This document shows, piece after piece, positions 1 through 63,808 of a stretch of 63,808 bases of DNA; position 1 is the stretch's first letter; the number at the start of each line of letters is the position of its first letter. The stretch is from contig JAJZGG010000009.1 in the NCBI GenBank assembly GCA_021804965.1, forward strand, positions 1 through 63,808, in the 5' to 3' direction. A program made the translations under genes and the position numbers. The DNA comes from Acidobacteriota bacterium (GTDB taxonomy: Bacteria; Acidobacteriota; Terriglobia; Terriglobales; Acidobacteriaceae). Under the pieces are notes generated by a model. That model was not told the DNA's origin. It was given only the letters and a program-made list of their open reading frames with translations, and made no database searches.

Positions 1-72
1 AGTGACAGATACCGGGTGTATCTTAGCGACGAGCGACGCAGAGATGGGGAAAAATGGCCCCCGTCCCTTCGG

Positions 73-173
73 GTTGCGGGGAAAATCCGGCCATACCTTC
101 GTTGTCGTCCTCACCTGTGGGGCCGCCACAGCCTTCGGACTCCGCCTCGTCTGGCCGGATTTTCCCGCGCAAC
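73..173. repeat. Long inverted repeat in the left intergenic region
   Basis: The arms at 73-93 and 152-173 are near-perfect reverse complements (about 21 of 22 positions; one extra base in the right arm). They flank a spacer of about 58 bases that itself holds a smaller hairpin (CTGTGG...CCACAG). No convincing gene covers 1-347. The structure resembles a palindromic intergenic repeat or a small non-autonomous element. No function can be assigned. Confidence 0.6.
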
Positions 174-181
174 GCCATCCA

Positions 182-206
182 CCCCAGAAGTGGGAACAGG
201 CCCTAG
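182..206 (-). repeat. Copy 1 of the TAGGGCCTGTTCCC palindromic repeat
   Basis: Read on the minus strand, this holds one complete arm (TAGGGCCTGTTCCCA), the CTTC loop and the first bases (TGGG) of the second arm, which then decays. Related copies lie at 24806-24841, 30583-30600 and 37552-37566. This is the only copy without a recognisable gene end beside it. Confidence 0.6.
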
Positions 207-347
207 GGGCCGGGCTTCCAAAAGGGGAAGCCGCGGGGAAGAAATCCCCCCGCAGGAGCAAAATCGTTGGCTGCGACCGGCTCATACACTGGATTCTGAT
301 AGGCTTCCTTTATAACGGGAAGAAAATATATCTATTCGAGATTCCGA

Positions 348-1784
348 GTGCTGTCCAGATCCCTTCGTCGTATCCTCCTTGTTCGTTCGCTTATTCCGTT
401 TTTCTTTCTGATTCCGGGTTCCTATCCGGTTGCACTGGGGCAGGCTTCGGCATCCCTTCCGGATGCTCCCCGGGTGAGCTTTCTGCATCGCCTCGGCGGT
501 TTCTATCACGCGGACTGGCAGCCTGCAACGGCTGCAGCGCCGGCGACGCCGGAGCGGCGCGGTGCACCGTCCCCGCTTGATTCGCCGCCATTCCCGGGTT
601 CGGACTGGAGCTATGGCGGATCCCCGGTGATCGGAGAGCCGGACAGCAACAGCTATCCGCTGATGACTGCCTGGCTGGGGGATGCGAAGACCTCGGCGGC
701 GCGCAGCAAGGTCTACGGCTGGGTGGAAGCGGCTGGAGATGCCAGCACGGCCGGGTTTCGCAATGATCCGATTGCCGACGATGCCTATCCGAATCGCGTG
801 CAGCTGGGGCAGGCGGTGATCTATCTGGAGCGGCTGCCGAACACGGTCCAGCAGAAGCACTTTGACTGGGGCTATCACCTGACGGCACTTTATGGCACGG
901 ATTATCGCTACACGATCGACAAGGGATATGGCTATCGGCAGTGGTATGTGGACCACCATCAGTATGGGTTTGATCCGACAATGGAGTATCTGGACCTCTA
1001 CTTTCCCAGAGTGGCGCAGGGAATGAATGTGCGTGTGGGCCGGTTCATTTCGCTGCCCGGCATCGAAGCACAACTGGCCCCGGGCAACTACATGTACAGC
1101 CATTCGCTGCTGTATTCAGTGGATCCGTTTACCGACACGGGAGCCGTGGCAACCGTGAAGTTGAGCAACCAGTGGCTGGTGCAGGCAGGTGTGACGGGCG
1201 GGCATGATGTGGCCCTGTGGACCGCCGATGCCAAGCCTTCGGCGACGGCGTGCGTGAGCTACAACACGGCCACGAGCCGGGATGATCTGTATGCCTGCGC
1301 CAATGGCATCAATGACGGAAAGTATGCCTATAACAACATGCAGCAGTACGATCTGACCTGGTATCACCGCTTCTCGCGCACGTGGCATATTGCCAGCGAG
1401 GCCTGGTACATGTATGAGCGGCAGGTGCCTGCCGTGGGCGGATCCCTGCCGTTGGAAACCGGAACCAACGGCGCATACTGTGCCTTTGGTGTGGCGCGAT
1501 GTACAGCCCCGGCGTATGCCGCGGTGAACTACGTGGAGCATGAGCTGACGGCGCATGATGCCATCGGCTTCCGCAGCGACATGCTCGACGACCAGAAGGG
1601 GCAGCGCACCGGCTATGCCACGCGCTACACGGAGAACACGCTCTCCTGGCAGCACTGGTTCGGCTCCACGGTTCAGCTGCGCCCGGAGATTCGTCTGGAC
1701 CACAGCTGGAACGGTGGTGCCTACGATCTGGGCCGCAGGGCCACGGTCTTTACCGCAGCCGGGGACGTGATTCTGCACTTCTAA
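348..1784 (+). CDS. OmpL-like outer-membrane beta-barrel porin
   Basis: This 478-residue protein has a cationic N-terminus and a hydrophobic segment (about residues 8-32), typical of a Sec signal peptide. The mature region is rich in alternating aromatic and polar strands (for example VRVGRF and YDLTWYHRFSRTWH) and ends near a terminal aromatic residue (ILHF), as expected of an outer-membrane barrel. It fits the putative beta-barrel porin-2 (OmpL-like) family, whose solutes are mostly unknown. The start is a GTG with only a weak ribosome site. A -10-like TATAAC lies at 311-316 with no clear -35 box. It stands alone ahead of mnmG. Confidence 0.75.
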   Translation: MLSRSLRRILLVRSLIPFFFLIPGSYPVALGQASASLPDAPRVSFLHRLGGFYHADWQPATAAAPATPERRGAPSPLDSPPFPGSDWSYGGSPVIGEPDSNSYPLMTAWLGDAKTSAARSKVYGWVEAAGDASTAGFRNDPIADDAYPNRVQLGQAVIYLERLPNTVQQKHFDWGYHLTALYGTDYRYTIDKGYGYRQWYVDHHQYGFDPTMEYLDLYFPRVAQGMNVRVGRFISLPGIEAQLAPGNYMYSHSLLYSVDPFTDTGAVATVKLSNQWLVQAGVTGGHDVALWTADAKPSATACVSYNTATSRDDLYACANGINDGKYAYNNMQQYDLTWYHRFSRTWHIASEAWYMYERQVPAVGGSLPLETGTNGAYCAFGVARCTAPAYAAVNYVEHELTAHDAIGFRSDMLDDQKGQRTGYATRYTENTLSWQHWFGSTVQLRPEIRLDHSWNGGAYDLGRRATVFTAAGDVILHF

Positions 1785-1880
1785 GCGCGGTGCCTTTGCT
1801 GCGGGGCGGATTCCACTGCGGCACCGTTGCAGCCTGCCGGAGTAGGCATGGGAGTGGCTTCTCCGTACAATAAAACAGGC

Positions 1881-3863
1881 ATGAGTTTCCAAGAACATTA
1901 TGATGTTGCCGTTGTGGGCGCGGGGCACGCCGGTTGCGAGGCTGCGATGGCGGCTGCGCGGTTGGGTTTGCGTACGGCGATCATCACCATGAATCTGGAC
2001 CTGATTGCACAGATGAGCTGCAATCCGGCGATTGGCGGAGTGGCCAAGGGTCACCTGGTGCGGGAGATTGACGCGCTGGGCGGCGTGATGGGCGAGGTGG
2101 CCGATGCGGTGGGGATTCAGTTCCGGCTGCTGAATACCTCGCGCGGCCCGGCGGTGTGGAGTCCGCGTGCGCAGTGCGACAAGGCGCTCTATCGGGTGAG
2201 GATGCGCGAAGTGCTGGAGGCGCAGCCCAATCTGCATATCCGGCAGGCAGAGGCTGTGGATCTGCTGCTGGAGGATGCGGCGGAGTGCGGCGATGGGCAG
2301 GGCAGACCCATGCGACGGGTGCTGGGACTGAAGCTGCGCGATGGCCGCCATCTGCATGCCCAGGCCGTGATTATCACAACGGGAACCTTTCTGAATGGGC
2401 TGATTCACTGCGGCGAGGAGCGGTATCCGGCAGGCAGAAGCGGAGAGCCGGCCAGCGTGCTGCTGGGCGAGGCGCTGCGCCGACTGGGCCTGCGCACCAC
2501 GCGGCTGAAGACGGGAACGCCGCCCCGGCTGGATGGGCGGACGATTCGCTGGGAGGCCTTCGAAGAGCAGCCCGGCGATGCTGCCCCGACACCCTTCAGC
2601 TTTCGCACCCGGCAGATTCGGCAGCCCCAGGTGAGCTGCCACATTGCCTGGACAACGCCGGAGACGATGCGGATCATTCGCGAGAACGTGGGCCGGTCTG
2701 CGATGTACTCCGGGCAGATTGAGGGCGTTGGGCCGCGATACTGCCCTTCGATTGAAGACAAGATCGTCAAGTTTCCCGACAAGGCACAACACCAGTTTTT
2801 TCTGGAGCCGGAAGGGCTTTCGACGCATGAGGTCTATGTGAATGGAATGTCCACCTCTCTGCCGATGGAGGTGCAGTGGCAGATGGTGCGCTCGATTCCG
2901 GGGCTGGAGGCAGCTGAGATGCTGCGCCCCGGCTATGCCATTGAATACGACAGCGTGGATGCGACCGAGCTGGATCGCACGCTTCAGGTGAAGTGCATTC
3001 GGGGATTGTTTCTGGCCGGGCAGATCAACGGCACCAGCGGGTACGAGGAGGCCGGTTGTCAGGGGATCATGGCCGGAATCAACGCGTCGCTGCAGGTGCA
3101 GGAGCGCGAGCCGTTTACGCTGGATCGCAGCGAGGGCTACACGGGCATCCTGATCGACGACCTGATCTCCAAGGGCACCAATGAGCCGTATCGGATGTTT
3201 ACCTCGCGGGCCGAGTTTCGGCTGCATCTGCGGATTGATAATGCGGATCGCCGCCTGACGCCGCATGCGCGTCGGCTGGGACTGATTGCCGATGAGCCAT
3301 GGCAGGAGTTTGAGCAGAAGCAGCAGCGCATGCAGCGGCTGCAACGGCTGCTGGAGACAGAAAAGCTGCAGGCCGAGCGACTGGCGGCCGTGGTGCCGGA
3401 TCTGCCGCTGAGCGCGGTGGCCGGGCAGACGTGGGCACAACTGCTGCGCCGACCGGAGATTACGATGGAGCGGATTCTGCCTGCGATTGCCGACCGGATG
3501 GGCGCCGACGAGGCGCTGGCTCCGATGCTGCATGGCGCGGAGGATGCGCTGGCCGCGATCCGCCGCAACGAGCTGCGCGCGGTGGAGACGGAGATCAAAT
3601 TCTCCGGCTATCTGGATCAGCAGCGGCGGGCGATCCAGAAGCTGAAGGATGCCGAAGCAGTATCGATTCCGGAGTGGCTGGATTACACGCGGATCAGCGG
3701 GCTCTCCCGCGAGATGCAGGAAAAGCTGGGACGTGTGCGCCCGGTAACGATTGGGCAGGCGAGCCGGATTCCCGGCGTGACCCCGGCCGCACTGGGACTG
3801 GTCCATGTCTCGATTCGCATCCAGTCTGCGCAGCGCGCCGAACAGCGTGCCGCTGCCAGCTAA
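1881..3863 (+). CDS. mnmG: tRNA uridine-5-carboxymethylaminomethyl(34) synthesis enzyme MnmG (GidA)
   Basis: This FAD-dependent cytoplasmic enzyme works with MnmE to install the cmnm5 group on the wobble uridine of certain tRNAs. The N-terminal Rossmann motif [12 protein letters not shown] is followed at once by the family signature [22 protein letters not shown]. The C-terminal part carries the DYxxI-type signature of the GidA associated domain. The length of 660 residues is slightly above the usual 620-640. I chose ATG 1881 because homology begins there. A longer in-frame ATG at 1827 would add 18 residues with no support. A TACAAT hexamer at 1866-1871 lies only 9 nt before the start. folP follows after 12 nt, so the two may be cotranscribed. 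Confidence 0.95.
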
Positions 3864-3875
3864 AAGAGGCGATGG

Positions 3876-4814
3876 ATGAGCCAGCCCACGGAACAGACGT
3901 TTCCCCGACCGCATCATCGATGGCAGCTCCGCGGGCGTGTGCTGGAGTTGGGAGCGCGCACCGAGATCATGGGTGTGCTGAACCTGACTCCGGATTCGTT
4001 CTCCGATGGAGGACGGTTTGTGGAGCCGGAGCGTGCCGTGGAGCATGGACTTCGGATGCTGCGCCATGGAGCCTCCATTCTGGATCTGGGCGCGGAGAGC
4101 ACGCGTCCCGGTTCGCACGCCGGAGACCCGGAACACGCCACAGTGAGTGCAGCCGAGGAGCAGGATCGGCTGTTGCCGGTGCTGGGGATGCTGCGCCGCG
4201 CCCGACCGGAGGCGGTGCTGTCTGTGGATACCTACAAGGCGGCCACGGCGCGTGCGGCTTTGGAGGCCGGTGCGGACGTGATCAACGACGTGAGCGGCCT
4301 GCACTGGGACAGCGAAATGGCCTCGGTTTGCGTGGCGGCCGGATGCGGGGTGGTGCTGATGCATACGCGTGGCCGACCGGAGGAGTGGAGGCAGCAGTCG
4401 CAGCTTTCTGCCGAGGCCGTGGTGCGCATGGTGACCGAAGGACTGGAGGAGTCGCTGCGGCGGGCTCGCGAAGCCGGGATTGCGGATGAGGCTGTGGTGC
4501 TCGATCCGGGATATGGATTTGGCAAGCGGATGGAGGAAAACTTCGCACTGCTGCGCGGACAGCGCTCGTTGCTTGCCCTGGAACGGCCGCTGCTGGCAGG
4601 CCTCTCGCGCAAGTCGTTTCTGCGCCATGCGCTGGCCCGGCGTGCGGGCAGGGAAGTGGGCAGCCGCACTGCGGTTGAGCAGGCCAGTCTGGCCGGGCTG
4701 ACGGGGGCAATTCTCTGTGGGGCATCCATTCTGCGGGTGCACTCGGTGGCTGCGGCCAGCGCGGCTGCGGCGGTGGCCGATATGCTGCTGGATGCCGGTG
4801 AGACGCAGGTCTAG
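3876..4814 (+). CDS. folP: Dihydropteroate synthase
   Basis: FolP condenses para-aminobenzoate with 6-hydroxymethyl-dihydropterin pyrophosphate in folate synthesis and is the sulfonamide target. Both pterin-binding signatures are visible: MGVLNLTPDSFSDGG near residue 32 and LDLGAESTRPG near residue 70. VLDPGYGFGKRMEEN and the C-terminal SRKSF motif also match. The 312 residues fit a full-length enzyme with a short N-terminal extension. It starts 12 nt after mnmG behind an AGAGG ribosome site and probably shares its transcript. No other folate gene is adjacent. Confidence 0.95.
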   Translation: MSQPTEQTFPRPHHRWQLRGRVLELGARTEIMGVLNLTPDSFSDGGRFVEPERAVEHGLRMLRHGASILDLGAESTRPGSHAGDPEHATVSAAEEQDRLLPVLGMLRRARPEAVLSVDTYKAATARAALEAGADVINDVSGLHWDSEMASVCVAAGCGVVLMHTRGRPEEWRQQSQLSAEAVVRMVTEGLEESLRRAREAGIADEAVVLDPGYGFGKRMEENFALLRGQRSLLALERPLLAGLSRKSFLRHALARRAGREVGSRTAVEQASLAGLTGAILCGASILRVHSVAAASAAAAVADMLLDAGETQV

Positions 4815-4844
4815 CAGCGCAGAATTCGTATACTGAGGGTACCG

Positions 4845-6059
4845 ATGTCACGAATGACTGCCCCCACGCGGAGCTCCGGCGGACTGTCCAATCTTGCGCT
4901 GAATGCCCGCATCTTCTCCTTCGTTGTCTACAGCCTGATCTGCTACACGACGATTGGCATGCAGCTGGCTGTGCTGCCCGGCTATGTGCATCTGCGGCTG
5001 GGTTACAGCACGATGCTGGCCGGGCTGGTGGTGAGCTTGGAGTATGTGGCAACGGTGCTGACCAGACCCTGGGCCGGGATGATCATTGACCGGCGCGGAG
5101 CACGGTTTGCCGTGAGTTCCGGGCTGTTGCTGTGCGGCTTGAGCGGCGTGCTGATGGTGGCCAGTGCAGCGCTGCTGCATCGGCATCTGGTGGGGATTGC
5201 GCTGTTGTTTGCTGCGCGGCTTGCGCTGGGCGCCAGCGAAAGCCTGGTGGGAACGGGCGCAACGATATGGGGGATCTGGGGCGCCGGAGTGGAGAATACG
5301 GCGGCGGTGATCTCCTGGAACGGGATCTGCACCTACGGCGGCGTGGCCCTGGGTGCTCCGCTTGGCGTGGGCCTGCTCACCTTCCTGGGCTATCGGTGGG
5401 TGGGGATTGCCATTGCGGCGATGGGTTTTGTGCCGCTGGTGATGGCCCTGCGCCAGCAGGCGGCACCGATTGTGCATGGAGAAAAACTGCCCTATCACCA
5501 CGTCTTCCGGCGAGTGGCAATGCAGGGAACCGGGCTGGGCCTGGGCAGCATTGGCTTTGGCGTGCTGGCCACCTTCATTACGCTGGATTTTGCGCACCGG
5601 CACTGGTCGGGCGCAGCCTTTGCCCTCACGCTGTTTGGCGCGCTGTTTATCAGCGCGCGCCTGCTCTTTGCCGGATGGATCAACCGGGTGGGCGGATATC
5701 GCGTGGCCACAGTCTGTTTTCTGCTGGAATCCCTGGGCCTGTGCCTGCTGTGGAGTGCGCAGACGCGCGTGGCGGCCTATGCCGGGGCGGCACTGACCGG
5801 CTTTGGTTTTTCGCTGGTCTTCCCGGCGCTGGGCGTGGAGGCGGTGCGCCCGATTCCGCCTCAGGACAAAGGCACGGCTCTGGCCGCCTACGGGGTCTTC
5901 ATGGACTTTGCCATGATGATCACCGGACCGGTGGCCGGAGCCATCATTGGCGGCTGGGGATTTCCTGCCATGTATCTGTTTGCCGCAGCTGCAGTGGTGC
6001 TGGGGCTGCTGTTGAGCGCCTGGCTGGCCAGCCGGCGGACAGCGGCAGCAAGCCTATAG
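4845..6059 (+). CDS. MFS transporter of the YfcJ/YhhS type
   Basis: This 404-residue inner-membrane protein has about 12 hydrophobic segments and the MFS loop motif (RPWAGMIIDRRGARF) between TM2 and TM3. The pattern resembles the YfcJ/YhhS drug- or sugar-efflux branch. The substrate cannot be read from sequence. A TATACT hexamer at 4829-4834 lies 10 nt before ATG, suggesting its own promoter with a very short leader. The gene runs into the convergent metallophosphoesterase, whose 3' end overlaps by 6 nt. Confidence 0.8.
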   Translation: MSRMTAPTRSSGGLSNLALNARIFSFVVYSLICYTTIGMQLAVLPGYVHLRLGYSTMLAGLVVSLEYVATVLTRPWAGMIIDRRGARFAVSSGLLLCGLSGVLMVASAALLHRHLVGIALLFAARLALGASESLVGTGATIWGIWGAGVENTAAVISWNGICTYGGVALGAPLGVGLLTFLGYRWVGIAIAAMGFVPLVMALRQQAAPIVHGEKLPYHHVFRRVAMQGTGLGLGSIGFGVLATFITLDFAHRHWSGAAFALTLFGALFISARLLFAGWINRVGGYRVATVCFLLESLGLCLLWSAQTRVAAYAGAALTGFGFSLVFPALGVEAVRPIPPQDKGTALAAYGVFMDFAMMITGPVAGAIIGGWGFPAMYLFAAAAVVLGLLLSAWLASRRTAAASL

Positions 6060-6953
6060 GGCAGGTGCGCTGAGCAGGGTGATTTCGGTGATCTCCGGTG
6101 GGCAGTCAAAACGGAAGGGAACGCCGACTGTGCCCAGGCCGCGGTTGACGTAGAGATGCATCTGGCCGACGGTGTACAGCCCCTGCGGGAAAAGTTTGCC
6201 CTTGGGTGGCAAGGTGAGCGCACCGACAAAGGGCAGACGTACCTGTCCGCCGTGGGTGTGGCCGCTGAGCATCAGGCGCACGTTGGCTGCAGCAGGATGG
6301 CGGGCGATGATCACGGCAGGATCCGGCTCATGCCCCAGCAGTAGGATGGGCTCCTGCGGCAGATTGCGGATCGAAGGCGGAATGGTCTTCTCCAGATTAG
6401 GGCGCCCGGAAAGCATGTCATCAATGCCGGCAAGCCAGAAGCGGGCTCCATCGCGCTCGATGGGTACGGACTGGTTGCGCAGGACCGGTATGCCGTGCGC
6501 GGCCAAAGCCTGCACCACGGCCTGCGGGGCAACCTGCGCATCGTGATTGCCGAGAATGCCGTAGCGGATGCGGCAGCGCAGTCCGGAGAGGATGGATGCG
6601 CAGGTCTCCATGGCTTCGGCAGGGAACCTGTTTCCGCCTTCCGAGGTGGTGATGAAATCTCCGGTCAGCATGACGGCATCCGGCTGCATGCGATTGACCT
6701 GATCGACGGCGTGGCGAAGGAAGAATGGCTCGGTCCAGTTTTCCAGATGAATGTCGCTGATCTGCGCCAGACGAAAGCCGTGGAACTGGGAGCGCAGGCC
6801 GGCGATGGGGATGGAGATCTGGCGGTGCTCCAGCCAGTGCCGCTCAATTTCCCCGGCATAGAGCGCCAGCGCAGCGGCACCCAGCGCGGAGCCCTTTAGC
6901 AGATCCCGGCGCGACCATGCCCTGCGGGGACGTTCAGATTGCGATTCCATCAT
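6054..6953 (-). CDS. Secreted metallophosphoesterase of the YkuE/YaeI type
   Basis: The 299-residue protein carries a twin-arginine-like signal (SRRDLLKGSALGAAAL) and then the calcineurin-like phosphoesterase metal motifs: ISDIHLENW, GDFI, GNHD, LLGHEPD and SGHTHGGQ. Family members use two metal ions to hydrolyse phosphoesters, sometimes UDP-diacylglucosamine-like lipids; the substrate here is unknown. I chose ATG 6953 because GAAAGG lies 8 nt upstream and the Tat motif follows directly. Longer in-frame starts would run into the rpsA terminator hairpin. The 3' end overlaps the convergent MFS gene by 6 nt. Confidence 0.85.
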   Translation of the reverse strand: MMESQSERPRRAWSRRDLLKGSALGAAALALYAGEIERHWLEHRQISIPIAGLRSQFHGFRLAQISDIHLENWTEPFFLRHAVDQVNRMQPDAVMLTGDFITTSEGGNRFPAEAMETCASILSGLRCRIRYGILGNHDAQVAPQAVVQALAAHGIPVLRNQSVPIERDGARFWLAGIDDMLSGRPNLEKTIPPSIRNLPQEPILLLGHEPDPAVIIARHPAAANVRLMLSGHTHGGQVRLPFVGALTLPPKGKLFPQGLYTVGQMHLYVNRGLGTVGVPFRFDCPPEITEITLLSAPAL

Positions 6954-7006
6954 CGGCTGAGCCTTTCGCGGGCTGGACTGCATCGGTGGAAACTGCTGCT
7001 GAGACA

Positions 7007-7032
7007 GAAAGGACCGCCGGATGGCGGTCCTT
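7007..7032 (-). terminator. Rho-independent terminator of rpsA
   Basis: On the minus strand an 8-bp perfect stem (GGACCGCC/GGCGGTCC) with a 4-base loop is followed by TTTCT. It lies 25 nt after the rpsA stop codon and before the metallophosphoesterase start. Confidence 0.75.
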
Positions 7033-7056
7033 GTCTGCAGGGAGATGTCCCCGGTG

Positions 7057-9000
7057 TTAGCGGCGGAATTTGGACCAGTTGACCAGATCGCCAAGGGTGG
7101 TGGTGGAACTGGAAGAGGAAGAGCTTGTGGGAGCCTTGTAGCTCTCCACTTCGCTGCGGCTGGCTTCCTCGCCCACGGCGCGAATGCTCAATCCGACCTT
7201 CTTTTCGTCCACGCTCATCTTGATGATCTTGAAGTCGTGCTCCTGACCCTGCTCCAGCGTCAGTGCATGCCCCTCGGCATCCACTGCTTCTGAAACGTGG
7301 CACAGGCCCTCGACTCCCTCCGCGATTTCCACAAAGGCTCCGAACTGCGCCGTGCGCAGAACCTTGCCGTGGACCACATCGCCGACGCGATGCTGGCGGA
7401 AGAAGGTCTCCCAGACGTCCGGCTGCAGCTGCTTGATGCCCAGCGAGAGACGGCGATTCTCCGGCTCCACGCCCAGCACCACAGCCTTGACCTTTTCGCC
7501 CTTCTTGAGCACTTCCGAAGGATGCTTGATCCGCTTGGTCCAGCTCAGGTTCGAGACATGCACCAGACCGTCGATGCCGTCCTCGATTTCAATGAATGCA
7601 CCGAAGTCGGTCAGATTGCGGACGCGCCCTTCGACTTCCGTGCCGGACGGGTAGCGCTCGGTCAGGTTCTCCCACGGATTCTGCTGGAGCTGCTTCATGC
7701 CCAGGGAAATCCGACGGTCGGAGGGATTGACGGCCAGTACGATGGCTTCCACCTGATCGCCCGGCTTGACCAGCTTGCTCGGATGCTTCATCCGCTTGGA
7801 CCAGGTCATTTCGGAGACGTGAACCAGTCCCTCGATGCCCTGCTCCAGCTCAATGAACGCACCGTAGTCGGTGACGGAAAGCACGCGACCCTGAACGTGT
7901 GCTCCCACCGGATAGCGCTCGACGGCATCCAGCCACGGATCGGGCGTGAGCTGCTTGAAGCCGAGCGAGACGCGCTGCTTCTCGCGATCGAACTTCAGCA
8001 CCTGCACCTGGATCTCGTCGCCCACATTGACCAGATCGCGGGGGTGCGTCAGGCGGCCCCAGCTCATGTCCGTGATGTGGAGCAGGCCATCAATGCCGCC
8101 CAGATCCACAAACGCGCCGTAGTCGGTCAGGTTCTTCACCGAGCCGGTCAGGATGGCGCCTTCGCTCAGGTGCTGCAGCGTCTCTTCCTTGCGGGAGTTC
8201 TGCTCTTCTTCCAGCAGTTCCTTGCGGCTGACCACGACGTTGCCGCGCTTCTTGTTCAGCTTGATGACGCGAACCTGAATCTGCTGACCCAGGTAGCCGT
8301 CCAGATTGCGGACGGGGCGAATCTCCAGCTGGGAGCCGGGCAGGAATGCCTTCAGACCGATATCCACCGTCAGACCGCCCTTGACGCGGCCGACCACCGT
8401 ACCCATGACTGCAATCTTCTCGTTGGCAGCCTTCTCAATGTCATCCCAAACGCGAAGGCGCTGTGCCTTCTCGTAGCTGACCAGATAGCCGCCCTCGGGC
8501 TCTTCGCGCTCAATCACCACATCGATCATGTCGCCGGCCTGGAACTTCGGCTGGCCATTGTGATCGAGGATCTGTTCGATCGGCAGCAGACCGTCGGACT
8601 TCAGTCCAACGTTGATGACGGCGTGCTTCTCGGTGAGGTTTGCGATCTTGCCGGTGACGACGCTGTCGCCGTAGGCCTCGACGGCAGCTGCTTCCGCAGC
8701 CTGCTCGCGCTCGTAGGCTTCCAGGGCGGCAGCAAAGTCGGTGCCCGATTCGATGTCCGCATCGAAGGCCACGTAGGCTGCAGCCTGCTCGGTGGCGGCA
8801 GTTGCCTGCTCCACGTGGGCTACTGCTGCGGCAACTTCGGCAGCCTGAGGCTGCTCGGGTTCAGCATTTGCAGAGATTTCCGGGTGAAGGGTGGGTTCAG
8901 ACGACGGTGTGGACTGCTCCGCCGCAGGCTCAAGCTCAGGGGTTTCCAATTCGGTATTCAGGGGTTTGCTCTCGGTTTCAAGATTGAGGACGTCTGCCAT
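7057..9000 (-). CDS. rpsA: 30S ribosomal protein S1
   Basis: S1 helps mRNA bind and unfold on the 30S subunit. Six S1 RNA-binding repeats are visible from about residue 112 to 620. Repeats 3 to 6 share the DYGAFVDL...GLLH(I/V)S signature, and repeats 1 and 2 are the divergent ribosome-binding type. The 647 residues exceed the usual 550-570 because of an Ala/Glu/Pro-rich, low-complexity N-terminal extension of about 105 residues. The C-terminus has a serine run. The gene is monocistronic, with a promoter at 9270-9299 and a terminator at 7007-7032. Confidence 0.95.
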
Positions 9001-9269
9001 GACTGCCAGCTCCGGATTTCAATTCCCCACACGGGCCGTTTCCGGTGCCGAATGAAGGACACAGGCGAGTCTCCAGTACTGCTGGCTCTGAAGGCCGTTC
9101 TGCCAAGCTGTTTGCGTCCGGACTGCTTTACCGTGTATCTTCGCTTTTCATCAAGCGGCAACCCGGCGGAAACCGGTGTGTTGCCATGGTGCCAAGCGAA
9201 GGACGTCGAGAACATCTTCTGCAACAGCTTCGTCTGCACGCTGAAATCCGGGCGTACAGATACACCTTT

Positions 9270-9299
9270 ATCGTAGCAACGCGTTGCAGGCAGCGTCAA
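9270..9299 (-). promoter_or_regulatory. Sigma-70-type promoter for rpsA
   Basis: On the minus strand TTGACG and TACGAT are separated by 18 nt, a good match to the housekeeping consensus. The predicted transcript would have a leader of about 260 nt before the rpsA ATG, long enough for S1 autoregulation. The rest of 9001-9508 shows no gene. Confidence 0.6.
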
Positions 9300-9508
9300 T
9301 CAATACGCGCACAATCCGCAGGGCTTTGCAACGGAAGATTGACACAACTGCCCTATTTTTGGGGCATATGCGAGACTCCCTTCACATGCCGACTCCTCGC
9401 GGCGCGAGCCCGTCGACAGAATCGCCGCGAATGCGGGTGGCAGCTGCACCGTGAGACAAGCGCTCTGTCCGTCAACCTGCCGCCGATGAAACCCATATAC
9501 TGACCAGC

Positions 9509-10075
9509 ATGGACTACCTTTGGACGCCGTGGCGGTATCAGTATGTGACGGGTACGCAGGGTGAGGCGCGGAAGGGCGTTCCGGCGGCGCTGTCGGCCTG
9601 GCCGGGAGATCACGGCTGCGTGTTCTGCAATCTGGTGGCTGCGGCCAGCCATGCAGCGCAATGCGGGATGGCGGCTGAGGAGGCGGATCAGGCTGCGCTG
9701 CTGGTCCATCGCGGGCGGGAGTGTTTTGTCTGCTTGAATGCGTTTCCCTACACCTCGGGCCACTTGATGATCATTCCGTACGCGCACCAGGCCAGTTTTG
9801 CGGCGCTGCCAGCGAGCACGGCGCACGAGATGAGCGATCTGGCGCAGCAGGTGGAGCAGATTTTTGCGCGGCTCTATCGTCCGCACGGCGTGAATATGGG
9901 CATGAATCTGGGTGAGGCGGCCGGTGCAGGCGTGGCCGGGCATCTGCATCTGCATGTGTTGCCGCGGTGGACCGGCGATACGAATTTTATGACGACGCTG
10001 GCCGAGACCCGCATTCTGCCCGAGGATCTGAAGACGACCTGCCAGCGGATTCGCGCAGAATTTGCCGTCATATAG
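9509..10075 (+). CDS. HIT-family nucleotide hydrolase/phosphorylase, Ap4A phosphorylase-like
   Basis: This 188-residue protein has the histidine-triad motif GHLHLHVLPRW near the C-terminal third and an FCNL zinc-type motif near the N-terminus. The opening MDYLWTPWRYQY is typical of the diadenosine-tetraphosphate phosphorylase-like branch. Such enzymes split Ap4A or AMP-linked substrates in the cytoplasm. A TATACT hexamer ends 7 nt before the ATG and there is no Shine-Dalgarno sequence, so the mRNA may be leaderless. It is divergent from rpsA. A second, shorter HIT protein is at 48120. Confidence 0.88.
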   Translation: MDYLWTPWRYQYVTGTQGEARKGVPAALSAWPGDHGCVFCNLVAAASHAAQCGMAAEEADQAALLVHRGRECFVCLNAFPYTSGHLMIIPYAHQASFAALPASTAHEMSDLAQQVEQIFARLYRPHGVNMGMNLGEAAGAGVAGHLHLHVLPRWTGDTNFMTTLAETRILPEDLKTTCQRIRAEFAVI

Positions 10076-10158
10076 GGGAATGTGGGTCGGTGAGGGGCGG
10101 AAAGAGTCGATCGCTCCGATAAAAATCGCTTATCCGGATGCGGCAAAATAAATTTTTA

Positions 10159-10187
10159 TTGAACACATGGGAAATTTGTTGCAAAAT
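10159..10187 (+). promoter_or_regulatory. Possible promoter for the large TonB receptor
   Basis: TTGAAC and CAAAAT are spaced by 17 nt inside a markedly AT-rich stretch (10120-10190), in otherwise GC-rich DNA. The leader to the GTG start would be about 140 nt. Confidence 0.45.
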
Positions 10188-10330
10188 GAGGGAACTCATC
10201 GAGGCGGGTAGGCCGCCAAGCTCCGGTTGCCCCAAACTGGACAGTGTGGCTGGCAGAACCAATTGCAGTATTTCAACTTCTGCACCCTTCGCAGTTTTTT
10301 GCACCGCAGACGTTTTCTGGAGGAAGTAAC

Positions 10331-13300
10331 GTGAAACGATCCCACCTGGGAGCGATGCTCCTGTGCATTTTCTTTGCTTGCAGCTATGCATTTGGTCAGG
10401 TTGCAACCACTTCGCTGCGCGGACTGGTGAAAGATCAGGCGGGAGCACTTGTACCCGGCGCCAAGGTCACGCTGCTCGACAAGTCCGTGAACAAGACCTT
10501 CACTGCAATGTCCGATGGCTCGGGCTATTACCAGTTTCCGCAGATTCCTCCGGCCCATTACCTGATCACGGCTGAGGCGGGCGGCTTTGGCAAGCAGTCG
10601 AAGACGGCCGAACTGCTGGTGAATCAGCCGGCCACGATCAACTTCGCGCTTTCCGTGGAGGCCAGCAACGTCACGGTGGACGTCAGCGGCTCGGCGCAGA
10701 CGCTGAATACGACCGATGCCTCGGAAGGCAACTCGATCGGCAACCAGATGATTCAGTCGATTCCCTCCGATGGTCGCGATCCCATCTCGCTGCTGGCTCT
10801 GCAGCCCGGCGTGCTCTTCCTGGGTGAGGGCGGCGGACAGAGTGCCACCGGCAACCAGGAGGGTACGGACAGCCGCCAGGGTGCGGTCTCCGGCAGCCGT
10901 TCGGACCAGGGCAACATCACGCTGGATGGTCTGGATGACAACAGCCAGATCAACGGCTACGCATTCACGGGCGTGCTGCGCTCAACGCTCGATTCGACCG
11001 AAGAGTTTCGCGTAACCACTTCCGATGGCAGCGCCGATGAAGGTCGCTCCTCGGGCGCACAGGTTTCGCTGGTGACCAAATCGGGCACGAACCATTTTCA
11101 CGGTGCGGCCTATGAGTACTACCGCCCGACGAACACGGTGAGCAACAACTGGTTCCTGAAGAACTCGCAGTTGAGCGCGGGCATGCCGAACATTCCGGCC
11201 AAATATCTGCGCAACGTCTTCGGTGCCGCACTGGGTGGACCGATCAAGAAGGACAAGCTCTTCTTCTTTGGCAACTACGAAGGACTGCGGCAGGCCATTG
11301 ATGATGTGGCCTCGGCTACCGTTCCCTCCGTTGCCTTCCAGAATGGCACGATCATGTATCAGGACGCGCAGGGCAACAATGACACCCTGTCGACGGCCAA
11401 TATTGCCTCATTGGATTCCGGCTGCACCTCAAGCAATTTTGACGGAGCAACGGTCTGCCCCTGGGGTCCGGGCGTGAACCCGAATGTTCTTTCCTATTAC
11501 AAGAATGTTCCGGTGTCCACCGGTTCGGCCTCGGGTGACGGACTGAACAACGGTTCGCTGTTCTTCCCGGTGAAGATTCCGACCACGCAGAACACGAGCA
11601 TCCTGAAGCTGGACTACAACATGACCAGCAAGCAGCAGATCTTTGTCCGCGGCAACTACCAGAAAGACACCTATGCCGGGGATGCAAACCTGCCCGGACA
11701 GCCCCCATCGTCGGTGAAGGTCTATAACACCAAGGGTCTGGCCGTTGGCCACACCTGGAATCCGACGCCGAACATCGTGAATGACCTGCGTTACGGCTAT
11801 GTCCGGCAGAGCTATGGTCTGTCCGGCATCGGTTCCGGTCAGTATGTGGACTTCCGCTTCCTGACCCAGCCGGAAGCCCAGACGCGCAATACGATCAATG
11901 CGGTTCCGGTACACAACGTCGTGGACAACCTGACGATCACGAAGGGCAACCACACGATTTCCGTGGGTGTGAACTGGCGACTGGTGCAGGACATCAACAC
12001 CACGGATGCGGCATCGTTCAATGTTGCCAGCACCAATCCATACTGGCTGGTGGGCAGCGGTGCAGCTCCGGATCCGTCTTCACTGGGCACGAATCTGCCG
12101 GCAGTCGGTGCCGGGTTCAGCCAATCGTATAGCATCGCCTATGCGTCCATCCTCGGTACGGTTCCTTCGCTGACGAACAACTATAACTACCGCGTGACCT
12201 CGCGGACGGGCGGCACACTGTATCCGACGGGCGCGCTGATCAAGCAGCACTATCGCGCGAACGAGTACGAAGGGTATGTGATGGACAGCTGGCGCGTGAG
12301 GCCGAATCTGACGGTTACGGCCGGTCTGCGGTACACCCTTCTCTCGACCCCGTATGAGGTGCATGGTCAGCAGGTGGCACCCACCATCAATACGCACAAC
12401 TGGTTCAAGGAGCGCGGATACGCAGCAGCGAAGGGTGTCATCTCCGAGCCGCTGATCTCCTTTGCCCCTGCAGGAAAGGGCAACAATGCTCCGGGATATT
12501 GGCCGGAGAACAAGAACAATTTTGCCCCTCGCTTTGCCGTCGCGTGGTCTCCGGACAGCAAGACGTCCATTCGCGCAGGTGCAGGCATGTACTTTGACCA
12601 CTATGGCGAGGCCCTGGTACAGAACTTTGTGTCCAATGGTGCTTTCGGTCTGAGCACAAGTTTGACCAACCAGGCGAACGTACTCTCCTACACGGGGTCG
12701 AATCCGTCGCCGCGTTTCACCGGGGAACACAATCTGCCCAACATTCCACTGCCCGCTGCGTCGCAGACTACGGCTTTCCCGTACACGCCTCCTCCGGGAT
12801 CGTTCCTGATCACCTTTGGCGTGGACAACCGCTTGAAGACGCCGTACTCCTATGCCTACAACCTCTCGTTCCAGCGGCAACTGCCGTGGGGGCTGCTCTT
12901 TGAGGAGGCCTATGTGGGCCGCTTCGGCCGTCATCTGCTGCAGCAGCTCGATCTGGCCGAGCCTGTGGATTGGAACGATCCGCAGGGTGCCGGGGATTAC
13001 TTCACTGCCGGTGCGCAGTTGTCCAAGCTGGTGGACGAGCATCAGGGTGCATACTACTCGACGGAGTACGGAGCCAGCAGCGGCGGTGCCACTGCCCCGG
13101 TTTCGGTCCCAACCATCAAGTACTTTGAGGATGTCTTCCCGCAGATGGCCAACTTTGACTTCCAGGGTGAGTCGGCCACCGAGGCTGTGTATAACAACGA
13201 GTGGGCTGTGAACCGTTACGGCGCAGGCGAGACATCTGCACTGGCGGATATCGACTTCTACTGCGTGTATGGGGGCTACTGCGCCAACGGAACAAACAAG

Positions 13301-14143
13301 TTCTGGCAGAGCCAGTTCTCCTCTCTGTATGCATGGTCAACGATAGGCTCCAGCTCCTACAACGCTCTGCAGGCCTCCCTGCGGCATCCGGCTGCCCATG
13401 GTCTCAGCTTCGACGTCAGCTACACGCTGTCGAAGTCGCTGGATCTGAACTCGGGCACGGAGCGCGGCAGCGAGTTTTCTGCGGATTTAAACGGCGGCTC
13501 CGCCATTCAGAACTCCTGGAATCCGAAGCTGAACAAGGCAGTCTCCGACTTCGATACGCGTCACCTGGTGAACGCGGACATGGTCTATGATCTGCCGGTG
13601 GGCCGCGGCAAGCAGTTCCTGGGCAGTGCCAACAAGGCAGTGGACAGCCTGGTGGGTGGATGGACCTTTGCCGGTCTCTATCGCTGGACGAGCGGTCTGC
13701 CGTTCTCGCTTTACGAGCCGGGCTGGACCACCGACTGGCAGCTTGAGGGGTTTGCGGTGAAGACCGGGTACATCAAGACTCACAAGCACCAGGTTGCGGG
13801 TCAGGAGCAGGTCTTTGCCAACCCTGGTGTCATTGGCGCCAACTACCAGAGCAACAACGGCCCTGTTCGCCTGCCGTATCCCGGCGAGCCAGGATCGCGC
13901 AACGTCTTCCGCGGCGATGGTTACTTTGACATCGACACGACCCTGAGCAAGAACTGGGTGCTTTCGCGCTACGGTGCGCTCAAGTTCGACTGGGAAGTCT
14001 TCAACGTGACCAACTCCAACCGCTTCGATACCAACAGCATCAACGCTCAGGTCTCTAGTTCCACCCTGGGTGCATACGGCGCAACCCTGCCGGCAGCCAG
14101 CAACTTCCGTCGCATGCAGTTCGGACTTCGTTACGACTTCTAA
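10331..14143 (+). CDS. TonB-dependent receptor with N-terminal carboxypeptidase-regulatory domain (Oar-like)
   Basis: This 1270-residue outer-membrane protein has a Sec signal peptide, then a CarboxypepD_reg Ig-like domain (about residues 25-105, TTSLRGLVKDQAGALVPGAKVTL), a plug region around residues 130-260 and a long barrel ending in FGLRYDF with a terminal Phe. The family is strongly expanded in Acidobacteria and is thought to import large ligands such as glycans or peptides; no substrate can be read. The GTG start at 10331 follows a strong GGAGGAAG site, so the longer in-frame ATG upstream is rejected. The gene is monocistronic with a strong terminator. Confidence 0.92.
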   Translation: MKRSHLGAMLLCIFFACSYAFGQVATTSLRGLVKDQAGALVPGAKVTLLDKSVNKTFTAMSDGSGYYQFPQIPPAHYLITAEAGGFGKQSKTAELLVNQPATINFALSVEASNVTVDVSGSAQTLNTTDASEGNSIGNQMIQSIPSDGRDPISLLALQPGVLFLGEGGGQSATGNQEGTDSRQGAVSGSRSDQGNITLDGLDDNSQINGYAFTGVLRSTLDSTEEFRVTTSDGSADEGRSSGAQVSLVTKSGTNHFHGAAYEYYRPTNTVSNNWFLKNSQLSAGMPNIPAKYLRNVFGAALGGPIKKDKLFFFGNYEGLRQAIDDVASATVPSVAFQNGTIMYQDAQGNNDTLSTANIASLDSGCTSSNFDGATVCPWGPGVNPNVLSYYKNVPVSTGSASGDGLNNGSLFFPVKIPTTQNTSILKLDYNMTSKQQIFVRGNYQKDTYAGDANLPGQPPSSVKVYNTKGLAVGHTWNPTPNIVNDLRYGYVRQSYGLSGIGSGQYVDFRFLTQPEAQTRNTINAVPVHNVVDNLTITKGNHTISVGVNWRLVQDINTTDAASFNVASTNPYWLVGSGAAPDPSSLGTNLPAVGAGFSQSYSIAYASILGTVPSLTNNYNYRVTSRTGGTLYPTGALIKQHYRANEYEGYVMDSWRVRPNLTVTAGLRYTLLSTPYEVHGQQVAPTINTHNWFKERGYAAAKGVISEPLISFAPAGKGNNAPGYWPENKNNFAPRFAVAWSPDSKTSIRAGAGMYFDHYGEALVQNFVSNGAFGLSTSLTNQANVLSYTGSNPSPRFTGEHNLPNIPLPAASQTTAFPYTPPPGSFLITFGVDNRLKTPYSYAYNLSFQRQLPWGLLFEEAYVGRFGRHLLQQLDLAEPVDWNDPQGAGDYFTAGAQLSKLVDEHQGAYYSTEYGASSGGATAPVSVPTIKYFEDVFPQMANFDFQGESATEAVYNNEWAVNRYGAGETSALADIDFYCVYGGYCANGTNKFWQSQFSSLYAWSTIGSSSYNALQASLRHPAAHGLSFDVSYTLSKSLDLNSGTERGSEFSADLNGGSAIQNSWNPKLNKAVSDFDTRHLVNADMVYDLPVGRGKQFLGSANKAVDSLVGGWTFAGLYRWTSGLPFSLYEPGWTTDWQLEGFAVKTGYIKTHKHQVAGQEQVFANPGVIGANYQSNNGPVRLPYPGEPGSRNVFRGDGYFDIDTTLSKNWVLSRYGALKFDWEVFNVTNSNRFDTNSINAQVSSSTLGAYGATLPAASNFRRMQFGLRYDF

Positions 14144-14166
14144 CTGTGAAGCGGGTTCTGCAACCG

Positions 14167-14201
14167 AGAGCCGGGAGAGAACAATCTCCCGGCTCTTTTT
14201 T
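14167..14201 (+). terminator. Rho-independent terminator after the TonB receptor
   Basis: A perfect 12-bp stem (AGAGCCGGGAGA / TCTCCCGGCTCT) with a 6-base loop is followed by a run of T, 23 nt past the stop codon. Confidence 0.9.
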
Positions 14202-14266
14202 CTTGGTGACGGACCTGCGTGCTGCCGTCTATGCTTCCAACCAGATTGTGCCTCCAAGGAGTTTCT

Positions 14267-16351
14267 GTGCTTCGTCTTCGCTCTGTCTCGCAGCTTCTTT
14301 TCGTTGCCCTGTCCGTGAGTGCCGTTGCCGGCGCAGCGCCGGCAGCCGGCAAGCCAGCCATTTCGCTGGATGAGTTTCTGAACACGACGGCCATTACCGC
14401 AGCCATGCCTTCGCCGGATGGCTCGGCGGTGGTCATCGGAACTGAGTCCCCGGACTGGGCCGGAAGCCGGTTTCGCGACCAGCTCTGGCTTTGGACCCAG
14501 CGTGGCGGACTGCATCCGTTGACGGAAGCCGCATCGGATTCCGATCCCCGCTGGAGTCCGGATGGGCGATGGATTGCTTTTCTTTCCGACCGCACCGTTG
14601 CCGGGGATGCAGATTCAAAGTCTGCCACGCGCATCTGGCTGATTTCCGCTGCAGGCGGCGAGGCGCAGCCGCTCTATACCGAGGCGATCGATACCCACAG
14701 CTTTGCCTGGTCGGTGGATGGCCGGTCGATCTACTTCTCCGTTCGCCAGCCGATCAGCGAAGATGCCCAGGCCGAGTGGAAGGCGGAGTGGAAGGACGTG
14801 ATTCGCTGGCGCGAACAGGAGCGCGGCGATGCCCTGCTGGTGCTGCCGGTGAGCGCGGCCCAGCAACGCAATCGTACGGTGGCTCCGGAGCATCCGCCGA
14901 AGCCGGACAGCGCTAGGCCGATGCTGCCGGAAGGCAGCAGGATGCTGGGCAAAAGCCCGCTGGAGATCAACGACATTACCCCTTCCCCAGATGGAGCGCA
15001 GATTGCCTTTGTGACCAACTCCATCAGCCATCGCATGGAGAATCCGGCGGAGATCGAGATTTATACCCTGCCGGTGGCAGGCGGAGATCCGCACCGGGTG
15101 ACGCAGAATCAGGCGCTGGAAGCCGAGCTGCACTGGACGGCGGATTCGCGTTCGCTGCAGTTTATTGTGCATGCTGCGGGCGGGTCGCTGGAGGGACCGT
15201 ATCGGGATGTGCAGGGTCGGCTTTATCGGCTGAATCTTGCCTCCGGCGCGGTGACCCGACTGGGTGAGGATTTTTCCGGCTCCTACGAGAGATTTGACCA
15301 GCTTGCGGATGGCTCCCTGGTGGCTCTGGGACTGAAAGGGACCGAGCAGCACCTGTATCACGTGAGCGGAAAGCATGCCGAGGAGATGCCCAGCGGCAAC
15401 GGGTCCGTGGCTGCGGTTGCGGTGCCGCTGCATGGGCATGGCCTGGTGTATGAACGTTCGGCGATCAATGTGCCGACGCAGGTATATCTGGCAGCGGATG
15501 CGGCGCATCCGGAGCAGGCTGCCGAACTGACGCATTTCAATCCGATCTTTGCCGAGCGTGCGCAGCCTACGTGGAAGCCGTACCGGTGGACAGCGCCGGA
15601 TGGTGTGCCGGTGGAGGGCGTGCTGATCTACCCTCCGGGACAGGAGAACGCCAAACATCTGCGCATGCTGACGCTGATTCATGGCGGACCGGCGGATGCC
15701 GACGGAAATCGCTTTGGTGCCGACTGGTATGACTGGGCCACGCTGGCGGCGGCCCATGGCTGGCTGGTCTTCCGGCCAAACTATCGCGGCTCAACCGGCT
15801 ACGGAGACACGTTTATGCTGCAGATTGCGCCGCATATTGTCTCCAAGCCCGGGGAGGATATTCTCTCCGGTGTGGATGCGCTGGTGCGGGACGGGATTGC
15901 AGACCCGGACAAGCTGGCGGTGGGCGGCTACAGCTACGGCGGGTACATGACCAACTGGCTGATTACGGCAACCACGCGTTTTAAGGCTGCGGTGACCGGC
16001 GCAGGCGCGGTGGAGCATGCTGCAAACTGGGGCAACGATGATGTCTCCTATGACGATGCCTGGTACCTGGAGGGTGCTCCGTGGCAGCAGCCGGCACTCT
16101 ACCAGTCTGAGGCGGCGCTGTTTCGGATGGATCGTGTGCGTACGCCCACGCATATTGTGCAGGGCAGCCACGACGTCCGCGTGAGCTATCTGGAGGGCGT
16201 CACGCTGGAGCGCGCGCTGCAGCGGCTTGGGATTGCGCACAGCTTCCTGGTCTTTCCCGGCGAGGGACATGGGCTGGGCAACAATCCCTGGCATGGCTAC
16301 ATCAAGCTGCGCGAGGAGCTGAAGTGGCTGGATCACTACGATCCGCAGTGA
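14267..16351 (+). CDS. S9-family prolyl oligopeptidase-type serine peptidase
   Basis: The 694-residue protein has a signal peptide, a WD40-like beta-propeller region (about 30-430) and a C-terminal alpha/beta-hydrolase domain. The catalytic triad is visible: Ser556 in GYSYGGYM, Asp636 in GSHDVRVSY and His668 in GEGHGLGNN. Members release dipeptides or acylated amino acids from peptides, here probably in the periplasm. GTG 14267 is preferred because AAGGAG lies 5 nt upstream and the signal peptide begins there. Confidence 0.9.
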   Translation: MLRLRSVSQLLFVALSVSAVAGAAPAAGKPAISLDEFLNTTAITAAMPSPDGSAVVIGTESPDWAGSRFRDQLWLWTQRGGLHPLTEAASDSDPRWSPDGRWIAFLSDRTVAGDADSKSATRIWLISAAGGEAQPLYTEAIDTHSFAWSVDGRSIYFSVRQPISEDAQAEWKAEWKDVIRWREQERGDALLVLPVSAAQQRNRTVAPEHPPKPDSARPMLPEGSRMLGKSPLEINDITPSPDGAQIAFVTNSISHRMENPAEIEIYTLPVAGGDPHRVTQNQALEAELHWTADSRSLQFIVHAAGGSLEGPYRDVQGRLYRLNLASGAVTRLGEDFSGSYERFDQLADGSLVALGLKGTEQHLYHVSGKHAEEMPSGNGSVAAVAVPLHGHGLVYERSAINVPTQVYLAADAAHPEQAAELTHFNPIFAERAQPTWKPYRWTAPDGVPVEGVLIYPPGQENAKHLRMLTLIHGGPADADGNRFGADWYDWATLAAAHGWLVFRPNYRGSTGYGDTFMLQIAPHIVSKPGEDILSGVDALVRDGIADPDKLAVGGYSYGGYMTNWLITATTRFKAAVTGAGAVEHAANWGNDDVSYDDAWYLEGAPWQQPALYQSEAALFRMDRVRTPTHIVQGSHDVRVSYLEGVTLERALQRLGIAHSFLVFPGEGHGLGNNPWHGYIKLREELKWLDHYDPQ

Positions 16352-16459
16352 ATCGGAGCCACAGCTTGCACCGCAGTCGCTGCAAGCTGCATCGAACAGG
16401 TAAGCTGATTAGAGAAGCGTCGCGGCAGACCCACAGCCGCGGCGCGCAAGACGGAAAGC

Positions 16460-17737
16460 ATGGCGACGGCAACCGAACAGGAACGGATGGAGGACTTCCG
16501 CGCAACGCTGCGCAGTGCTCGGCGTACGATTGCGCTGGAGGAGACGATCCGGCTTGCGGTGGACTCCTTCCGGGCCAACAAGGCACGTTTTGCGCTGACG
16601 GCACTGGGCATGGTGATTGGTTCGGCCTCGGTGATTCTGGTGGTCACCATCGGGCTGACTGGCCGCGAGTACGCGCTGGGACTGATCTCGAAGATCGGCA
16701 CCAACATGGTGGAGCTGGAATATGCCGGTGGCGGTGCCGTGGGCAGCGAAAATGTGGAGTACAACGACTATCTGACACGCGAGGACGAGCGCGCCGTGGA
16801 GGCGCAGCTGCCCAGCGTACAGTATTCATCGCCGGTGATGGAGATGCATGACCGGATCTCGTTCGGTGGCGGGGTGGTCAAGGACACGCTGGTTCTGGGC
16901 GTGGTTCCGGCCTACCAGAAGGTCCGCAACCTGATTGTGACCCAGGGCCGCTTCATGGACAGCGAGGACGAGCGGGCCCACATCAAGTGTGCCGTGGTTA
17001 CCTTGCCCTTTGCGCGACAGATGTTTGGCTCCGCCGATGCTGCGGTGGGGCAGAGCTTTTCGATCAGCGGGATTCCGTTTACGATCATCGGGACATTCAA
17101 GGAATCGGTGGATGATTTTGGGCAATCGGAGCTGACGGACAACACCATCCTGATCCCGTATTCGGTGGCGCGCTACTTTACGGGTACCGATAATGTGAAG
17201 CAGATTTACTTTTCGATGCGGAGCATGGCGGATGTGCCGGATGCTTCGGCTGCCATCGTGCGCATCGTCAAGTCACGGCACAAGCCGAACTCGGTCTATC
17301 GGACGACGACGCTGACCGAGGTGCTGACCATGGCCGGGCGCATTGCCACTGGACTGACGGCAGTCCTGATTGCCGTGGCCATGGTGACCCTTGCCGTGGG
17401 CGGAGTCGGCATCATGAACATCATGCTGGCCAATGTGCGCTCCCGCATCCGCGAGATCGGTATTCGCAAGGCACTGGGGGCAACGTCGCGGGAGATACGA
17501 TTGCAATTCCTGGCCGAAGCGGTGATGATTTCACTGGCCGGCGGGCTGGTGGGAACCCTGCTGGGACTGGGGATTCCGCTGGGGGTCCGGCTGTTTACCA
17601 ACTACATTATTCCCATCTCGCCGTGGTCGATCATTGCCGCACTGGGGGTGTCCCTGATCGTGGGCGTGGTCTTCGGGACTGTGCCGGCAACCCGGGCAGC
17701 ACAGATGGATCCGGTGGAATCGCTGAAGTATGAATAG
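16460..17737 (+). CDS. MacB/FtsX-type ABC transporter permease
   Basis: This 425-residue protein has one TM after a short cytoplasmic N-terminus (about 45-75), a large periplasmic MacB-like core (about 75-280) and three C-terminal TMs of the FtsX fold, with the conserved GIRKALGATSREI loop between the first two. Such permeases work with a LolD/MacB ATPase in lipoprotein release or peptide efflux by a mechanotransmission mechanism. No ATPase or membrane-fusion gene is beside it, so the partner must be elsewhere. A 56-codon membrane protein starts 6 nt downstream. Confidence 0.88.
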   Translation: MATATEQERMEDFRATLRSARRTIALEETIRLAVDSFRANKARFALTALGMVIGSASVILVVTIGLTGREYALGLISKIGTNMVELEYAGGGAVGSENVEYNDYLTREDERAVEAQLPSVQYSSPVMEMHDRISFGGGVVKDTLVLGVVPAYQKVRNLIVTQGRFMDSEDERAHIKCAVVTLPFARQMFGSADAAVGQSFSISGIPFTIIGTFKESVDDFGQSELTDNTILIPYSVARYFTGTDNVKQIYFSMRSMADVPDASAAIVRIVKSRHKPNSVYRTTTLTEVLTMAGRIATGLTAVLIAVAMVTLAVGGVGIMNIMLANVRSRIREIGIRKALGATSREIRLQFLAEAVMISLAGGLVGTLLGLGIPLGVRLFTNYIIPISPWSIIAALGVSLIVGVVFGTVPATRAAQMDPVESLKYE

Positions 17738-17743
17738 GGAAGC

Positions 17744-17914
17744 ATGAAGAGCGAGCAGAAGATTTCCGGGCAGGATGCGTCCAGCCCGAATGAGCAGAAC
17801 GAACCAGTCAAAGGGCCAAACCTGATCCTTCTCTACTGTCTGCTGGGGTTGGCGCTGGTGGCTGCGATGAGTTTTGCGGCAGCCATCGTCTGGCCGTTTT
17901 ACATCCGTCGCTGA
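17744..17914 (+). CDS. Small single-pass membrane protein
   Basis: This 56-residue ORF begins 6 nt after the permease stop behind AGGGAAG. It has a polar N-terminal half (residues 1-26) and one strong hydrophobic helix (about 27-52), ending in YIRR. The close spacing suggests cotranscription with the permease. I do not recognise a family. Either an accessory subunit or an unrelated small protein is possible. Confidence 0.6.
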   Translation: MKSEQKISGQDASSPNEQNEPVKGPNLILLYCLLGLALVAAMSFAAAIVWPFYIRR

Positions 17915-17977
17915 AGATCGGAAAGCCCCTGGCTCCGGCCGGTTGCTGCAGTGCGGAGGCGTATCCGCAAGGCGGGA

Positions 17978-18208
17978 CTACTCGGCGATCAACAGCGGAA
18001 TTCCATCCACAATGGGAAAGTCGCGTCGGCATGCTGCGCACTGCAGTGCGGACTGGTCGGCCAGGGCGCCTAGCGGCCCATGGCAGGCAGGGCAGACGAG
18101 CAGGGCAGGCAGGACCCGGTTGGGAGCCAGGCCGGAAAGAGCAGGAATGGAACTCGCCGGGCCGGGACTCGCCGGGCTGGGACCGGGGTTACTGGACGGC
18201 GATGTCAT
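17978..18208 (-). CDS. Trm112-like zinc-ribbon protein (UPF0434)
   Basis: The 76-residue protein has the Trm112p pattern: LLVCPACHGPL, then LQCAACRRDFPIVDGIPLLI at the C-terminus. The two CxxC pairs would bind zinc. Members activate methyltransferases in eukaryotes and archaea; the bacterial role is less clear. The first 25 residues are an unusual Pro/Ser/Gly-rich tail. Its ATG lies inside plsX and the genes overlap by 20 nt in different frames, indicating translational coupling. Confidence 0.8.
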   Translation of the reverse strand: MTSPSSNPGPSPASPGPASSIPALSGLAPNRVLPALLVCPACHGPLGALADQSALQCAACRRDFPIVDGIPLLIAE

Positions 18209-19265
18209 GGTCAGCCGATGCGTCCGGAGATGTGTTGGGGGATGCCTGCGGGCGTGGGGAGCGGTTGGCCAGTTCCTGCTCAATCTTGCTGTTGATCTCT
18301 GCGCGGGCAAACTCGATGGCGACTCGAATGCTGTTGAGAATGGCAATCTCATTGGAGGAGCCGTGGGTGATGATGCAGATGCCACGGACGCCGAGCAGCG
18401 GCGCACCGCCGTACTCGTTGTAATCCAGCCGCCGCTTGAAGTTGTTGAATGCCTTGCGGGAGAGCATGGCTCCCACCTGTGCGGTGACGGTCTGGGTCAG
18501 GGATTCGCGGAGCAGGTCGCGGAACAGCCGTCCGATGCCTTCCCCGGTCTTCAGCGCGACATTGCCGACAAACCCGTCACAGACGATGACGTCGGCCGAG
18601 CCGTTGAAGATGTCCCGGCCTTCGACGTTGCCGGTGAAGTGAATGGGCAGGGCGCGCAGCAGCGGGAAGGCTTCGCGGGTCAGTTCATTGCCTTTGGACT
18701 CTTCCTCGCCGATGGAAAGCAGCCCGACGCGTGGCTGGGCAACCTTGAGCACACTGCGGGCAAACATCTCGCCCATGATGGCGAACTGCTCCAGATTGTG
18801 GGCTTTGCAATCGACGTTTGCGCCGACATCGAGCAGGACACAGGGGGACCCGGTGACCGTGGGCATGCGGGCTGTAAGCGCCGGACGATCCACGCCCGGG
18901 ATGGCTCCCAGGACCATTTTGGCCGTGGCCATGGCAGCGCCGGTGTTCCCGGCAGTCACAAAGCCGGCAACCTTCTTTTCGCGGACCAGCTTGAGACCGA
19001 CGCGCATGGAACTGTCGCGCTTGGTGCGGACTGCGTGGGCAGCCTTCTCGTCCATGCCGATGCGTTCCGAGGCATGGTGGATGGTAATGGGCAGATCCTC
19101 GTCTTCCAGATATTCATCCAGAAGATCGCGCAACTCCGATTCGGGCCCAACAAGGTGGACCCGGACAGGGAGGGATTTACAGGCGAGGATGGCTCCACGA
19201 ATCTCCGGTTCGGGCGCTTTGTCCGAACCGAATGCGTCCAGCGCGATGTCGATGAGCTTTGCCAT
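18189..19265 (-). CDS. plsX: Phosphate acyltransferase PlsX
   Basis: PlsX converts acyl-ACP to acyl-phosphate, the donor for PlsY in the first acylation of glycerol-3-phosphate. The 358 residues include the opening IDIALDAFGSDKAPEPE, TGNTGAAMATAKMVLG and the C-terminal NEYGGAPLLGVRG signature. The gene sits in the common bacterial order yceD-rpmF-plsX on the minus strand, 11 nt after rpmF, and overlaps trm112. The usual fabH is not seen next to it. The C-terminus has a variable polar tail. Confidence 0.95.
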   Translation of the reverse strand: MAKLIDIALDAFGSDKAPEPEIRGAILACKSLPVRVHLVGPESELRDLLDEYLEDEDLPITIHHASERIGMDEKAAHAVRTKRDSSMRVGLKLVREKKVAGFVTAGNTGAAMATAKMVLGAIPGVDRPALTARMPTVTGSPCVLLDVGANVDCKAHNLEQFAIMGEMFARSVLKVAQPRVGLLSIGEEESKGNELTREAFPLLRALPIHFTGNVEGRDIFNGSADVIVCDGFVGNVALKTGEGIGRLFRDLLRESLTQTVTAQVGAMLSRKAFNNFKRRLDYNEYGGAPLLGVRGICIITHGSSNEIAILNSIRVAIEFARAEINSKIEQELANRSPRPQASPNTSPDASADHDIAVQ

Positions 19266-19276
19266 GTTGGCGGAGG

Positions 19277-19465
19277 TTAGTTGACTGCGGTCTTGCTCTC
19301 GAGCACGGCGCGGCCCTTATATTCCCCGCACTTGGGGCAGGCCCGGTGAGGAAGCTTCTTTTCCTGGCAGTTCGGGCACAGGGACAGGGAACCGGCGGTC
19401 AGGTGATCGTGGGACCGGCGAAGAGCAGTGCGACGCTTCGAGTGACGTCGTTTCGGATTAGGCAT
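19277..19465 (-). CDS. rpmF: 50S ribosomal protein L32
   Basis: The 62-residue protein starts with the universal MPNPKRRHSKRRT basic segment. It retains four zinc-ligand cysteines (CPNC and CPKC), so it is the zinc-binding form of L32. It lies between yceD and plsX, the classical arrangement that couples ribosome and lipid synthesis. Confidence 0.97.
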   Translation of the reverse strand: MPNPKRRHSKRRTALRRSHDHLTAGSLSLCPNCQEKKLPHRACPKCGEYKGRAVLESKTAVN

Positions 19466-19527
19466 GACACATTCCTTTCAAGCTACCACTCGTCGAATCC
19501 GCGCTTCGACCGGGAGAAACCAGCGGC

Positions 19528-20076
19528 TCAGGCGTCTTTTTTGCTGAGCTGCGCGAGTTGACTCCACTTCGGGTCCATTTTCCGTTCTGCGCAGTCGCAG
19601 GATACCTCGTTGCGATTCTGACCGCAAACGGGACACAGGCCTTTGCAATCCGGATGACAGAGTGTTCTGGCGGGCAAAGCAAGCAGGACCTGCTCGCGCA
19701 GAACGTCCTCCAGTTGCAAACTGCCTCCTTCATAATACCCGATTTCTGTCTCTTGTGTGGAGATGGAGCCCTCGGCATTCTCGGCGTCAACGCCGGCCGG
19801 ACGGAAGATCAGATCGAAATCCCCTTCCAGAGGATGCCGCACCGGGGTGACGCAGCGGGCACAGGGCACCTCAAACTCTCCCTGAAAACGGGCGCGCAGG
19901 CGGATATCGATGACGATATCGGTGGCGCTGCGATGCTCGTGCAGAGCTTCAGCCCGGCCTTCACTGTGCATGGGCCCGATCTGGGTCGTATCTTCATCAA
20001 AATCCACACTTCCGGCTGGCAGATCGACGGAAAAATCGATCGCTTCCCGCTCCAGATCCAATACCGTAAATCGCAT
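19528..20076 (-). CDS. yceD: YceD/DUF177 family protein (large rRNA accumulation)
   Basis: This 182-residue protein has the DUF177 core, with CARCVTP in the middle and a C-terminal cysteine cluster (CKGLCPVCGQNRNEVSC). In E. coli YceD affects 23S rRNA accumulation. ATG 20076 is chosen because homology begins at MRFTVLDLE and a G-rich ribosome site lies about 10 nt upstream. A longer in-frame ATG at 20253 would translate a 12-bp tandem repeat into a Pro/His/Gly-rich tail and is rejected. An 8-bp C/G homopolymer lies just upstream of the start. Confidence 0.9.
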   Translation of the reverse strand: MRFTVLDLEREAIDFSVDLPAGSVDFDEDTTQIGPMHSEGRAEALHEHRSATDIVIDIRLRARFQGEFEVPCARCVTPVRHPLEGDFDLIFRPAGVDAENAEGSISTQETEIGYYEGGSLQLEDVLREQVLLALPARTLCHPDCKGLCPVCGQNRNEVSCDCAERKMDPKWSQLAQLSKKDA

Positions 20077-20144
20077 GGCGTTACGCCCCCCCCGCTGGGT
20101 AGATTCTACTCTTCCCGCGGCACGATGGGGAGTCGAGCTGGCCT

Positions 20145-20210
20145 GACCAGGGTGCGGATCAGGATGCGGGCCAGGGTACAGGCCAGGGTGCGGACCACGG
20201 TGCAGGCTGG
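20145..20210. repeat. Degenerate 12-bp tandem repeat
   Basis: About 5.5 copies of a unit close to GRCCAGGGTGCG run head to tail between yceD and the chemoreceptor gene. The rest of 20077-20390 shows no gene. No function is evident. Confidence 0.75.
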
Positions 20211-20390
20211 TTTGCGAACAGGATCTGCGGGGTGAGCTGCTTTGTTGGTCCATCGGCTCAAGTCGGGTCTGCTTGCGCCGATGAGAGCGGTAGCAGTAAC
20301 TCTTCGTCGGGTGGGACGCAGCCTTTCAGGTACTGCCTGTTTTTTTGCGCCCAACTGCACGCAGAGGGATTCCTATCAGGAGCCTTCCCG

Positions 20391-22106
20391 ATGACATTCT
20401 TCCGCAATCTCCCAGTTTCCCGAAAATTTATGGTTGCCTTCGGGCTGGTGTGTCTGCTCGTCCTGAGCTCGGCCGTATTCACGATCTTTGCCTTCCACTC
20501 GGTGACCGTAAAGGCCACAGACGTGCGCGACAACGCACTGCCGTCGATGATCGCGCTGGGCTCGATCGATGCGGCATTCAATGCCTCCCGCCGAGCGGAG
20601 CTTGCCCTGCTGCTGTGTCCCACGCCGGACTGCAAAGCGATGGAACAGCAGCGCTATCAGAAGGCAGTGCAGGACTATACGCATGCGCTGCAGACCTACG
20701 AATCCATGATTGACTATCCGGGAGAAAAGGAGCTGTATACGAGTTTTCGTGCGGCCTCGGATCGTTATAACGCGATTTCGGCGCGGGTGTTGACGGATGT
20801 GCAGGGTAACAACATGGGCGATGCGCTGGATCAGATGATGTCCGATGCAGCCGTGAAGTCTTTTGATGCCGCTCTGAATGGAATCAACGAGTCCAAGGAG
20901 CTGAACATGCGCTTTGGAACCGCGGGTGCGCTGGCCGCGGTGACGACGGCGAGCCGGTCCACGTGGATCACGCTGGCGGTTTCCCTGATTGCGCTGATGC
21001 TGTGCATTGTGACGGGGCTGATACTGACGCGCATGATTGCGCCGCCGCTGGCCGCAGTGACCCACGCGCTGGAAAAACTGGCGGAGCGGGACCTGACCGC
21101 AACGGTGGACTTTGCCAGCGAGGATGAGATCGGGCGACTTTCCGCCGCGCTGAATCGCAGCGTTTCCGCCATGCGCGGGGTGATTGAATCGGTGGCCACC
21201 GGGGTGAGCACGCTCTCCTCGGCTGCCGAGGAGTTGAGCGTACGCTCGCGGGAAACCAGCGGAAACACGCATGCGCAGTCGGACAAGACCAACCAGATTG
21301 CAGCTGCGGCGCAGGAGATGACGGCCACGATTGGCGAGATCAGCCAGAATGCGGAAGCCGCCGCCGGAGCCAGCCGCCAGTCGGCAGAAAAGGCCAACGA
21401 GGGAGGCGCGGTGATGCAGGCAGCGGCAGAAACCATGCAGCGCATCTCGACGGCGTCCTCGTCGGTGGCAGGCAAGATGAATGAGCTGGCTACCCGCTCG
21501 CTGGAGATCGGCAAGGTGGTGACCGTGATTCAGGAGATCAGCGAGCAGACGAACCTGCTGGCCTTGAATGCGGCCATTGAAGCGGCACGCGCCGGGGAGC
21601 ATGGACGTGGATTTGCCGTGGTGGCCGGCGAAGTGCGACGGCTGGCGGAGCGGACGCGTTCGGCAACACAGGAGATCTCCGCCACGATTGAGAGCATTCA
21701 GGAGGAGACGCGACAGACGCTGGATCTGATGCAGGGCTCGCAGGTGGCCGTGGAGAACGGCATTGACGAAACCTCCCGCGCACGCACCAGCCTGGAGGCA
21801 ATCATCTCCTCGGCCCGCGAGGTGGAGCACATGATTCACCTGATTGCCACGGCAGCCACCGAACAGACGGCGGCAGCCGGCGAGATCTCCGAGTCGGCCT
21901 CGCAGATCTCCCAGCTGGCCACGGAGAACTCGCATGCCTCCGAGGAGACCGCAGAGGGATGCAAGCAGCTGACGGTGCTGGCCAACGATCTGGATGGGGT
22001 GATCCGGCAGTTCCGGCTGATTGAAGAGCGTCAGCATGGCGGCCGCTGGAGTGGCTCGGCGGCAGCGGTCAAGGCCGGTTCTCCGCTGCGTTCGGCATCG
22101 CTGTAG
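20391..22106 (+). CDS. Methyl-accepting chemotaxis protein
   Basis: The 571-residue receptor has TM1 (about 12-34), a four-helix-bundle-type periplasmic sensor (about 35-185), TM2 (about 190-215), a HAMP domain (about 216-268) and a long coiled-coil signalling domain. The hairpin tip matches the highly conserved [19 protein letters not shown]. The sensor contains a Cys pair (CPTPDC) that could form a disulfide. ATG 20391 follows CAGGAG. No che genes are nearby, so its signalling partners are elsewhere. It is followed by a terminator. Confidence 0.93.
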
Positions 22107-22116
22107 CGGTGCGAGG

Positions 22117-22176
22117 AAAGACAAATGCACCCAGGCGACCGTGGCAGAAACCCTCTGCACGGTCGCTTTTGTCTTT
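22117..22176 (+). terminator. Rho-independent terminator after the chemoreceptor
   Basis: A long stem (GCGACCGTG-GCAGA / TCTGC-ACGGTCGC, one bulge) is followed by TTTTGTCTTT. An outer AAAGACAAA pairs with TTTGTCTTT, so the structure may act in both directions. Just downstream, 22190-22218 holds a 13-bp direct repeat (GGCTTCCGGTTTG twice). Confidence 0.8.
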
Positions 22177-22363
22177 GCTTCGAGTTTTGGCTTCCGGTTT
22201 GGGGCTTCCGGTTTGGGTGCTGCGGGAATCTGCCGTCCCGGAATGCGCAGCAACTGTGATGGCTCCGGACGGCATTTTCCATGTTTTTTGCATCCATATG
22301 TTAGCCTCCGTTTGAGGAGAGGTTTGTAATCATCCTGTTCCCTGTCCTTGTGGAGATTCCGGC

Positions 22364-23770
22364 ATGAGCGCCGTCAAGTATGACCTCATCGTGATTGGTT
22401 CCGGTCCTTCGGGCCAGCGGGCAGCCGTGGCTGCCTCCAAGCTGAAGAAGCGCGTTGCCGTGGTGGAGTCCCGGTCAGTGGTTGGCGGTGTGTGCGTGAA
22501 TACCGGCACGATTCCCTCGAAAACCATGCGGGAGGCCGTGCTGCACCTGTCGGGGTATAACTACCGGGCGGTCTATGGCATGAACTATCGCGTGAAGGAA
22601 AAGATCACCATGGATGATCTGGCCTTTCGCGTGCAGGGCGTGATCAAAACCGAGATTGACGTGACCGAGGCGCAGCTGTCGCGCAACAATGTGGAGGTTC
22701 TGCACGGGATTGCCAGCTTTGTGGATGCGCAGACGGTGCGCGTGCATGGGCCGGAGGCGGAGACCACGCTGCAGGCCGATCGGGTGATCCTGGCTGTGGG
22801 CACCAAGCCGGCATCCTCGGACCGGGTGCCGATCAATGACAGAACCATCGTCAACAGCGACTCGATTCTGAACCTTCCCAAGCTGCCGCGGACGCTGATT
22901 GTGGTGGGTGGCGGCGTGATTGGCGTGGAATATGCCTGCATGTTCGCAATTCTGGGCGTGCGGGTTACGGTGATTGAAAAGCGCAACCGTCTGCTGGAGT
23001 TTGCCGATCAGGAGATCGTGGAGACGCTGAGCTATCACCTGCGGGACAGCCGCGTGACGATGCGCCTGGGCGAGGAACTGGAGAGCGTGGAGGAGCTGCC
23101 GGACGGGACGGTGGTGGCCAACCTGAAGAGCCAGAAGAAGGTCTCCGGCGATGCCCTGCTCTATGCCGTGGGTCGGCAGGGCAATGTGGAGGATCTGAAC
23201 CTGGAGGCTGCCGGCATTCATGCCGATGCGCGCGGACGCATTGCGGTGGATGAGAACTTCCAGACCAATGTCCCGTCGATCTTTGCGGTGGGCGATGTGA
23301 TCGGCTTTCCCTCCCTGGCTTCGGTTTCGATGGAGCAGGGCAGAATCGCCGTGGCGCGCGCCTTCAACGACATGAACACGGTCTCCAACCCAAGCTTTTA
23401 TCCATACGGGATTTACACCATTCCGGAGATCAGCTTCATTGGCAAGACCGAGGAGCAGCTGACCGAGGAGGATGTGCCGTATGAAGTGGGCATGGCCTAT
23501 TACCGGGAGGTGGCGCGCGGTCAGATTCGCGGCGATACGACCGGTCGCCTGAAGCTGATCTTCCATCGCGACACGCGCAAGGTGCTCGGCGTACACATCA
23601 TTGGCGAAGGCGCCAGCGAACTGGTGCATATCGGCCAGGCGGTGATGACGCTGGGCGGAACCGTGGAGTACTTCATCGAGACGGTCTTCAACTATCCGAC
23701 GCTGGCGGAGTGCTACAAGGTTGCCGCCTTCAATGGCATTGGGCGGCTGCATCGCTACCAGAACGACTGA
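22364..23770 (+). CDS. sthA: Soluble pyridine nucleotide transhydrogenase (Si-specific)
   Basis: This 468-residue flavoprotein disulfide-reductase-fold enzyme exchanges hydride between NADPH and NAD+. It has the FAD motif VIGSGPSGQRAA and the NAD(P) motif VVGGGVIGVEYA. The active-site region reads CVNTGTIPSK, where Thr replaces the second redox cysteine of lipoamide dehydrogenases, as is typical for SthA. The C-terminal interface domain ends in the conserved NYPTLAECYKVAA. Together with the quinone reductase at 29008 it points to redox balancing, but they are not in one operon. Confidence 0.93.
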   Translation: MSAVKYDLIVIGSGPSGQRAAVAASKLKKRVAVVESRSVVGGVCVNTGTIPSKTMREAVLHLSGYNYRAVYGMNYRVKEKITMDDLAFRVQGVIKTEIDVTEAQLSRNNVEVLHGIASFVDAQTVRVHGPEAETTLQADRVILAVGTKPASSDRVPINDRTIVNSDSILNLPKLPRTLIVVGGGVIGVEYACMFAILGVRVTVIEKRNRLLEFADQEIVETLSYHLRDSRVTMRLGEELESVEELPDGTVVANLKSQKKVSGDALLYAVGRQGNVEDLNLEAAGIHADARGRIAVDENFQTNVPSIFAVGDVIGFPSLASVSMEQGRIAVARAFNDMNTVSNPSFYPYGIYTIPEISFIGKTEEQLTEEDVPYEVGMAYYREVARGQIRGDTTGRLKLIFHRDTRKVLGVHIIGEGASELVHIGQAVMTLGGTVEYFIETVFNYPTLAECYKVAAFNGIGRLHRYQND

Positions 23771-23824
23771 GGGTTGCCAGCGGCTTGGCGGGAGCATAGA
23801 ATCACGGGTTCGGATGGAGGATCG

Positions 23825-24739
23825 ATGACCTCAGCGATTGGCGTGGCCATGACGGAGCATATCGTCGCCGGCAGCCTGCAGGAAGACAACGGACAGATGA
23901 CGGTGGTTGGCGAGCTGTCCCGCTTTCCAGCCGATGCGGCGGAGACCGAAGCGCTGGTCGGAGTGACGACCAGTGAGCTGTACGAGCAGCTTGCCAGCCA
24001 GATCCTGCCGTTGATCCAGAGCCAGCAACATCGGGTGGCGACTGTCGGGGTTGCGGTTCCGGGCGTGGTGCGCAACGGCGTGGTGGAGGACGCTCCCAAC
24101 CTGACACAGATCAAGGGAATTCGTTTCGGCGACGAGCTGGCAGCGGTGCTGCGCAATCGCGGTGTGGACGTGCCGGTGCATATTCTGAACGATGCCGATG
24201 CGGTGGCTGCAGGATTGGCATCCCGCGGCGGAAACCTGGATCGCATGACCCGCGTGTGGACGCTGGGCAATGGAATCGGCTATGGCCGCTGGCCCATCTC
24301 CGACGGCGTTTGGGAGGGTGGGCACACGGTGGTGAGCCTGGACCCCAAGGAACGCTTCTGCGGCTGCGGCGGTCTGGGGCATATTGAAGGCATCATGGGC
24401 AACCGTGCGATGCGGCTGCGCTTCATGGACATGGAGCCGGAGGAGATCTTTGCCGCAGCCAAAAGCGGCGATGCCCGCTGCCGGGATTTTGTGGATCTGT
24501 GGCACCGAGCGCTGGCTGCCGGCTGCGCCACGGCGATTCATCTGGGCGGGCCGGGACGCTTTTACTTCACCGGAATGAATATCCGATTTCTGGATCTGAA
24601 GCTGCTGCGGGAGCACCTGGAAAAGATGGTGCGCATGAGCCCGCTGCAGAGCTATTCGCTGGAGATTCTGCCGTCAGAGGATGCGGTCAGTGTGCTGGGC
24701 GCAGGCGTGGCAGCCTTGCGCGCGCAGCGGGAGTGGTAG
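23825..24739 (+). CDS. ROK-family sugar kinase (glucokinase-like)
   Basis: The 304-residue protein has the ROK fold: GVAVPGVVRNG in the N-terminal lobe, the catalytic NDADAVAAG and a cysteine cluster FCGCGGLGHIEG. The last cysteine of the usual zinc motif is replaced by His, which can still bind metal. Members phosphorylate glucose or N-acetyl-sugars. ATG 23825 follows GGAGG at 23816-23820; the longer upstream frame is rejected. No DNA-binding domain is present, so it is an enzyme and not a NagC-type repressor. Confidence 0.85.
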   Translation: MTSAIGVAMTEHIVAGSLQEDNGQMTVVGELSRFPADAAETEALVGVTTSELYEQLASQILPLIQSQQHRVATVGVAVPGVVRNGVVEDAPNLTQIKGIRFGDELAAVLRNRGVDVPVHILNDADAVAAGLASRGGNLDRMTRVWTLGNGIGYGRWPISDGVWEGGHTVVSLDPKERFCGCGGLGHIEGIMGNRAMRLRFMDMEPEEIFAAAKSGDARCRDFVDLWHRALAAGCATAIHLGGPGRFYFTGMNIRFLDLKLLREHLEKMVRMSPLQSYSLEILPSEDAVSVLGAGVAALRAQREW

Positions 24740-24805
24740 CCACTGCTGCGCGGCAGGGAAGTGCTGGCTGATTGAGCGGAAACTCTGATCAGGAATGACT
24801 GCGCG

Positions 24806-24841
24806 TTAGGGCCTGTTCCCAGAAGTGTGAACAGGCGCTAG
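24806..24841. repeat. Complete palindromic repeat (copy 2) with stem-loop
   Basis: Two arms, TAGGGCCTGTTCCCA and TGTGAACAGGCGCTA, pair with two mismatches around a 4-base loop. On the minus strand the element begins with the TAG stop codon of the RDD protein gene, and the stem could act as a transcription end between the two convergent genes. It is the most complete of the four copies in the window. Confidence 0.75.
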
Positions 24842-26325
24842 TACTTGCGCTGATAGGTCTTCGACAGCCGGTCCTGCAGTCCCAGACCATCGCGATCGAC
24901 CAGCGACCAGAGCAGTCCCAGACCAAGCGGCAGCGCGGCGGCCATGGTGGCCGGGATGCGCAGCATGCTTTGGGCCACGGTGGGATTGTTGTCATCGAAG
25001 GTGCAGAGTGCGATGCGGGCGTAGCGCATGCCGGGCGTGCCTTCCTCAGAAAAAGCAAAGAACAGGGCCTGATAGAGGATGGCAAACAGGACCAGCCCGA
25101 CGGCGGTCGCAAGGAGCGCAGTCTTGCCCGAAGGGGGATGGTCCGTGGCGGCAAGAACGACCGTTGCCGCGCCCAGATATGCCAGCGTGACCAGTCCGGC
25201 ATCGACGATGCCAGCCAGCAGGCGATAGGATCGGGCGGCTACGAACAACTCCACCGGCTCGGTCGCCAGTGCCTGCGACTGCTGCACGGAGGCGGCTGGC
25301 TCCGGCGCTGCTGCAACGACAGGCGGAGCGGCATCTGCTGCGGGATATTCCTCGACTGCCGGCTCTTCCACCGCAATCTGCGGCAGGGTGCGCAGGGCAA
25401 AATCCGGATCGACGACGGCGGCAGCCTCGGGGGACGCAAGCGGTGCGGCTTCCGTCAAGGGCTGATGGTGCCAGTCCTCCTCGTGCCAGTCCTTGCGCTC
25501 GTCCAGGCGCGACCACGAGGGACGGGTCCACTCGGGAGCCGCAGTCTCGGCTGCGGGCTGCATGCCGGGATCAACCTCGAAGATGCTGAGCTGGGGTGCA
25601 GCGTTCTCTGCTGCGAGCGGCTGCTCGGCCAGCCTGGGGCGAGCCTTGCGTGCCGCGACCAGTTCGCGTGGAAACTCGATCAGGTTGGCGATGGAGGTCT
25701 GGACGGGCTCAATGGTCGCGTCTTCGATGGCGAACTCATGGATCCCGGAGGATGCCAGCGACTCACGAGCAGAGTCAGGCTGCGGAGCCACACGCATCTC
25801 TTCCCACACATCGCGGGATTCTGGAGCGATGGGCGGGATGGTGTCGTGCCAGCGAGGCTCGGCATGGACGGGAGCCGGGGTTTCCCGGATGGAAACGGGA
25901 AGTGGTTCATCCTGCCAGCGGGTCTGCGGCTGCGTCAGTTCGGATTCCAGCGGAAGATGCGCCTGCAGTCCGGCGAGTACGGCTTCGGCGGCTGCCTGTG
26001 CTCCGCGGGCGGCCTCGACGGCTGCTCCGGCGGCTCGCACCACGGCTTCAGCATTGCTGCCAAAGAGATCCTGATAGGTTGGTGCATTGGCATAGCGGGC
26101 CGCGACCCTGGCTGCGGCCTGTGCGGCCCGGGATGTGCCTTGCCCATTCTGTCGGGAGGGATGCTCGGCGCGCTGTTCGGCGGTGGTGCTGTGCTGCCGA
26201 TTGCGATGCGCGGCCAGTCGACGGTTGACTTCGCCTTTCCAATCCTGGGTCGACGGCGTTTCCAGAGCCTCATCGAAGAGGCTGGGTGCGGTGGACTCCC
26301 GGTTGAAACTTGCCGACTGACTCAA
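24838..26325 (-). CDS. RDD-domain membrane protein with a long disordered N-terminus
   Basis: Of 495 residues, the first 360 or so are low-complexity and rich in Ala, Pro and Glu. The C-terminal 130 form an RDD domain with three TMs: it opens with SYRLLAGIVDAGLV and contains GTPGMRYARI and the terminal DRLSKTYQ. RDD proteins are implicated in ion exchange or membrane transport, but functions are poorly known. The start is TTG behind AAGGGA. The stop codon lies inside the palindromic repeat at 24806-24841. Confidence 0.8.
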   Translation of the reverse strand: MSQSASFNRESTAPSLFDEALETPSTQDWKGEVNRRLAAHRNRQHSTTAEQRAEHPSRQNGQGTSRAAQAAARVAARYANAPTYQDLFGSNAEAVVRAAGAAVEAARGAQAAAEAVLAGLQAHLPLESELTQPQTRWQDEPLPVSIRETPAPVHAEPRWHDTIPPIAPESRDVWEEMRVAPQPDSARESLASSGIHEFAIEDATIEPVQTSIANLIEFPRELVAARKARPRLAEQPLAAENAAPQLSIFEVDPGMQPAAETAAPEWTRPSWSRLDERKDWHEEDWHHQPLTEAAPLASPEAAAVVDPDFALRTLPQIAVEEPAVEEYPAADAAPPVVAAAPEPAASVQQSQALATEPVELFVAARSYRLLAGIVDAGLVTLAYLGAATVVLAATDHPPSGKTALLATAVGLVLFAILYQALFFAFSEEGTPGMRYARIALCTFDDNNPTVAQSMLRIPATMAAALPLGLGLLWSLVDRDGLGLQDRLSKTYQRKY

Positions 26326-26426
26326 GGATGTATCCCTTCCCGTGATCGTCTGCCTGTTCTCCGATTTCCTGCTTTGATCGTCATATCCATAGCGGATGAG
26401 CGTTTGTTATCCTGAGCAGGAATCCG

Positions 26427-28952
26427 GTGAGGCGACTTCACTATTTTTGGTGTATCACGCTGTTTGCGCTGTGTCATGCGCAGATTCGCGCGCAGCTAGT
26501 AACCAACGCGTTACCTGCCGCCGATTCTCCTGCCTCCACGCTGAAGTCTGCAGTTTCTGCGTCGAAGGCAGTCTCAACCTCAGCCGCGGCATTGCCCGAT
26601 GATCCCAGCCTGCAGATGCTGCCCACGGCGCGTCCCCTGCCGCCGGCCGAGCGCGGCACAACCCTTCGCTGGCAGGCCGGCGAGCAGGTGCGCGACGGCG
26701 CATTGTGGACCCTGAGCGGCGGGGTGACGGTTGCGTTGCAGGGCTATGTGCTGCGAGCCGACCGTGTGCTATATCACCAGGACACGGACACCCTGGAGGT
26801 GGAGGGCCATGTACAGCTGGATGGCGGTCCGCAGGATGTTTCCCTGGACGCCGACCATGGAGAGATTCATCCCAACCAGCACACGGCGCGGTTTTTTCAC
26901 GTGATGGGCAGCTTTGGCCTGCGCCGACTGGGTGCTTCGCGGGTCTACACGACTCCGGATCCGTTTCTGTTCACCGGGCGCATGCTGCTGCAGACCGGCG
27001 AGAACAGCTTCCGGATCATCGATGGTTCGATGACCTCCTGCAGGCTGCCCAAACCGGACTGGCAGTTTCTCTCCAGTGCGATTGCCATTGAGGACCATAC
27101 GGCGTCGATGCGGAATACGGTCTTTCAGTATTTTCATGTGCCGTTGTTCTATATTCCTGTGCTCAAGCATTCGACGCAGGTCTCCGGACGCAGCTCGGGA
27201 CTGCTGCTGCCCATCTTTGCCGACTCCAGCGTGAAAGGGATTGTGCTGGGCGACGCCTATTACTGGGCGATCAACCGCAGTGCCGATGCCACGGTGGGGC
27301 TGGAGTACTGGAGCAATCGCGGCTGGGCTCCGGATGGGAACTTTCGTTACAAGGGGCGCAAGCTGGATGCCTTCAATCTGCGCTGGCAGGCGCTGATTGA
27401 TCACGGCATTGAAGAGCTGCTGCCGGGCAATACCGTTCCGACGCGCGTGCGCCAGGGCGGAACGGATGTGCAGGCCTGGGGCCGTCGTGACCTGACCGAG
27501 CATATGCGCGTGGCCGGCAATGCCGAGTACCTGTCGAGCTATATCTTCCGGCTGGCCTTTGACGAAAATCTGGCCCAGGCAACCAGCTCCGAGGTGCTGA
27601 GCGATGTGGCCCTGACGGCGGACCATCATGGCCGTGTGCTGACGGCCGGGTTGCAGCGATTTGAGAGCTATGGCGCCTCGGGCAATGCCAGCGGCGCTCC
27701 CGTGCTCACGGTTCCCGAGGTGCGGACTCTGGCGCTGCCCAACGTTCGCTGGGATGCGATCGATCAGCCGATCGGAGGCACACAGCTTGCCTGGGGGATG
27801 GGCAGCTCGGTGGGCGATTTCAGCCGCTCAGAGCCAAACTTCCACTCGCACAATGTGGGCCGGCTCGATCTGTATCCGCACCTGCTGTGGCCGTTGCATC
27901 TGGGCGAGTGGAATCTGGTGCCATCGGCTGCACTGCGACTGACGCAGTACTCCGGAAGCCAGACGCCGGACCTGGCAGGCACGCACTTTGGGGGAGTTCC
28001 CTACGTGAGCCATGATCCCCTGACGCGAACCGACGCCGAGTTTGCGCTGGATCTGCGGCCTCCGGCGGTGGAGCGGGATTTTCTGCTGCCCTACTTCCGG
28101 CGCGAACTGCGCCATGTGATCGAGCCGCAACTCTTCTATCGCTATGTGGCTGGAATTCATTCCGAGCCGAATACGCTGCTGTTCGACACCACCGATATTG
28201 CCGTGGATACGAATGAAGCAGGCTTTGCCCTGACCCAGCGCTTCTATCTGCGGCAGACGCATCCGGCGGCGTGTACCAACACGCTGACTCCCTGCCCGGC
28301 ACCCCAGCGGGAGTGGGCAAGCTGGTGGATTGCACAGAAGTTCTTCTTCAACCCGACGTTTGGCGGTGCATTGATTCCCAACCGGCGGAATGTCTTTGAC
28401 TCAACGCTGGACCTGACCGGGATCGCCTTCCTGACCAGCCCGCGCAATATTGCCCCCATCCTGTCCCGCATTCGCTTTGAGGCGATTCCGAATATGCGCA
28501 TCGAGTGGGATATGGATTACGACACGAAGGCAGGGCGCTTTGGAGCCAATAACCTGTACGCGGGCTACAGCTTTGGCCGGATGACCCTCGGCGCCGGACA
28601 GGCCCTGCTGAATGCGGTGGATGAGTCGGGCGCATCCGCCTCCGTGGTGCAAAGCCACGAGTTCACGCCGTTTCTCTACTATGGCAAGCCCTCGGATGCG
28701 GGTTTCAGCCTGGGCGTGAATGCCAGCTATGACTTTACCCAGAGCCAACTGCAGTACAGCGGAGTGCAGGCGATCTATAACTGGAACTGCTGCGGACTGA
28801 ATGTGGGGTATCGACGCTTTGCCCTGGGTTCGCTGCGCGACGAGTCCGAACTGCTGTGGGGATTCACACTCTCCGGCATTGGCTCGGCGGGCAATATTCG
28901 CCGCAGCAGCGCCGTCTTTCCCACCCCCGATATTCTGAGCCATACCTACTAG
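26427..28952 (+). CDS. lptD: LPS-assembly protein LptD
   Basis: LptD is the outer-membrane barrel that receives lipopolysaccharide through the Lpt bridge and inserts it in the outer leaflet. The 841 residues comprise a signal peptide, an LptA-like beta-jellyroll (about 75-200; GVTVALQGYVLRADRV, VEGHVQLDGG) and a large LptD barrel (YFHVPLFYIPVLKHS, LLLPIF, GLEYW). Like many Acidobacteria the protein is longer than E. coli LptD (784). The GTG start at 26427 follows AGCAGGA, and a TATCCT hexamer lies 13 nt upstream. LptE is not evident nearby. Confidence 0.9.
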   Translation: MRRLHYFWCITLFALCHAQIRAQLVTNALPAADSPASTLKSAVSASKAVSTSAAALPDDPSLQMLPTARPLPPAERGTTLRWQAGEQVRDGALWTLSGGVTVALQGYVLRADRVLYHQDTDTLEVEGHVQLDGGPQDVSLDADHGEIHPNQHTARFFHVMGSFGLRRLGASRVYTTPDPFLFTGRMLLQTGENSFRIIDGSMTSCRLPKPDWQFLSSAIAIEDHTASMRNTVFQYFHVPLFYIPVLKHSTQVSGRSSGLLLPIFADSSVKGIVLGDAYYWAINRSADATVGLEYWSNRGWAPDGNFRYKGRKLDAFNLRWQALIDHGIEELLPGNTVPTRVRQGGTDVQAWGRRDLTEHMRVAGNAEYLSSYIFRLAFDENLAQATSSEVLSDVALTADHHGRVLTAGLQRFESYGASGNASGAPVLTVPEVRTLALPNVRWDAIDQPIGGTQLAWGMGSSVGDFSRSEPNFHSHNVGRLDLYPHLLWPLHLGEWNLVPSAALRLTQYSGSQTPDLAGTHFGGVPYVSHDPLTRTDAEFALDLRPPAVERDFLLPYFRRELRHVIEPQLFYRYVAGIHSEPNTLLFDTTDIAVDTNEAGFALTQRFYLRQTHPAACTNTLTPCPAPQREWASWWIAQKFFFNPTFGGALIPNRRNVFDSTLDLTGIAFLTSPRNIAPILSRIRFEAIPNMRIEWDMDYDTKAGRFGANNLYAGYSFGRMTLGAGQALLNAVDESGASASVVQSHEFTPFLYYGKPSDAGFSLGVNASYDFTQSQLQYSGVQAIYNWNCCGLNVGYRRFALGSLRDESELLWGFTLSGIGSAGNIRRSSAVFPTPDILSHTY

Positions 28953-29007
28953 GGCCGCTGCTGCATACAATGGATTACGCAGTGGGGGATGACTGCAGGA
29001 GCGAGGC

Positions 29008-29979
29008 ATGATGAAGGCGATACAGATCCATGCGACCGGCGATTTTGACGTGGTGCAGCAGGTGGAGCTGCCCGTGCCGGTTCCGCAAGCCGGCCAGGTG
29101 CTGGTGAAGATTGCGGCTGTCGGCGTCAACTACATTGAGAACTACTATCGCGATGGCCGTTACCCGGCGAAGCTGCCGTTTACGCTCGGGATGGAGGCAA
29201 GCGGCACGGTGGCCGCAGTCGGTGATGGCGTCACCGGCTTTGCACCGGGCGATCGTGTGGTCTCAGCGGCGGTGATGGGGGCCTATGCCGAGTATGCGCT
29301 GGTGCCTGCGGCGCAACTGGTTCCGGTGCCGCAGGCGTTGGATCTGCGGCAGGCGGCAGCGGTCTTTCTGCAGGGGTTGACGGCGCATTATCTGGCCCGG
29401 TCCACCTTTGCGTTGCAGCCCGGGCATGTGGCGCTGGTGCATGCTGCGGCCGGTGGCGTGGGGCTGCTGCTGACCCAGATGGCCAGCCAGTGTGGTGCGC
29501 GGGTGATTGCCACGGTGTCCACACCGGCCAAGGCTGAGCTGGCGCGTGCAGCCGGAGCGGACGAGGTGATTCTGTACACCGAGACGGACTTTGTGGCGGC
29601 GACCCGTGCGCTGACAGGCGGCCGGGGCGTGGATGTGGTCTACGATTCGGTGGGCAGGACGACCTTTGCCGGAAGCATGGACTGCCTGCGGCCGCGTGGC
29701 ATGCTGGCTCTGTATGGTGCGTCGAGCGGTGCGGTTCCGCCGTTTGATCCGATACTGCTGAACATCAAGGGCTCGCTGTTTTTGACGCGTCCGACGCTGG
29801 GGCACTATGTGCAGACCCGCGAGGAACTGGAGTGGCGGGCGGGCGAGGTGCTGCGATCCGTGGCTGAGGGCAGGCTCACGCTGCGGATGGAGCACTGTTA
29901 CCCGCTGGCCGATGCCCGACAGGCGCTGATGGATATTGCCTCGCGGCGCACCACGGGCAAGCTGCTGCTGCTGCCCTGA
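29008..29979 (+). CDS. NADPH:quinone oxidoreductase (zinc-independent MDR family)
   Basis: The 323-residue protein belongs to the quinone-reductase branch of the medium-chain dehydrogenases. It has GVNYIENYYRDGRY, GMEASGTVAAVGDGV and the cofactor motif HAAAGGVGLL (AAGGVG signature). The catalytic zinc ligands of alcohol dehydrogenases are absent. It reduces quinones with NADPH. Two adjacent ATGs (29008, 29011) are both possible. The gene is probably transcribed alone; TACAAT at 28967-28972 may be its -10 box. Confidence 0.9.
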   Translation: MMKAIQIHATGDFDVVQQVELPVPVPQAGQVLVKIAAVGVNYIENYYRDGRYPAKLPFTLGMEASGTVAAVGDGVTGFAPGDRVVSAAVMGAYAEYALVPAAQLVPVPQALDLRQAAAVFLQGLTAHYLARSTFALQPGHVALVHAAAGGVGLLLTQMASQCGARVIATVSTPAKAELARAAGADEVILYTETDFVAATRALTGGRGVDVVYDSVGRTTFAGSMDCLRPRGMLALYGASSGAVPPFDPILLNIKGSLFLTRPTLGHYVQTREELEWRAGEVLRSVAEGRLTLRMEHCYPLADARQALMDIASRRTTGKLLLLP

Positions 29980-30127
29980 GGCGATGCCATTGCAGGAGGC
30001 GTCGTGGACGGATCTTGATTCATGATTTTGCCCGGAAGGATGTTGTATATTTTCCGAGGCAGCCCGTTCCTGGGCGCGGTACATGGCAAAAAGCGCAGAA
30101 GTGAGGCGCACAGGAGAGCTAGGATTC

Positions 30128-30586
30128 ATGGACCAAACCGAAATGGAAAGCAACCCGATTCTGGCGGGGGATCCTCCGCTCGAAGCCAACGGGCAGAAGT
30201 TGCGGAGCTTTCTGGCCTGGTGCCCGATTGCGGCCACGGCGACGCAGGTGGTGCCCTGTGCGTTTTTTATCGCGCTGAGCGGATATCGCATTGCGATTGG
30301 CGGATTGGCGGTGTTTGCCGCGACGTGCGCCCGGCCGTTTGAGTACTATCACCAACCCACGATCCGATTCACGTTTTACACGATTGCCATTGCGTTGTCC
30401 CTGCTGAACCTGAGCATGTATTTCTATGCCCGGCGGCAAAGGCTGGCTCCGGCCGCGCGCTGGAGGATGCGACCGCTATCGGCGCGCGAACGGTTTACGC
30501 AGAGAATCCAGCTCTACAGCTCCCTGCTCACGTTTGCGATGATTGCCGGCGACATTCTGAACCATCATCTCCACGGTTTGAGTTAG
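30128..30586 (+). CDS. Small multi-pass membrane protein of unknown function
   Basis: The 152-residue protein has about four hydrophobic segments (roughly 28-50, 52-70, 82-103, 133-150) separated by a basic loop (ARRQRLAPAARWRMRP). ATG 30128 is preferred over an upstream in-frame ATG because GGAGAG precedes it and the N-terminus becomes a short polar tail. I do not recognise a family. Its TAG stop is the first codon of a palindromic repeat copy. Confidence 0.65.
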   Translation: MDQTEMESNPILAGDPPLEANGQKLRSFLAWCPIAATATQVVPCAFFIALSGYRIAIGGLAVFAATCARPFEYYHQPTIRFTFYTIAIALSLLNLSMYFYARRQRLAPAARWRMRPLSARERFTQRIQLYSSLLTFAMIAGDILNHHLHGLS

Positions 30587-30600
30587 AGCCTGTTCCCACT
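30583..30600 (+). repeat. Copy 3 of the palindromic repeat (one arm)
   Basis: TTAGAGCCTGTTCCCACT matches one arm plus the start of the loop. The arm's first three bases are the TAG stop codon of the membrane protein upstream. The second arm is not recognisable. Confidence 0.6.
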
Positions 30601-30644
30601 GGCAGCTTGGCAGCGGCAGATGCCGGGGCTCTGCCGCTGTGTGG

Positions 30645-32951
30645 TTAGAAGTGGAAGCGGTAGCGCAGCTCTCCGTAGATCATGCGGGGATCGTTGTAGT
30701 GGAATCCGCCGATGGTGACCGAGTTATCCAGCAGCACGCGATGGTTGGTGACGTTGACGATGGTGGCCGATGCGCGCCAGCGATCCCCGAAGTTTCTGCC
30801 TCCGGACAGATCGAAGGTTGTGTGCGCAGGCAGGTAGTTTGCGTTGTATGGTCCGATGTTGGCACCGGCCAGACCGTTGTGCAGACCGGAGCCGTAGTAC
30901 ACGTTGGAGGCGATCCATGCCGTGGCGGGTAGCTGCAGCGTGAAGCCGGTGTTGAGGGTGTTGCGCTGGTCGTGATCCACCGGAACATAGGCCTGCCCGA
31001 TGTTGCAGGATGGGTCGGTGGGAATGGAGCAGGCGAAGCCTCCGGTGATCTGTCCGCGTTCTTCGGCAATCTGGTTGGAGTAGGTCACGTAGAACTGTCC
31101 GCGGCGCTGGACGACGGGCGAGTGCAGGGTCATCTCCCAGCCCCGCACCAGGGCTCCATCGACGGAGATGGGAAAGTAGAGATTGGACTCTCCCACGTTG
31201 GAGTGATCGAGAAAGTTGTTGATCCGGGTGGCGAAGTTGTCGATATCCAGCAGCCATCCCCACTCGGGAATCTGGATGCCGAACTGGTGCTCTTCGTCGC
31301 GCTCGGAGGGCAGCGGAACAAAGGTGTTTTCTCCCGGCTGATGGGTCACGTAGTTCAGCAGGCCGCTGGAGACGGTTTCGACCGGAGCCGGCTGGAAGTA
31401 GTGTCCATAGAAGCCGCGCAGCACCCAGTGCAGGCGCGGAATGCGCACGGTGGCACCGATGCGGGGATAGTTGGCCTCCTCGTTGAGGACGCTGCGAAAG
31501 ATGGAAAAGCGCATGCCGCCCATGAGCGTGATCCATCGGTTAAGCCGCCAGTGATCCTGCAGGTAGAACTCGACCAGTCCGGCATCGGTGGAGGCTGCCT
31601 GATTGGGAGCGCTGGCTGTGGAGCCGTCATTGACCGCGAGACCGAAGAGATCGTTCTCCGCCTGATAGAAGCTGTACATGCCGCCGGAGAAGGAGTTCTG
31701 CGGCAGCTCGGCGTGCATGTCTGCCTGCAGGCCGGCGTAATTGGAGCTCTGGTGCCAGGTGGTGGCCACGGGCATGTCGGTGGCCAGCGAGTCATAGTTG
31801 GCCTGATTCAGGTGATAGAAGGGCGCAACCTGGTAGTCGAGCCGCGGGCCGACGGTGTGGACCCAGTTGGCGATGGCGAAGGCATCGCGCTCCTGTTGGG
31901 CATCGCGCAGTCCGTAGGAGGCATAGTAGCCGGAGGTGGCCTCGTAGTCGGTGGTGCTGGGGTCGTAGGGAATGTCGAAGTAGTCCTGACGATACTGTGC
32001 GGTCATGCGCAGCTGGTCGCGGGCGCTCTGGTTGCGAATGAGCGAGGCAAAGATGCTTTGCGAGTTGGTGCTGTCGTGGTATGCGGTGGGGATCGGCGTC
32101 TGCAGCCCGTAGTTGGAGCGGGAGCCGGTGACGCTGGCATACCATGCTGTCTCCGATGTGTGGTCGCCGAGGGAGATCTGCATCTCGCCTTCGCCCAGAT
32201 TGCCGCCGATGAGGCGCAGATTCCCCTGCCGGTTCAGCTCGAATCCATTGCGCGGCAGGACGTCAAAGACGCCGTAGGTTCTGTCGCCCAGATCTGCCGA
32301 GTAGCTGCCGCGATCCACTTCCAGCTGCTCAATGTCGCCGGGGTCAATCTGCGGTCCAACGTTCGATGCGATTTTGGTGTTTGGAATCGCGATGCCATCC
32401 AGCATCCAGGTGGTCTGGTGTCCGCCGCGCACATGGAGCATGTCATGCGCCATCAGCGATCCGGGGACGTAGTTGGTGATCATGGTGGTGCCGAGGGTGA
32501 GGTCGGCTCCCGGGGTTTGGGCTATCTGCTCGCGATCGATGGAGGTGGTCGGAGTCGCGGTGTCCATGGCGGTTGCGGTGGCGACCACGGTCTGTTCCGT
32601 TCCGGCCACGCTGAGCTGCAGGTGCACCACGGCGCGTGTGCCGGCCAGCGCCGTCAGCAGGGTTTGCAGCGGCGCAAATCCTTTGGCCGTTGCCGTCACC
32701 CGATAGCTGCCAATGGGCACGCCCGTGAGGTCAAACTCACCGCGGGCATTGGTGTGGGTATGCAGCACCAGCCGCGAACTCACGGCCTGCAGCGCGACCT
32801 GTGCGCCTTCCACCGGGAAGTGCTGCGGATCGTGGACAACCCCGTGAATCTCTGCCAGATCGGTTGCGTGTGCCGTCATGCAGCCTAGCAAGATGCCGAG
32901 ACAGAATGCCCATCGGATGGATTGCCTGAGAATTACCTTGAATACCTGCAT
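30645..32951 (-). CDS. TonB-dependent receptor with carboxypeptidase-regulatory domain, possibly metal-related
   Basis: The 768-residue protein has a signal peptide (1-29), an Ig-like CarboxypepD_reg domain (about 33-115), a plug (about 125-245, with VRGGHQTTWMLDGI and IEQLEVDRGSY) and a barrel ending in LRYRFHF. It is far smaller than the Oar-like receptor at 10331 and closer in size to siderophore or metal receptors. ATG 32951 follows AGGAA. It lies downstream of a Cys/His-rich secreted protein and a polyferredoxin on the same strand, which suggests metal uptake. The substrate is inference. Confidence 0.85.
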   Translation of the reverse strand: MQVFKVILRQSIRWAFCLGILLGCMTAHATDLAEIHGVVHDPQHFPVEGAQVALQAVSSRLVLHTHTNARGEFDLTGVPIGSYRVTATAKGFAPLQTLLTALAGTRAVVHLQLSVAGTEQTVVATATAMDTATPTTSIDREQIAQTPGADLTLGTTMITNYVPGSLMAHDMLHVRGGHQTTWMLDGIAIPNTKIASNVGPQIDPGDIEQLEVDRGSYSADLGDRTYGVFDVLPRNGFELNRQGNLRLIGGNLGEGEMQISLGDHTSETAWYASVTGSRSNYGLQTPIPTAYHDSTNSQSIFASLIRNQSARDQLRMTAQYRQDYFDIPYDPSTTDYEATSGYYASYGLRDAQQERDAFAIANWVHTVGPRLDYQVAPFYHLNQANYDSLATDMPVATTWHQSSNYAGLQADMHAELPQNSFSGGMYSFYQAENDLFGLAVNDGSTASAPNQAASTDAGLVEFYLQDHWRLNRWITLMGGMRFSIFRSVLNEEANYPRIGATVRIPRLHWVLRGFYGHYFQPAPVETVSSGLLNYVTHQPGENTFVPLPSERDEEHQFGIQIPEWGWLLDIDNFATRINNFLDHSNVGESNLYFPISVDGALVRGWEMTLHSPVVQRRGQFYVTYSNQIAEERGQITGGFACSIPTDPSCNIGQAYVPVDHDQRNTLNTGFTLQLPATAWIASNVYYGSGLHNGLAGANIGPYNANYLPAHTTFDLSGGRNFGDRWRASATIVNVTNHRVLLDNSVTIGGFHYNDPRMIYGELRYRFHF

Positions 32952-33229
32952 TAATTCCTATCTCACTGGTTCGAACTCACGGGTTCGGAACTTGCTTGGT
33001 GCTTCTGCCGGTGCTGCCTGCAGGTTGCGCCAGGCCAACTGCCGTACGCCTGTTCCGGAGGGCAAAGCACGAGTGCTGCGGTGCAGCGCGGGATTGTCCT
33101 GCGGCGGTAGCTTGTGCCGTACTGGTCAGCATGGGAGGGAACAGATCGGTCCGGCGGACGGCACAGGTTGCCAGCGGTGCGGGAGGCATCCCTGGGGTCC
33201 GGCCTTTCGATCAGCCCATGGATCGGGTG

Positions 33230-33646
33230 TTATCCGATGAAGATCGGCGGTCCGCGATCCCGCCACAGAAGGCCGGATCCCTGCTGCGGATGGACGGAGA
33301 CCTGCTGGCAGATTGCGGCTGGAACGACCGGGCGCGCTGCAAGCCGGACTGTGGATGGCATCCACGCTGCGATGGTGGTGACCGCCTGCGGAGTTTCCTG
33401 CGGGCAACAGTCGCAGACCGAGTGGAGGCTGGCGTGATGGGAGTCTGCAATCTGCAGGCGAAGGTTGCCCTGCGCTGCCATCATGCTGCAGTGGTGCATG
33501 CCGTGCCGACGGCAGCATGCCGGCAGTGTTGCCACAGCATGGCCCATCGAAGCATTGGCAAGCGAAGTCAGCGCCGGCAGGTCAGCCCCGGTGACCAGCA
33601 ACAGGGTGAGCACCAGCGCGATTCCGACTTGTCGCAGCTTCCTCAT
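33230..33646 (-). CDS. Secreted Cys/His/Met-rich protein, possible metal binder
   Basis: The 138-residue protein has a signal peptide (about 1-33) and two clusters of metal-type ligands: CCRRHGMHHCSMM (residues 44-56) and CDCCPQ (78-83). No catalytic domain is recognised. Similar CCxxHGxHHC proteins are familiar from Acidobacteria but have no known function. Position between the polyferredoxin and TonB receptor genes suggests a role with copper or another thiophilic metal. Confidence 0.65.
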   Translation of the reverse strand: MRKLRQVGIALVLTLLLVTGADLPALTSLANASMGHAVATLPACCRRHGMHHCSMMAAQGNLRLQIADSHHASLHSVCDCCPQETPQAVTTIAAWMPSTVRLAARPVVPAAICQQVSVHPQQGSGLLWRDRGPPIFIG

Positions 33647-33712
33647 CTCTTTTCACTGTGACGCAAAGCCCGCTTTGTTTGCAAACGGGCTTTGCATCCG
33701 GTCACAAGCGAA

Positions 33713-34834
33713 TCACAGTCCGGGGTGGCTGAGAACATTCGCTTCCGGAATGAGTTGCTGATAGACGGCTTGCGGCAACTTCGTTTGCCAGTGATGCGTC
33801 TGGTGCGCCCACACAACGGCGCTGAGGAACAGCAGGGCAATGGCCGCGGCAACGGTGGCCGGGTGCAGTCGCCTGCCGCTCCACTGCGGCATCGGGCGGC
33901 TGGTCTTGCGCGCGGGCAGTGCCAGTTGCAGTGCATCCTGGGCCGGACATACAGCCACGCATTCCATGCAGGCGGTGCATTCGGCAGATCGAATCTGCAC
34001 CAGCTTGTCCACCGGAAGATGGGATGGGCAGCGGTGTGCGCACTTGCCGCATGCGATGCAGGCGGAGGCTTCCCGGCGAATCCTGACCGGACTCAGCGTG
34101 GCCACCAGTCCAAGCAGCGCGCCGTAGGGGCACAGGTAGCGGCACCAGAAGTTCTGGATTCCCAGGGAGAGCAATCCGAGCGCGACCATGACGATTGCCG
34201 ATGTGAGGCTCATGAAGCGGAAGAAGTTCAGCATGCGGACATCGACGATCAAGCCGTAGGGAGTCTGCATGAACTGCTCCAACGCAAGGGCGGACATGGA
34301 GCCGATGAGCAGGACGAACAGACCCAGCAGCAGATACTTCAGGCTGCGCAGAGGCAGGTCCAGCCATCGGGGTGGTCGGAGCGATGTACCAAAGATCCAC
34401 TGCCCCAGATGCCACAGTGCCTCCGAGAGCGTGCCGACCGGGCAGAGCCAGGAGCAAAAGGCACGCTTGAGCAGCAGGCTGATGGCAACAAATGCCAGAA
34501 AGAGAAAGAGAGCCGCCGGATGGATGGCTGGCAGATGGCCTGTGAGGAACAGATATTTGGTGTGCATCAGGCCGGCAATCGGCAGCCAGCCATCTACGCC
34601 TGCCGGTCGCGCTGTTGCTGGTTGCGCCACGCCGGAGCCAACCTGCTCGAAGGAGCGTACCCAGCGAAAGAAGACAATGCCGATCCAGAGATTCAGCAGC
34701 AGAAAGGATGCCTGCATGGCATGGCGAATCGACTGGGAGCGGTCAGGCTGAAGACGGCGCACCCATTGTCTGCGCGCCCCGTTGTCTGCGTCCATGGCTG
34801 GCGGGTTGCGATGCCACACTGAGGGAGCTTCCAT
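33713..34834 (-). CDS. NapH/NosR-like membrane polyferredoxin
   Basis: The 373-residue inner-membrane protein has about five TMs, two CxxxCP motifs at membrane ends (C127SWLC131P and C231RYLC235P), and two [4Fe-4S] ferredoxin motifs (C259, 262, 265, 269 and C286, 289, 292, 296). This architecture is that of NapH/NosR/CcoG-type electron carriers that move electrons from quinol or cytoplasm across the membrane; CcoG is a cupric reductase. ATG 34834 has GGAGG 8 nt upstream. It is the first gene of the three-gene minus-strand cluster. Confidence 0.85.
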   Translation of the reverse strand: MEAPSVWHRNPPAMDADNGARRQWVRRLQPDRSQSIRHAMQASFLLLNLWIGIVFFRWVRSFEQVGSGVAQPATARPAGVDGWLPIAGLMHTKYLFLTGHLPAIHPAALFLFLAFVAISLLLKRAFCSWLCPVGTLSEALWHLGQWIFGTSLRPPRWLDLPLRSLKYLLLGLFVLLIGSMSALALEQFMQTPYGLIVDVRMLNFFRFMSLTSAIVMVALGLLSLGIQNFWCRYLCPYGALLGLVATLSPVRIRREASACIACGKCAHRCPSHLPVDKLVQIRSAECTACMECVAVCPAQDALQLALPARKTSRPMPQWSGRRLHPATVAAAIALLFLSAVVWAHQTHHWQTKLPQAVYQQLIPEANVLSHPGL

Positions 34835-35044
34835 ACCGTATGCCTCCAGCTTCCAGCATGCGGCAGGCCTGGCCGCGCATCTGCGACTTCTGTCACAGGG
34901 GTCGGGTTGGTGGACGGATTTTTCCACTGGCAAAAGGCTGGATGCAGGGCAGGGAATTCTTTCTCCGGCCAGCGGAAGTGCGTCGGGGCTTCGCCCGGAT
35001 GGCGTATATGATGGAAGGAATCTATTTATCTTGAGGGGTTTTTC

Positions 35045-36322
35045 GTGGCCGCATCTGCTTCTTCCTTGGGACAGTCGTCTTCGCTTCGCATTGGGCTGGT
35101 CGGTTTTGGAACCGTTGGCTCATCGGTGGCCAGAATCCTGGCAGATGCCACGGCAACCGGGCTCACGCTGACGATGATTGCCAATCGCAATGTTGCCCGC
35201 AAGCGGGCGGATTGGGTTTCCCCGACTGTGCGCTGGACCGAAAGCGTGGAGGAGATGCTTGCGCCGGATGCGCCGGTGGATGTGCTGGTGGAACTGGTGG
35301 GCGGGCTGGAGCCGGCCGGAGAGTGGGTGCGACGTGCGCTCGCTTCCGGGCGCAGCGTGGTGACGGCCAATAAAAAGCTGATTGCCTTCCATGGACCGGA
35401 GCTGGAGCAACTGGCGCGGCAGAATGGCTGCCAACTGCTGTTTGGCGCAGCCGTTGCCGGAGGAATCCCGGTGATTCCCGGCATTGAGCACGGACTGTCC
35501 GGAGATCGCATCACGCGCGTGGAAGGCATTCTGAACGGGACCTGCAACTTTATTCTTTCCGCCATGGAGTCCGGCGCCGACTATGCTCCCGTGCTGGCCG
35601 ATGCGCAGCGTCGCGGCTATGCCGAAGCGGACCCGACCGAGGATGTGGGTGGGCTGGATGCTCGCGCCAAGCTGGCCATTCTGATGCGGCTGGCGATGCG
35701 GGTTCATGTGGCTCCGGAGCAGATTGAGGCGCGGCCCATCACGACGGTCTCCTCGGTGGATTTCTCCTATGCGGCGGATCTGAATGCCACGATCCGGCAG
35801 ATTGCACGCGCCGAACAGACGCCGGATGGTCTGGCAGCCATCGTCAGCCCCATGCTCATCCCGCGGAAGTCACCGCTGGCCTGGTCGACGGGTACGGAGA
35901 ATATGGTGGTGACGGCCGGAGCGCATGGCGGCGAGGTCGTCTTTTCCGGACACGGTGCCGGCGGCCATCCCACGGCGGTGGCGGTGGTGAGTGATCTGGT
36001 GAATCTCTCGCATGGGCTGGGTCGTCCGCCGGTCACCTTTGAAGCGGCACAGGTGAGCATTGAGCCAGAGGTGCCGCACTACATCCGATTCCTGGTCTGT
36101 GATCGGCCGGGAATTGTGGCGGCGATTGCCGGAGCTCTGGCTGCGGAGAATATCAACATCAACGCCATCCTGCAGAAGCCCGGCTGCGCCTCCGATTGCC
36201 TGCCCTTTGTGGTCACGGTCGAGCCCTGCCGCGGATCGGCACTGCGTCGGGCACTAGCGGCAATCGCGCAGATGGATTTTGTCCTCGAGCCGCCGCTCGA
36301 TATGCAGATTCTGGAGAAATAA
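35045..36322 (+). CDS. hom: Homoserine dehydrogenase
   Basis: The enzyme reduces aspartate semialdehyde to homoserine for threonine and methionine synthesis. The 425 residues hold the NAD(P) motif GLVGFGTVGSSV, the catalytic region (VEGILNGTCNFIL, YAEADPTEDVGGLDA) and a C-terminal ACT domain (about 345-425, YIRFLVCDRPGIVAAIAG) for feedback control by threonine. The GTG start follows GAGGGG. It is divergent from the polyferredoxin gene and no thrB or thrC is adjacent. Confidence 0.95.
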   Translation: MAASASSLGQSSSLRIGLVGFGTVGSSVARILADATATGLTLTMIANRNVARKRADWVSPTVRWTESVEEMLAPDAPVDVLVELVGGLEPAGEWVRRALASGRSVVTANKKLIAFHGPELEQLARQNGCQLLFGAAVAGGIPVIPGIEHGLSGDRITRVEGILNGTCNFILSAMESGADYAPVLADAQRRGYAEADPTEDVGGLDARAKLAILMRLAMRVHVAPEQIEARPITTVSSVDFSYAADLNATIRQIARAEQTPDGLAAIVSPMLIPRKSPLAWSTGTENMVVTAGAHGGEVVFSGHGAGGHPTAVAVVSDLVNLSHGLGRPPVTFEAAQVSIEPEVPHYIRFLVCDRPGIVAAIAGALAAENININAILQKPGCASDCLPFVVTVEPCRGSALRRALAAIAQMDFVLEPPLDMQILEK

Positions 36323-36500
36323 CCGCAGGCACCCACAAGCAGGATGCAGGAACTGGCTGAGGATCGCCGGTTCTGAGCGTTTGTCTATGCGCCTGGGAAC
36401 AGCGTCAGCATTCCTGCGGACAGGACATTCTACGACCAATCTTGCATGGATTGGGATCTGTATCTTTTGTGAGGAGAGGGGTTACAGGAGGGAATTCATA

Positions 36501-36589
36501 TGGTGCCGAAGAGAGGACTTGAACCTCCACACCCTTGCGAGTACATGGACCTGAACCATGCGCGTCTGCCAATTCCGCCACTTCGGCAC
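36501..36589 (-). tRNA. tRNA-Leu (anticodon CAG)
   Basis: The minus strand folds as a type II tRNA with a long variable arm. The acceptor stem is GTGCCGA/TCGGCAC, the D arm carries TGGCAGAC, the anticodon loop is TTCAGGT (anticodon complement at 36551-36553), the T arm is GGTTCAAGTCC, and CCA is encoded at the 3' end. Confidence 0.95.
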
Positions 36590-36635
36590 GTGCTCGATAC
36601 TGAAGAATATTCAGTAGCGCAACAGGTATAAGTTT

Positions 36636-36680
36636 CGCAAATGCGGCGCACAGTGTCAAATCCCAGGCGCCGCATTTGCG
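36636..36680. repeat. Perfect 14-bp inverted repeat between osmC and tRNA-Leu
   Basis: CGCAAATGCGGCGC at 36636-36649 is exactly inverted at 36667-36680 around a 17-base loop. It has no T-run on either strand. It may help processing or separate the osmC and tRNA transcripts. Confidence 0.6.
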
Positions 36681-36688
36681 GTACGGTC

Positions 36689-36717
36689 GGCCGGAGGCAG
36701 CGTTGCTGCATCCGGCC
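36689..36717 (-). terminator. Hairpin directly after osmC
   Basis: A stem of GGCCGGA/TCCGGCC extended by GCAGC/GCTGC lies just after the osmC stop codon on the minus strand. No U-tract follows, so it may be an mRNA 3' stabiliser instead of a true terminator. Confidence 0.45.
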
Positions 36718-36724
36718 AGCAGTT

Positions 36725-37156
36725 TCAGACCAGCTTGGCGTCGAGAACGATCTCGGTGTTGTTGGCAAACAGCTTCGAGATCGGGCATCCGGCCTTGGCA
36801 TTGGCGGCCGCGGTGTCGAAGACTTCCTTGGTTGCGCCAGGAACTTCTGCGGTCGTGTTGAGGGCAATGCGGGTGATGGCAAATCCACCATCCACCTTGC
36901 CGAGCGTGACGGCGGCATGCGTCTCAATGCGGGTCGGCGTCAGGCCGGATCCGCCGAGCTGGGCGCCGAGGGCCATGGAAAAACAGCTGGCATGCGCGGC
37001 AGCGATCATCTCTTCGGGGGTCGTGCCGGAATCGGCGCCTTCAAACCGCGTCTGGAAGGAATAGTTGGCATTGGAAAGAACACCGGTTGCCGTGCTGATG
37101 GTGCCTTTGCCTTCCTTGAGCGAACCTGTCCACACTGCACTTGCTTTGCTTGCCAT
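36725..37156 (-). CDS. OsmC-family peroxide-stress protein
   Basis: The 143-residue protein has the OsmC/Ohr fold, with the first redox cysteine in AAHASCFSMAL and the second in AGCPISKLF. The opening KASAVWTGSLKEGKGTIST is typical of OsmC proper. It reduces organic hydroperoxides using lipoyl or other thiols. ATG 37156 follows AGGAG 8 nt upstream; a longer upstream frame is rejected. Confidence 0.9.
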   Translation of the reverse strand: MASKASAVWTGSLKEGKGTISTATGVLSNANYSFQTRFEGADSGTTPEEMIAAAHASCFSMALGAQLGGSGLTPTRIETHAAVTLGKVDGGFAITRIALNTTAEVPGATKEVFDTAAANAKAGCPISKLFANNTEIVLDAKLV

Positions 37157-37323
37157 GTCTCTCTGCTCCTTGCCCCGCAGGGCGATTGCTGCTGTGAAAA
37201 TTGAGCCGGCCCAGCAGGGAAGTCCCGATGCGCTTCCAAGCGTCGGGTGGAAGCTGGCCAGCCGCGGATGAAGAACCTGTGTGTGCCCGGAACAGGCACC
37301 CATCTCTATGCTAATCTCTCGAC

Positions 37324-37554
37324 ATGCTTCCTGTCCGGCCAGCGTCGCTTGATCCCGGTTTTCGGGACGGCATTTCACCGGCTGGAGCTTCCGGCCAGTC
37401 GCAAGCCATGGCTGCGGCCACAAAGGCCGGCCCGGAGTCCGCTGTGCCTGTGCAGCAGATCTGCCCCAACTGCGGAGAGCGATTGAGCGGTTTTCACTGC
37501 AAGCTTGTCTGCACCGGCTGCGGGTACTACCTGAGCTGCTCCGATTTTTACTAG
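37324..37554 (+). CDS. Small zinc-ribbon protein
   Basis: This ORF of 76 residues has a variable first half and a conserved-looking C-terminus with [19 protein letters not shown] and a final CSDFY; four to six cysteines could bind zinc. The function is unknown. The start is uncertain: ATG 37324 has a TATGCT hexamer 11 nt upstream, and ATG 37408 is an alternative. Its TAG stop shares the palindrome CTAG with the stop of the convergent mutY gene, and both lie in a repeat copy. Confidence 0.65.
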
Positions 37555-38624
37555 GGCCTGTTCCCGCTGCTCGGGCCTCGGGAGCCGGTCGGCAGCCAGC
37601 CCAGCCGTCGCATCACCTTGCGCGCCAGTCCGGTGAGTGCCATCGTTGCGGCCTCTTCGGCAGTGACCCATCGCCCATCTGCAGGGGCAGGGCCTTCGCC
37701 GCGAAGGATGGCGATCCTGTAGTTGACCTGCATGATGGCATGTCGCAGCTTCAGGATGGGCTTGTTCTGCTCGTCCGGCTTGTCCAGCTCGTCCGGCTTG
37801 CCCGGAGTGTCCGGAACTGGGGGAAGCTCCCACATGCCGGGCATGACCGTCTGCGCCTGGCTGCGCTGGATGAGCAGTAGTTGCTCCACGCCGTCGGAAA
37901 GCCGGGTTTGCCAGCGATAGTTGCGGATTTCGGTGCGCATCGGCGGCCTGCGGACGGCATCATGTTCACCGCGTGTGGCACAGCCTGCCATCCAGGGGCA
38001 GGCCTCGCAACGCGGCGCGCGGGGCAGGCAGACGGTGGCACCCAACTCCATCATGGCCTGATTCCAATCGCCCGGGGAGGCTGGTTGCAGCAGACGGGCT
38101 GCCTCCTGCTGAACGCGCCGGAGATGCTGTGCATGCAGGACCGGATCCTCGCTGCCCCATCCCCGCAGCCGCAGGAGCACGCGCTCCACGTTGCCATCCA
38201 CTGCCGCAACCGGCTCACCGTAGGCGATGCTGGCAATGGCCGCCGCGGTATATCGCCCGATCCCAGGCAGTTCCAGCAGTGCCGCGTGGCTCAGGGGAAT
38301 GCGCCCATTGCCGCTGCTGCAAATCTGCTGCGCCGCCCGATGCAGCATCCGCGCCCGGCGGTAATAGCCCAGCCCACTCCAGGCTGCCAGTACGGCAGCC
38401 TCCTCGGCTGAGGCCAGAGCCTGCACGGTGGGAAAGCGCTCCAGAAAGGTGCGATACGGTTCCAGGACAGCTGCGACGCGGGTCTGCTGCAGCATGATCT
38501 CCGAGACCCAGATGGCGTAGGGATCCTGCGTACGGCGCCAGGGAAGGTCCCGCCGCTGGCGGGTAAACCAGTCGAGCAGCAGGTGCTGCAGAGCAGTTTC
38601 GTCTGTTTCCGATTTCTTAGCCAT
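37551..38624 (-). CDS. mutY: A/G-specific adenine glycosylase MutY
   Basis: MutY removes adenine mispaired with 8-oxoguanine. The 357 residues carry the helix-hairpin-helix [12 protein letters not shown] followed by catalytic Asp in VDGNVERVL, and the iron-sulfur loop CX6CX2CX5C ([17 protein letters not shown]). The C-terminal NUDIX-like domain is interrupted by a short [14 protein letters not shown] repeat. The last residues (GNRP-stop) are encoded by the palindromic repeat arm GGGAACAGGCCCTAG, so the repeat was probably recruited as the gene end. With mutM at 49996 it completes most of a GO repair system. Confidence 0.94.
37552..37566. repeat. Copy 4 of the palindromic repeat, shared by two stop codons
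   Basis: TAGGGCCTGTTCCCG starts with the stop of the zinc-ribbon gene, and its complement ends with the mutY stop. Only one arm is recognisable. Confidence 0.6.
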
Positions 38625-38804
38625 GATTCCCAGATTCGTCTCTTGGTTGCGCGGGTGCTTGAATGGATTCCGCCGCTGGTTTTTTCTCTGCCTGTCTCAG
38701 AATCGGACAACATCGATGGTACTGTAAGTTCCAGCATCCACAGCGAATCGTGTCGCTTACCTTCCCGCGGATGCTCAAGACTATTGAGACTCAGGAGAAT
38801 TGAC

Positions 38805-39716
38805 GTGAATCCAGCGCGACCAGCACGTAATGGCGCAGTCGGCCTTGTATTGCTTTGCCTTTCTGCCGGGTTTGTTGTGAGTGCCCATGCCCAGACGATG
38901 ACCGATCCAACGCCATATACTACGACGCACTCCAAGGCCGCCAACAGTGGCCGGAGCAGCAGCAGTCAGCAGCTGAGCAGCCAGGGTATGAGCAGCCAGG
39001 GCATGAATGGCCAGGGCAGGCTGAAACGCAACGAATTCAAGCCACTGTCCCGCGTCTCGCTGGGCGTCGGCGTTTCTCCGCTTGGGATTGGATTTCTGCT
39101 TGCCACCAACATCAATCGGTACCTCGATGTGCGGGGCACGGGCAACTTCCTGAACTACTCCATCAACAATATCAATACCAACGGCTTCAACGTGAATGCC
39201 AAGCTCAACCTGGCATCGGCGGGAGCAGCGGTCGATATCTATCCCTTTCATAACTGGTTCCGCATCAGCCCTGGCGTCCTGTTCTATAACCAGAACAAGG
39301 CCGATGCCATCTTCACGGCCGCAGCCGGCACCAGCTTTTCGCTGAACAATGTGACCTACTACTCGGCATCGGGTGCCAATGCGGTGGTGGGCAACGGCAA
39401 CTTTGGCTTTGGCAATGGATCCGTAGCTCCCACAATTACTGCCGGGTTTGGAAATCTCTTTCCGGCCTCCGGTCGTCACTGGACCTTCCCGACGGAGATT
39501 GGCGTGGCCTTTATTCAGGATCCGACGGTGGCCATCAACCTGACGGGCGAGGTCTGCGATGCGCAGGGACAGAACTGCGTCAACGTGGCAACGGATCCGA
39601 CGGTGCAGTCGAACCTGGCGTCGCAGGTGAGCAGTTACCAGAAGGATGTGCAGCCGCTGCACACCTACCCGATCGTCTCCTTCGGCGTGGCCTATAACTT
39701 TCATATCCGTCACTGA
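38805..39716 (+). CDS. Outer-membrane beta-barrel protein of unknown function
   Basis: The 303-residue protein has a signal peptide cleaved near AHAQ, a short Ser/Gln/Gly/Met-rich repeat segment (SSQGMSSQGMNGQG) and then alternating strands suggestive of an 8- to 12-stranded barrel ending near YNFHIRH. The start is GTG 38805 behind AGGAG. It is divergent from mutY and followed by a strong bidirectional terminator. No family was recognised beyond a general barrel pattern. Confidence 0.65.
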   Translation: MNPARPARNGAVGLVLLCLSAGFVVSAHAQTMTDPTPYTTTHSKAANSGRSSSSQQLSSQGMSSQGMNGQGRLKRNEFKPLSRVSLGVGVSPLGIGFLLATNINRYLDVRGTGNFLNYSINNINTNGFNVNAKLNLASAGAAVDIYPFHNWFRISPGVLFYNQNKADAIFTAAAGTSFSLNNVTYYSASGANAVVGNGNFGFGNGSVAPTITAGFGNLFPASGRHWTFPTEIGVAFIQDPTVAINLTGEVCDAQGQNCVNVATDPTVQSNLASQVSSYQKDVQPLHTYPIVSFGVAYNFHIRH

Positions 39717-39747
39717 GGACGAGTGGGCACATAGAGCAGGACAGAAG

Positions 39748-39777
39748 AAAAGCGGCTGCCCGAGGGCAGCCGCTTTT
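39748..39777. terminator. Bidirectional rho-independent terminator
   Basis: A perfect 14-bp stem (AAAAGCGGCTGCCC / GGGCAGCCGCTTTT) with a 2-base apex gives a T-run in both directions. It serves the barrel gene (+) and the radical SAM gene (-). Confidence 0.92.
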
Positions 39778-39803
39778 GGGTTGGTGGATACTGTTGCGGC
39801 GGA

Positions 39804-41897
39804 TCAGTCGCCGGCAACCAGTTCGCTGGAGGTTTCGCCGGCAGGCTTGGCCGGGGCAATGGCGTCCAGGCGGACCATACCCTCGACCGGCTTTTCCCCG
39901 AGAACGTGCTCGCGGTAAAGACGGGCCATCCGGGCGTTTTCCGCATCCTGCTTGAGCTTTTCATCGCGTGCGCGGATCTTTTCTTCGCGCGCGTTCTTGG
40001 CGATGCCCAGCTCATCCAGCGTGTGGTTGGCCTCGGCGTTGACATGCTGCATGTTCAGCTCCAGCTTGTGGCCCTGGTGCGACATGCCAACGTTCTTGCC
40101 GCCGGCAAAGATCTCATGGCGGCCATGCTCGTCGTACCACTTGGTCAGCGTCGCCGTCATGTGCATCTTCTCAATGATGTTGCGCCAGCCGATGCCGGTG
40201 TTATAAGCGCAGAAGCTGATCTCTCCCTCCTGCGTGGCATAGGGAATGATGCACTGCTCGGTGCGGCGGAAGTCGTAGTTGAACAGATCCTGGAACCACA
40301 TGCCGGCGATGAACAGGAAGTTCCAGCGGTCGGCACGACGCTTCCGGATGTCCTCGGCCGTGCGGTCGCCGGTCACCTTGCCGTAGTCCTTGCCGGTGGC
40401 TCCGAAGGTCTTGTCCATCTTGCGCAGCATGTCGGTGATCTTGAAGTGGGTGGGCGCCTGGAAGGGATCGTAGTTGCGGATCAGAGCCAGCGCGATGCCG
40501 AGGATCGAAAGGAACTTGCCACGGGCCGCATCGTTGACCTTGGCCACATCCTTGGCCAGGCGATTGGCGTCGATGAACGCGGTCACGGGAACAGCTTCCT
40601 TGGTTTCCTTGTCGATCATGACGGCCATGCCGATGCCGCAGTTGGGATGGCAGCCGCAGCTGAGCTGGCCCCAGTCCGCGTTGGGTCCGTGCACGTGGTC
40701 GGCCCAGTCGGAGAAGGTGCTCATGAAGCTGATCGGGAACCAGTCACGGGAAGGCTCACCCATGCCGGTCTGGGTCTTCACATCATGCGCCAGATGGCTG
40801 AGGGTGTAGCGCTGCGCCATGCGGCGCTCGTCGCTGATGTCCTCATCGCGGCCGGTAAAGGAGACCGGCTGGAAGCTGAGGAAGTTGATGGTCTTGGGAT
40901 TGTCGAGCGCAAACTCGATAATGCGTCCGACCTGCTCGTTGTTGATGCCGTTGATGATCGTCGTGACCGGCACAATGTCCACACCGGCCTCGTGCAGGTT
41001 ATGAATGGCCTGCAGCTTGACGTCGAAGAGGTTGCCGACCTTGCGGTGTGAGTTGGCCGCGTTGCCGATGCCGTCAAACTGCAGATAGACGTAACGAAGA
41101 CCGGCTTCGGCTGCGGCACGGCAGAGTTCCTTGCTCTTGGCGAACTCAATGCCATTCGAGGCAGCCTGCACGCTGTTGTAGCCGACCTTGCGGGCATAGG
41201 CCACTGCGTCCAGGAAGTAGGGCGAAAGGGTGGGTTCGCCACCGGAAAACTGCACGCTCATCTGGCGACGCGGCTTGATGGTGATCGCGTTGTCCAGCAT
41301 GGTCTTGATCTCGTCCCAGGTCAGTTCATGGACGAAGCCCACCTGATTGGCGTCCATGAAGCAGGGATCACACATCATGTTGCAGCGGTTGGTCAGGTCG
41401 ATGGTGAGCACGGATCCGCGGCCATGGGTAACGGTCGAGGTGCCGTGGTTGTGCAGCTTTTCGTCGTTGTGGGCGCGGATGTCGCGACCCGGGAAGCTCT
41501 CTTCCAGATGGCGGAAGAAGTCCGAGTCAATGGACATCAGATCTTCAAAGTGGCCATGCTTGGGGCAGTCCTTGACCATCAGAATCTGGCCGTCGCGCTC
41601 AATGATGGTGGCCTTGATTTCGCCGACCTTCTCGTTCAGCAGTACTTCATGGGGCAGCTTGCCATCCAGAATCTGCTGGCGAATTTCAGGGACGCACTTG
41701 GGACAGAGCGAGTCGGTGGAGCGTGGCCAGCCAAGAGGCGGCTTTTCCTTTTCCCAGCTCTTGAGCAGGGGCTTGTCGCTCCATTTGGGGGTGATGGAAG
41801 GATTCGGGCTGATGCGATTGATTCGCTCAAAGACCGACCACATTCCTTTTGCTGCGTAAACCACTGCCTGCTCGGCGTATTTCGTCGCTTTGGCCAT
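39804..41897 (-). CDS. Radical SAM protein resembling tetraether/membrane-spanning lipid synthases
   Basis: The 697-residue protein has a radical SAM cluster C172NMMC176DPC179 in a DLTNRCNMMCDPCF context, then SGGEPTL (218-224). Before the core are metal-type motifs C65PKC68 and C111PKHGH, and after it CGCHPNC (C414, C416, C420), which suggest extra iron sites. This architecture resembles archaeal Tes (MJ0619-type) and the bacterial homologues proposed to join two fatty-acid tails into membrane-spanning iso-diabolic acid, a signature lipid of subdivision 1 Acidobacteria. Function here is inferred from motif order and taxonomy. ATG 41897 follows AGGAGAG. It appears monocistronic. Confidence 0.75.
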   Translation of the reverse strand: MAKATKYAEQAVVYAAKGMWSVFERINRISPNPSITPKWSDKPLLKSWEKEKPPLGWPRSTDSLCPKCVPEIRQQILDGKLPHEVLLNEKVGEIKATIIERDGQILMVKDCPKHGHFEDLMSIDSDFFRHLEESFPGRDIRAHNDEKLHNHGTSTVTHGRGSVLTIDLTNRCNMMCDPCFMDANQVGFVHELTWDEIKTMLDNAITIKPRRQMSVQFSGGEPTLSPYFLDAVAYARKVGYNSVQAASNGIEFAKSKELCRAAAEAGLRYVYLQFDGIGNAANSHRKVGNLFDVKLQAIHNLHEAGVDIVPVTTIINGINNEQVGRIIEFALDNPKTINFLSFQPVSFTGRDEDISDERRMAQRYTLSHLAHDVKTQTGMGEPSRDWFPISFMSTFSDWADHVHGPNADWGQLSCGCHPNCGIGMAVMIDKETKEAVPVTAFIDANRLAKDVAKVNDAARGKFLSILGIALALIRNYDPFQAPTHFKITDMLRKMDKTFGATGKDYGKVTGDRTAEDIRKRRADRWNFLFIAGMWFQDLFNYDFRRTEQCIIPYATQEGEISFCAYNTGIGWRNIIEKMHMTATLTKWYDEHGRHEIFAGGKNVGMSHQGHKLELNMQHVNAEANHTLDELGIAKNAREEKIRARDEKLKQDAENARMARLYREHVLGEKPVEGMVRLDAIAPAKPAGETSSELVAGD

Positions 41898-42183
41898 TGC
41901 CGCGTATCTCTCCTAGCGTGGTGGGGGTATGATGCTCTGGCTGCCAGTAATCGGAGACCTCAACTGAGATGCTCCGCGGAGTCGAAACGATTCTTATCCT
42001 GCACATTCAGAGTACCTTGTTGCGAGTTGCAATCCAAATGGTGCTCAGCGAATGGCTGTTCTGTCCGCTGAATGGGGCAGATCGCCCCCGGAATGGTGCC
42101 TGAATTTCGATCCCTGTCTGCCGGGTCCTGTGCTGGCAGGCAGAGCCTGAGCCGGGTGGACGGCACGGTGCGAAGGCCGAAAC

Positions 42184-43152
42184 TCAATCTGCGGGTGGAG
42201 CCGTGCGGGAGACCTGATTCAGGATGTCCTGCACGAGAACGACGCGAATGTGGATGCGGCGGGCGATGTCGGGCAGGAACTCGGTGATGTAGTTGTCGAT
42301 CGGATCGGTGGCCAGGCCAAGAAGATATTCCGAGAAGGCAGCCGACAGGTGCGTCTGCTGGCCGGGCACGTAAAGATTCCCGATGGCAATGTCCACTCCG
42401 CTGCCCACCAGATTGGCGTAATTGAGCATGCCTTTGCCGTTGTCGCCCAGGGTCCAGACCACCTGCTGGGTGGCGTGCAGGAACCGGCGCTTGAATGAGG
42501 CTCCCGGCATGCGGTGATAGTGCGGGTCCTGATGGGTGAGCGATGGGATGAGGAAGACGTTGAAGACTTCGCTGGTGACATCCTGCGCATAGCTGACGCC
42601 CACGTTGCGCGCGAAGCCGGGCATGCCGGGTCCGTAGGCGGAGTGGGAGTTGAGTGCCACGAAGAAGGAGGACTGAGCCAGGATCGTAAGCCCGTTGAAG
42701 GGATCGATGATGTTGCGTACGGCAAGATGCGCTTTTTCCCGCGGGGTAAGCGGCTTGACCTGCGGCCCATCCATGAAGCGCTTGTACCAGTCGATGGCCT
42801 TGGTTTTCAGCGGACAGGGCTGCTGGGCGCAGGCTGGCTCCTGCTGCGCTGCCTTCGGGCTGTGGGCGGAGGGTGCCGGGTTTGCCGGGCTGCTCCCTGT
42901 GCTTTGCTGCGGCTCGGGAGCATCGGGAAGATCGTCCTTGCTGTCCGGGGCCGGAACGGGAGCCGGGGCTGGCATCCGATCTGGAATCGTGGGTTGGACC
43001 GCGGATGGAGCGTTGGAAGAGTCGATGGATGTGGCCACACAGTCGTGCGGCGCTCCGGTGACGCAGACAGCCCGTGCGGGAAGTGCGCAGGCAAGGAACA
43101 GAACGCCGGCAAGCAGAGCGGCTGCGAATGCAACGCGGCCCCTCCCTGCCAT
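42184..43152 (-). CDS. Secreted protein with a conserved C-terminal domain, unknown function
   Basis: The 322-residue protein begins with a likely signal peptide (AFAAALLAGVLFLACALPARA). A Pro/Ala/Ser-rich linker (about 40-105) leads to a conserved-looking region with FMDGPQVKPLTPREKAH, GPGMPGF, SLTHQDPHYHRMPG and NYANLVGSGVDIAIGN. I have seen similar proteins as hypothetical entries in Acidobacteria. The histidine-rich stretch HQDPHYHR could bind metal. The start is uncertain: ATG 43152 gives a good signal peptide but has no clear ribosome site, and an in-frame ATG at 43326 is possible. Confidence 0.65.
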   Translation of the reverse strand: MAGRGRVAFAAALLAGVLFLACALPARAVCVTGAPHDCVATSIDSSNAPSAVQPTIPDRMPAPAPVPAPDSKDDLPDAPEPQQSTGSSPANPAPSAHSPKAAQQEPACAQQPCPLKTKAIDWYKRFMDGPQVKPLTPREKAHLAVRNIIDPFNGLTILAQSSFFVALNSHSAYGPGMPGFARNVGVSYAQDVTSEVFNVFLIPSLTHQDPHYHRMPGASFKRRFLHATQQVVWTLGDNGKGMLNYANLVGSGVDIAIGNLYVPGQQTHLSAAFSEYLLGLATDPIDNYITEFLPDIARRIHIRVVLVQDILNQVSRTAPPAD

Positions 43153-43432
43153 CCGCAGAGCGGCCCGGTCATTCGGAGTTTTCCTGCGGCGCGACCCAGC
43201 GCGGGCAAAGACGGCCGATGTGCGGTTTTTCTTCTCGCGCTTCAGTCGGCACCTCTGGGTGGCAGGATGGCAGTGCGGGATGGGCACGCTTGTTTCGACG
43301 GAGATGCTGCAAAAAGCTACCACCATTTTGCCTGAATCCTGCAAAGGCCGTTGACCAATCTGACTCTGCGGCAGGGATTCTGTGGAAGATTTCGTTGCCG
43401 ACAGCCCCATGCCCGAATCAAACTCAAGGTAG

Positions 43433-44188
43433 ATGCGAATCCCTGCGTTGCTCCGAGGAAATTCAAAGCTGAGGCTCGCGCTTCCGGGGTATTGGCTGGC
43501 GCTGCTTTCTGTTCTGCTGCTCAGCGGCTGCTCCCACCATGCGCGCACCTCGCGCAGTGCGACGGCTCCCGCAGTGGAGACCAGCCAGCCGGAGTCCTCG
43601 ACGGTTTCCGAGGCCGATGAGCGCTTCGTGCGCCATCATGCTCCGCTGGAAACCCTGCATGGCATGGCCAGTTGGTACGGGCCGCAATACAACCATCGTC
43701 GCGCTGCCAATGGGCAGATTTACGATCAGAACGCCGTAACGGCGGCCAATCGGACGCTGCCACTGAACACGCTGGTGCGTGTGACCAATGAGCGTACCGG
43801 CCAGTCGGCGCTGATGTATATCACCGATCGCGGCCCATTTGTGCCAGGGCGCATTCTGGATCTTTCCCGGGCCGCCGCCCACAAGACCGGAGTGTATCTG
43901 GCGGGTGTTGCGCCGGTGCGGATCGATGTCTACAGAGCGCCGTCATCGTTGACCGAGGGCGGTCGCTGGGCAGTGCAGATCGGCGCGTTCCAGAATACGG
44001 GCAAGGCGCTGCGGCTGAAGCACAAACTGCAGCAACACTATCCCAATGCGCAGGTGATCGACTTCGCCGGTCCCACCGGCCACTGGGTGCGCATTCGACC
44101 GGCTGGAGAGCGGCGATCGGTGGCGGAGTCCATCCAGCGCCATCTTCATCCTGCCGAGGGGAATGCCTATCTGGTGCGTCTGGATTAG
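43433..44188 (+). CDS. rlpA: RlpA-family septal lytic transglycosylase lipoprotein
   Basis: The 251-residue protein has a lipoprotein signal with lipobox LLSGC, a double-psi beta-barrel RlpA domain (MASWYGPQYNHRRAANG, TRVTN-like strand and YITDRGPFVPGRILDLS) and a C-terminal SPOR domain (about 175-250) that targets denuded septal peptidoglycan. RlpA cleaves glycan strands lacking stem peptides and aids daughter-cell separation. The start ATG is close after a weak AAGG. It precedes the fluoride locus but has its own 3' gap. Confidence 0.88.
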   Translation: MRIPALLRGNSKLRLALPGYWLALLSVLLLSGCSHHARTSRSATAPAVETSQPESSTVSEADERFVRHHAPLETLHGMASWYGPQYNHRRAANGQIYDQNAVTAANRTLPLNTLVRVTNERTGQSALMYITDRGPFVPGRILDLSRAAAHKTGVYLAGVAPVRIDVYRAPSSLTEGGRWAVQIGAFQNTGKALRLKHKLQQHYPNAQVIDFAGPTGHWVRIRPAGERRSVAESIQRHLHPAEGNAYLVRLD

Positions 44189-44229
44189 TTGTGCTTTGCA
44201 AGCAGGAACTTCGGGTGACAACGTCAAGC

Positions 44230-44258
44230 TTGACCCGATTTCAGCTCCATGCTAGCCT
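44230..44258 (+). promoter_or_regulatory. Candidate promoter of the fluoride riboswitch transcript
   Basis: TTGACC at 44230-44235 and TAGCCT at 44253-44258 are 17 nt apart. Transcription would begin around 44265, about 18 nt before the aptamer. Confidence 0.5.
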
Positions 44259-44282
44259 CAGTTTTAAATAGGACAAAACAAA

Positions 44283-44360
44283 GGTGATGGAGTTCACCTG
44301 AACCGCAGATCGCGCAGCGGGAATGCGCGGATGCTGATGACTCCTACGGGTAGGAGGAGT
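44283..44360 (+). promoter_or_regulatory. Fluoride riboswitch (crcB motif) controlling the CLC-F gene
   Basis: The aptamer at 44283-44347 contains GGTGATGGAGTTCACC, the conserved AACCGC and CTGATGACTCCTAC, matching the fluoride-sensing crcB RNA closely. CTCCTAC can pair with the following GTAGGAG at 44350-44356, which carries the Shine-Dalgarno AGGAGG of the antiporter gene. Fluoride binding is therefore expected to free the ribosome site (translational control), although the hairpin followed by TTTTG could also end transcription. Confidence 0.9.
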
Positions 44361-44361
44361 T

Positions 44362-46152
44362 TTGTTCGCATCCGTACGAAGTGTTCTGCGTTCCCTGCTG
44401 GATCACGAGCAAATTTATATCTTTCAGGATCAGCTGCGCTGGCTGTGGATCGCCTCTGCAGCGGGCATTCTGGCTGGCACGGCTTCGGCAATTCTGCTTG
44501 CCTCGCTGGAATGGGCCACCGCGTATCGCGAGCATCATCTCTGGATCATTGCGCTGCTGCCTTTGGCCGGCCTGGCGGTGGGGCTGCTGTACCGCTACTA
44601 TGGCCATTCGGTAGAGGCTGGCAATAATCTCATTCTCGATGAGATTCATCTTCCCAAAAGCGTCCTGAAGTTTCGCATGACGCCGCTGATTCTGTTGGGA
44701 ACGGCCATGACGCACCTCTTCGGCGGATCTGCCGGTCGGGAAGGAACTGCCATCCAGACCGGCGCTTCGCTGGCCGATCAGCTGACCCTGCTGCTAGGGT
44801 TGGACCAGCGCGATCGCCGGATCCTGCTGATGGCGGGCCTGAGCGGCGGCTTTGGTTCGGTCTTCGGGACACCGCTGTCCGGTGCCTTCTTTGGGATTGA
44901 AGTGCTGGCAATCGGAAGCCTGGGCTACAGTGCGATTTTTCCCTGCTTTGTGGCCGCCTTCATTGGCGATTTCACCACGCGCGCCTGGGGCATTCACCAT
45001 ACAGTCTTTCAGGTTGCCAGTGTTCCGCAGCTTTCGCCGACCCGCTTTCTGGCAGCGGCTGTGGCGGGCATCGCCTTTGGCCTGACGGGGATGGTCTTTT
45101 CCCGACTTACGCACTGGATTGGCCACTGGGCAAAGCGATCCATCCGCTGGTCTCCGCTGCGTCCGTTTGTGGGCGGCATCCTGGTGGCCTCGGCTGTCTT
45201 TGCGCTAGGAACCACGCAGTTCATCGGGCTTGGCATTCCCACGATTGTGGCAGCATTCCTGCATCGATTGCCCGCGTATGACTTTGCCGCCAAGCTGATT
45301 TTTACAGCTGTTACGCTTGGTTTCGGATTCAAGGGCGGAGAGGTTACACCGCTGTTTTTTATCGGGGCCACGCTGGGCAATGCTCTTTCCGCATGGATTC
45401 CGCTGCCGACCAGTCTGCTTGCCGGCATGGGCTTTGTGGCTGTATTTGCCGGAGCCGCCAACACGCCCATAGCCTCGGCACTGATGGCCATGGAACTCTT
45501 TGGTGCCAAGGCTGGAACCTATGCGGCCATCGCCTGCGTCGTCAGCTATCTGTTCTCCGGGCATGCCGGCATCTACCATGCACAACGCGTGGGCAGCAGC
45601 AAGCACCAGCGCAACCACGTGGATGAGGGACTATCGCTGGCTCGCGTGGCGGAACAACGTCGTCAGGGAACTTCGCCCATTCTGGCGGAAATTGATCAAT
45701 TCGGACTCTTTGAAGGGAGCATTATGGATCATCTCAGTGTACTCAGGCTGTACTTTTCCGCGTCGCAGGTGGTGAAGGCGGACAAGTGGTGGAAGCGCTT
45801 CGCTCCGCAGGGATTAGGAACGCATCTGCTGCAACAGGCCCATGCTGCCGGAATTGAGCAGGCTTTGCTGCAGCGCGTCATCGGAGGCTATCTCAAGAAC
45901 CATGCACTGCTGATGGACAACGGCGAGATCCCGCAGGCCCGACTGCCGCAATGCCTGGAACTGGTGGCAGACGAGGAGAAGCTGCAGGCATTTCTTCGTG
46001 CGCATCAGGAGCATCTCGCGCATGTGCGCATCGTATGGCTACGCGGACAAGAGGCAACGCTTGAAGCAGCTCTGGACCGCGACGAGATTGAGCAGATGAC
46101 GGCCATTGAAGCGGCCGACGAGCAGACCCTGCAGGGTGGCAGCAGCGAATAA
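44362..46152 (+). CDS. CLC-F type fluoride/proton antiporter fused to a C-terminal DUF190 domain
   Basis: This 596-residue protein has the CLC core (about 25-405). It carries features of the fluoride branch: AGNNLILDEIH (GNNLI at 87-91) in place of the usual GSGIP, and GREGT (125-129) with the external gate Glu127. GFKGGEVTPLFFIGA (322-336) is the third CLC motif. After a linker, residues 458-560 (LRLYFSASQ, GIEQALLQRVIGGY, CLELVADEEKLQAF) match DUF190, a PII-like domain usually found as a separate gene beside crcB. Translation begins at TTG 44362, 4 nt after AGGAGG. An internal ATG at 45724 with GAAGGGAG upstream could produce DUF190 alone. It expels fluoride from the cytoplasm. Confidence 0.9.
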   Translation: MFASVRSVLRSLLDHEQIYIFQDQLRWLWIASAAGILAGTASAILLASLEWATAYREHHLWIIALLPLAGLAVGLLYRYYGHSVEAGNNLILDEIHLPKSVLKFRMTPLILLGTAMTHLFGGSAGREGTAIQTGASLADQLTLLLGLDQRDRRILLMAGLSGGFGSVFGTPLSGAFFGIEVLAIGSLGYSAIFPCFVAAFIGDFTTRAWGIHHTVFQVASVPQLSPTRFLAAAVAGIAFGLTGMVFSRLTHWIGHWAKRSIRWSPLRPFVGGILVASAVFALGTTQFIGLGIPTIVAAFLHRLPAYDFAAKLIFTAVTLGFGFKGGEVTPLFFIGATLGNALSAWIPLPTSLLAGMGFVAVFAGAANTPIASALMAMELFGAKAGTYAAIACVVSYLFSGHAGIYHAQRVGSSKHQRNHVDEGLSLARVAEQRRQGTSPILAEIDQFGLFEGSIMDHLSVLRLYFSASQVVKADKWWKRFAPQGLGTHLLQQAHAAGIEQALLQRVIGGYLKNHALLMDNGEIPQARLPQCLELVADEEKLQAFLRAHQEHLAHVRIVWLRGQEATLEAALDRDEIEQMTAIEAADEQTLQGGSSE

Positions 46153-46154
46153 GC

Positions 46155-46577
46155 TCAGCTCGTCAACTCCTCGGAGGCCGTTTCCGCAATCGCCACCTGC
46201 GAGACCGGTTGCATGGCTGCGTAATGGCCGGCTGCAACGGCTGCCAGTCCCAGCGTGGAGGACAGCGCGACGTAGGTGAGCGCGCGCCCCCAATGCCCGG
46301 AGCGCAGCAGATCGAAGGTCTGCAGGCTGAACGAGGAAAAGGTGGTGAATCCACCGCACAGGCCAACCATCACAAACAGGCGCAGATTGTCGGAAGCAGG
46401 ATGACGCCCCCCGTGCAGCGTGAGCGTGCCGAAGTAGCCGATGACAAACGAGCCAACGACGTTGATGATCAGGGTGCCGGTGGGAAATGTGCCGCTGACC
46501 GGCACCGTCCACAGACCCACCAGGTAACGCAACAACCCGCCAATGGCACTGCCCAGCAAAACCCACAAATAAGCCAT
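46155..46577 (-). CDS. crcB: Fluoride channel CrcB (Fluc)
   Basis: The 140-residue protein has four TMs. It shows the Fluc signatures GGLLRYLVGLW, FPTGTLIINVVGSFVIGY and GLCGGFTTFSSFSLQTF, including the Na+-site turn and the Phe box lining the pore. CrcB dimers conduct fluoride out of the cell. It converges with the CLC-F gene, with only 2 nt between stop codons, and is governed by its own riboswitch. RBS is GAGGGAA. Confidence 0.95.
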   Translation of the reverse strand: MAYLWVLLGSAIGGLLRYLVGLWTVPVSGTFPTGTLIINVVGSFVIGYFGTLTLHGGRHPASDNLRLFVMVGLCGGFTTFSSFSLQTFDLLRSGHWGRALTYVALSSTLGLAAVAAGHYAAMQPVSQVAIAETASEELTS

Positions 46578-46609
46578 GAATTCCCTCGCGCGAATCCGAT
46601 TGGAGTTTT

Positions 46610-46670
46610 GGCAGAAGTCATCAGCCAGCGGCAGTTGTCCGGCAGGCGGTTAGCGGGAGACTTCATTCCC
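46610..46670 (-). promoter_or_regulatory. Second fluoride riboswitch, controlling crcB
   Basis: On the minus strand GGGAATGAAGTCTCCC, then CTAACCGCC, then CTGATGACTTCTGCC reproduce the crcB-motif core, ending 33 nt before the crcB ATG. The sequence is clearly different from the aptamer at 44283, so it is not a recent copy. Confidence 0.85.
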
Positions 46671-46788
46671 GTTGCGATGATGATACCTCAAGGGAAGGGA
46701 AGGCGTGCCGGAGGTACAGGCTTTCACCGTAGAGTCCATTGCCATCCACCACGGGAAATTGGTTTTGGATACAATATGCGCCAGACCG

Positions 46789-48123
46789 ATGTCTCTGCCG
46801 ATACTCACACTCGCGCATCCGGCTCTAGTGCACTGGGCTGCGCTTTGCACAGTTGCCGCCCCGCCACTGCTGGCAATGGCTGCAGGAAATCTCTATCAGC
46901 TCACTCCGGAACAGGCGGACCTGGCACATCATCTGGCCATGCTGCGTCTGGGGCTTCATTTCGGCTCGGAACTGGCGGTGCTGCTGCTGCTCGCCGGATT
47001 GCTGGAAAGCGGGTTGGCCGGTCGCCTGGAGCGTGTCTTCGAACGCATGTTCACTCGTCCCTGGCAGCGGTCGGTGCTCTTCTTTGCTCTGCTGCTGGCG
47101 CTGCTGGAAGGGGTGGTTTTGCTTCCGGGTGCGGCGTGGATGCATGCAGCACTCGTGCGGGTGGGCATCAGCATCCAGGGTTGGCCCGGATGGCTGCAGG
47201 ACCAGTTGCTCGGCATGCTGCTGGTGTTGCTGATTGGGACGCCGATTCTGCTCTTTGCCCACTGGCTGCTGGTGCGTTCTCCGCATCGTGCGTGGCTCTG
47301 GTTCTGGATGGCGTCCATCCCCGTCATTCTGGCCGGGGCACTGCTGCTGCCCCAGGTGGTTGAACCCATCTTCGATCACTTTGAACCGCTGGCCGCCACG
47401 CATCCGGAGCTGGTGGTGCAGTTTGAACGCGTGGTGGCGCGGACCGGGACGCACATTCCACCGCAGCGTATGTTCCTGATGCGGGCCAGTGCCAAGGGAA
47501 ACGGGCTGAATGCCTACGTGAGCGGCCTGGGCCCAACCAAGCGCATTGTCGTCTGGGATACAACGGCGGATCGCATGCCGCAGGACGAGATTCTCTTCAT
47601 CCTTGCGCATGAAAGCGGCCACTACGTGCTGCATCACCTGGCCTGGGGCATCGGGATGGGAATTGCCGGCACGCTCATCCTGCTGTGGCTCACCCAGCAG
47701 CTGGCTGCGTGGCTGCTGCGCTGGCGCGGCAGGGCGTGGAAGGTCGATGCGCTCGGCAGCCTGTCTGGAATGGTGGTTTTGCTGCTTGCGCTGGCCATGC
47801 TGGAGGCGGTCAGTGAGCCGATTGGCAACTCGATCAGCCGCGTCATCGAGCATCAGGCCGATGTCTATGGTCAGGAGGCGATGCATGGGATTGTTGCCGA
47901 TCCACAGCAGACAGCCGTTGCGGCCTTTCAGCAGTTGGGGCGGGCCTGGCTGGAGGATCCGAATCCGGCACCGTTTGTCGTCTTCTGGACCTATGATCAT
48001 CCCTCGATCCAGAGCCGTGCGTCGTTTGCGGCACACTATGATCCGTGGACGAAGGGAAACCATCCCCGCTATTTTGCTGCCGCGCCGGGAGCCGATCCGG
48101 CAGCTACACTGAGGGTGCCATGA
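46789..48123 (+). CDS. M48-family (Ste24-like) zinc metalloprotease
   Basis: The 444-residue membrane protein has an N-terminal set of six or so TMs, a HExxH zinc site in LAHESGHYVLHH, a further TM pair and the downstream third ligand region EHQADVYGQEAM. Ste24/HtpX proteases cleave prenylated or misfolded membrane proteins. ATG 46789 is preferred; a TACAAT hexamer at 46770-46775 lies 13 nt upstream and no Shine-Dalgarno is visible. An in-frame ATG at 46705 would precede the promoter. Its stop overlaps the next gene's start (ATGA). Confidence 0.88.
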   Translation: MSLPILTLAHPALVHWAALCTVAAPPLLAMAAGNLYQLTPEQADLAHHLAMLRLGLHFGSELAVLLLLAGLLESGLAGRLERVFERMFTRPWQRSVLFFALLLALLEGVVLLPGAAWMHAALVRVGISIQGWPGWLQDQLLGMLLVLLIGTPILLFAHWLLVRSPHRAWLWFWMASIPVILAGALLLPQVVEPIFDHFEPLAATHPELVVQFERVVARTGTHIPPQRMFLMRASAKGNGLNAYVSGLGPTKRIVVWDTTADRMPQDEILFILAHESGHYVLHHLAWGIGMGIAGTLILLWLTQQLAAWLLRWRGRAWKVDALGSLSGMVVLLLALAMLEAVSEPIGNSISRVIEHQADVYGQEAMHGIVADPQQTAVAAFQQLGRAWLEDPNPAPFVVFWTYDHPSIQSRASFAAHYDPWTKGNHPRYFAAAPGADPAATLRVP

Positions 48124-48458
48124 ATTGTCTTTTCTGCCGTATTCTTCAGGGCGAGATTCCATCGAAACCGGTGTATTCCGATGATCTCTGCTACGCCTTT
48201 TCCGATATCCAGCCTCAGGCGCCCACGCATCTGCTGCTGATCCCGCGCAAGCATATCCCATCGCTTGCATTCGCATCGCAGGAGGATGCGAACCTGCTGG
48301 GCCATCTGATGAGCAAGGCTGCGGAGATTGCGCGCGAGCATTCGCTCGATGGCGGCTATCGCGTGGTGGTCAACACCGGAGACGACGGCGGACAAACGGT
48401 GCATCACCTGCACCTGCACCTGCTGGGCGGGCGCAGCATGCACTGGCCTCCGGGATAA
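48120..48458 (+). CDS. HinT-type histidine triad nucleotide-binding protein
   Basis: The 112-residue protein is a compact HIT protein with zinc-type CLFCRI, the conserved PQAPTHLLLIPRKHI and triad HHLHLHLLGG. HinT hydrolyses adenosine phosphoramidates such as acyl- or aminoacyl-AMP. The start overlaps the M48 stop by 4 nt (ATGA), indicating coupling, and GAGGG is 4 nt upstream. TACACT at 48105-48110 may also give a short-leader transcript. Confidence 0.92.
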   Translation: MNCLFCRILQGEIPSKPVYSDDLCYAFSDIQPQAPTHLLLIPRKHIPSLAFASQEDANLLGHLMSKAAEIAREHSLDGGYRVVVNTGDDGGQTVHHLHLHLLGGRSMHWPPG

Positions 48459-48501
48459 CCACGGAGATGCCTGCTGCGCCGCTCAGGCGCCAAGCCGGCT
48501 G

Positions 48502-49449
48502 CTAGACCGGCTGCGGGTAGTACTCGTCTTCCTCATCAATGCCGTAGCGACGCAGCAGATTCGGAAGGCTCTGGGAAAATGCCGAGCGGGGCATGACGGT
48601 GTCACATCCGGCTTCAATGGCCTTGATCTTCAGATCGCCCTGAATATGCGAGAGGAAGCCGATCACGGAGATGGACTTTTTCAGCTTGCTCTTCAGCTTT
48701 GGAATCAGGGTGAGGGACTTGACTGCGGCATTGTTCAGGTCAAAGACCACCAGCGAGGGATGATCCGGGTCGGCTGACTCCGCCAGATGGCTGACGATGT
48801 CCTTGTCTCCCTTCACGAACTCCACCTTGACGCCGAGCTTGCGGCTGACTTCCTGAATCTTGGCCACAAAAAACAGATCTTCAATCACGAGGAAGATGCG
48901 CGTGGGAGCATCCGCGGAGATGGCCGGCGCAGATTTCCCGCGCATGGACGTATCCGCATAATAGTTGCCATTGGCTGCCTGCATGATCGTGGCAGGAGGC
49001 CCGTCGGCGACGTTGCCATTCACCGAGCGATAGCTGTGATCCATGGGGCCGACAAACTCGCGCGGACCCTTCTGGCGGGCAGGCTTCCGCTTGCCGCCTC
49101 CACCCTGCGGCAGAATGCTGTTGCCGGGCTCCGGCTTGAAGCCGCCCTGCTGCTGCTTGGTGCGGCGCTTTTTGCGGCGGCTGGTCTTGAAGGAGCCACC
49201 CTCGCTTCGCTGCTGCGTGGCTGCCATGCTGGCCATGGGCTGCTGCTGCTGCTCGGCTGGTGCTGCTGCCTCATTGCCCGGGATCGATCCCTGGCCCGCC
49301 GGATTCGCATTGGCCGCGGCATTCTTGTTTTTTCTGCGCCTTCTGCGGCGGCGGTGCCCCTGCGAAGCGCCGTTTGCCGGCATGGATGAGGATGCCGCGG
49401 CGGACGATGCACCAGCCTCAGCGGCTGGCTGGATCGGTTCGGTCGTCAT
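48502..49449 (-). CDS. Degenerate receiver-domain protein with a basic disordered N-terminus
   Basis: Of 315 residues, 1-180 are low-complexity with Arg/Lys runs (HRRRRRRRKNKN, SRRKKRRTKQQQ), like RNA- or DNA-binding tails. Residues about 180-305 resemble a CheY-like receiver: RIFLVIEDLFF, VVFDLNN with the phospho-acceptor position Asp, and the final strand CDTVMPRSAF, where Met replaces the conserved Lys before Pro. One acidic residue of the DD pair is Glu. Phosphorylation is therefore doubtful. No kinase gene is near. Function is unknown. Confidence 0.7.
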   Translation of the reverse strand: MTTEPIQPAAEAGASSAAASSSMPANGASQGHRRRRRRRKNKNAAANANPAGQGSIPGNEAAAPAEQQQQPMASMAATQQRSEGGSFKTSRRKKRRTKQQQGGFKPEPGNSILPQGGGGKRKPARQKGPREFVGPMDHSYRSVNGNVADGPPATIMQAANGNYYADTSMRGKSAPAISADAPTRIFLVIEDLFFVAKIQEVSRKLGVKVEFVKGDKDIVSHLAESADPDHPSLVVFDLNNAAVKSLTLIPKLKSKLKKSISVIGFLSHIQGDLKIKAIEAGCDTVMPRSAFSQSLPNLLRRYGIDEEDEYYPQPV

Positions 49450-49995
49450 GCTTGCACTTCCTGTTGCATTCTGAATTCAAATGGTGCAGCGTTGCGTGGA
49501 AATCGGTGCTGCGTCCCGTACTGTCGAAATTGTGGTGCATCCGGCCTGGTCAGCCAGGACACTCTATCTTCCATCCTGTTCCATCTCGGTCTGGCACAAG
49601 CAGGCTCAGGCTGTTGCGGATCTTGCCAGAATGCCTGTTCTCAAACGTCAGCAGCGAAAGGACCACTGCGTCGGTTGCCGTGTGCTGCCCCGATTTGCAA
49701 ACTGTACCCAGTGCGAATTCTCGTTGTGGGGAGGGCTTAACGCAGTCCCCGTCCGCTGATTCGCATATGTTCGCCCGCCTGTTTTCATTCCGGCAGACAT
49801 GGAAATTGTAGCGAAGCAGGAGCAGTCGGTTTGTGCCGCATTGCCTGCATTGCCCAGCCCTGGCGTCATACTATCGCAGCAGGAGAGCGCAGCTACCAGC
49901 CAGCTTTGATAGTACAGGGAAGAGGTGGGGCTGACAACAGCCTCGTATACAAATAATCTTCGCGGCTCCCTCTTTGGTTGTGGTTTGCACTGCCC
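49450..49995. other. Gene-free interval of 546 bases
   Basis: No ORF with plausible composition or ribosome site is visible between the pseudo-receiver start and the mutM end. GC falls near 49740-49960. The promoter of the pseudo-receiver gene should lie here, but I cannot single one out. Confidence 0.5.
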
Positions 49996-50853
49996 CTATC
50001 GCTGGCAGGCCGGGCAGAAATGGGTGCTGCGTCCGGCCAGTTGCACGCGACGAATTGCGGCTCCGCAGACCCGGCAGGACTGGCCTTCCCGGCCATACAC
50101 TCGATGCTCCAACTGGAAAAAGCCTTTCACCCCATTGGCATCCACATAGTCTGAGACCGAGGAGCCTCCAAGCTGGATCGCTTGCGTGAGTACTTCCTGC
50201 AGCGCCACCCGCAGCCGTTCCAGTTGCGCTCGCGTCAGCCTGTGGGCGCGGGTCTGGGGTCGAATGCCGACGCGAAACAGGCTTTCATCGGCATAGATAT
50301 TGCCAACGCCATGCAGCAGATTCTGATTCAGCAGCGCGGCCTTGATGCTGGTCTTGCGCCCGTGGAACAGGGCATGAAAGGCCTCCGGCGCAATGGTCAG
50401 CGGCTCTGTGCCGGGGCCCTGGAATGCCTGCTGATGGCGGAGGTTGCGCAGCTCCAGTCGTCCAAAGCGACGGGCATCCACAAAGCGGATTTCGCGGCCA
50501 TCCTCAAGCGTGAGTCGGGCATGCGTATGGGCCACCACCTCGGCGGCGGAATCGGTCACCAGCAGTCGGCCGGTCATGCCCAGATGCACGATCCATTGCA
50601 GCTCCGGACTCTGCCCTGATTCCGCGCCCAGGCTGCCGGGCTGGTGCGCAGGCCCGGTCAGATGGCAGACGATGTGCTTGCCCACGCGACGCACAGACGC
50701 AAATTGTGCGCCCGTAAGCGCCTTTTCCTGCACACGCGGGGATGTCTTCATGGGCTCGCGGTGGCTGCCGAACCATGCGGCAAGAATGCGCGCGCCGCGG
50801 ACGCGCTCATCCACTCCCCGGGCTATGGTTTCCACTTCCGGCAATTCGGGCAC
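49996..50853 (-). CDS. mutM: Formamidopyrimidine-DNA glycosylase (Fpg/MutM)
   Basis: Fpg excises 8-oxoguanine and formamidopyrimidines and cuts the AP site. The 285-residue protein begins PELPEVETIARG after the initiator, so Pro2 is the catalytic nucleophile. This fixes GTG 50853 as start despite no Shine-Dalgarno. Lys is in the MKTSPR loop, and the C-terminal zinc finger CRVCGAAI...CPAC is intact. A TAGAAT hexamer ends 7 nt before the GTG, suggesting a leaderless mRNA. It is divergent from purA. Confidence 0.95.
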   Translation of the reverse strand: MPELPEVETIARGVDERVRGARILAAWFGSHREPMKTSPRVQEKALTGAQFASVRRVGKHIVCHLTGPAHQPGSLGAESGQSPELQWIVHLGMTGRLLVTDSAAEVVAHTHARLTLEDGREIRFVDARRFGRLELRNLRHQQAFQGPGTEPLTIAPEAFHALFHGRKTSIKAALLNQNLLHGVGNIYADESLFRVGIRPQTRAHRLTRAQLERLRVALQEVLTQAIQLGGSSVSDYVDANGVKGFFQLEHRVYGREGQSCRVCGAAIRRVQLAGRSTHFCPACQR

Positions 50854-50974
50854 GAATATGATTCTAGGGCAAGGCCGCCGGGCAGCAGGCGCTGCGTCCT
50901 TCCGCCGGGCAGTATATGATGGGCATGGTGTGTGACGGCATACAACAGGCCGATATTTCTGGAAGTTGGAAGCG

Positions 50975-52306
50975 ATGCGAGCAAAAACAGCAGTGATTCT
51001 GGGCGCCCAGTGGGGCGATGAAGGCAAGGGAAAGATTGTCGATGTTCTCAGCGGCGGGTTCTCAGCCGTTGCCCGCTATGCAGGCGGACACAACGCCGGT
51101 CATACGGTGATTATTCATGACCAGAAATTTGTTCTCCAACTGATTCCCTGCGGCATCCTGCGCCCCGACTGCAAGGCCATCATCGGCAACGGCGTGGTGC
51201 TGGATCCCATAGCTTTCCTGCGCGAAGTCGACAAGCTGCGCACGCTTGGCATCGATGTGGATGCCCAGCTCCATGTCTCCTCGCGGGCCCAGGTGATTCT
51301 GCCCTATCACCGCATGATTGAGCTGGCCGCGGAGAGCGCTCCGGGCCGCCAGAAGATTGGCACCACCAGCCGCGGCATTGGTCCGGCCTATGAAGACAAG
51401 ATGGCTCGCAGCGGGCTGCGTGTGGTGGATCTGCTGAACGAAAAGATCCTGAAGACGCACATTGAAAATGCCTGCCAGGAAAAGAATGCCATTGCACAGG
51501 CGCTCTTTGGCAGCGCTCCCATTGATCCGGCCCGAATGTTTGAAGAGTATGCTGCGGCAGCCGAGCGCGTCCGTCCGTTTGTGGCCGATACGGGACGGAT
51601 GCTGCACACCCTGATTACCGAAGGCGGCAGCGTGATGTTTGAAGGTGCCCAGGGCACGATGCTGGATATCGACCATGGGACCTATCCGTTTGTCACATCC
51701 TCATCGGCCACTGCGGGCGGAGCTTCCACGGGAACCGGTGTTGGCCCTACGGCCATTGGAACCGTGATTGGCGTGACCAAGGCCTATGTGACGCGCGTGG
51801 GTGAGGGACCGTTCCCCACCGAGATTCACGATGACTCCGCCGAACTGCTGCGCGCGCGTGGCAACGAATACGGCGCAGTGACCGGGCGGCCAAGACGCTG
51901 CGGATGGCTGGACATTCCGCTGCTGCGCTACTCCAACCAGGTGAACGGCACCGAGTGGCTGGTGGTGACCAAGATGGATGTGCTTGATGAGCTGGACGAG
52001 ATTCCGGTCTGCATCGGATACAAGATTGATGGCAAGTTCACCGATTCTGTGCCCGCCGATGTTCGCGGACTGGAATCGATTGAGCCGCAATATACCCGGC
52101 TGAAGGGCTGGAAACAGTCTACCGAAGGGATTCGCGAGTTCGATCAGCTTCCGCAGGCGGCTCAGGAGTATCTCCGCTTCCAGGAGCGCGAGAGCCAGGC
52201 CCGCATCGGCATGGTTTCCACCGGTCCGGAGCGGGATCAGACGATGATTCTGCCGGAGTTTGCCGATGAGCTGAAGCGGATCGGCGCAGCCATTCCCACC
52301 GCCTGA
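50975..52306 (+). CDS. purA: Adenylosuccinate synthetase
   Basis: PurA joins IMP and aspartate with GTP in the committed step to AMP. The 443 residues contain the P-loop-like GAQWGDEGKGKIVD, GGHNAGHTV, GTTSRGIGPAYEDK and QGTMLDIDHGTYPFVTSS. ATG 50975 follows GGAAG. Downstream lies a small monooxygenase with 29 nt between, probably in the same transcript. Confidence 0.97.
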   Translation: MRAKTAVILGAQWGDEGKGKIVDVLSGGFSAVARYAGGHNAGHTVIIHDQKFVLQLIPCGILRPDCKAIIGNGVVLDPIAFLREVDKLRTLGIDVDAQLHVSSRAQVILPYHRMIELAAESAPGRQKIGTTSRGIGPAYEDKMARSGLRVVDLLNEKILKTHIENACQEKNAIAQALFGSAPIDPARMFEEYAAAAERVRPFVADTGRMLHTLITEGGSVMFEGAQGTMLDIDHGTYPFVTSSSATAGGASTGTGVGPTAIGTVIGVTKAYVTRVGEGPFPTEIHDDSAELLRARGNEYGAVTGRPRRCGWLDIPLLRYSNQVNGTEWLVVTKMDVLDELDEIPVCIGYKIDGKFTDSVPADVRGLESIEPQYTRLKGWKQSTEGIREFDQLPQAAQEYLRFQERESQARIGMVSTGPERDQTMILPEFADELKRIGAAIPTA

Positions 52307-52335
52307 TGCCAACCCTGAATACGGAGAAAAGAAGA

Positions 52336-52623
52336 ATGGTCAGCTTTATTGTCCGACTGAAGTTTGCTCCGGAAGATCGCGTGGAGATGGCAGAGACGTT
52401 GCGGCAACTGGCGGAGGCCTCCCGCACGGAACCCGGTTGCATCTCCTACATTCCCTTTACGCTGGAGGATGATCCGGATACCGTGCTCATCTTTGAGCAG
52501 TATCGGGATGATCAGGCACTGGAGGCGCATCGCGCTTCGTCGCACTTTGAACGGCATGCCATCGGCGGACTCTACCAGCGGATGCGGGAGCGATCCGTCG
52601 AGAACCTTCGCACCGTGGCGTAG
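52336..52623 (+). CDS. Antibiotic-biosynthesis-monooxygenase (ABM) domain protein
   Basis: The 95-residue protein has the dimeric alpha+beta barrel of the YgiN/ABM family, with FIVRLKFAPEDR, EPGCISYIPF, FEQYRDDQALEAH and SSHFERH. Members act as cofactor-free quinol monooxygenases or heme-degrading enzymes. ATG 52336 follows GGAGAAAAGA; the upstream ATG 52306 directly at the purA stop is less likely. Substrate unknown. Confidence 0.85.
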   Translation: MVSFIVRLKFAPEDRVEMAETLRQLAEASRTEPGCISYIPFTLEDDPDTVLIFEQYRDDQALEAHRASSHFERHAIGGLYQRMRERSVENLRTVA

Positions 52624-52705
52624 TTGCGGGCTTCCGCCTGCGACTGTAATTTTCATGGAAAATTGCTTTACCGCCGCCATCTCCGGGCGCTAGCATGTGT
52701 CTACC

Positions 52706-53248
52706 ATGCGATGCGACTTCCTTCGCTCACCGGTTCTGCTGCTGGCTTTGGCCGGTTTCATGGTCTGTGCCCTGCCGGCCAGTGCAGCTGCCCGGTTTCC
52801 TGCTGCTGCATCCGCAACAGCGCCCGTGCCGCGTGGTCAAAAGCATGAATACCGTCGCCAGATTCTGCAACTGGAGCAGCAGTGGCGCGATGCACTGCTG
52901 CGTCAGGACACGCAGACGCTGAGCAGGCTGCTGAACTCCGACTATATGGGGATTGGAGCCAACGGTGCGATCGAAAGCCGGACGGAGACACTGCAGGAGA
53001 TTCACGCAGGCACACTCCGCATCACGGAACTGGCACTTTCCGAGCAGAAGGTGCGCATCTTTCGACAAACTGCCGTTGTCACCTCCGTGGCGGAACTGCA
53101 TGGGACGGACGACGATACACTTCTGGATGGTCGCTATCGCTACACCCACGTTTACGTTCGCGACTCAGACGGAACGTGGAGCATCGCCAGCTTTGAGGCG
53201 AGTCGCGTTCAGCCAAGAAAGCACGCTGAAGTCGGAAGTAACCAATAG
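52706..53248 (+). CDS. Secreted SnoaL/DUF4440-like (NTF2-fold) protein
   Basis: The 180-residue protein has a signal peptide (SPVLLLALAGFMVCALPASA) and an NTF2-like domain with LEQQWRDALLRQDTQTLSRLL, IESRTETL and YTHVYVRDSDGTWSIASFEAS. Such proteins bind small molecules or act as isomerases; the role is unknown. ATG 52706 is favoured over GTG 52697 because TAGCAT at 52691-52696 lies 9 nt before it and no ribosome site is seen. Confidence 0.75.
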   Translation: MRCDFLRSPVLLLALAGFMVCALPASAAARFPAAASATAPVPRGQKHEYRRQILQLEQQWRDALLRQDTQTLSRLLNSDYMGIGANGAIESRTETLQEIHAGTLRITELALSEQKVRIFRQTAVVTSVAELHGTDDDTLLDGRYRYTHVYVRDSDGTWSIASFEASRVQPRKHAEVGSNQ

Positions 53249-53595
53249 ACGCGACCTTCGGTAATCGATATGGATTCCCGAAGTTACTTTATATCGGCAA
53301 TATGTTACTCAAGATAGTCTTGACGAATCAGAACCATCCATTTCCCCTAGGGATACAGTGTCGAGTCTGCTTCCGTACGGGGCGGAGCGCTCCATGCACT
53401 GGCAGGATCCAGCCGGACTCCGAGGCACCTGCGCTTGAGAACGCTACCGTTCCGGCTTATTTCTGCAAGTTTGCCATCGGGTAAGAGATCGGATTTATGT
53501 TGTGCCGGGTGCTTCCATGCGCGTGAATCGGCGCATGCTGAAGTCCTCGTATCGTTCACCGGGCTCTGTGGATCCAGGATTGATGATTGCACCCT
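53249..53595. other. AT-rich gene-free interval
   Basis: This 347-base stretch is locally AT-rich (53250-53330), with related short runs such as CGGTAATCGATATGG and TATATCGGCAATATG. No ORF or RNA gene is recognisable. Confidence 0.45.
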
Positions 53596-53937
53596 ATGAG
53601 AACAGATAAAACCAACTCGTTGTCGCTGCTGCAATTCTTTTCGCTGCTCTTTCTGGTTCCGGGCATCTTTGGCCTTGTGGTCAGCACCATTCTTTCCACC
53701 AGCTATCTGGCCACGTTGCCGCGTATCCCCGATCCGCAGACACTGCGCATGACGCCGCGCGAGATTCACGGCGTGACCGTCTTTGAGACGGTGCAGGAGG
53801 ATCAGACCCTGACCCGCGTGGAGTATGCCGCCCTGGGTTGCTTCATCGTCGGACTGGTCTTTGGCGTGATGTATATCGAAAAGCGATCGGCATTGCGCAC
53901 GATGGAGACGGAACAAGAGCTGATGGGGCGCGCCTGA
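53596..53937 (+). CDS. Small two-TM membrane protein
   Basis: The 113-residue protein has a TM at about 11-36, a 45-residue extracytoplasmic segment (PRIPDPQTLRMTPREIHGV) and a second TM at about 80-98, with a short charged tail. No family is recognised. ATG 53596 has no strong ribosome site. It is convergent with pruA over a terminator. Confidence 0.6.
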   Translation: MRTDKTNSLSLLQFFSLLFLVPGIFGLVVSTILSTSYLATLPRIPDPQTLRMTPREIHGVTVFETVQEDQTLTRVEYAALGCFIVGLVFGVMYIEKRSALRTMETEQELMGRA

Positions 53938-54029
53938 GCCTGCGTCCCGCTGAAGTGAATCCTTTCAGAAACAGAATCTGATTCCACCCCGCGCGTGATC
54001 GAGCGGCGGTTGGTGAGCCGAGCAAAAGG

Positions 54030-54071
54030 AACAGCCTGCATCCCGGTTCTGCGCCGGAATGCAGGCTGTTT
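54030..54071. terminator. Terminator hairpin between convergent genes
   Basis: AACAGCCTGCAT and ATGCAGGCTGTT form a 12-bp stem with an inner CCGG/CCGG extension. On the minus strand it is followed by CCTTTTG. Confidence 0.65.
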
Positions 54072-54094
54072 GTCTGGCGCTGGAATGTTTGCGT

Positions 54095-55663
54095 TCAGAG
54101 CCGTTCTGCGATGGATTTGGCCTGCGTGAAGAGCAGCAGATAATCCGGTCCGCCGGCTTTGGAGTCCGTGCCGCTCATGTTGAATCCACCAAAGGGATGC
54201 GCACCCACCATGGCTCCGGTACATTTGCGGTTCAGGTACAGGTTGCCCACATGGAAATCCTGGGTCGCGCGATCCAGACGGGACCGGTCCCGGGTGTAGA
54301 TGGCTCCGGTCAGGCCGTATTCCGTGTTGTTGGCCACGGCCAGACCCTGTTCAAAGTCATCCACACGGATCAGGGCCAGGACGGGTCCAAAGATCTCCTC
54401 CTGGGAGATCACCGCGTTCGGGGCAATATCGGCGATCACGGTCGGCTCCAGGAAAAATCCGCCATCGGCATTGGGCACGGCCTTTCCGCCGGAGATCAGC
54501 CGCCCTTCGGCCTTGCCTGCTTCCATGTAGGCCAGAATGCTCTGCATGGCCGCCTGATTGACCACCGGGCCCATGTTGGGGTTCTCCACGGGATCCCCGA
54601 CCGTCAGCCGGGAGACGCGCTCGCGGATCTTTTCCACCATGGTTTCGTAGATGGGAGCTTCCAGAATGGCGCGCGAGCAGGCGGAGCACTTCTGCCCGCT
54701 GAAGCCAAATGCGGATGCGACAATTCCATCCGCCGCCGCATCCAGATCGGCATCGGCGCAGACCAGGATGGAGTCCTTGCCGCCCATCTCCATCACGGTG
54801 CGCTTGATCCAGATCTGTCCTGGCTGGGTGCGTGCCGCGCGCTCGTGGATGTCCAGACCCACGGCCTTCGAGCCGGTGAAGGCAATGAATCGGGTCTTGG
54901 GGTGTTCGACGATGGTGTTGCCAAAGGTTGCACCCGATCCGGGGCAGAAGTTCAGCACGCCGGCAGGCAGCCCGGCCGCCTCCAGCACATTCAGGAACTG
55001 GGCTGCGATGGTCGGGGAATCACTGGAAGGCTTCAGAATGACCGTATTTCCGGTCACAATGGCGGCGCTGGTCATGCCGGCCATGATGGCAAACGGAAAG
55101 TTCCAGGGCGGGATGACGGCGCCAACCCCGAGCGGGATATAGCGAAGCAGGTTGCGTTCGCCGGGAAACTGAATGGGTGTGGTTGCCTGATCCAGACGCA
55201 GAGCCTCGCGCCCGTAGAACTCCAGAAAGTCAATTGTTTCTGCGGTATCTGCGTCGGCTTCCGCCCAGTTCTTGCCGACTTCGTAAACCAGCCAGGCGGA
55301 GAAGGTGTGCTTGCGGTTGCGGATGATCTCTGCGGCGCGGAAGAGCAGTGCAGCCCGGTCGGCGGCCGATGTTTTGCTCCAGGCAGGGAAGGCTTCAAGT
55401 GCGGCATCCATGGCCTGCTGCGCGTGTTCGGCCTCGGCCTTCTGATGGACGCCGACAATCTGTGCCGGGCGCGCTGGATTGATGGACTGGATCTTGCTGC
55501 GGGTCGTGATCTGGCGACCGCCGATGACGAGTGGATACTCACGACCGAGTTCCACGGAGACGGCGGACAGTGCCGCGCGCATGGTTGCGGCCTGCTGCGG
55601 ATCCGCAAAATTGGTAAACGGTTCATTCACAAAGGGTGTCATCGCTGTTGTCATGGTTTCCAT
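54095..55663 (-). CDS. pruA: 1-Pyrroline-5-carboxylate dehydrogenase (L-glutamate gamma-semialdehyde dehydrogenase)
   Basis: The 522-residue enzyme oxidises glutamate semialdehyde to glutamate with NAD+ in proline breakdown. It has PWNFPFAIMAG, FTGSKAVGLDI, the active-site Glu in VMEMGGKDS and the catalytic Cys in FSGQKCSACSR, typical of the RocA/PruA branch. It is the monofunctional form, and no proline dehydrogenase is adjacent. A TATGAT hexamer ends 8 nt before ATG 55663, with no Shine-Dalgarno. Confidence 0.93.
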   Translation of the reverse strand: METMTTAMTPFVNEPFTNFADPQQAATMRAALSAVSVELGREYPLVIGGRQITTRSKIQSINPARPAQIVGVHQKAEAEHAQQAMDAALEAFPAWSKTSAADRAALLFRAAEIIRNRKHTFSAWLVYEVGKNWAEADADTAETIDFLEFYGREALRLDQATTPIQFPGERNLLRYIPLGVGAVIPPWNFPFAIMAGMTSAAIVTGNTVILKPSSDSPTIAAQFLNVLEAAGLPAGVLNFCPGSGATFGNTIVEHPKTRFIAFTGSKAVGLDIHERAARTQPGQIWIKRTVMEMGGKDSILVCADADLDAAADGIVASAFGFSGQKCSACSRAILEAPIYETMVEKIRERVSRLTVGDPVENPNMGPVVNQAAMQSILAYMEAGKAEGRLISGGKAVPNADGGFFLEPTVIADIAPNAVISQEEIFGPVLALIRVDDFEQGLAVANNTEYGLTGAIYTRDRSRLDRATQDFHVGNLYLNRKCTGAMVGAHPFGGFNMSGTDSKAGGPDYLLLFTQAKSIAERL

Positions 55664-55747
55664 CCCGAACGATCATACCCGAGAGGCTTTGACCGTGACC
55701 ACCCTCCGACGAGGGAGATTTTGCTCCTGTCGCAGAGAGTTTTCGCC

Positions 55748-57757
55748 TCAGTCCAACTCCGGTTTTGCGGCAAAGAACTCCTCAACCACGCTGAGATCCC
55801 GGGTCTGGCGATAGGGTGGCAGGCTGTCCAGAAAGACTCTTCCGTACTGCTTCTGCCGGATGCGTGGATCAAGCAGCACGAGCACGCCGCGATCATCCAG
55901 CGAGCGAATCAGGCGTCCGAATCCCTGCTTCAACGTGATGACGGCGGATGGAATCTGATACTCGTAAAACGGATTGCCGCCGGCCTCCTCAATGGCCGCC
56001 ATGCGCGCGGCAACCACGGGATCATTCGGTACGGCGAAGGGCAGCCGATCAATGATGACGCAGCTCAGCGCTTCGCCCTGCACGTCCACGCCCTGCCAGA
56101 AGCTGGAGGTTCCACAGAGCACCGCATTGGGAGTTTCGCGGAAGCGCTGCAGCAGAATATTGCGCGGCGCGGTTCCATGAAGAAGGATTGGAAACCCGAT
56201 TCTGGACTGCAGCCGCTCGCTGATCTCCTGCATCTGGCTGTAACTGGTGAACAGGCAGAAGGCGCGACCCTGGGTGATCTCCAGCACGCGCTCGATGCAC
56301 TCGACGGCCTCGCTCTGGAAGGCCGGAGAGCGTGGATCGGGCATCTGGGGTGGCAGATAGAGCAGCGCCTGCTCCTCATAGCGGAAGTGGGACGGAACAA
56401 TGAGCTGACGCGCATCCCGCAGGCCGAGTCGGGAGCAGATGTGCTCGAATCCTCCCTGCACGGTCAGCGTGGCCGAGGTCAGGATCACGCTGGGAATGCT
56501 CTCAAACAAATGATCCTCCAGCAGCGTGGAGACATCGATGGGAGTGGCCTGGATCAGGGTGGTGCGCATCTGCTGCCGCAGCCCGCCGGCCGTGCGCCGC
56601 TCCAGCCAATAGACCATGTTGCCGGAGTGCGACTCGAGCACAAACTCCAGCTCCGAGCGCAGCTGCGCAATGCGCCTGCGCAGCCCCGCCGATTCATCCA
56701 CGCTGCGCAGCTGATCCAGCTCGGCTTCAAGTCGCAGGAGCGAACTGCGTACGCTGAGGTAGAGGTCGCCGCTGGTCTCCAGAAACTCCTCGCGCTGCTG
56801 AAATGGCTGACGGCCATCCTCGGCAATGGGCAAAAGCTGGAAGAAGATACGTGACCGCTCCAGCATGTGCTGCGCGGAGAAGTGCATCTGGGCCGCGGTA
56901 TCCGGATGCTCCCGATAGACAGCCTCCAGATCGCGCGCCAGATTTTCAAATCGCTGGTTGCTGACCGCGATTCCGAAGTAGCTGCTGGCCACCGACTCCA
57001 GCTCATGGGCTTCGTCGAAGATGACCGCAGCAGCCTCCGGCAGCACGCCGGCATCGGGTGCTCCGGCAGCCTCGCGCCGCACCGCCAGATCGGCAAAAAA
57101 CAGGTGGTGATTCACGATGATGAGGTCGCTTTCCAGCGCCTTGCGTCGCATCTCCGTGATGAAGCATCGCTGGTAGTCCGGACAGGTTGAGCCCAGGCAG
57201 GCTTCGCTGCGTGCATCCAGGCGCGACCACAGCTCACTGGCCTCCGGCAGATCGGCCAGCTCGGAGCGATCTCCGGTCTCGGTCTCCTGCTCCCAGGCCA
57301 GAATCTGGCTGAACTGCCGCTGCAGATCCAGTCCTGTCAGCACTGGCTGGCGGCCGAGCGTGACCAGTTTGTGGCGGCAGAGATAGTTGGAACGACCTTT
57401 CATGACGCAGACGCGCAGCGGTCCAAGCAACGACTCAAGAAAGGGAATGTCCCGCGAGATCAGCTGATCCTGCAGCGCCTTGGTCCCGGTGGAGACGATC
57501 ACGCGGCGCCCGGATCGCAGGGCCGGCAGCAGGTAGGCCAGCGTCTTGCCGGTTCCGGTTCCCGCTTCCACGATCAGATGCCGCTTCTCCTCCAGTGCCT
57601 GCTCCACGGCGCGAGCCATGGCCAGTTGCCCGGGGCGCGATTCGAACGGGAGCGGCGATTGCTCCAGCATGCCGCCGGGCGAGAAAAAGGCATAGAGCGA
57701 TGGCAGAGGCTTTGCCTCCGCAAGTGTGTGCCCTGGCAATGTGGGAGATTCGGACAA
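55748..57757 (-). CDS. DinG/XPD-like superfamily 2 DNA helicase
   Basis: The 669-residue protein carries Walker A EAGTGTGKT (64-72), the DEAH box in IFDEAHELES, and the later motifs SATL and a final arginine-finger region GFGRLIRS. The iron-sulfur cysteines characteristic of DinG/XPD are present (NYLCRH and CLGSTCPDYQRCF). It unwinds 5'-tailed DNA and R-loops. The start appears to be TTG 57757, weakly preceded by AGGG; ATG 57670 is an alternative that would drop 29 residues. It lies divergent from der. Confidence 0.9.
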   Translation of the reverse strand: MSESPTLPGHTLAEAKPLPSLYAFFSPGGMLEQSPLPFESRPGQLAMARAVEQALEEKRHLIVEAGTGTGKTLAYLLPALRSGRRVIVSTGTKALQDQLISRDIPFLESLLGPLRVCVMKGRSNYLCRHKLVTLGRQPVLTGLDLQRQFSQILAWEQETETGDRSELADLPEASELWSRLDARSEACLGSTCPDYQRCFITEMRRKALESDLIIVNHHLFFADLAVRREAAGAPDAGVLPEAAAVIFDEAHELESVASSYFGIAVSNQRFENLARDLEAVYREHPDTAAQMHFSAQHMLERSRIFFQLLPIAEDGRQPFQQREEFLETSGDLYLSVRSSLLRLEAELDQLRSVDESAGLRRRIAQLRSELEFVLESHSGNMVYWLERRTAGGLRQQMRTTLIQATPIDVSTLLEDHLFESIPSVILTSATLTVQGGFEHICSRLGLRDARQLIVPSHFRYEEQALLYLPPQMPDPRSPAFQSEAVECIERVLEITQGRAFCLFTSYSQMQEISERLQSRIGFPILLHGTAPRNILLQRFRETPNAVLCGTSSFWQGVDVQGEALSCVIIDRLPFAVPNDPVVAARMAAIEEAGGNPFYEYQIPSAVITLKQGFGRLIRSLDDRGVLVLLDPRIRQKQYGRVFLDSLPPYRQTRDLSVVEEFFAAKPELD

Positions 57758-57965
57758 AATGCGTACCCTGATCGTGCGGAAAAATCTTCCGCTTCCTTCA
57801 TACTATGGCTTTTCCTCGCCGTGGATTCCATTGCGAGGAGGGCCAAATTCCCCAAGGGACCGCTCGACGCTGCCCCGGTGCTGTAAGACAATGAAGGAAG
57901 CACGCAGAAAAGCCACTCGGGAGCAACCCATCTGGACCTGCTGCAGTTGATCGAATGGAGTTTCT

Positions 57966-59561
57966 GTGCCAAAGCATTTCAAAACGGCTCTGCCCACAGC
58001 CTCGGTCGGTGCCGATGCACCGCTGGTTGCCATTGTTGGCAGACCAAACGTGGGCAAATCCACCCTGTTTAACCGGCTCACGCACTCGCGTCGGTCCATC
58101 GTTGGCGACGAGCCTGGGATCACGCGCGACCGCATCTACGGCGAGGTGGAGTGGAATGGCAAGGTTGTGCGTCTTGTCGACACGGGCGGCATTGTTCCTG
58201 ACGATGCGGAGCTGATTCCCAGCGAGATCTATCGCCAGGCAAGAACTGCGCTAGCCGATGCGGATCTGCTGCTGTTTGTGGTGGATGTGCGCACGGAACT
58301 GGCTTCTCCGGATTACGACCTGGCTCGCATGCTGATTCGCGGCGGCAAGCCTGTTTTTCTGGTGGTGAACAAGGTGGAAAGCGCCATGCTGGAGGCCGCT
58401 GCCGAGAACTTTCGCCAGCTTGGCATCCAGGATCTGTTTGCCATCAGTTCCGAGCATGGACGCGGGATCGGCGATCTGCTGGAGGCCGTCTTTGACCGCC
58501 TGCCTGCAGTCACTGCCGCCCACCAGGCGGAGGATGATGCCACTCTCGACTGGACGGAGGACCTTGACGATCTGGAAGGCGAAGCGATTCCGGGCGATGC
58601 CTCCGAGTCGCGGATTGACCAGCATCTTGCCTCCAGCGAACTGGCTGGGGATGATCCCGCACTGGATGCAGAGGGCGAGTTCCCGGAAGACTCTGCCGAG
58701 GGGCTGGAGGACGACGCAGCCGGCGGGAAAAAGGATTCTGCGGCATCTGCGGAAGAGATTTCGGTGGCGATAATCGGTCGTCCGAATGTGGGGAAAAGCA
58801 CACTGCTGAACGCGCTCACGGGCACACAGCGCGCGATTGTCTCCCCCATTGCCGGCACCACCCGCGATGCCGTCGATGAGGTGGTGGAGCATGACGGACG
58901 CCGCCTGCGACTGGTGGATACGGCCGGAATTCGCCGCAAGGGCAAGACCCACCTGATGGCCGAGAAGCTTTCCGTGATTATGTCGCGCCGTCACCTGGAG
59001 GCCTGTGATGTTGCCTTGCTGATGATTGATGCGACCGAAGGCGTGACCGCCAGCGATGCGCATATCGGCGGCTATGCCCACGAGAGCGGACGCAGCGTCA
59101 TCATCGTCGTGAACAAGTGGGATCTGGTGACGACGGGGCGCACGGACGGCAAGCCTCCCGCGGATCGCAAGGTCTATGAGGAGCAGCTGCGGCGATCGCT
59201 GAAATATCTGGACTATGCTCCCGTGCTGTTCATCTCAGCGGCAGAGGGCGAGAATCTGGATCGACTCTTCCGCACGATTGACCGGGTGGGGCGCCAGCGT
59301 CGCAAGCGCATCTCCACCGGGCAGATGAACCGCTTTCTGGATCGGGTGGATTTTCAGCGTGCCACGGTTCCCATGGCCAAGCGGGTGCGCATCTTCTACA
59401 TCACGCAGGCGGCTGTCTCACCGCCGACCTTTATCTTGTTTACGGACCGCCAGATCAAGCTGCATTTTGCCTTCCAGCGCTTTCTGGAGAACCAGATTCG
59501 CGAGGCCTTCGGCTTTGAAGGAACTCCCATCTGGTTCAAGGTGCGTGCACGCAAGGGTTAG
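57966..59561 (+). CDS. der: Ribosome-assembly GTPase Der (EngA)
   Basis: Der has two tandem GTPase domains and a KH-like domain and is needed for 50S maturation. Both P-loops read GRPNVGKSTL (about 25 and 271), with matching DTGG/DTAG, NKVE and NKWD motifs. At 531 residues it exceeds the usual 435-490, because the linker between G domains (about 185-265) is an acidic low-complexity segment rich in Asp/Glu/Ala. The start is GTG behind GGAG. Confidence 0.95.
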   Translation: MPKHFKTALPTASVGADAPLVAIVGRPNVGKSTLFNRLTHSRRSIVGDEPGITRDRIYGEVEWNGKVVRLVDTGGIVPDDAELIPSEIYRQARTALADADLLLFVVDVRTELASPDYDLARMLIRGGKPVFLVVNKVESAMLEAAAENFRQLGIQDLFAISSEHGRGIGDLLEAVFDRLPAVTAAHQAEDDATLDWTEDLDDLEGEAIPGDASESRIDQHLASSELAGDDPALDAEGEFPEDSAEGLEDDAAGGKKDSAASAEEISVAIIGRPNVGKSTLLNALTGTQRAIVSPIAGTTRDAVDEVVEHDGRRLRLVDTAGIRRKGKTHLMAEKLSVIMSRRHLEACDVALLMIDATEGVTASDAHIGGYAHESGRSVIIVVNKWDLVTTGRTDGKPPADRKVYEEQLRRSLKYLDYAPVLFISAAEGENLDRLFRTIDRVGRQRRKRISTGQMNRFLDRVDFQRATVPMAKRVRIFYITQAAVSPPTFILFTDRQIKLHFAFQRFLENQIREAFGFEGTPIWFKVRARKG

Positions 59562-59637
59562 CCGCAGGCGGGCATCGGGATTGTACGATTCTGTGTGACT
59601 TCTTAGCCTGCGCGAACCGGCCAGTTGCACTGCCGGT

Positions 59638-60393
59638 TCAGCTGCGTCGGCGATAGCGAATCAGGAATTCGTAGCCTTCGTTGGCCGGGAACAGGCGTGC
59701 CATCAGGCGTAGCCGCTCGGCCAGTGCCGGGGCTGCCAGCAGCGGATATTCCCGCTCGCGCAGATCCTGGTAATCCACGTCGGTGACGAGCGACAGCATG
59801 TAGATGGCCAGCGAATCGCAGAAGGCCGCTTCTTCGTATTCCTTGCGCGCGCGCTCGTTGCCGGGCTGTCCGGCGGCTTCGGCATCGGACTGGAATGCTT
59901 TGCGTCGCGCATCCCAGGCATCGCGACTGGTTTCACCACGCACCTCGGCCTGCGCCTGGGACCAGACAAGCTCCCCGAACTCCGCAGGCACGCCGATGGC
60001 ATCCACAAAGTTGTGCGCCACGTTGATGCAGAATTCAAAGTTCAGTCCAAACCGATCATCCGTCAGCCGGGACGACAGAAAGACAGCCTTGATGATGCCC
60101 AGCGGCACATCGCGATGGCAGATTGCCCGCTCTGCCAGATCCTCGGTGTGGGTCGGGGCCACCATCACCGCGCTGCCTTCGCTCAGCACCAGAGGCACAA
60201 AGTAGTAGCAACGATCCGCCAGCGCTGGTGCCAGCACGCGCGGCACCGCGTTCACCAGGTGCTCCATCTCCGCGTGGGAGATGCGCGCCTCAGCCCAACT
60301 GGTGAAGCGCAGCCCGTTGGCAGCGGTCGCAATCGTTGTATGCGTGGCTACTTTTTCGGCAGGCCACAACTCGAGCTGGGCAGAGGTCGTCAT
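59638..60393 (-). CDS. Conserved-looking protein of unknown function
   Basis: The 251-residue soluble protein has mixed alpha/beta composition, no signal peptide or TM, and motifs such as NGLRFTSWAEARISHAEMEH and NFEFCINVAHNFVDAIGVP. I do not recognise a family. AGGAA and TAGTAT lie 8 nt or less before ATG 60393. It converges with der; an 8-bp hairpin (59614-59639) overlaps its stop codon. Confidence 0.7.
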   Translation of the reverse strand: MTTSAQLELWPAEKVATHTTIATAANGLRFTSWAEARISHAEMEHLVNAVPRVLAPALADRCYYFVPLVLSEGSAVMVAPTHTEDLAERAICHRDVPLGIIKAVFLSSRLTDDRFGLNFEFCINVAHNFVDAIGVPAEFGELVWSQAQAEVRGETSRDAWDARRKAFQSDAEAAGQPGNERARKEYEEAAFCDSLAIYMLSLVTDVDYQDLREREYPLLAAPALAERLRLMARLFPANEGYEFLIRYRRRS

Positions 60394-60478
60394 TGTTTCC
60401 TATACTAAACAGGCAGGCACACCGGTGCACAGGGCTGGCAAAACAGGCAGCCGACACCGTGCGCCCCGGGGGAGATCC

Positions 60479-60775
60479 ATGACCGAGCAGGAGTCCACGA
60501 CGCAACGCAGCGGAACCTTTCTGGGATTTCCTTTGGATGGTTTCGGATTCTTCACCAGTATTCTGCTGGCTGCAGCCTCCGGCTTTTTCACTTTCTTTCT
60601 GGTCACGGCACTGTCCATCTTTGGACTGCTTTTCTGGAATCAGCTCGGGCATCATGCCATCAACTACGCCGACACCTACCGCTACTGCGGATTTCCGGCG
60701 GCCGTGGTGGTCTGGATCATCGCCTTCTTCGTCTTCGGCAGCCTCTGGATACGCGCCAAGATCCGGGCCAGGTAA
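60479..60775 (+). CDS. Small two-TM membrane protein
   Basis: The 98-residue protein has two hydrophobic helices (about 24-52 and 70-90) and ends in a basic tail (RAKIRAR). ATG 60479 is preceded by a strong GGGGGAG site; the longer upstream frame is rejected. It precedes the PBP4 gene by 47 nt. Unknown function. Confidence 0.65.
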
Positions 60776-60822
60776 GCAGTTTTTCCTTCACGCAAGGGCG
60801 GATGGTGCACTACACTCCGCCT

Positions 60823-62427
60823 ATGCCGCGCCCCTTTCCTCGTCTTCATTCCGTGATTGCTGTGGTTGGCTCTGCTGCCTGCCTGCTGGGTAGCCCGTGT
60901 TTCGCTGCAGCTCCTGCCTTGACGCCGTCCGTGCTGTCTGCCCGGCTGCTGCCCATTCTGGCTTCGCCTGCGCTGGCTCAGGCGCATGTGGGCGTGCGGA
61001 TCACCACTCTGGATGGTCGCCTGCTCTTTGCCTACCATGACAAGGAGCGCTTCACGCCCGCCTCGAATACCAAGCTGCTGACCACGGCTGCCGCATCGGC
61101 ACTGCTCCCGGTGAATACACTCACCTGGACCACACGGCTGGTGACCGATGGCACGGTGGATGCCGATGGCACCCTGCACGGCAATCTGATCCTGCTGGGC
61201 GCAGGAGATCCAACGATGAGCGCCCGCCTGTATCCCTATCGCAACCGCAAGGAGGCCGAGCAGCACCCGGAGCCCCTGCGCGACCCGCTCGGCGATCTTT
61301 CCGCAATGGTGGATCAGCTTGCCGCCCGTGGCATTCGCGCAGTGGATGGCGACATCCTCGGCGATGACACCCTGTTTCCCTGGGAGCCCTATGGCGTGGG
61401 CTGGGGATGGGATGATCTGGTCTGGAGCTACGGCGCGCCTGTTTCCGCCGTGACGATCGATGACAACGTGGTGCATCTGCATGTGCAGGCCGGTGGGCAG
61501 GGCACAACTGAGGCAGCCTGGGTGCCGGCAACGCCCTTCTACACCCTGCAGAATGCTGCAACTGTAGCCGCCAGTGCCGAGGCTGCCGAGCCCGGTCTGG
61601 ATCGGATGCCGGGATCCCGGACGGTGCGACTCTGGGGCACGATCTCCCCGGATGGATATACGGCACCCATGGCGATCGAAGACCCCGCCGAGTTTGCCGC
61701 GCGCTCTCTGCAGATGCTGCTGGTGCAGAGGGGAATTGCAGTGCAGGGAACGGCACGCGCGCAGCATCGGTTGAGCACCGTGACGCAGGACTATGGCCTG
61801 GAACAGGCGCAGCCGCTTGCTCTGCAACCGGCCGAGTTGGCAACGTTTGCCGCACCCGTGGCCGGCAGGACGATTCTGGCGACGCATCTGTCGCCCCCGG
61901 TGGCCGAGGACATTGTGGTGACGAACAAGGTGAGCCAGAACCTGCACGCGGAGCTGCTGCTGCGCATGCTGGGCAAGACCCTGGGCGAGGATGGCAGTTA
62001 TGCGCAGGGCGTCCGGGTGGTGCGGCAGTTTCTGCTGCAGGCCGGGGTCCCAGCGTCCGATTTTTTCTTTCACGATGGATCGGGAATGAGCATGAGCGAC
62101 CTGATCACGCCCCGGGCATACACGACGCTGCTGGCCTATGCAGCGCATCAGCAATGGGGCGCGGAATGGCGCAAAAGTCTGCCGGTGGGTGGCGCCGACG
62201 GGACCCTTGCCGAGCGATTCGGCGGCACGCCTCTCGATGGCCGAATCGAAGCCAAGACCGGATCCCTGAGCGAGGTGAGCACGCTCAGCGGATATCTGAC
62301 GACCAGCCGCGGCCAGACCCTGGTCTTTTCCATTCTGGTCAATGGCCATCTGCCGGAGAATGGCGATGAAAAGGCCACAATTCACGCCATGGACCAGATC
62401 TGCCTGACCGTGGCCGCAGCGGAGTGA
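60823..62427 (+). CDS. dacB: D-alanyl-D-alanine carboxypeptidase/endopeptidase (PBP4, DacB family)
   Basis: The protein of 534 residues has a signal peptide and the S13 penicillin-binding fold: catalytic SNTK (S88 to K91 if counted from ATG 60802), SGMS and KTG motifs, in that order. It trims or cuts peptidoglycan cross-links in the periplasm. ATG 60823 is preferred: it gives a classical signal peptide and lies 6 nt after a TACACT hexamer. ATG 60802, seven codons earlier with AAGG nearby, is also possible. Confidence 0.9.
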
Positions 62428-62448
62428 GCCAGGCGGTACAATCAACCT

Positions 62449-62802
62449 GTGACGACCGGAATCTGGAAGCAGGGATTGCTCGCAGGCGTGCTGGCTGGAA
62501 TGCTGGCAGGCTGCCAGTCCCTGCCACCCTCCAAACCCGCAGCCCAGTTCACTGCACAGGAGGCGCGCGGCGCAGCCGTCTTCCAGACGCATTGTGCGCG
62601 ATGCCACTATCCCACAACCACCCAGGGTTTGCACGGTCCGGGACTGCAGGCGCTCACCAAGCTGAAGGCAATGCCCTCCGGCGCGCCACCCACCGATGCG
62701 CGGATTCGCCAGACCATTCTCTATGGGCACGGCATGATGCAGCCGGTGGCCATGGACGACGCCGATCTGCAGGATCTGCTGGCGTATTTGCACACCCTCT
62801 AA
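62449..62802 (+). CDS. Lipoprotein monoheme cytochrome c
   Basis: The 117-residue protein has a lipobox LAGC, one CxxCH heme site (HCARCHYP) and a late Met axial ligand region (YGHGMMQPVAM). It would be anchored to the periplasmic face of a membrane and carry electrons. The GTG start is 6 nt after TACAAT with no ribosome site. A four-TM protein follows after 16 nt. Confidence 0.85.
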   Translation: MTTGIWKQGLLAGVLAGMLAGCQSLPPSKPAAQFTAQEARGAAVFQTHCARCHYPTTTQGLHGPGLQALTKLKAMPSGAPPTDARIRQTILYGHGMMQPVAMDDADLQDLLAYLHTL

Positions 62803-62818
62803 GCACAAGGAGCCGGAG

Positions 62819-63214
62819 ATGAGTCCAGAGCCGGAGCACCCGGAAGAGAACAAGCTGCCGCTGGTCGCTGGCGGCAGGCGCACTCCGCTGCTGCAACTGC
62901 CGGGCCTGCTTTTCATCGGCCTCTACATGGTGGGGCTGTCGGCCATGGTCACGGTCCGCGTGGTGGTGCACCATGCGCATCCGCTCTATCTGGTTCTTTC
63001 CGTGCTTTTCCTGATTGCCGGTTTCGGACTGGTCCAGTTGTTTCGCTGGGCCTGGTCGCTTACGCTTGCGGCAGTCTTTCTGCCTATGAGCTACTGCCTG
63101 TGGTTGATGCTGCGGCACGCCATGCCCTACGAAGTGGGTTTCGTGCAGATCCTGCTGAATCTGCTGCTGTTCCTGTATCTGGTGCGAACGGAAGTGCGCG
63201 CAGCACTCCGCTGA
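62819..63214 (+). CDS. Four-TM membrane protein, unknown function
   Basis: The 131-residue protein has hydrophobic segments at about 28-50, 58-75, 78-100 and 105-122. ATG follows AAGGAG and the gene is close behind the cytochrome, suggesting joint expression. No family was recognised. Confidence 0.7.
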   Translation: MSPEPEHPEENKLPLVAGGRRTPLLQLPGLLFIGLYMVGLSAMVTVRVVVHHAHPLYLVLSVLFLIAGFGLVQLFRWAWSLTLAAVFLPMSYCLWLMLRHAMPYEVGFVQILLNLLLFLYLVRTEVRAALR

Positions 63215-63256
63215 GGGTGCGCGCCCCGAACTGCGTATTTATCCATGAAGAGCAAG

Positions 63257-63314
63257 TGGTGCCGGGAGGGGGGGCGAACCCCCACGAGGGGTTGCCTCGG
63301 CGGATTTCGAGTCT
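63257..63314 (-). other. 3' tRNA fragment, probable att site (serine-type anticodon loop)
   Basis: On the minus strand, an anticodon-loop-like CTCGAAA, a long variable arm, a GGGGGTTCG T-arm and TCCCGGCACCA with encoded CCA are visible, but the 5' half of the tRNA is missing beyond the loop. The T-loop lacks the normal A58. The pattern fits a tRNA-Ser(CGA) 3' half left after insertion of a mobile element at the anticodon loop. GC falls sharply to its right. It is not tmRNA-like. Confidence 0.55.
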
Positions 63315-63344
63315 GATTCTATGGGTTTTGCAGGTTGCTGCATA

Positions 63345-63760
63345 GTGTCGCACGAAATCGAAACAAGCTATTTATTTACAGATAGATAAGAGCTATAAGT
63401 GCGTTGCAAGGCGATGCAGGCAAAAGCAGAAAATTTGGTAGCGAACAGCCATTAAAACAGCCATCAAAAGGTGCGCTAAAAATGGAGCAAAATGCCTTCA
63501 ATACACAGCGTGGAGTGCCTGGCAAATTGTGTACCAGTATGAGTGAGAGAAACTGGGATGCAAGGGCATGATATTCACAAGCGGTTGGGGAACTGGCCCT
63601 AGTTCAAAGCCGGAGTTTTGGACAGGGGGTTCAGAAACCGCAGGTGAATCGTTCGAGCGCATCCTGATCGAAGCCTTTGCCCTAGGAGCGTGTCTGAGTA
63701 ATCACTCGTTTTCATCAGGACAGGATTGAAGCGGGCTGTGAAAGCTGCGAATCTGGAAGC
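63345..63760. other. Low-GC gene-free stretch at the mobile-region edge
   Basis: No gene of meaningful length is visible. There is a short direct repeat, AACAGCCAT(T/C)AAAA twice (63444-63469). The composition differs clearly from the rest of the window. A possible transposon end starts near 63687 (GAGCGTGTCTGAGTAATC), but its partner is outside. Confidence 0.5.
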
Positions 63761-63808
63761 ATGGCGAAGAGCTACCGGCCGTACTTTCCCGAGCAGGATT
63801 TTCTGCTT
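63761..63808 (+). mobile_element. 5' end of an IS1182-like transposase gene (truncated by window end)
   Basis: The last 48 bases encode MAKSYRPYFPEQDFLL, a close match in style to the N-terminus of IS1182-type transposases, which commonly open with M-(A/G)-x-x-(F/Y)-R-P-Y-x-P-x-Q. GGAAG lies 4 nt upstream. The rest is outside the window. Confidence 0.55.

Follow-up and report, generated by a model that had tools for sequence, protein, structure and literature searches.

The window, a 63,808-nt stretch of an Acidobacteriota contig (JAJZGG010000009.1, positions 1 to 63,808), carries exactly two fluoride riboswitch aptamers, one on each strand and each preceding a different fluoride exporter gene, and we consider it likely that this switch-controlled, two-exporter fluoride resistance locus came about by gene gain. 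Both aptamers were recovered with Infernal and the Rfam model RF01734 above its gathering threshold of 34 bits (Table 1), in agreement with the initial annotation, which had given each exporter gene a crcB-motif riboswitch of its own and had placed the aptamers (44283-44360 and 46610-46670) within 9 nt of the covariance model boundaries. No match to RF01734 at E <= 0.001 beyond these two was found in assembly G000 (87.5% complete).

Table 1. Features of the fluoride locus, in window coordinates.
Feature	Position	Strand	Basis
rlpA-like gene (DPBB + SPOR), flanking the probably inserted cassette on the left	43433..44188	+	Pfam
Putative sigma-70-like promoter of the CLC-F gene, TTGACC-17 nt-TAGCCT	44230..44258	+	Read from sequence
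Fluoride riboswitch aptamer, CLC-F gene	44274..44353	+	RF01734, 52.4 bits, E 1.2e-11
Pseudoknot 5' strand GGAGT	44289..44293	+	Pairs with ACTCC, 44340-44344
Predicted switch hairpin, (A)CTCCTAC against TAGGAG of the Shine-Dalgarno AGGAGG (44352-44357)	44340..44357	+	Predicted hairpin
CLC-F F-/H+ antiporter, 596 aa, TTG start, DUF190 domain at the C terminus	44362..46152	+	PF00654, 6d0j, signatures
Shine-Dalgarno-like GAAGGGAG ahead of in-frame internal ATG	45712..45719	+	Putative internal start
DUF190 (PII-like) domain, possibly also a free protein	45724..46152	+	PF02641, 26.6 bits, cut-off 23.4
crcB (Fluc fluoride channel), 140 aa	46155..46577	-	PF02537, 100.5 bits; TIGR00494, 94.9 over 80.45
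crcB Shine-Dalgarno GAGGG, 5 nt before ATG	46583..46587	-	Read from sequence
Fluoride riboswitch aptamer, crcB	46605..46679	-	RF01734, 47.6 bits, E 4.2e-10

The P1 helix and the long-range pseudoknot are present in both aptamers, and the two belong to different aptamer types, with 72% core identity between them as against 87-90% within each type. The strong difference between them that had been noted at the outset is thus real, and it includes compensatory changes in P1 and the pseudoknot: the crcB aptamer has GAAGT/ACTTC (46660-46664 with 46614-46618, minus strand) in place of GGAGT/ACTCC. Over 55 aptamers the pseudoknot helix is 98.9% paired, with both sides changed at two of its five pairs, and P1 and the pseudoknot together show 43 both-side-changed cells against 13.4 in shuffled alignments (slid controls, 0-19). 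The likeness to RF01734 therefore lies in covarying P1 and pseudoknot helices as well as in score, whereas the presence of two aptamers per locus, on opposite strands and of two types, sets this locus apart from RF01734 generally. The platforms downstream of the aptamers also differ, as the initial annotation had supposed of their outputs, and two independent, structurally intact aptamers are supported.

The convergent genes that these aptamers precede, with 2 nt between their stop codons, were identified as CLC-F and crcB by family, structure and signature matches that agree with one another and with the earlier assignment. The plus-strand frame matches Voltage_CLC (PF00654) at 241 bits and the structures 6d0j, 6d0k and 6d0n at E 2.8e-56 to 3.2e-55, the next being 3nd0 at 0.0031. 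Its antiporter part aligns to 6d0j over residues 31-413 (E 2.8e-56), and its translation contains GNNLI, GREGT and GEVTP, all among the CLC-F signatures listed in a passage of PMC11139923 (GNNLI/GMGLI, GREGT/V, GEVTP). On these matches the product appears to be a CLC-F antiporter, with chloride CLC structures more distant. It differs from known CLC-F antiporters (6d0j) in a C-terminal extension of about 180 residues that holds the DUF190 domain. CrcB resembles Fluc channels in its PF02537 match (cut-off 32.9) and its TIGR00494 match; the top NCBIfam entry, NF010802, reaches 132.2, below its own cut-off of 140. The host is a soil bacterium, and in it two unrelated fluoride exporter genes adjoin.

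Comparison with relatives suggests how the pair was assembled. Because six genus relatives (G404, G408, G406, G221, G405 and G403) have the rlpA stop codon close to that of crcB, without a CLC-F gene, the switch-CLC-F cassette was probably inserted here rather than lost elsewhere; of the 11 other genomes of the genus that were searched, 10 gave no CLC-F match. Genome G401 has two CLC-F genes, of which the sister of the window gene in the tree (99/93) is the copy located elsewhere, without crcB nearby. G066 has the same convergent layout, with a 3-nt gap, so the arrangement may instead be old and have disappeared from most members of the genus. Under the insertion we favour, a resident crcB would already have carried its own fluoride riboswitch, and a cassette of promoter, fluoride riboswitch and CLC-F with its DUF190 tail would have entered between rlpA and crcB, coming to lie tail to tail with crcB and retaining its own switch. 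Composition was also considered as a sign of foreign origin and was set aside as uninformative: the GC of the CLC-F gene (0.594; neighbours 0.594-0.631) and its GC3 (0.669, little below the neighbours' 0.693-0.766) are near those of the surrounding genes and do not clearly point to a recent acquisition from elsewhere.

An exporter gene usually comes with a switch of its own, which offers a simpler reason for the presence of two. In the 250 family genomes, an RF01734 match above the cut-off lies directly upstream of the gene at 32 of 34 CLC-F loci. Our full set comprised 37 CLC-F loci (34 from 33 of the 250 family genomes, plus those of G218, G123 and G187), 35 of which served as leaders. Those of G072 and G556, where nothing near the CLC-F gene exceeds the Rfam cut-off, were left out; the G556 gene (locus L164) is preceded by a match to a custom model at 39.9 bits. 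The comparison of the locus across relatives that had been suggested at the outset found pairs in which CLC-F and crcB each have a switch recurring in six of them and in three orientations: convergent (G066), tandem (G033, G218, G123) and divergent (G212, G301).

The CLC-F switch looks translational. Without fluoride, the aptamer strand CTCCTAC would pair with the Shine-Dalgarno GTAGGAGG and block CLC-F translation; with fluoride, CTCCTAC would be kept in the aptamer pseudoknot, leaving the ribosome site free. The fluoride binding and ON direction that we assume for both switches are read from sequence. Compared with RF01734 switches generally, the platform here would be no more than a sequence that overlaps the Shine-Dalgarno and can pair with the pseudoknot strand. 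The initial annotation had the aptamer covering that site; by the covariance model it ends beside AGGAGG, while the complementarity of the pseudoknot strand to AGGAGG holds. In 30 of the 35 CLC-F family leaders the full complement GTAGGAG occurs no more than 30 nt from the aptamer end, and for 32 of 35 the local hairpin reaches p <= 0.05 when compared with shuffled sequences (the start of L142 was wrongly assigned in this automatic analysis), the window leader being one of the three that miss it (p = 0.085). In the energy model, the window Shine-Dalgarno is unpaired at 0.38 in the apo state and 0.49 with the pseudoknot held, and holding the pseudoknot strands unpaired raises mean Shine-Dalgarno access in 10 of 12 CLC-F leaders, leaves it the same in L072 and lowers it slightly in L069. 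Because this switching is small in the window's own leader and uneven among leaders, the proposed mechanism rests on conserved complementarity. Transcription would start from the candidate promoter of Table 1, which is absent from the sites of a generic scan; in 17 of the 35 leaders TTGAC-N17..19-TAnnnT is present in the 60 nt that precede the aptamer.

That the same hairpin might instead be an intrinsic terminator, making the switch transcriptional, seems very unlikely to us. The CTCCTACGGGTAGGAG followed by GAGTTTTGTT at the hairpin does appear terminator-like in a pattern scan, and in the crcB leader of G212 the same aptamer strand contributes to a 10-pair hairpin that, with GTCTGTTTTT, resembles a terminator; however, the T-run of the CLC-F leader is weak and separated by GAG, none of 11 other CLC-F leaders inspected has a comparable T-run after the hairpin, and the Shine-Dalgarno complement is near-universal. 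The crcB switch would also be fluoride-ON and is probably translational. The initial annotation had its aptamer ending 33 nt before crcB with no obvious terminator; the distance to the ATG is 27 nt by the covariance model boundary, while the pattern scan found no terminator-like site in this leader. Predicted Shine-Dalgarno access is unchanged when the pseudoknot strands are held (0.60 to 0.60 in the energy model), and the local hairpin has p 0.53, computed from an automatic start 11 nt too far downstream. Besides terminators, start-codon pairing and TCTGCC/GGCAGA-type pairing were considered as the crcB platform: the TCTGCC/GGCAGA or CCTGCC/GGCAGG pairing is found in the crcB folds of G066, G197, G399, G033, G218 and G123 and is missing from the crcB leaders of the window clade. 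The lack of a terminator-like site, the unchanged Shine-Dalgarno access and the missing pairing would favour a loss of regulation in the window clade, with crcB constitutive and CLC-F the sole inducible exporter. We regard such a loss as distinctly unlikely, since a useless aptamer should decay, whereas the window crcB aptamer has an intact pseudoknot and shares 92-98% core identity with its counterparts in six clade members. A crcB riboswitch lies at the same place in genus relatives. The 15 crcB leaders put through the energy model gave no consistent direction. The row for L071 (G212) says nothing on crcB, as the start it used, 49 nt after the aptamer, precedes the real crcB frame, which begins 260 nt after it; in several window-clade leaders the automatic start fell inside or before the Shine-Dalgarno, so crcB leaders were judged by inspection.

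The initial annotation made no mention of the PII-like DUF190 domain at the C terminus of the CLC-F protein. The whole protein scores 23.1 against PF02641, just below the cut-off that the domain alone exceeds, and all nine homologous tails match PF02641 at E <= 0.01. An AlphaFold2 model of the domain as a single chain (pLDDT 80.7, pTM 0.67) has 2dcl, CPII and 1o51 as its best PDB matches (2dcl, E 1.1e-6; 1o51, E 2.5e-5; target-normalised TM 0.72 and 0.79, respectively). The tail is therefore predicted to have a PII-like fold, resembling TM0021 (1o51) in sequence profile and predicted fold and PH1503 (2dcl) in predicted fold, and unlike either of them it shares a single open frame with a transporter. 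PII-type SbtB and GlnK bind and control their transporters SbtA and AmtB; the predicted single chain shares its fold class with these systems (Foldseek matches 7egk and GlnK1 entries). The domain may also be made free, from a putative internal start: the Shine-Dalgarno-like duplex there, at -7.6 kcal/mol, ranks above all nine other in-frame Met sites scored in the CLC-F gene, and such a start is kept in the fusions (12 genes), being the strongest site in 11 of the 12.

In Acidobacteriaceae, DUF190 usually follows crcB (33 of 36 genomes), and in 40 related genomes 50 of 56 DUF190 matches are on the crcB strand, no more than 2.5 kb downstream of that gene. DUF190 is also fused to or follows CLC-F in several phyla. 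Within the family, 10 of the 12 CLC-F genomes with crcB have the CLC-F-DUF190 fusion, as against none of the 21 without crcB, and among named genomes crcB is present in 12 of 13 with DUF190 at CLC-F and in 8 of 36 otherwise, counts that take no account of phylogeny. The named-genome sample covers 50 of 80 loci (49 genomes), the 80 being the best of 585, and consists of 14 with DUF190 in reach and the first 36 others in listed order. DUF190 was sought at these loci by tblastn at 1e-4, which divergent copies may escape. In the family counts, absence of crcB means that a genome is not among the 205 with a match. L222, with DUF190 1.7 kb away, was counted as DUF190-bearing; outside Acidobacteria the association has p 0.002, or 0.005 without L222.

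DUF190 as an exclusively fluoride-linked family is ruled out by its contexts in Pseudomonadota, where 84 of 299 genomes have it: at the 30 best loci (up to 1.5 kb each side) it is beside crcB in six and beside CLC-F in none, and away from crcB a CRP/FNR-type gene is next in 8 of the 10 inspected of 24 (Pfam). Our association claim is confined to Acidobacteriaceae and CLC-F neighbourhoods. Among open-licence PMC papers, none was found with both 'DUF190' and 'fluoride'.

Fluc/CrcB is usually an alternative to CLC-F, and the window locus carries both. Only 12 of the 250 family genomes have crcB and CLC-F together, below the 27 expected (Fisher 2e-10), and a passage of PMC11139923 puts strains with both Fluc and CLC-F at only about 3% of those surveyed. 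The initial annotation had suggested a staged response, in which aptamers of different affinity would turn on a low-turnover antiporter and a fast channel at different fluoride levels. The aptamer cores and platforms do differ, the crcB pseudoknot has A-U in place of G-C, and a table in the review PMC11139923 lists widely different turnover for the two exporters, about 800 against over 100000 ions/s. We nevertheless think staging unlikely: the aptamer differences are common to the other members of each type rather than peculiar to this locus, the same aptamer type is found at CLC-F genes that have no crcB close by, so that no tuning for pairing is visible, and the computed data do not separate staging by affinity from ordinary differences between aptamer types.

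A plainer account, which we hold to be a serious possibility short of a probable one, is redundancy: neighbouring exporters each with their usual switch, and DUF190 a passenger with no coupling function. The varying geometry of the pairs is consistent with this, as are the Pseudomonadota contexts of DUF190 and the genomes in which fused CLC-F and crcB lie on separate contigs (G087, G431, G472). On the other side, the fusion tracks crcB in both the family and the named genomes (with no phylogeny correction), and fused and unfused CLC-F rows interleave on the tree. We tentatively propose, as possible rather than probable, that DUF190 regulates fluoride export in a PII-like manner and so lets the usually exclusive exporters coexist, gating one while the other works, with free DUF190 supplied from the internal start. 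If a passive Fluc channel and a proton-driven CLC-F were open at the same time, fluoride would leak back and proton motive force would be wasted; and a DUF190 joined to CLC-F, or encoded after it, occurs almost exclusively in genomes that also have CrcB. One fluoride-switched mRNA could then give both the fusion and a free regulator, in a fluoride-dependent ratio.

Every part of the locus belongs to a known family; the assembly is unusual, with two exporters that are normally alternatives, each with its own sensor, in one place. The CLC-F switch would be a compact case of an aptamer strand able to act directly as an anti-Shine-Dalgarno, and the locus offers a natural test of interference between CrcB and CLC-F. 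That a domain usually travelling with crcB is here on CLC-F suggests how usually exclusive exporters might be coordinated, and points to a possible function for DUF190, an uncharacterised PII-like family.

Both aptamers exceed the cut-off of the Rfam fluoride riboswitch family (RF01734, 34 bits), which bears out the initial annotation of two such switches, one per strand and one per exporter gene, and the genes are convergent as it described, with 2 nt between their stop codons. No fluoride aptamers beyond these two were found in the assembly (G000, 87.5% complete). CLC-F begins with TTG, 8 nt past the aptamer end and preceded at 4 nt by AGGAGG; its product has all three CLC-F signatures and, among structures, comes closest to that of the CLC-F F-/H+ antiporter 6d0j. 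The locus is real, and its constituent parts are all known.

Features of the fluoride locus in the window
Feature	Position	Strand	Remark
Fluoride riboswitch aptamer of CLC-F	44274-44353	+	Rfam, well above cut-off
CLC-F gene, 596 residues	44362-46152	+	preceded by first aptamer
crcB	46155-46577	-	preceded by second aptamer
Fluoride riboswitch aptamer of crcB	46605-46679	-	Rfam, well above cut-off

The two aptamers differ as strongly as had been proposed, being 72% identical over the conserved core, against means of 87% between the window CLC-F aptamer and other CLC-F aptamers and 90% between the window crcB aptamer and the 13 crcB aptamers compared. The crcB type has the pseudoknot GAAGT/ACTTC where the CLC-F type has GGAGT/ACTCC, and one A-U pair in P1 in place of G-C. 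Across 55 aptamers, 43 cells at these pairs changed on both sides, versus 13.4 when shuffled and 0 to 19 in slid-partner controls, a count that is no probability because the sequences are related. The differences are compensatory and the fold is kept in both types. That the aptamers differ in affinity and so stage exporter expression seems unlikely.

As for output, 35 CLC-F leaders of the family were compared. In 30 of them CTCCTAC (the pseudoknot strand and the next bases) meets its full complement GTAGGAG, which overlaps the Shine-Dalgarno, within 30 nt, and local folds reach p 0.05 or better against shuffles in 32 of the 35. The window's own leader misses that level (0.085), and the energy model gives its ribosome site only a small change, from 0.38 to 0.49 unpaired. 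The conserved complementarity suggests that the CLC-F switch acts by hiding or freeing the Shine-Dalgarno; fluoride would keep the CTCCTAC strand in the pseudoknot, leaving the ribosome site free. The crcB leader behaves unlike this. In relatives G066, G197, G399, G033, G218 and G123 the ribosome site contains GGCAGA or GGCAGG, which can pair with TCTGCC or CCTGCC at the aptamer end, and G212 has a terminator-like hairpin; neither such pairing nor such a hairpin was found in the window clade, in keeping with the earlier description of a leader lacking an obvious terminator. The G212 hairpin, in the crcB leader (L071 5942-6018, - strand), is built on the pseudoknot strand of the crcB aptamer, which itself lies 260 nt upstream of the crcB frame; the divergent CLC-F switch beside it is of Shine-Dalgarno type, and this locus apparently holds two different switch outputs.

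According to the review PMC11139923, strains as a rule carry one exporter or the other, with both present in about 3% of those surveyed. Among 250 family genomes, CLC-F occurs in 33 and crcB in 205, and they coexist in 12, versus 27 expected (27.06; Fisher 2e-10); an RF01734 match above cut-off lies just upstream of 32 of the 34 CLC-F loci. Pairs in which each gene has its own switch recur in six relatives, convergent in G066, tandem in G033, G218 and G123, and divergent in G212 and G301.

Within the genus, CLC-F was not found in 10 of the 11 other genomes searched. The ends of crcB and the rlpA-like gene (left neighbour of CLC-F in the window) lie close together, with CLC-F absent between, in G404, G408, G406, G221, G405 and G403; in G399 about 1.6 kb separates them, filled by other open frames, and no CLC-F match was found there. 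The exception, G401, has two copies, one of them sister to the window CLC-F on the tree (support 99/93), with its own riboswitch and no crcB within its 15-kb stretch; by identity G033 is nearer (77% vs 73% for the G401 copy). Loss of CLC-F elsewhere, rather than insertion in the window, is possible, since G066 shares the convergent layout; the likeliest reading is that a promoter-riboswitch-CLC-F cassette was inserted next to crcB, whose own switch was there before it. The site held by CLC-F in the window is occupied in G402 by an open frame of 317 residues (L081 5673-6626, + strand) that reads as hydrophobic, and the rlpA-crcB junction may therefore be a gene-turnover site.

Other fluoride-riboswitch loci were also seen. 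Two islands lie in the window's own genus. G401:C1:1434895-1495344 (L086-L089) spans about 60 kb and contains 17 matches to the aptamer, 15 of which pass the cut-off; G400:C12:776939-832448 (L092-L095) spans about 55 kb and contains 12, of which 10 pass. Some next genes there carry Pfam matches to pyrophosphatase, MutS_V, NADHdh, outer-membrane efflux, Usp, cyclopropane synthase, CLC and altronate-hydrolase-like families, and enolase was assigned by reading two translations. Extensive riboswitch use is named for S. cattleya and Methylobacterium DM4 in PMC11139923. In the class sample, G364, G168, G232, G184, G120 and G241 each have 9 to 12 fluoride riboswitch matches. Same-strand aptamer pairs at G015:C82:45217-45276 and 45301-45363 (+; 24 nt apart) and G045:C131:5993-6054 and 6083-6144 (-; 28 nt apart) are possible true tandem fluoride riboswitches.

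The C-terminal tail of the window CLC-F protein is a PII-like DUF190 domain (PF02641), scoring 26.6 bits alone against a cut-off of 23.4, with the whole protein slightly below at 23.1; all 9 homologous tails match. A profile search matched TM0021 (1o51; E 0.0014), and the predicted fold of the domain (pLDDT 80.7) matches PH1503, CPII, TM0021, CutA, GlnK and SbtB entries. In G000 the fused copy is the single DUF190 match found, and none was found in nine genus mates (G221, G260, G378, G408, G399, G407, G406, G405, G402). Among the best 80 of 585 named CLC-F loci, the fusion occurs in Acidipila (two species), Granulicella mallensis and Acidobacteriaceae bacterium TAA 166, and a separate DUF190 gene directly follows CLC-F in Herbaspirillum, Dyella, Burkholderia, Caballeronia, Leeuwenhoekiella, Galbibacter, Chryseobacterium and a Bacteroidota MAG. 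Across 40 related genomes, 50 of 56 DUF190 matches lie on the same strand within 2.5 kb downstream of crcB (33/36 genomes); several family genomes have two or three consecutive matches after crcB (G224:C1:11027-13009; L244-L248).

An in-frame ATG opens the DUF190 part in 12/12 fused genes examined; of 7 standalone DUF190 proteins in the alignment, 5 have a Met at this position. The SD-like stretch preceding it is the strongest of all in-frame Met sites scored in 11/12, and the glycine whose codon takes part is encoded by GGA or GGG in 10/12 (4.5 expected; P 0.001, kinship ignored). Given this stretch and the conserved ATG, we predict that free DUF190 may be made from the CLC-F mRNA through an internal start.

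In tests that ignore phylogeny, the fusion is present in 10 of 12 CLC-F family genomes with crcB versus 0 of 21 without (Fisher 7e-7), and crcB in 12/13 named genomes with DUF190 at CLC-F versus 8/36 without (p 1e-5; 49 genomes drawn from the best 80 of 585 loci), or 8/9 versus 8/29 outside Acidobacteria (p 0.002). The exceptions with crcB and no fusion are G033 and G215; G401 additionally carries an unfused copy, and fused and unfused sequences interleave on the tree. Of the best 30 Pseudomonadota DUF190 loci, considered up to 1.5 kb on each side, 6 adjoin crcB and none CLC-F. Ten of the remaining loci were read, and in 8 of these a CRP/FNR-type gene (cNMP_binding and HTH_Crp_2) comes directly after DUF190 (L254, L258, L260, L263, L265, L272, L274, L278), which is a second context of this PII-like family. 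Since Pseudomonadota contexts mostly lack crcB and all lack CLC-F, DUF190 is a PII-like module of broader use, and what it may do at the window locus is suggested by association. Together, the recurring pairs with their own switches, the PII-like fusion and its link to crcB provide a testable regulatory idea.
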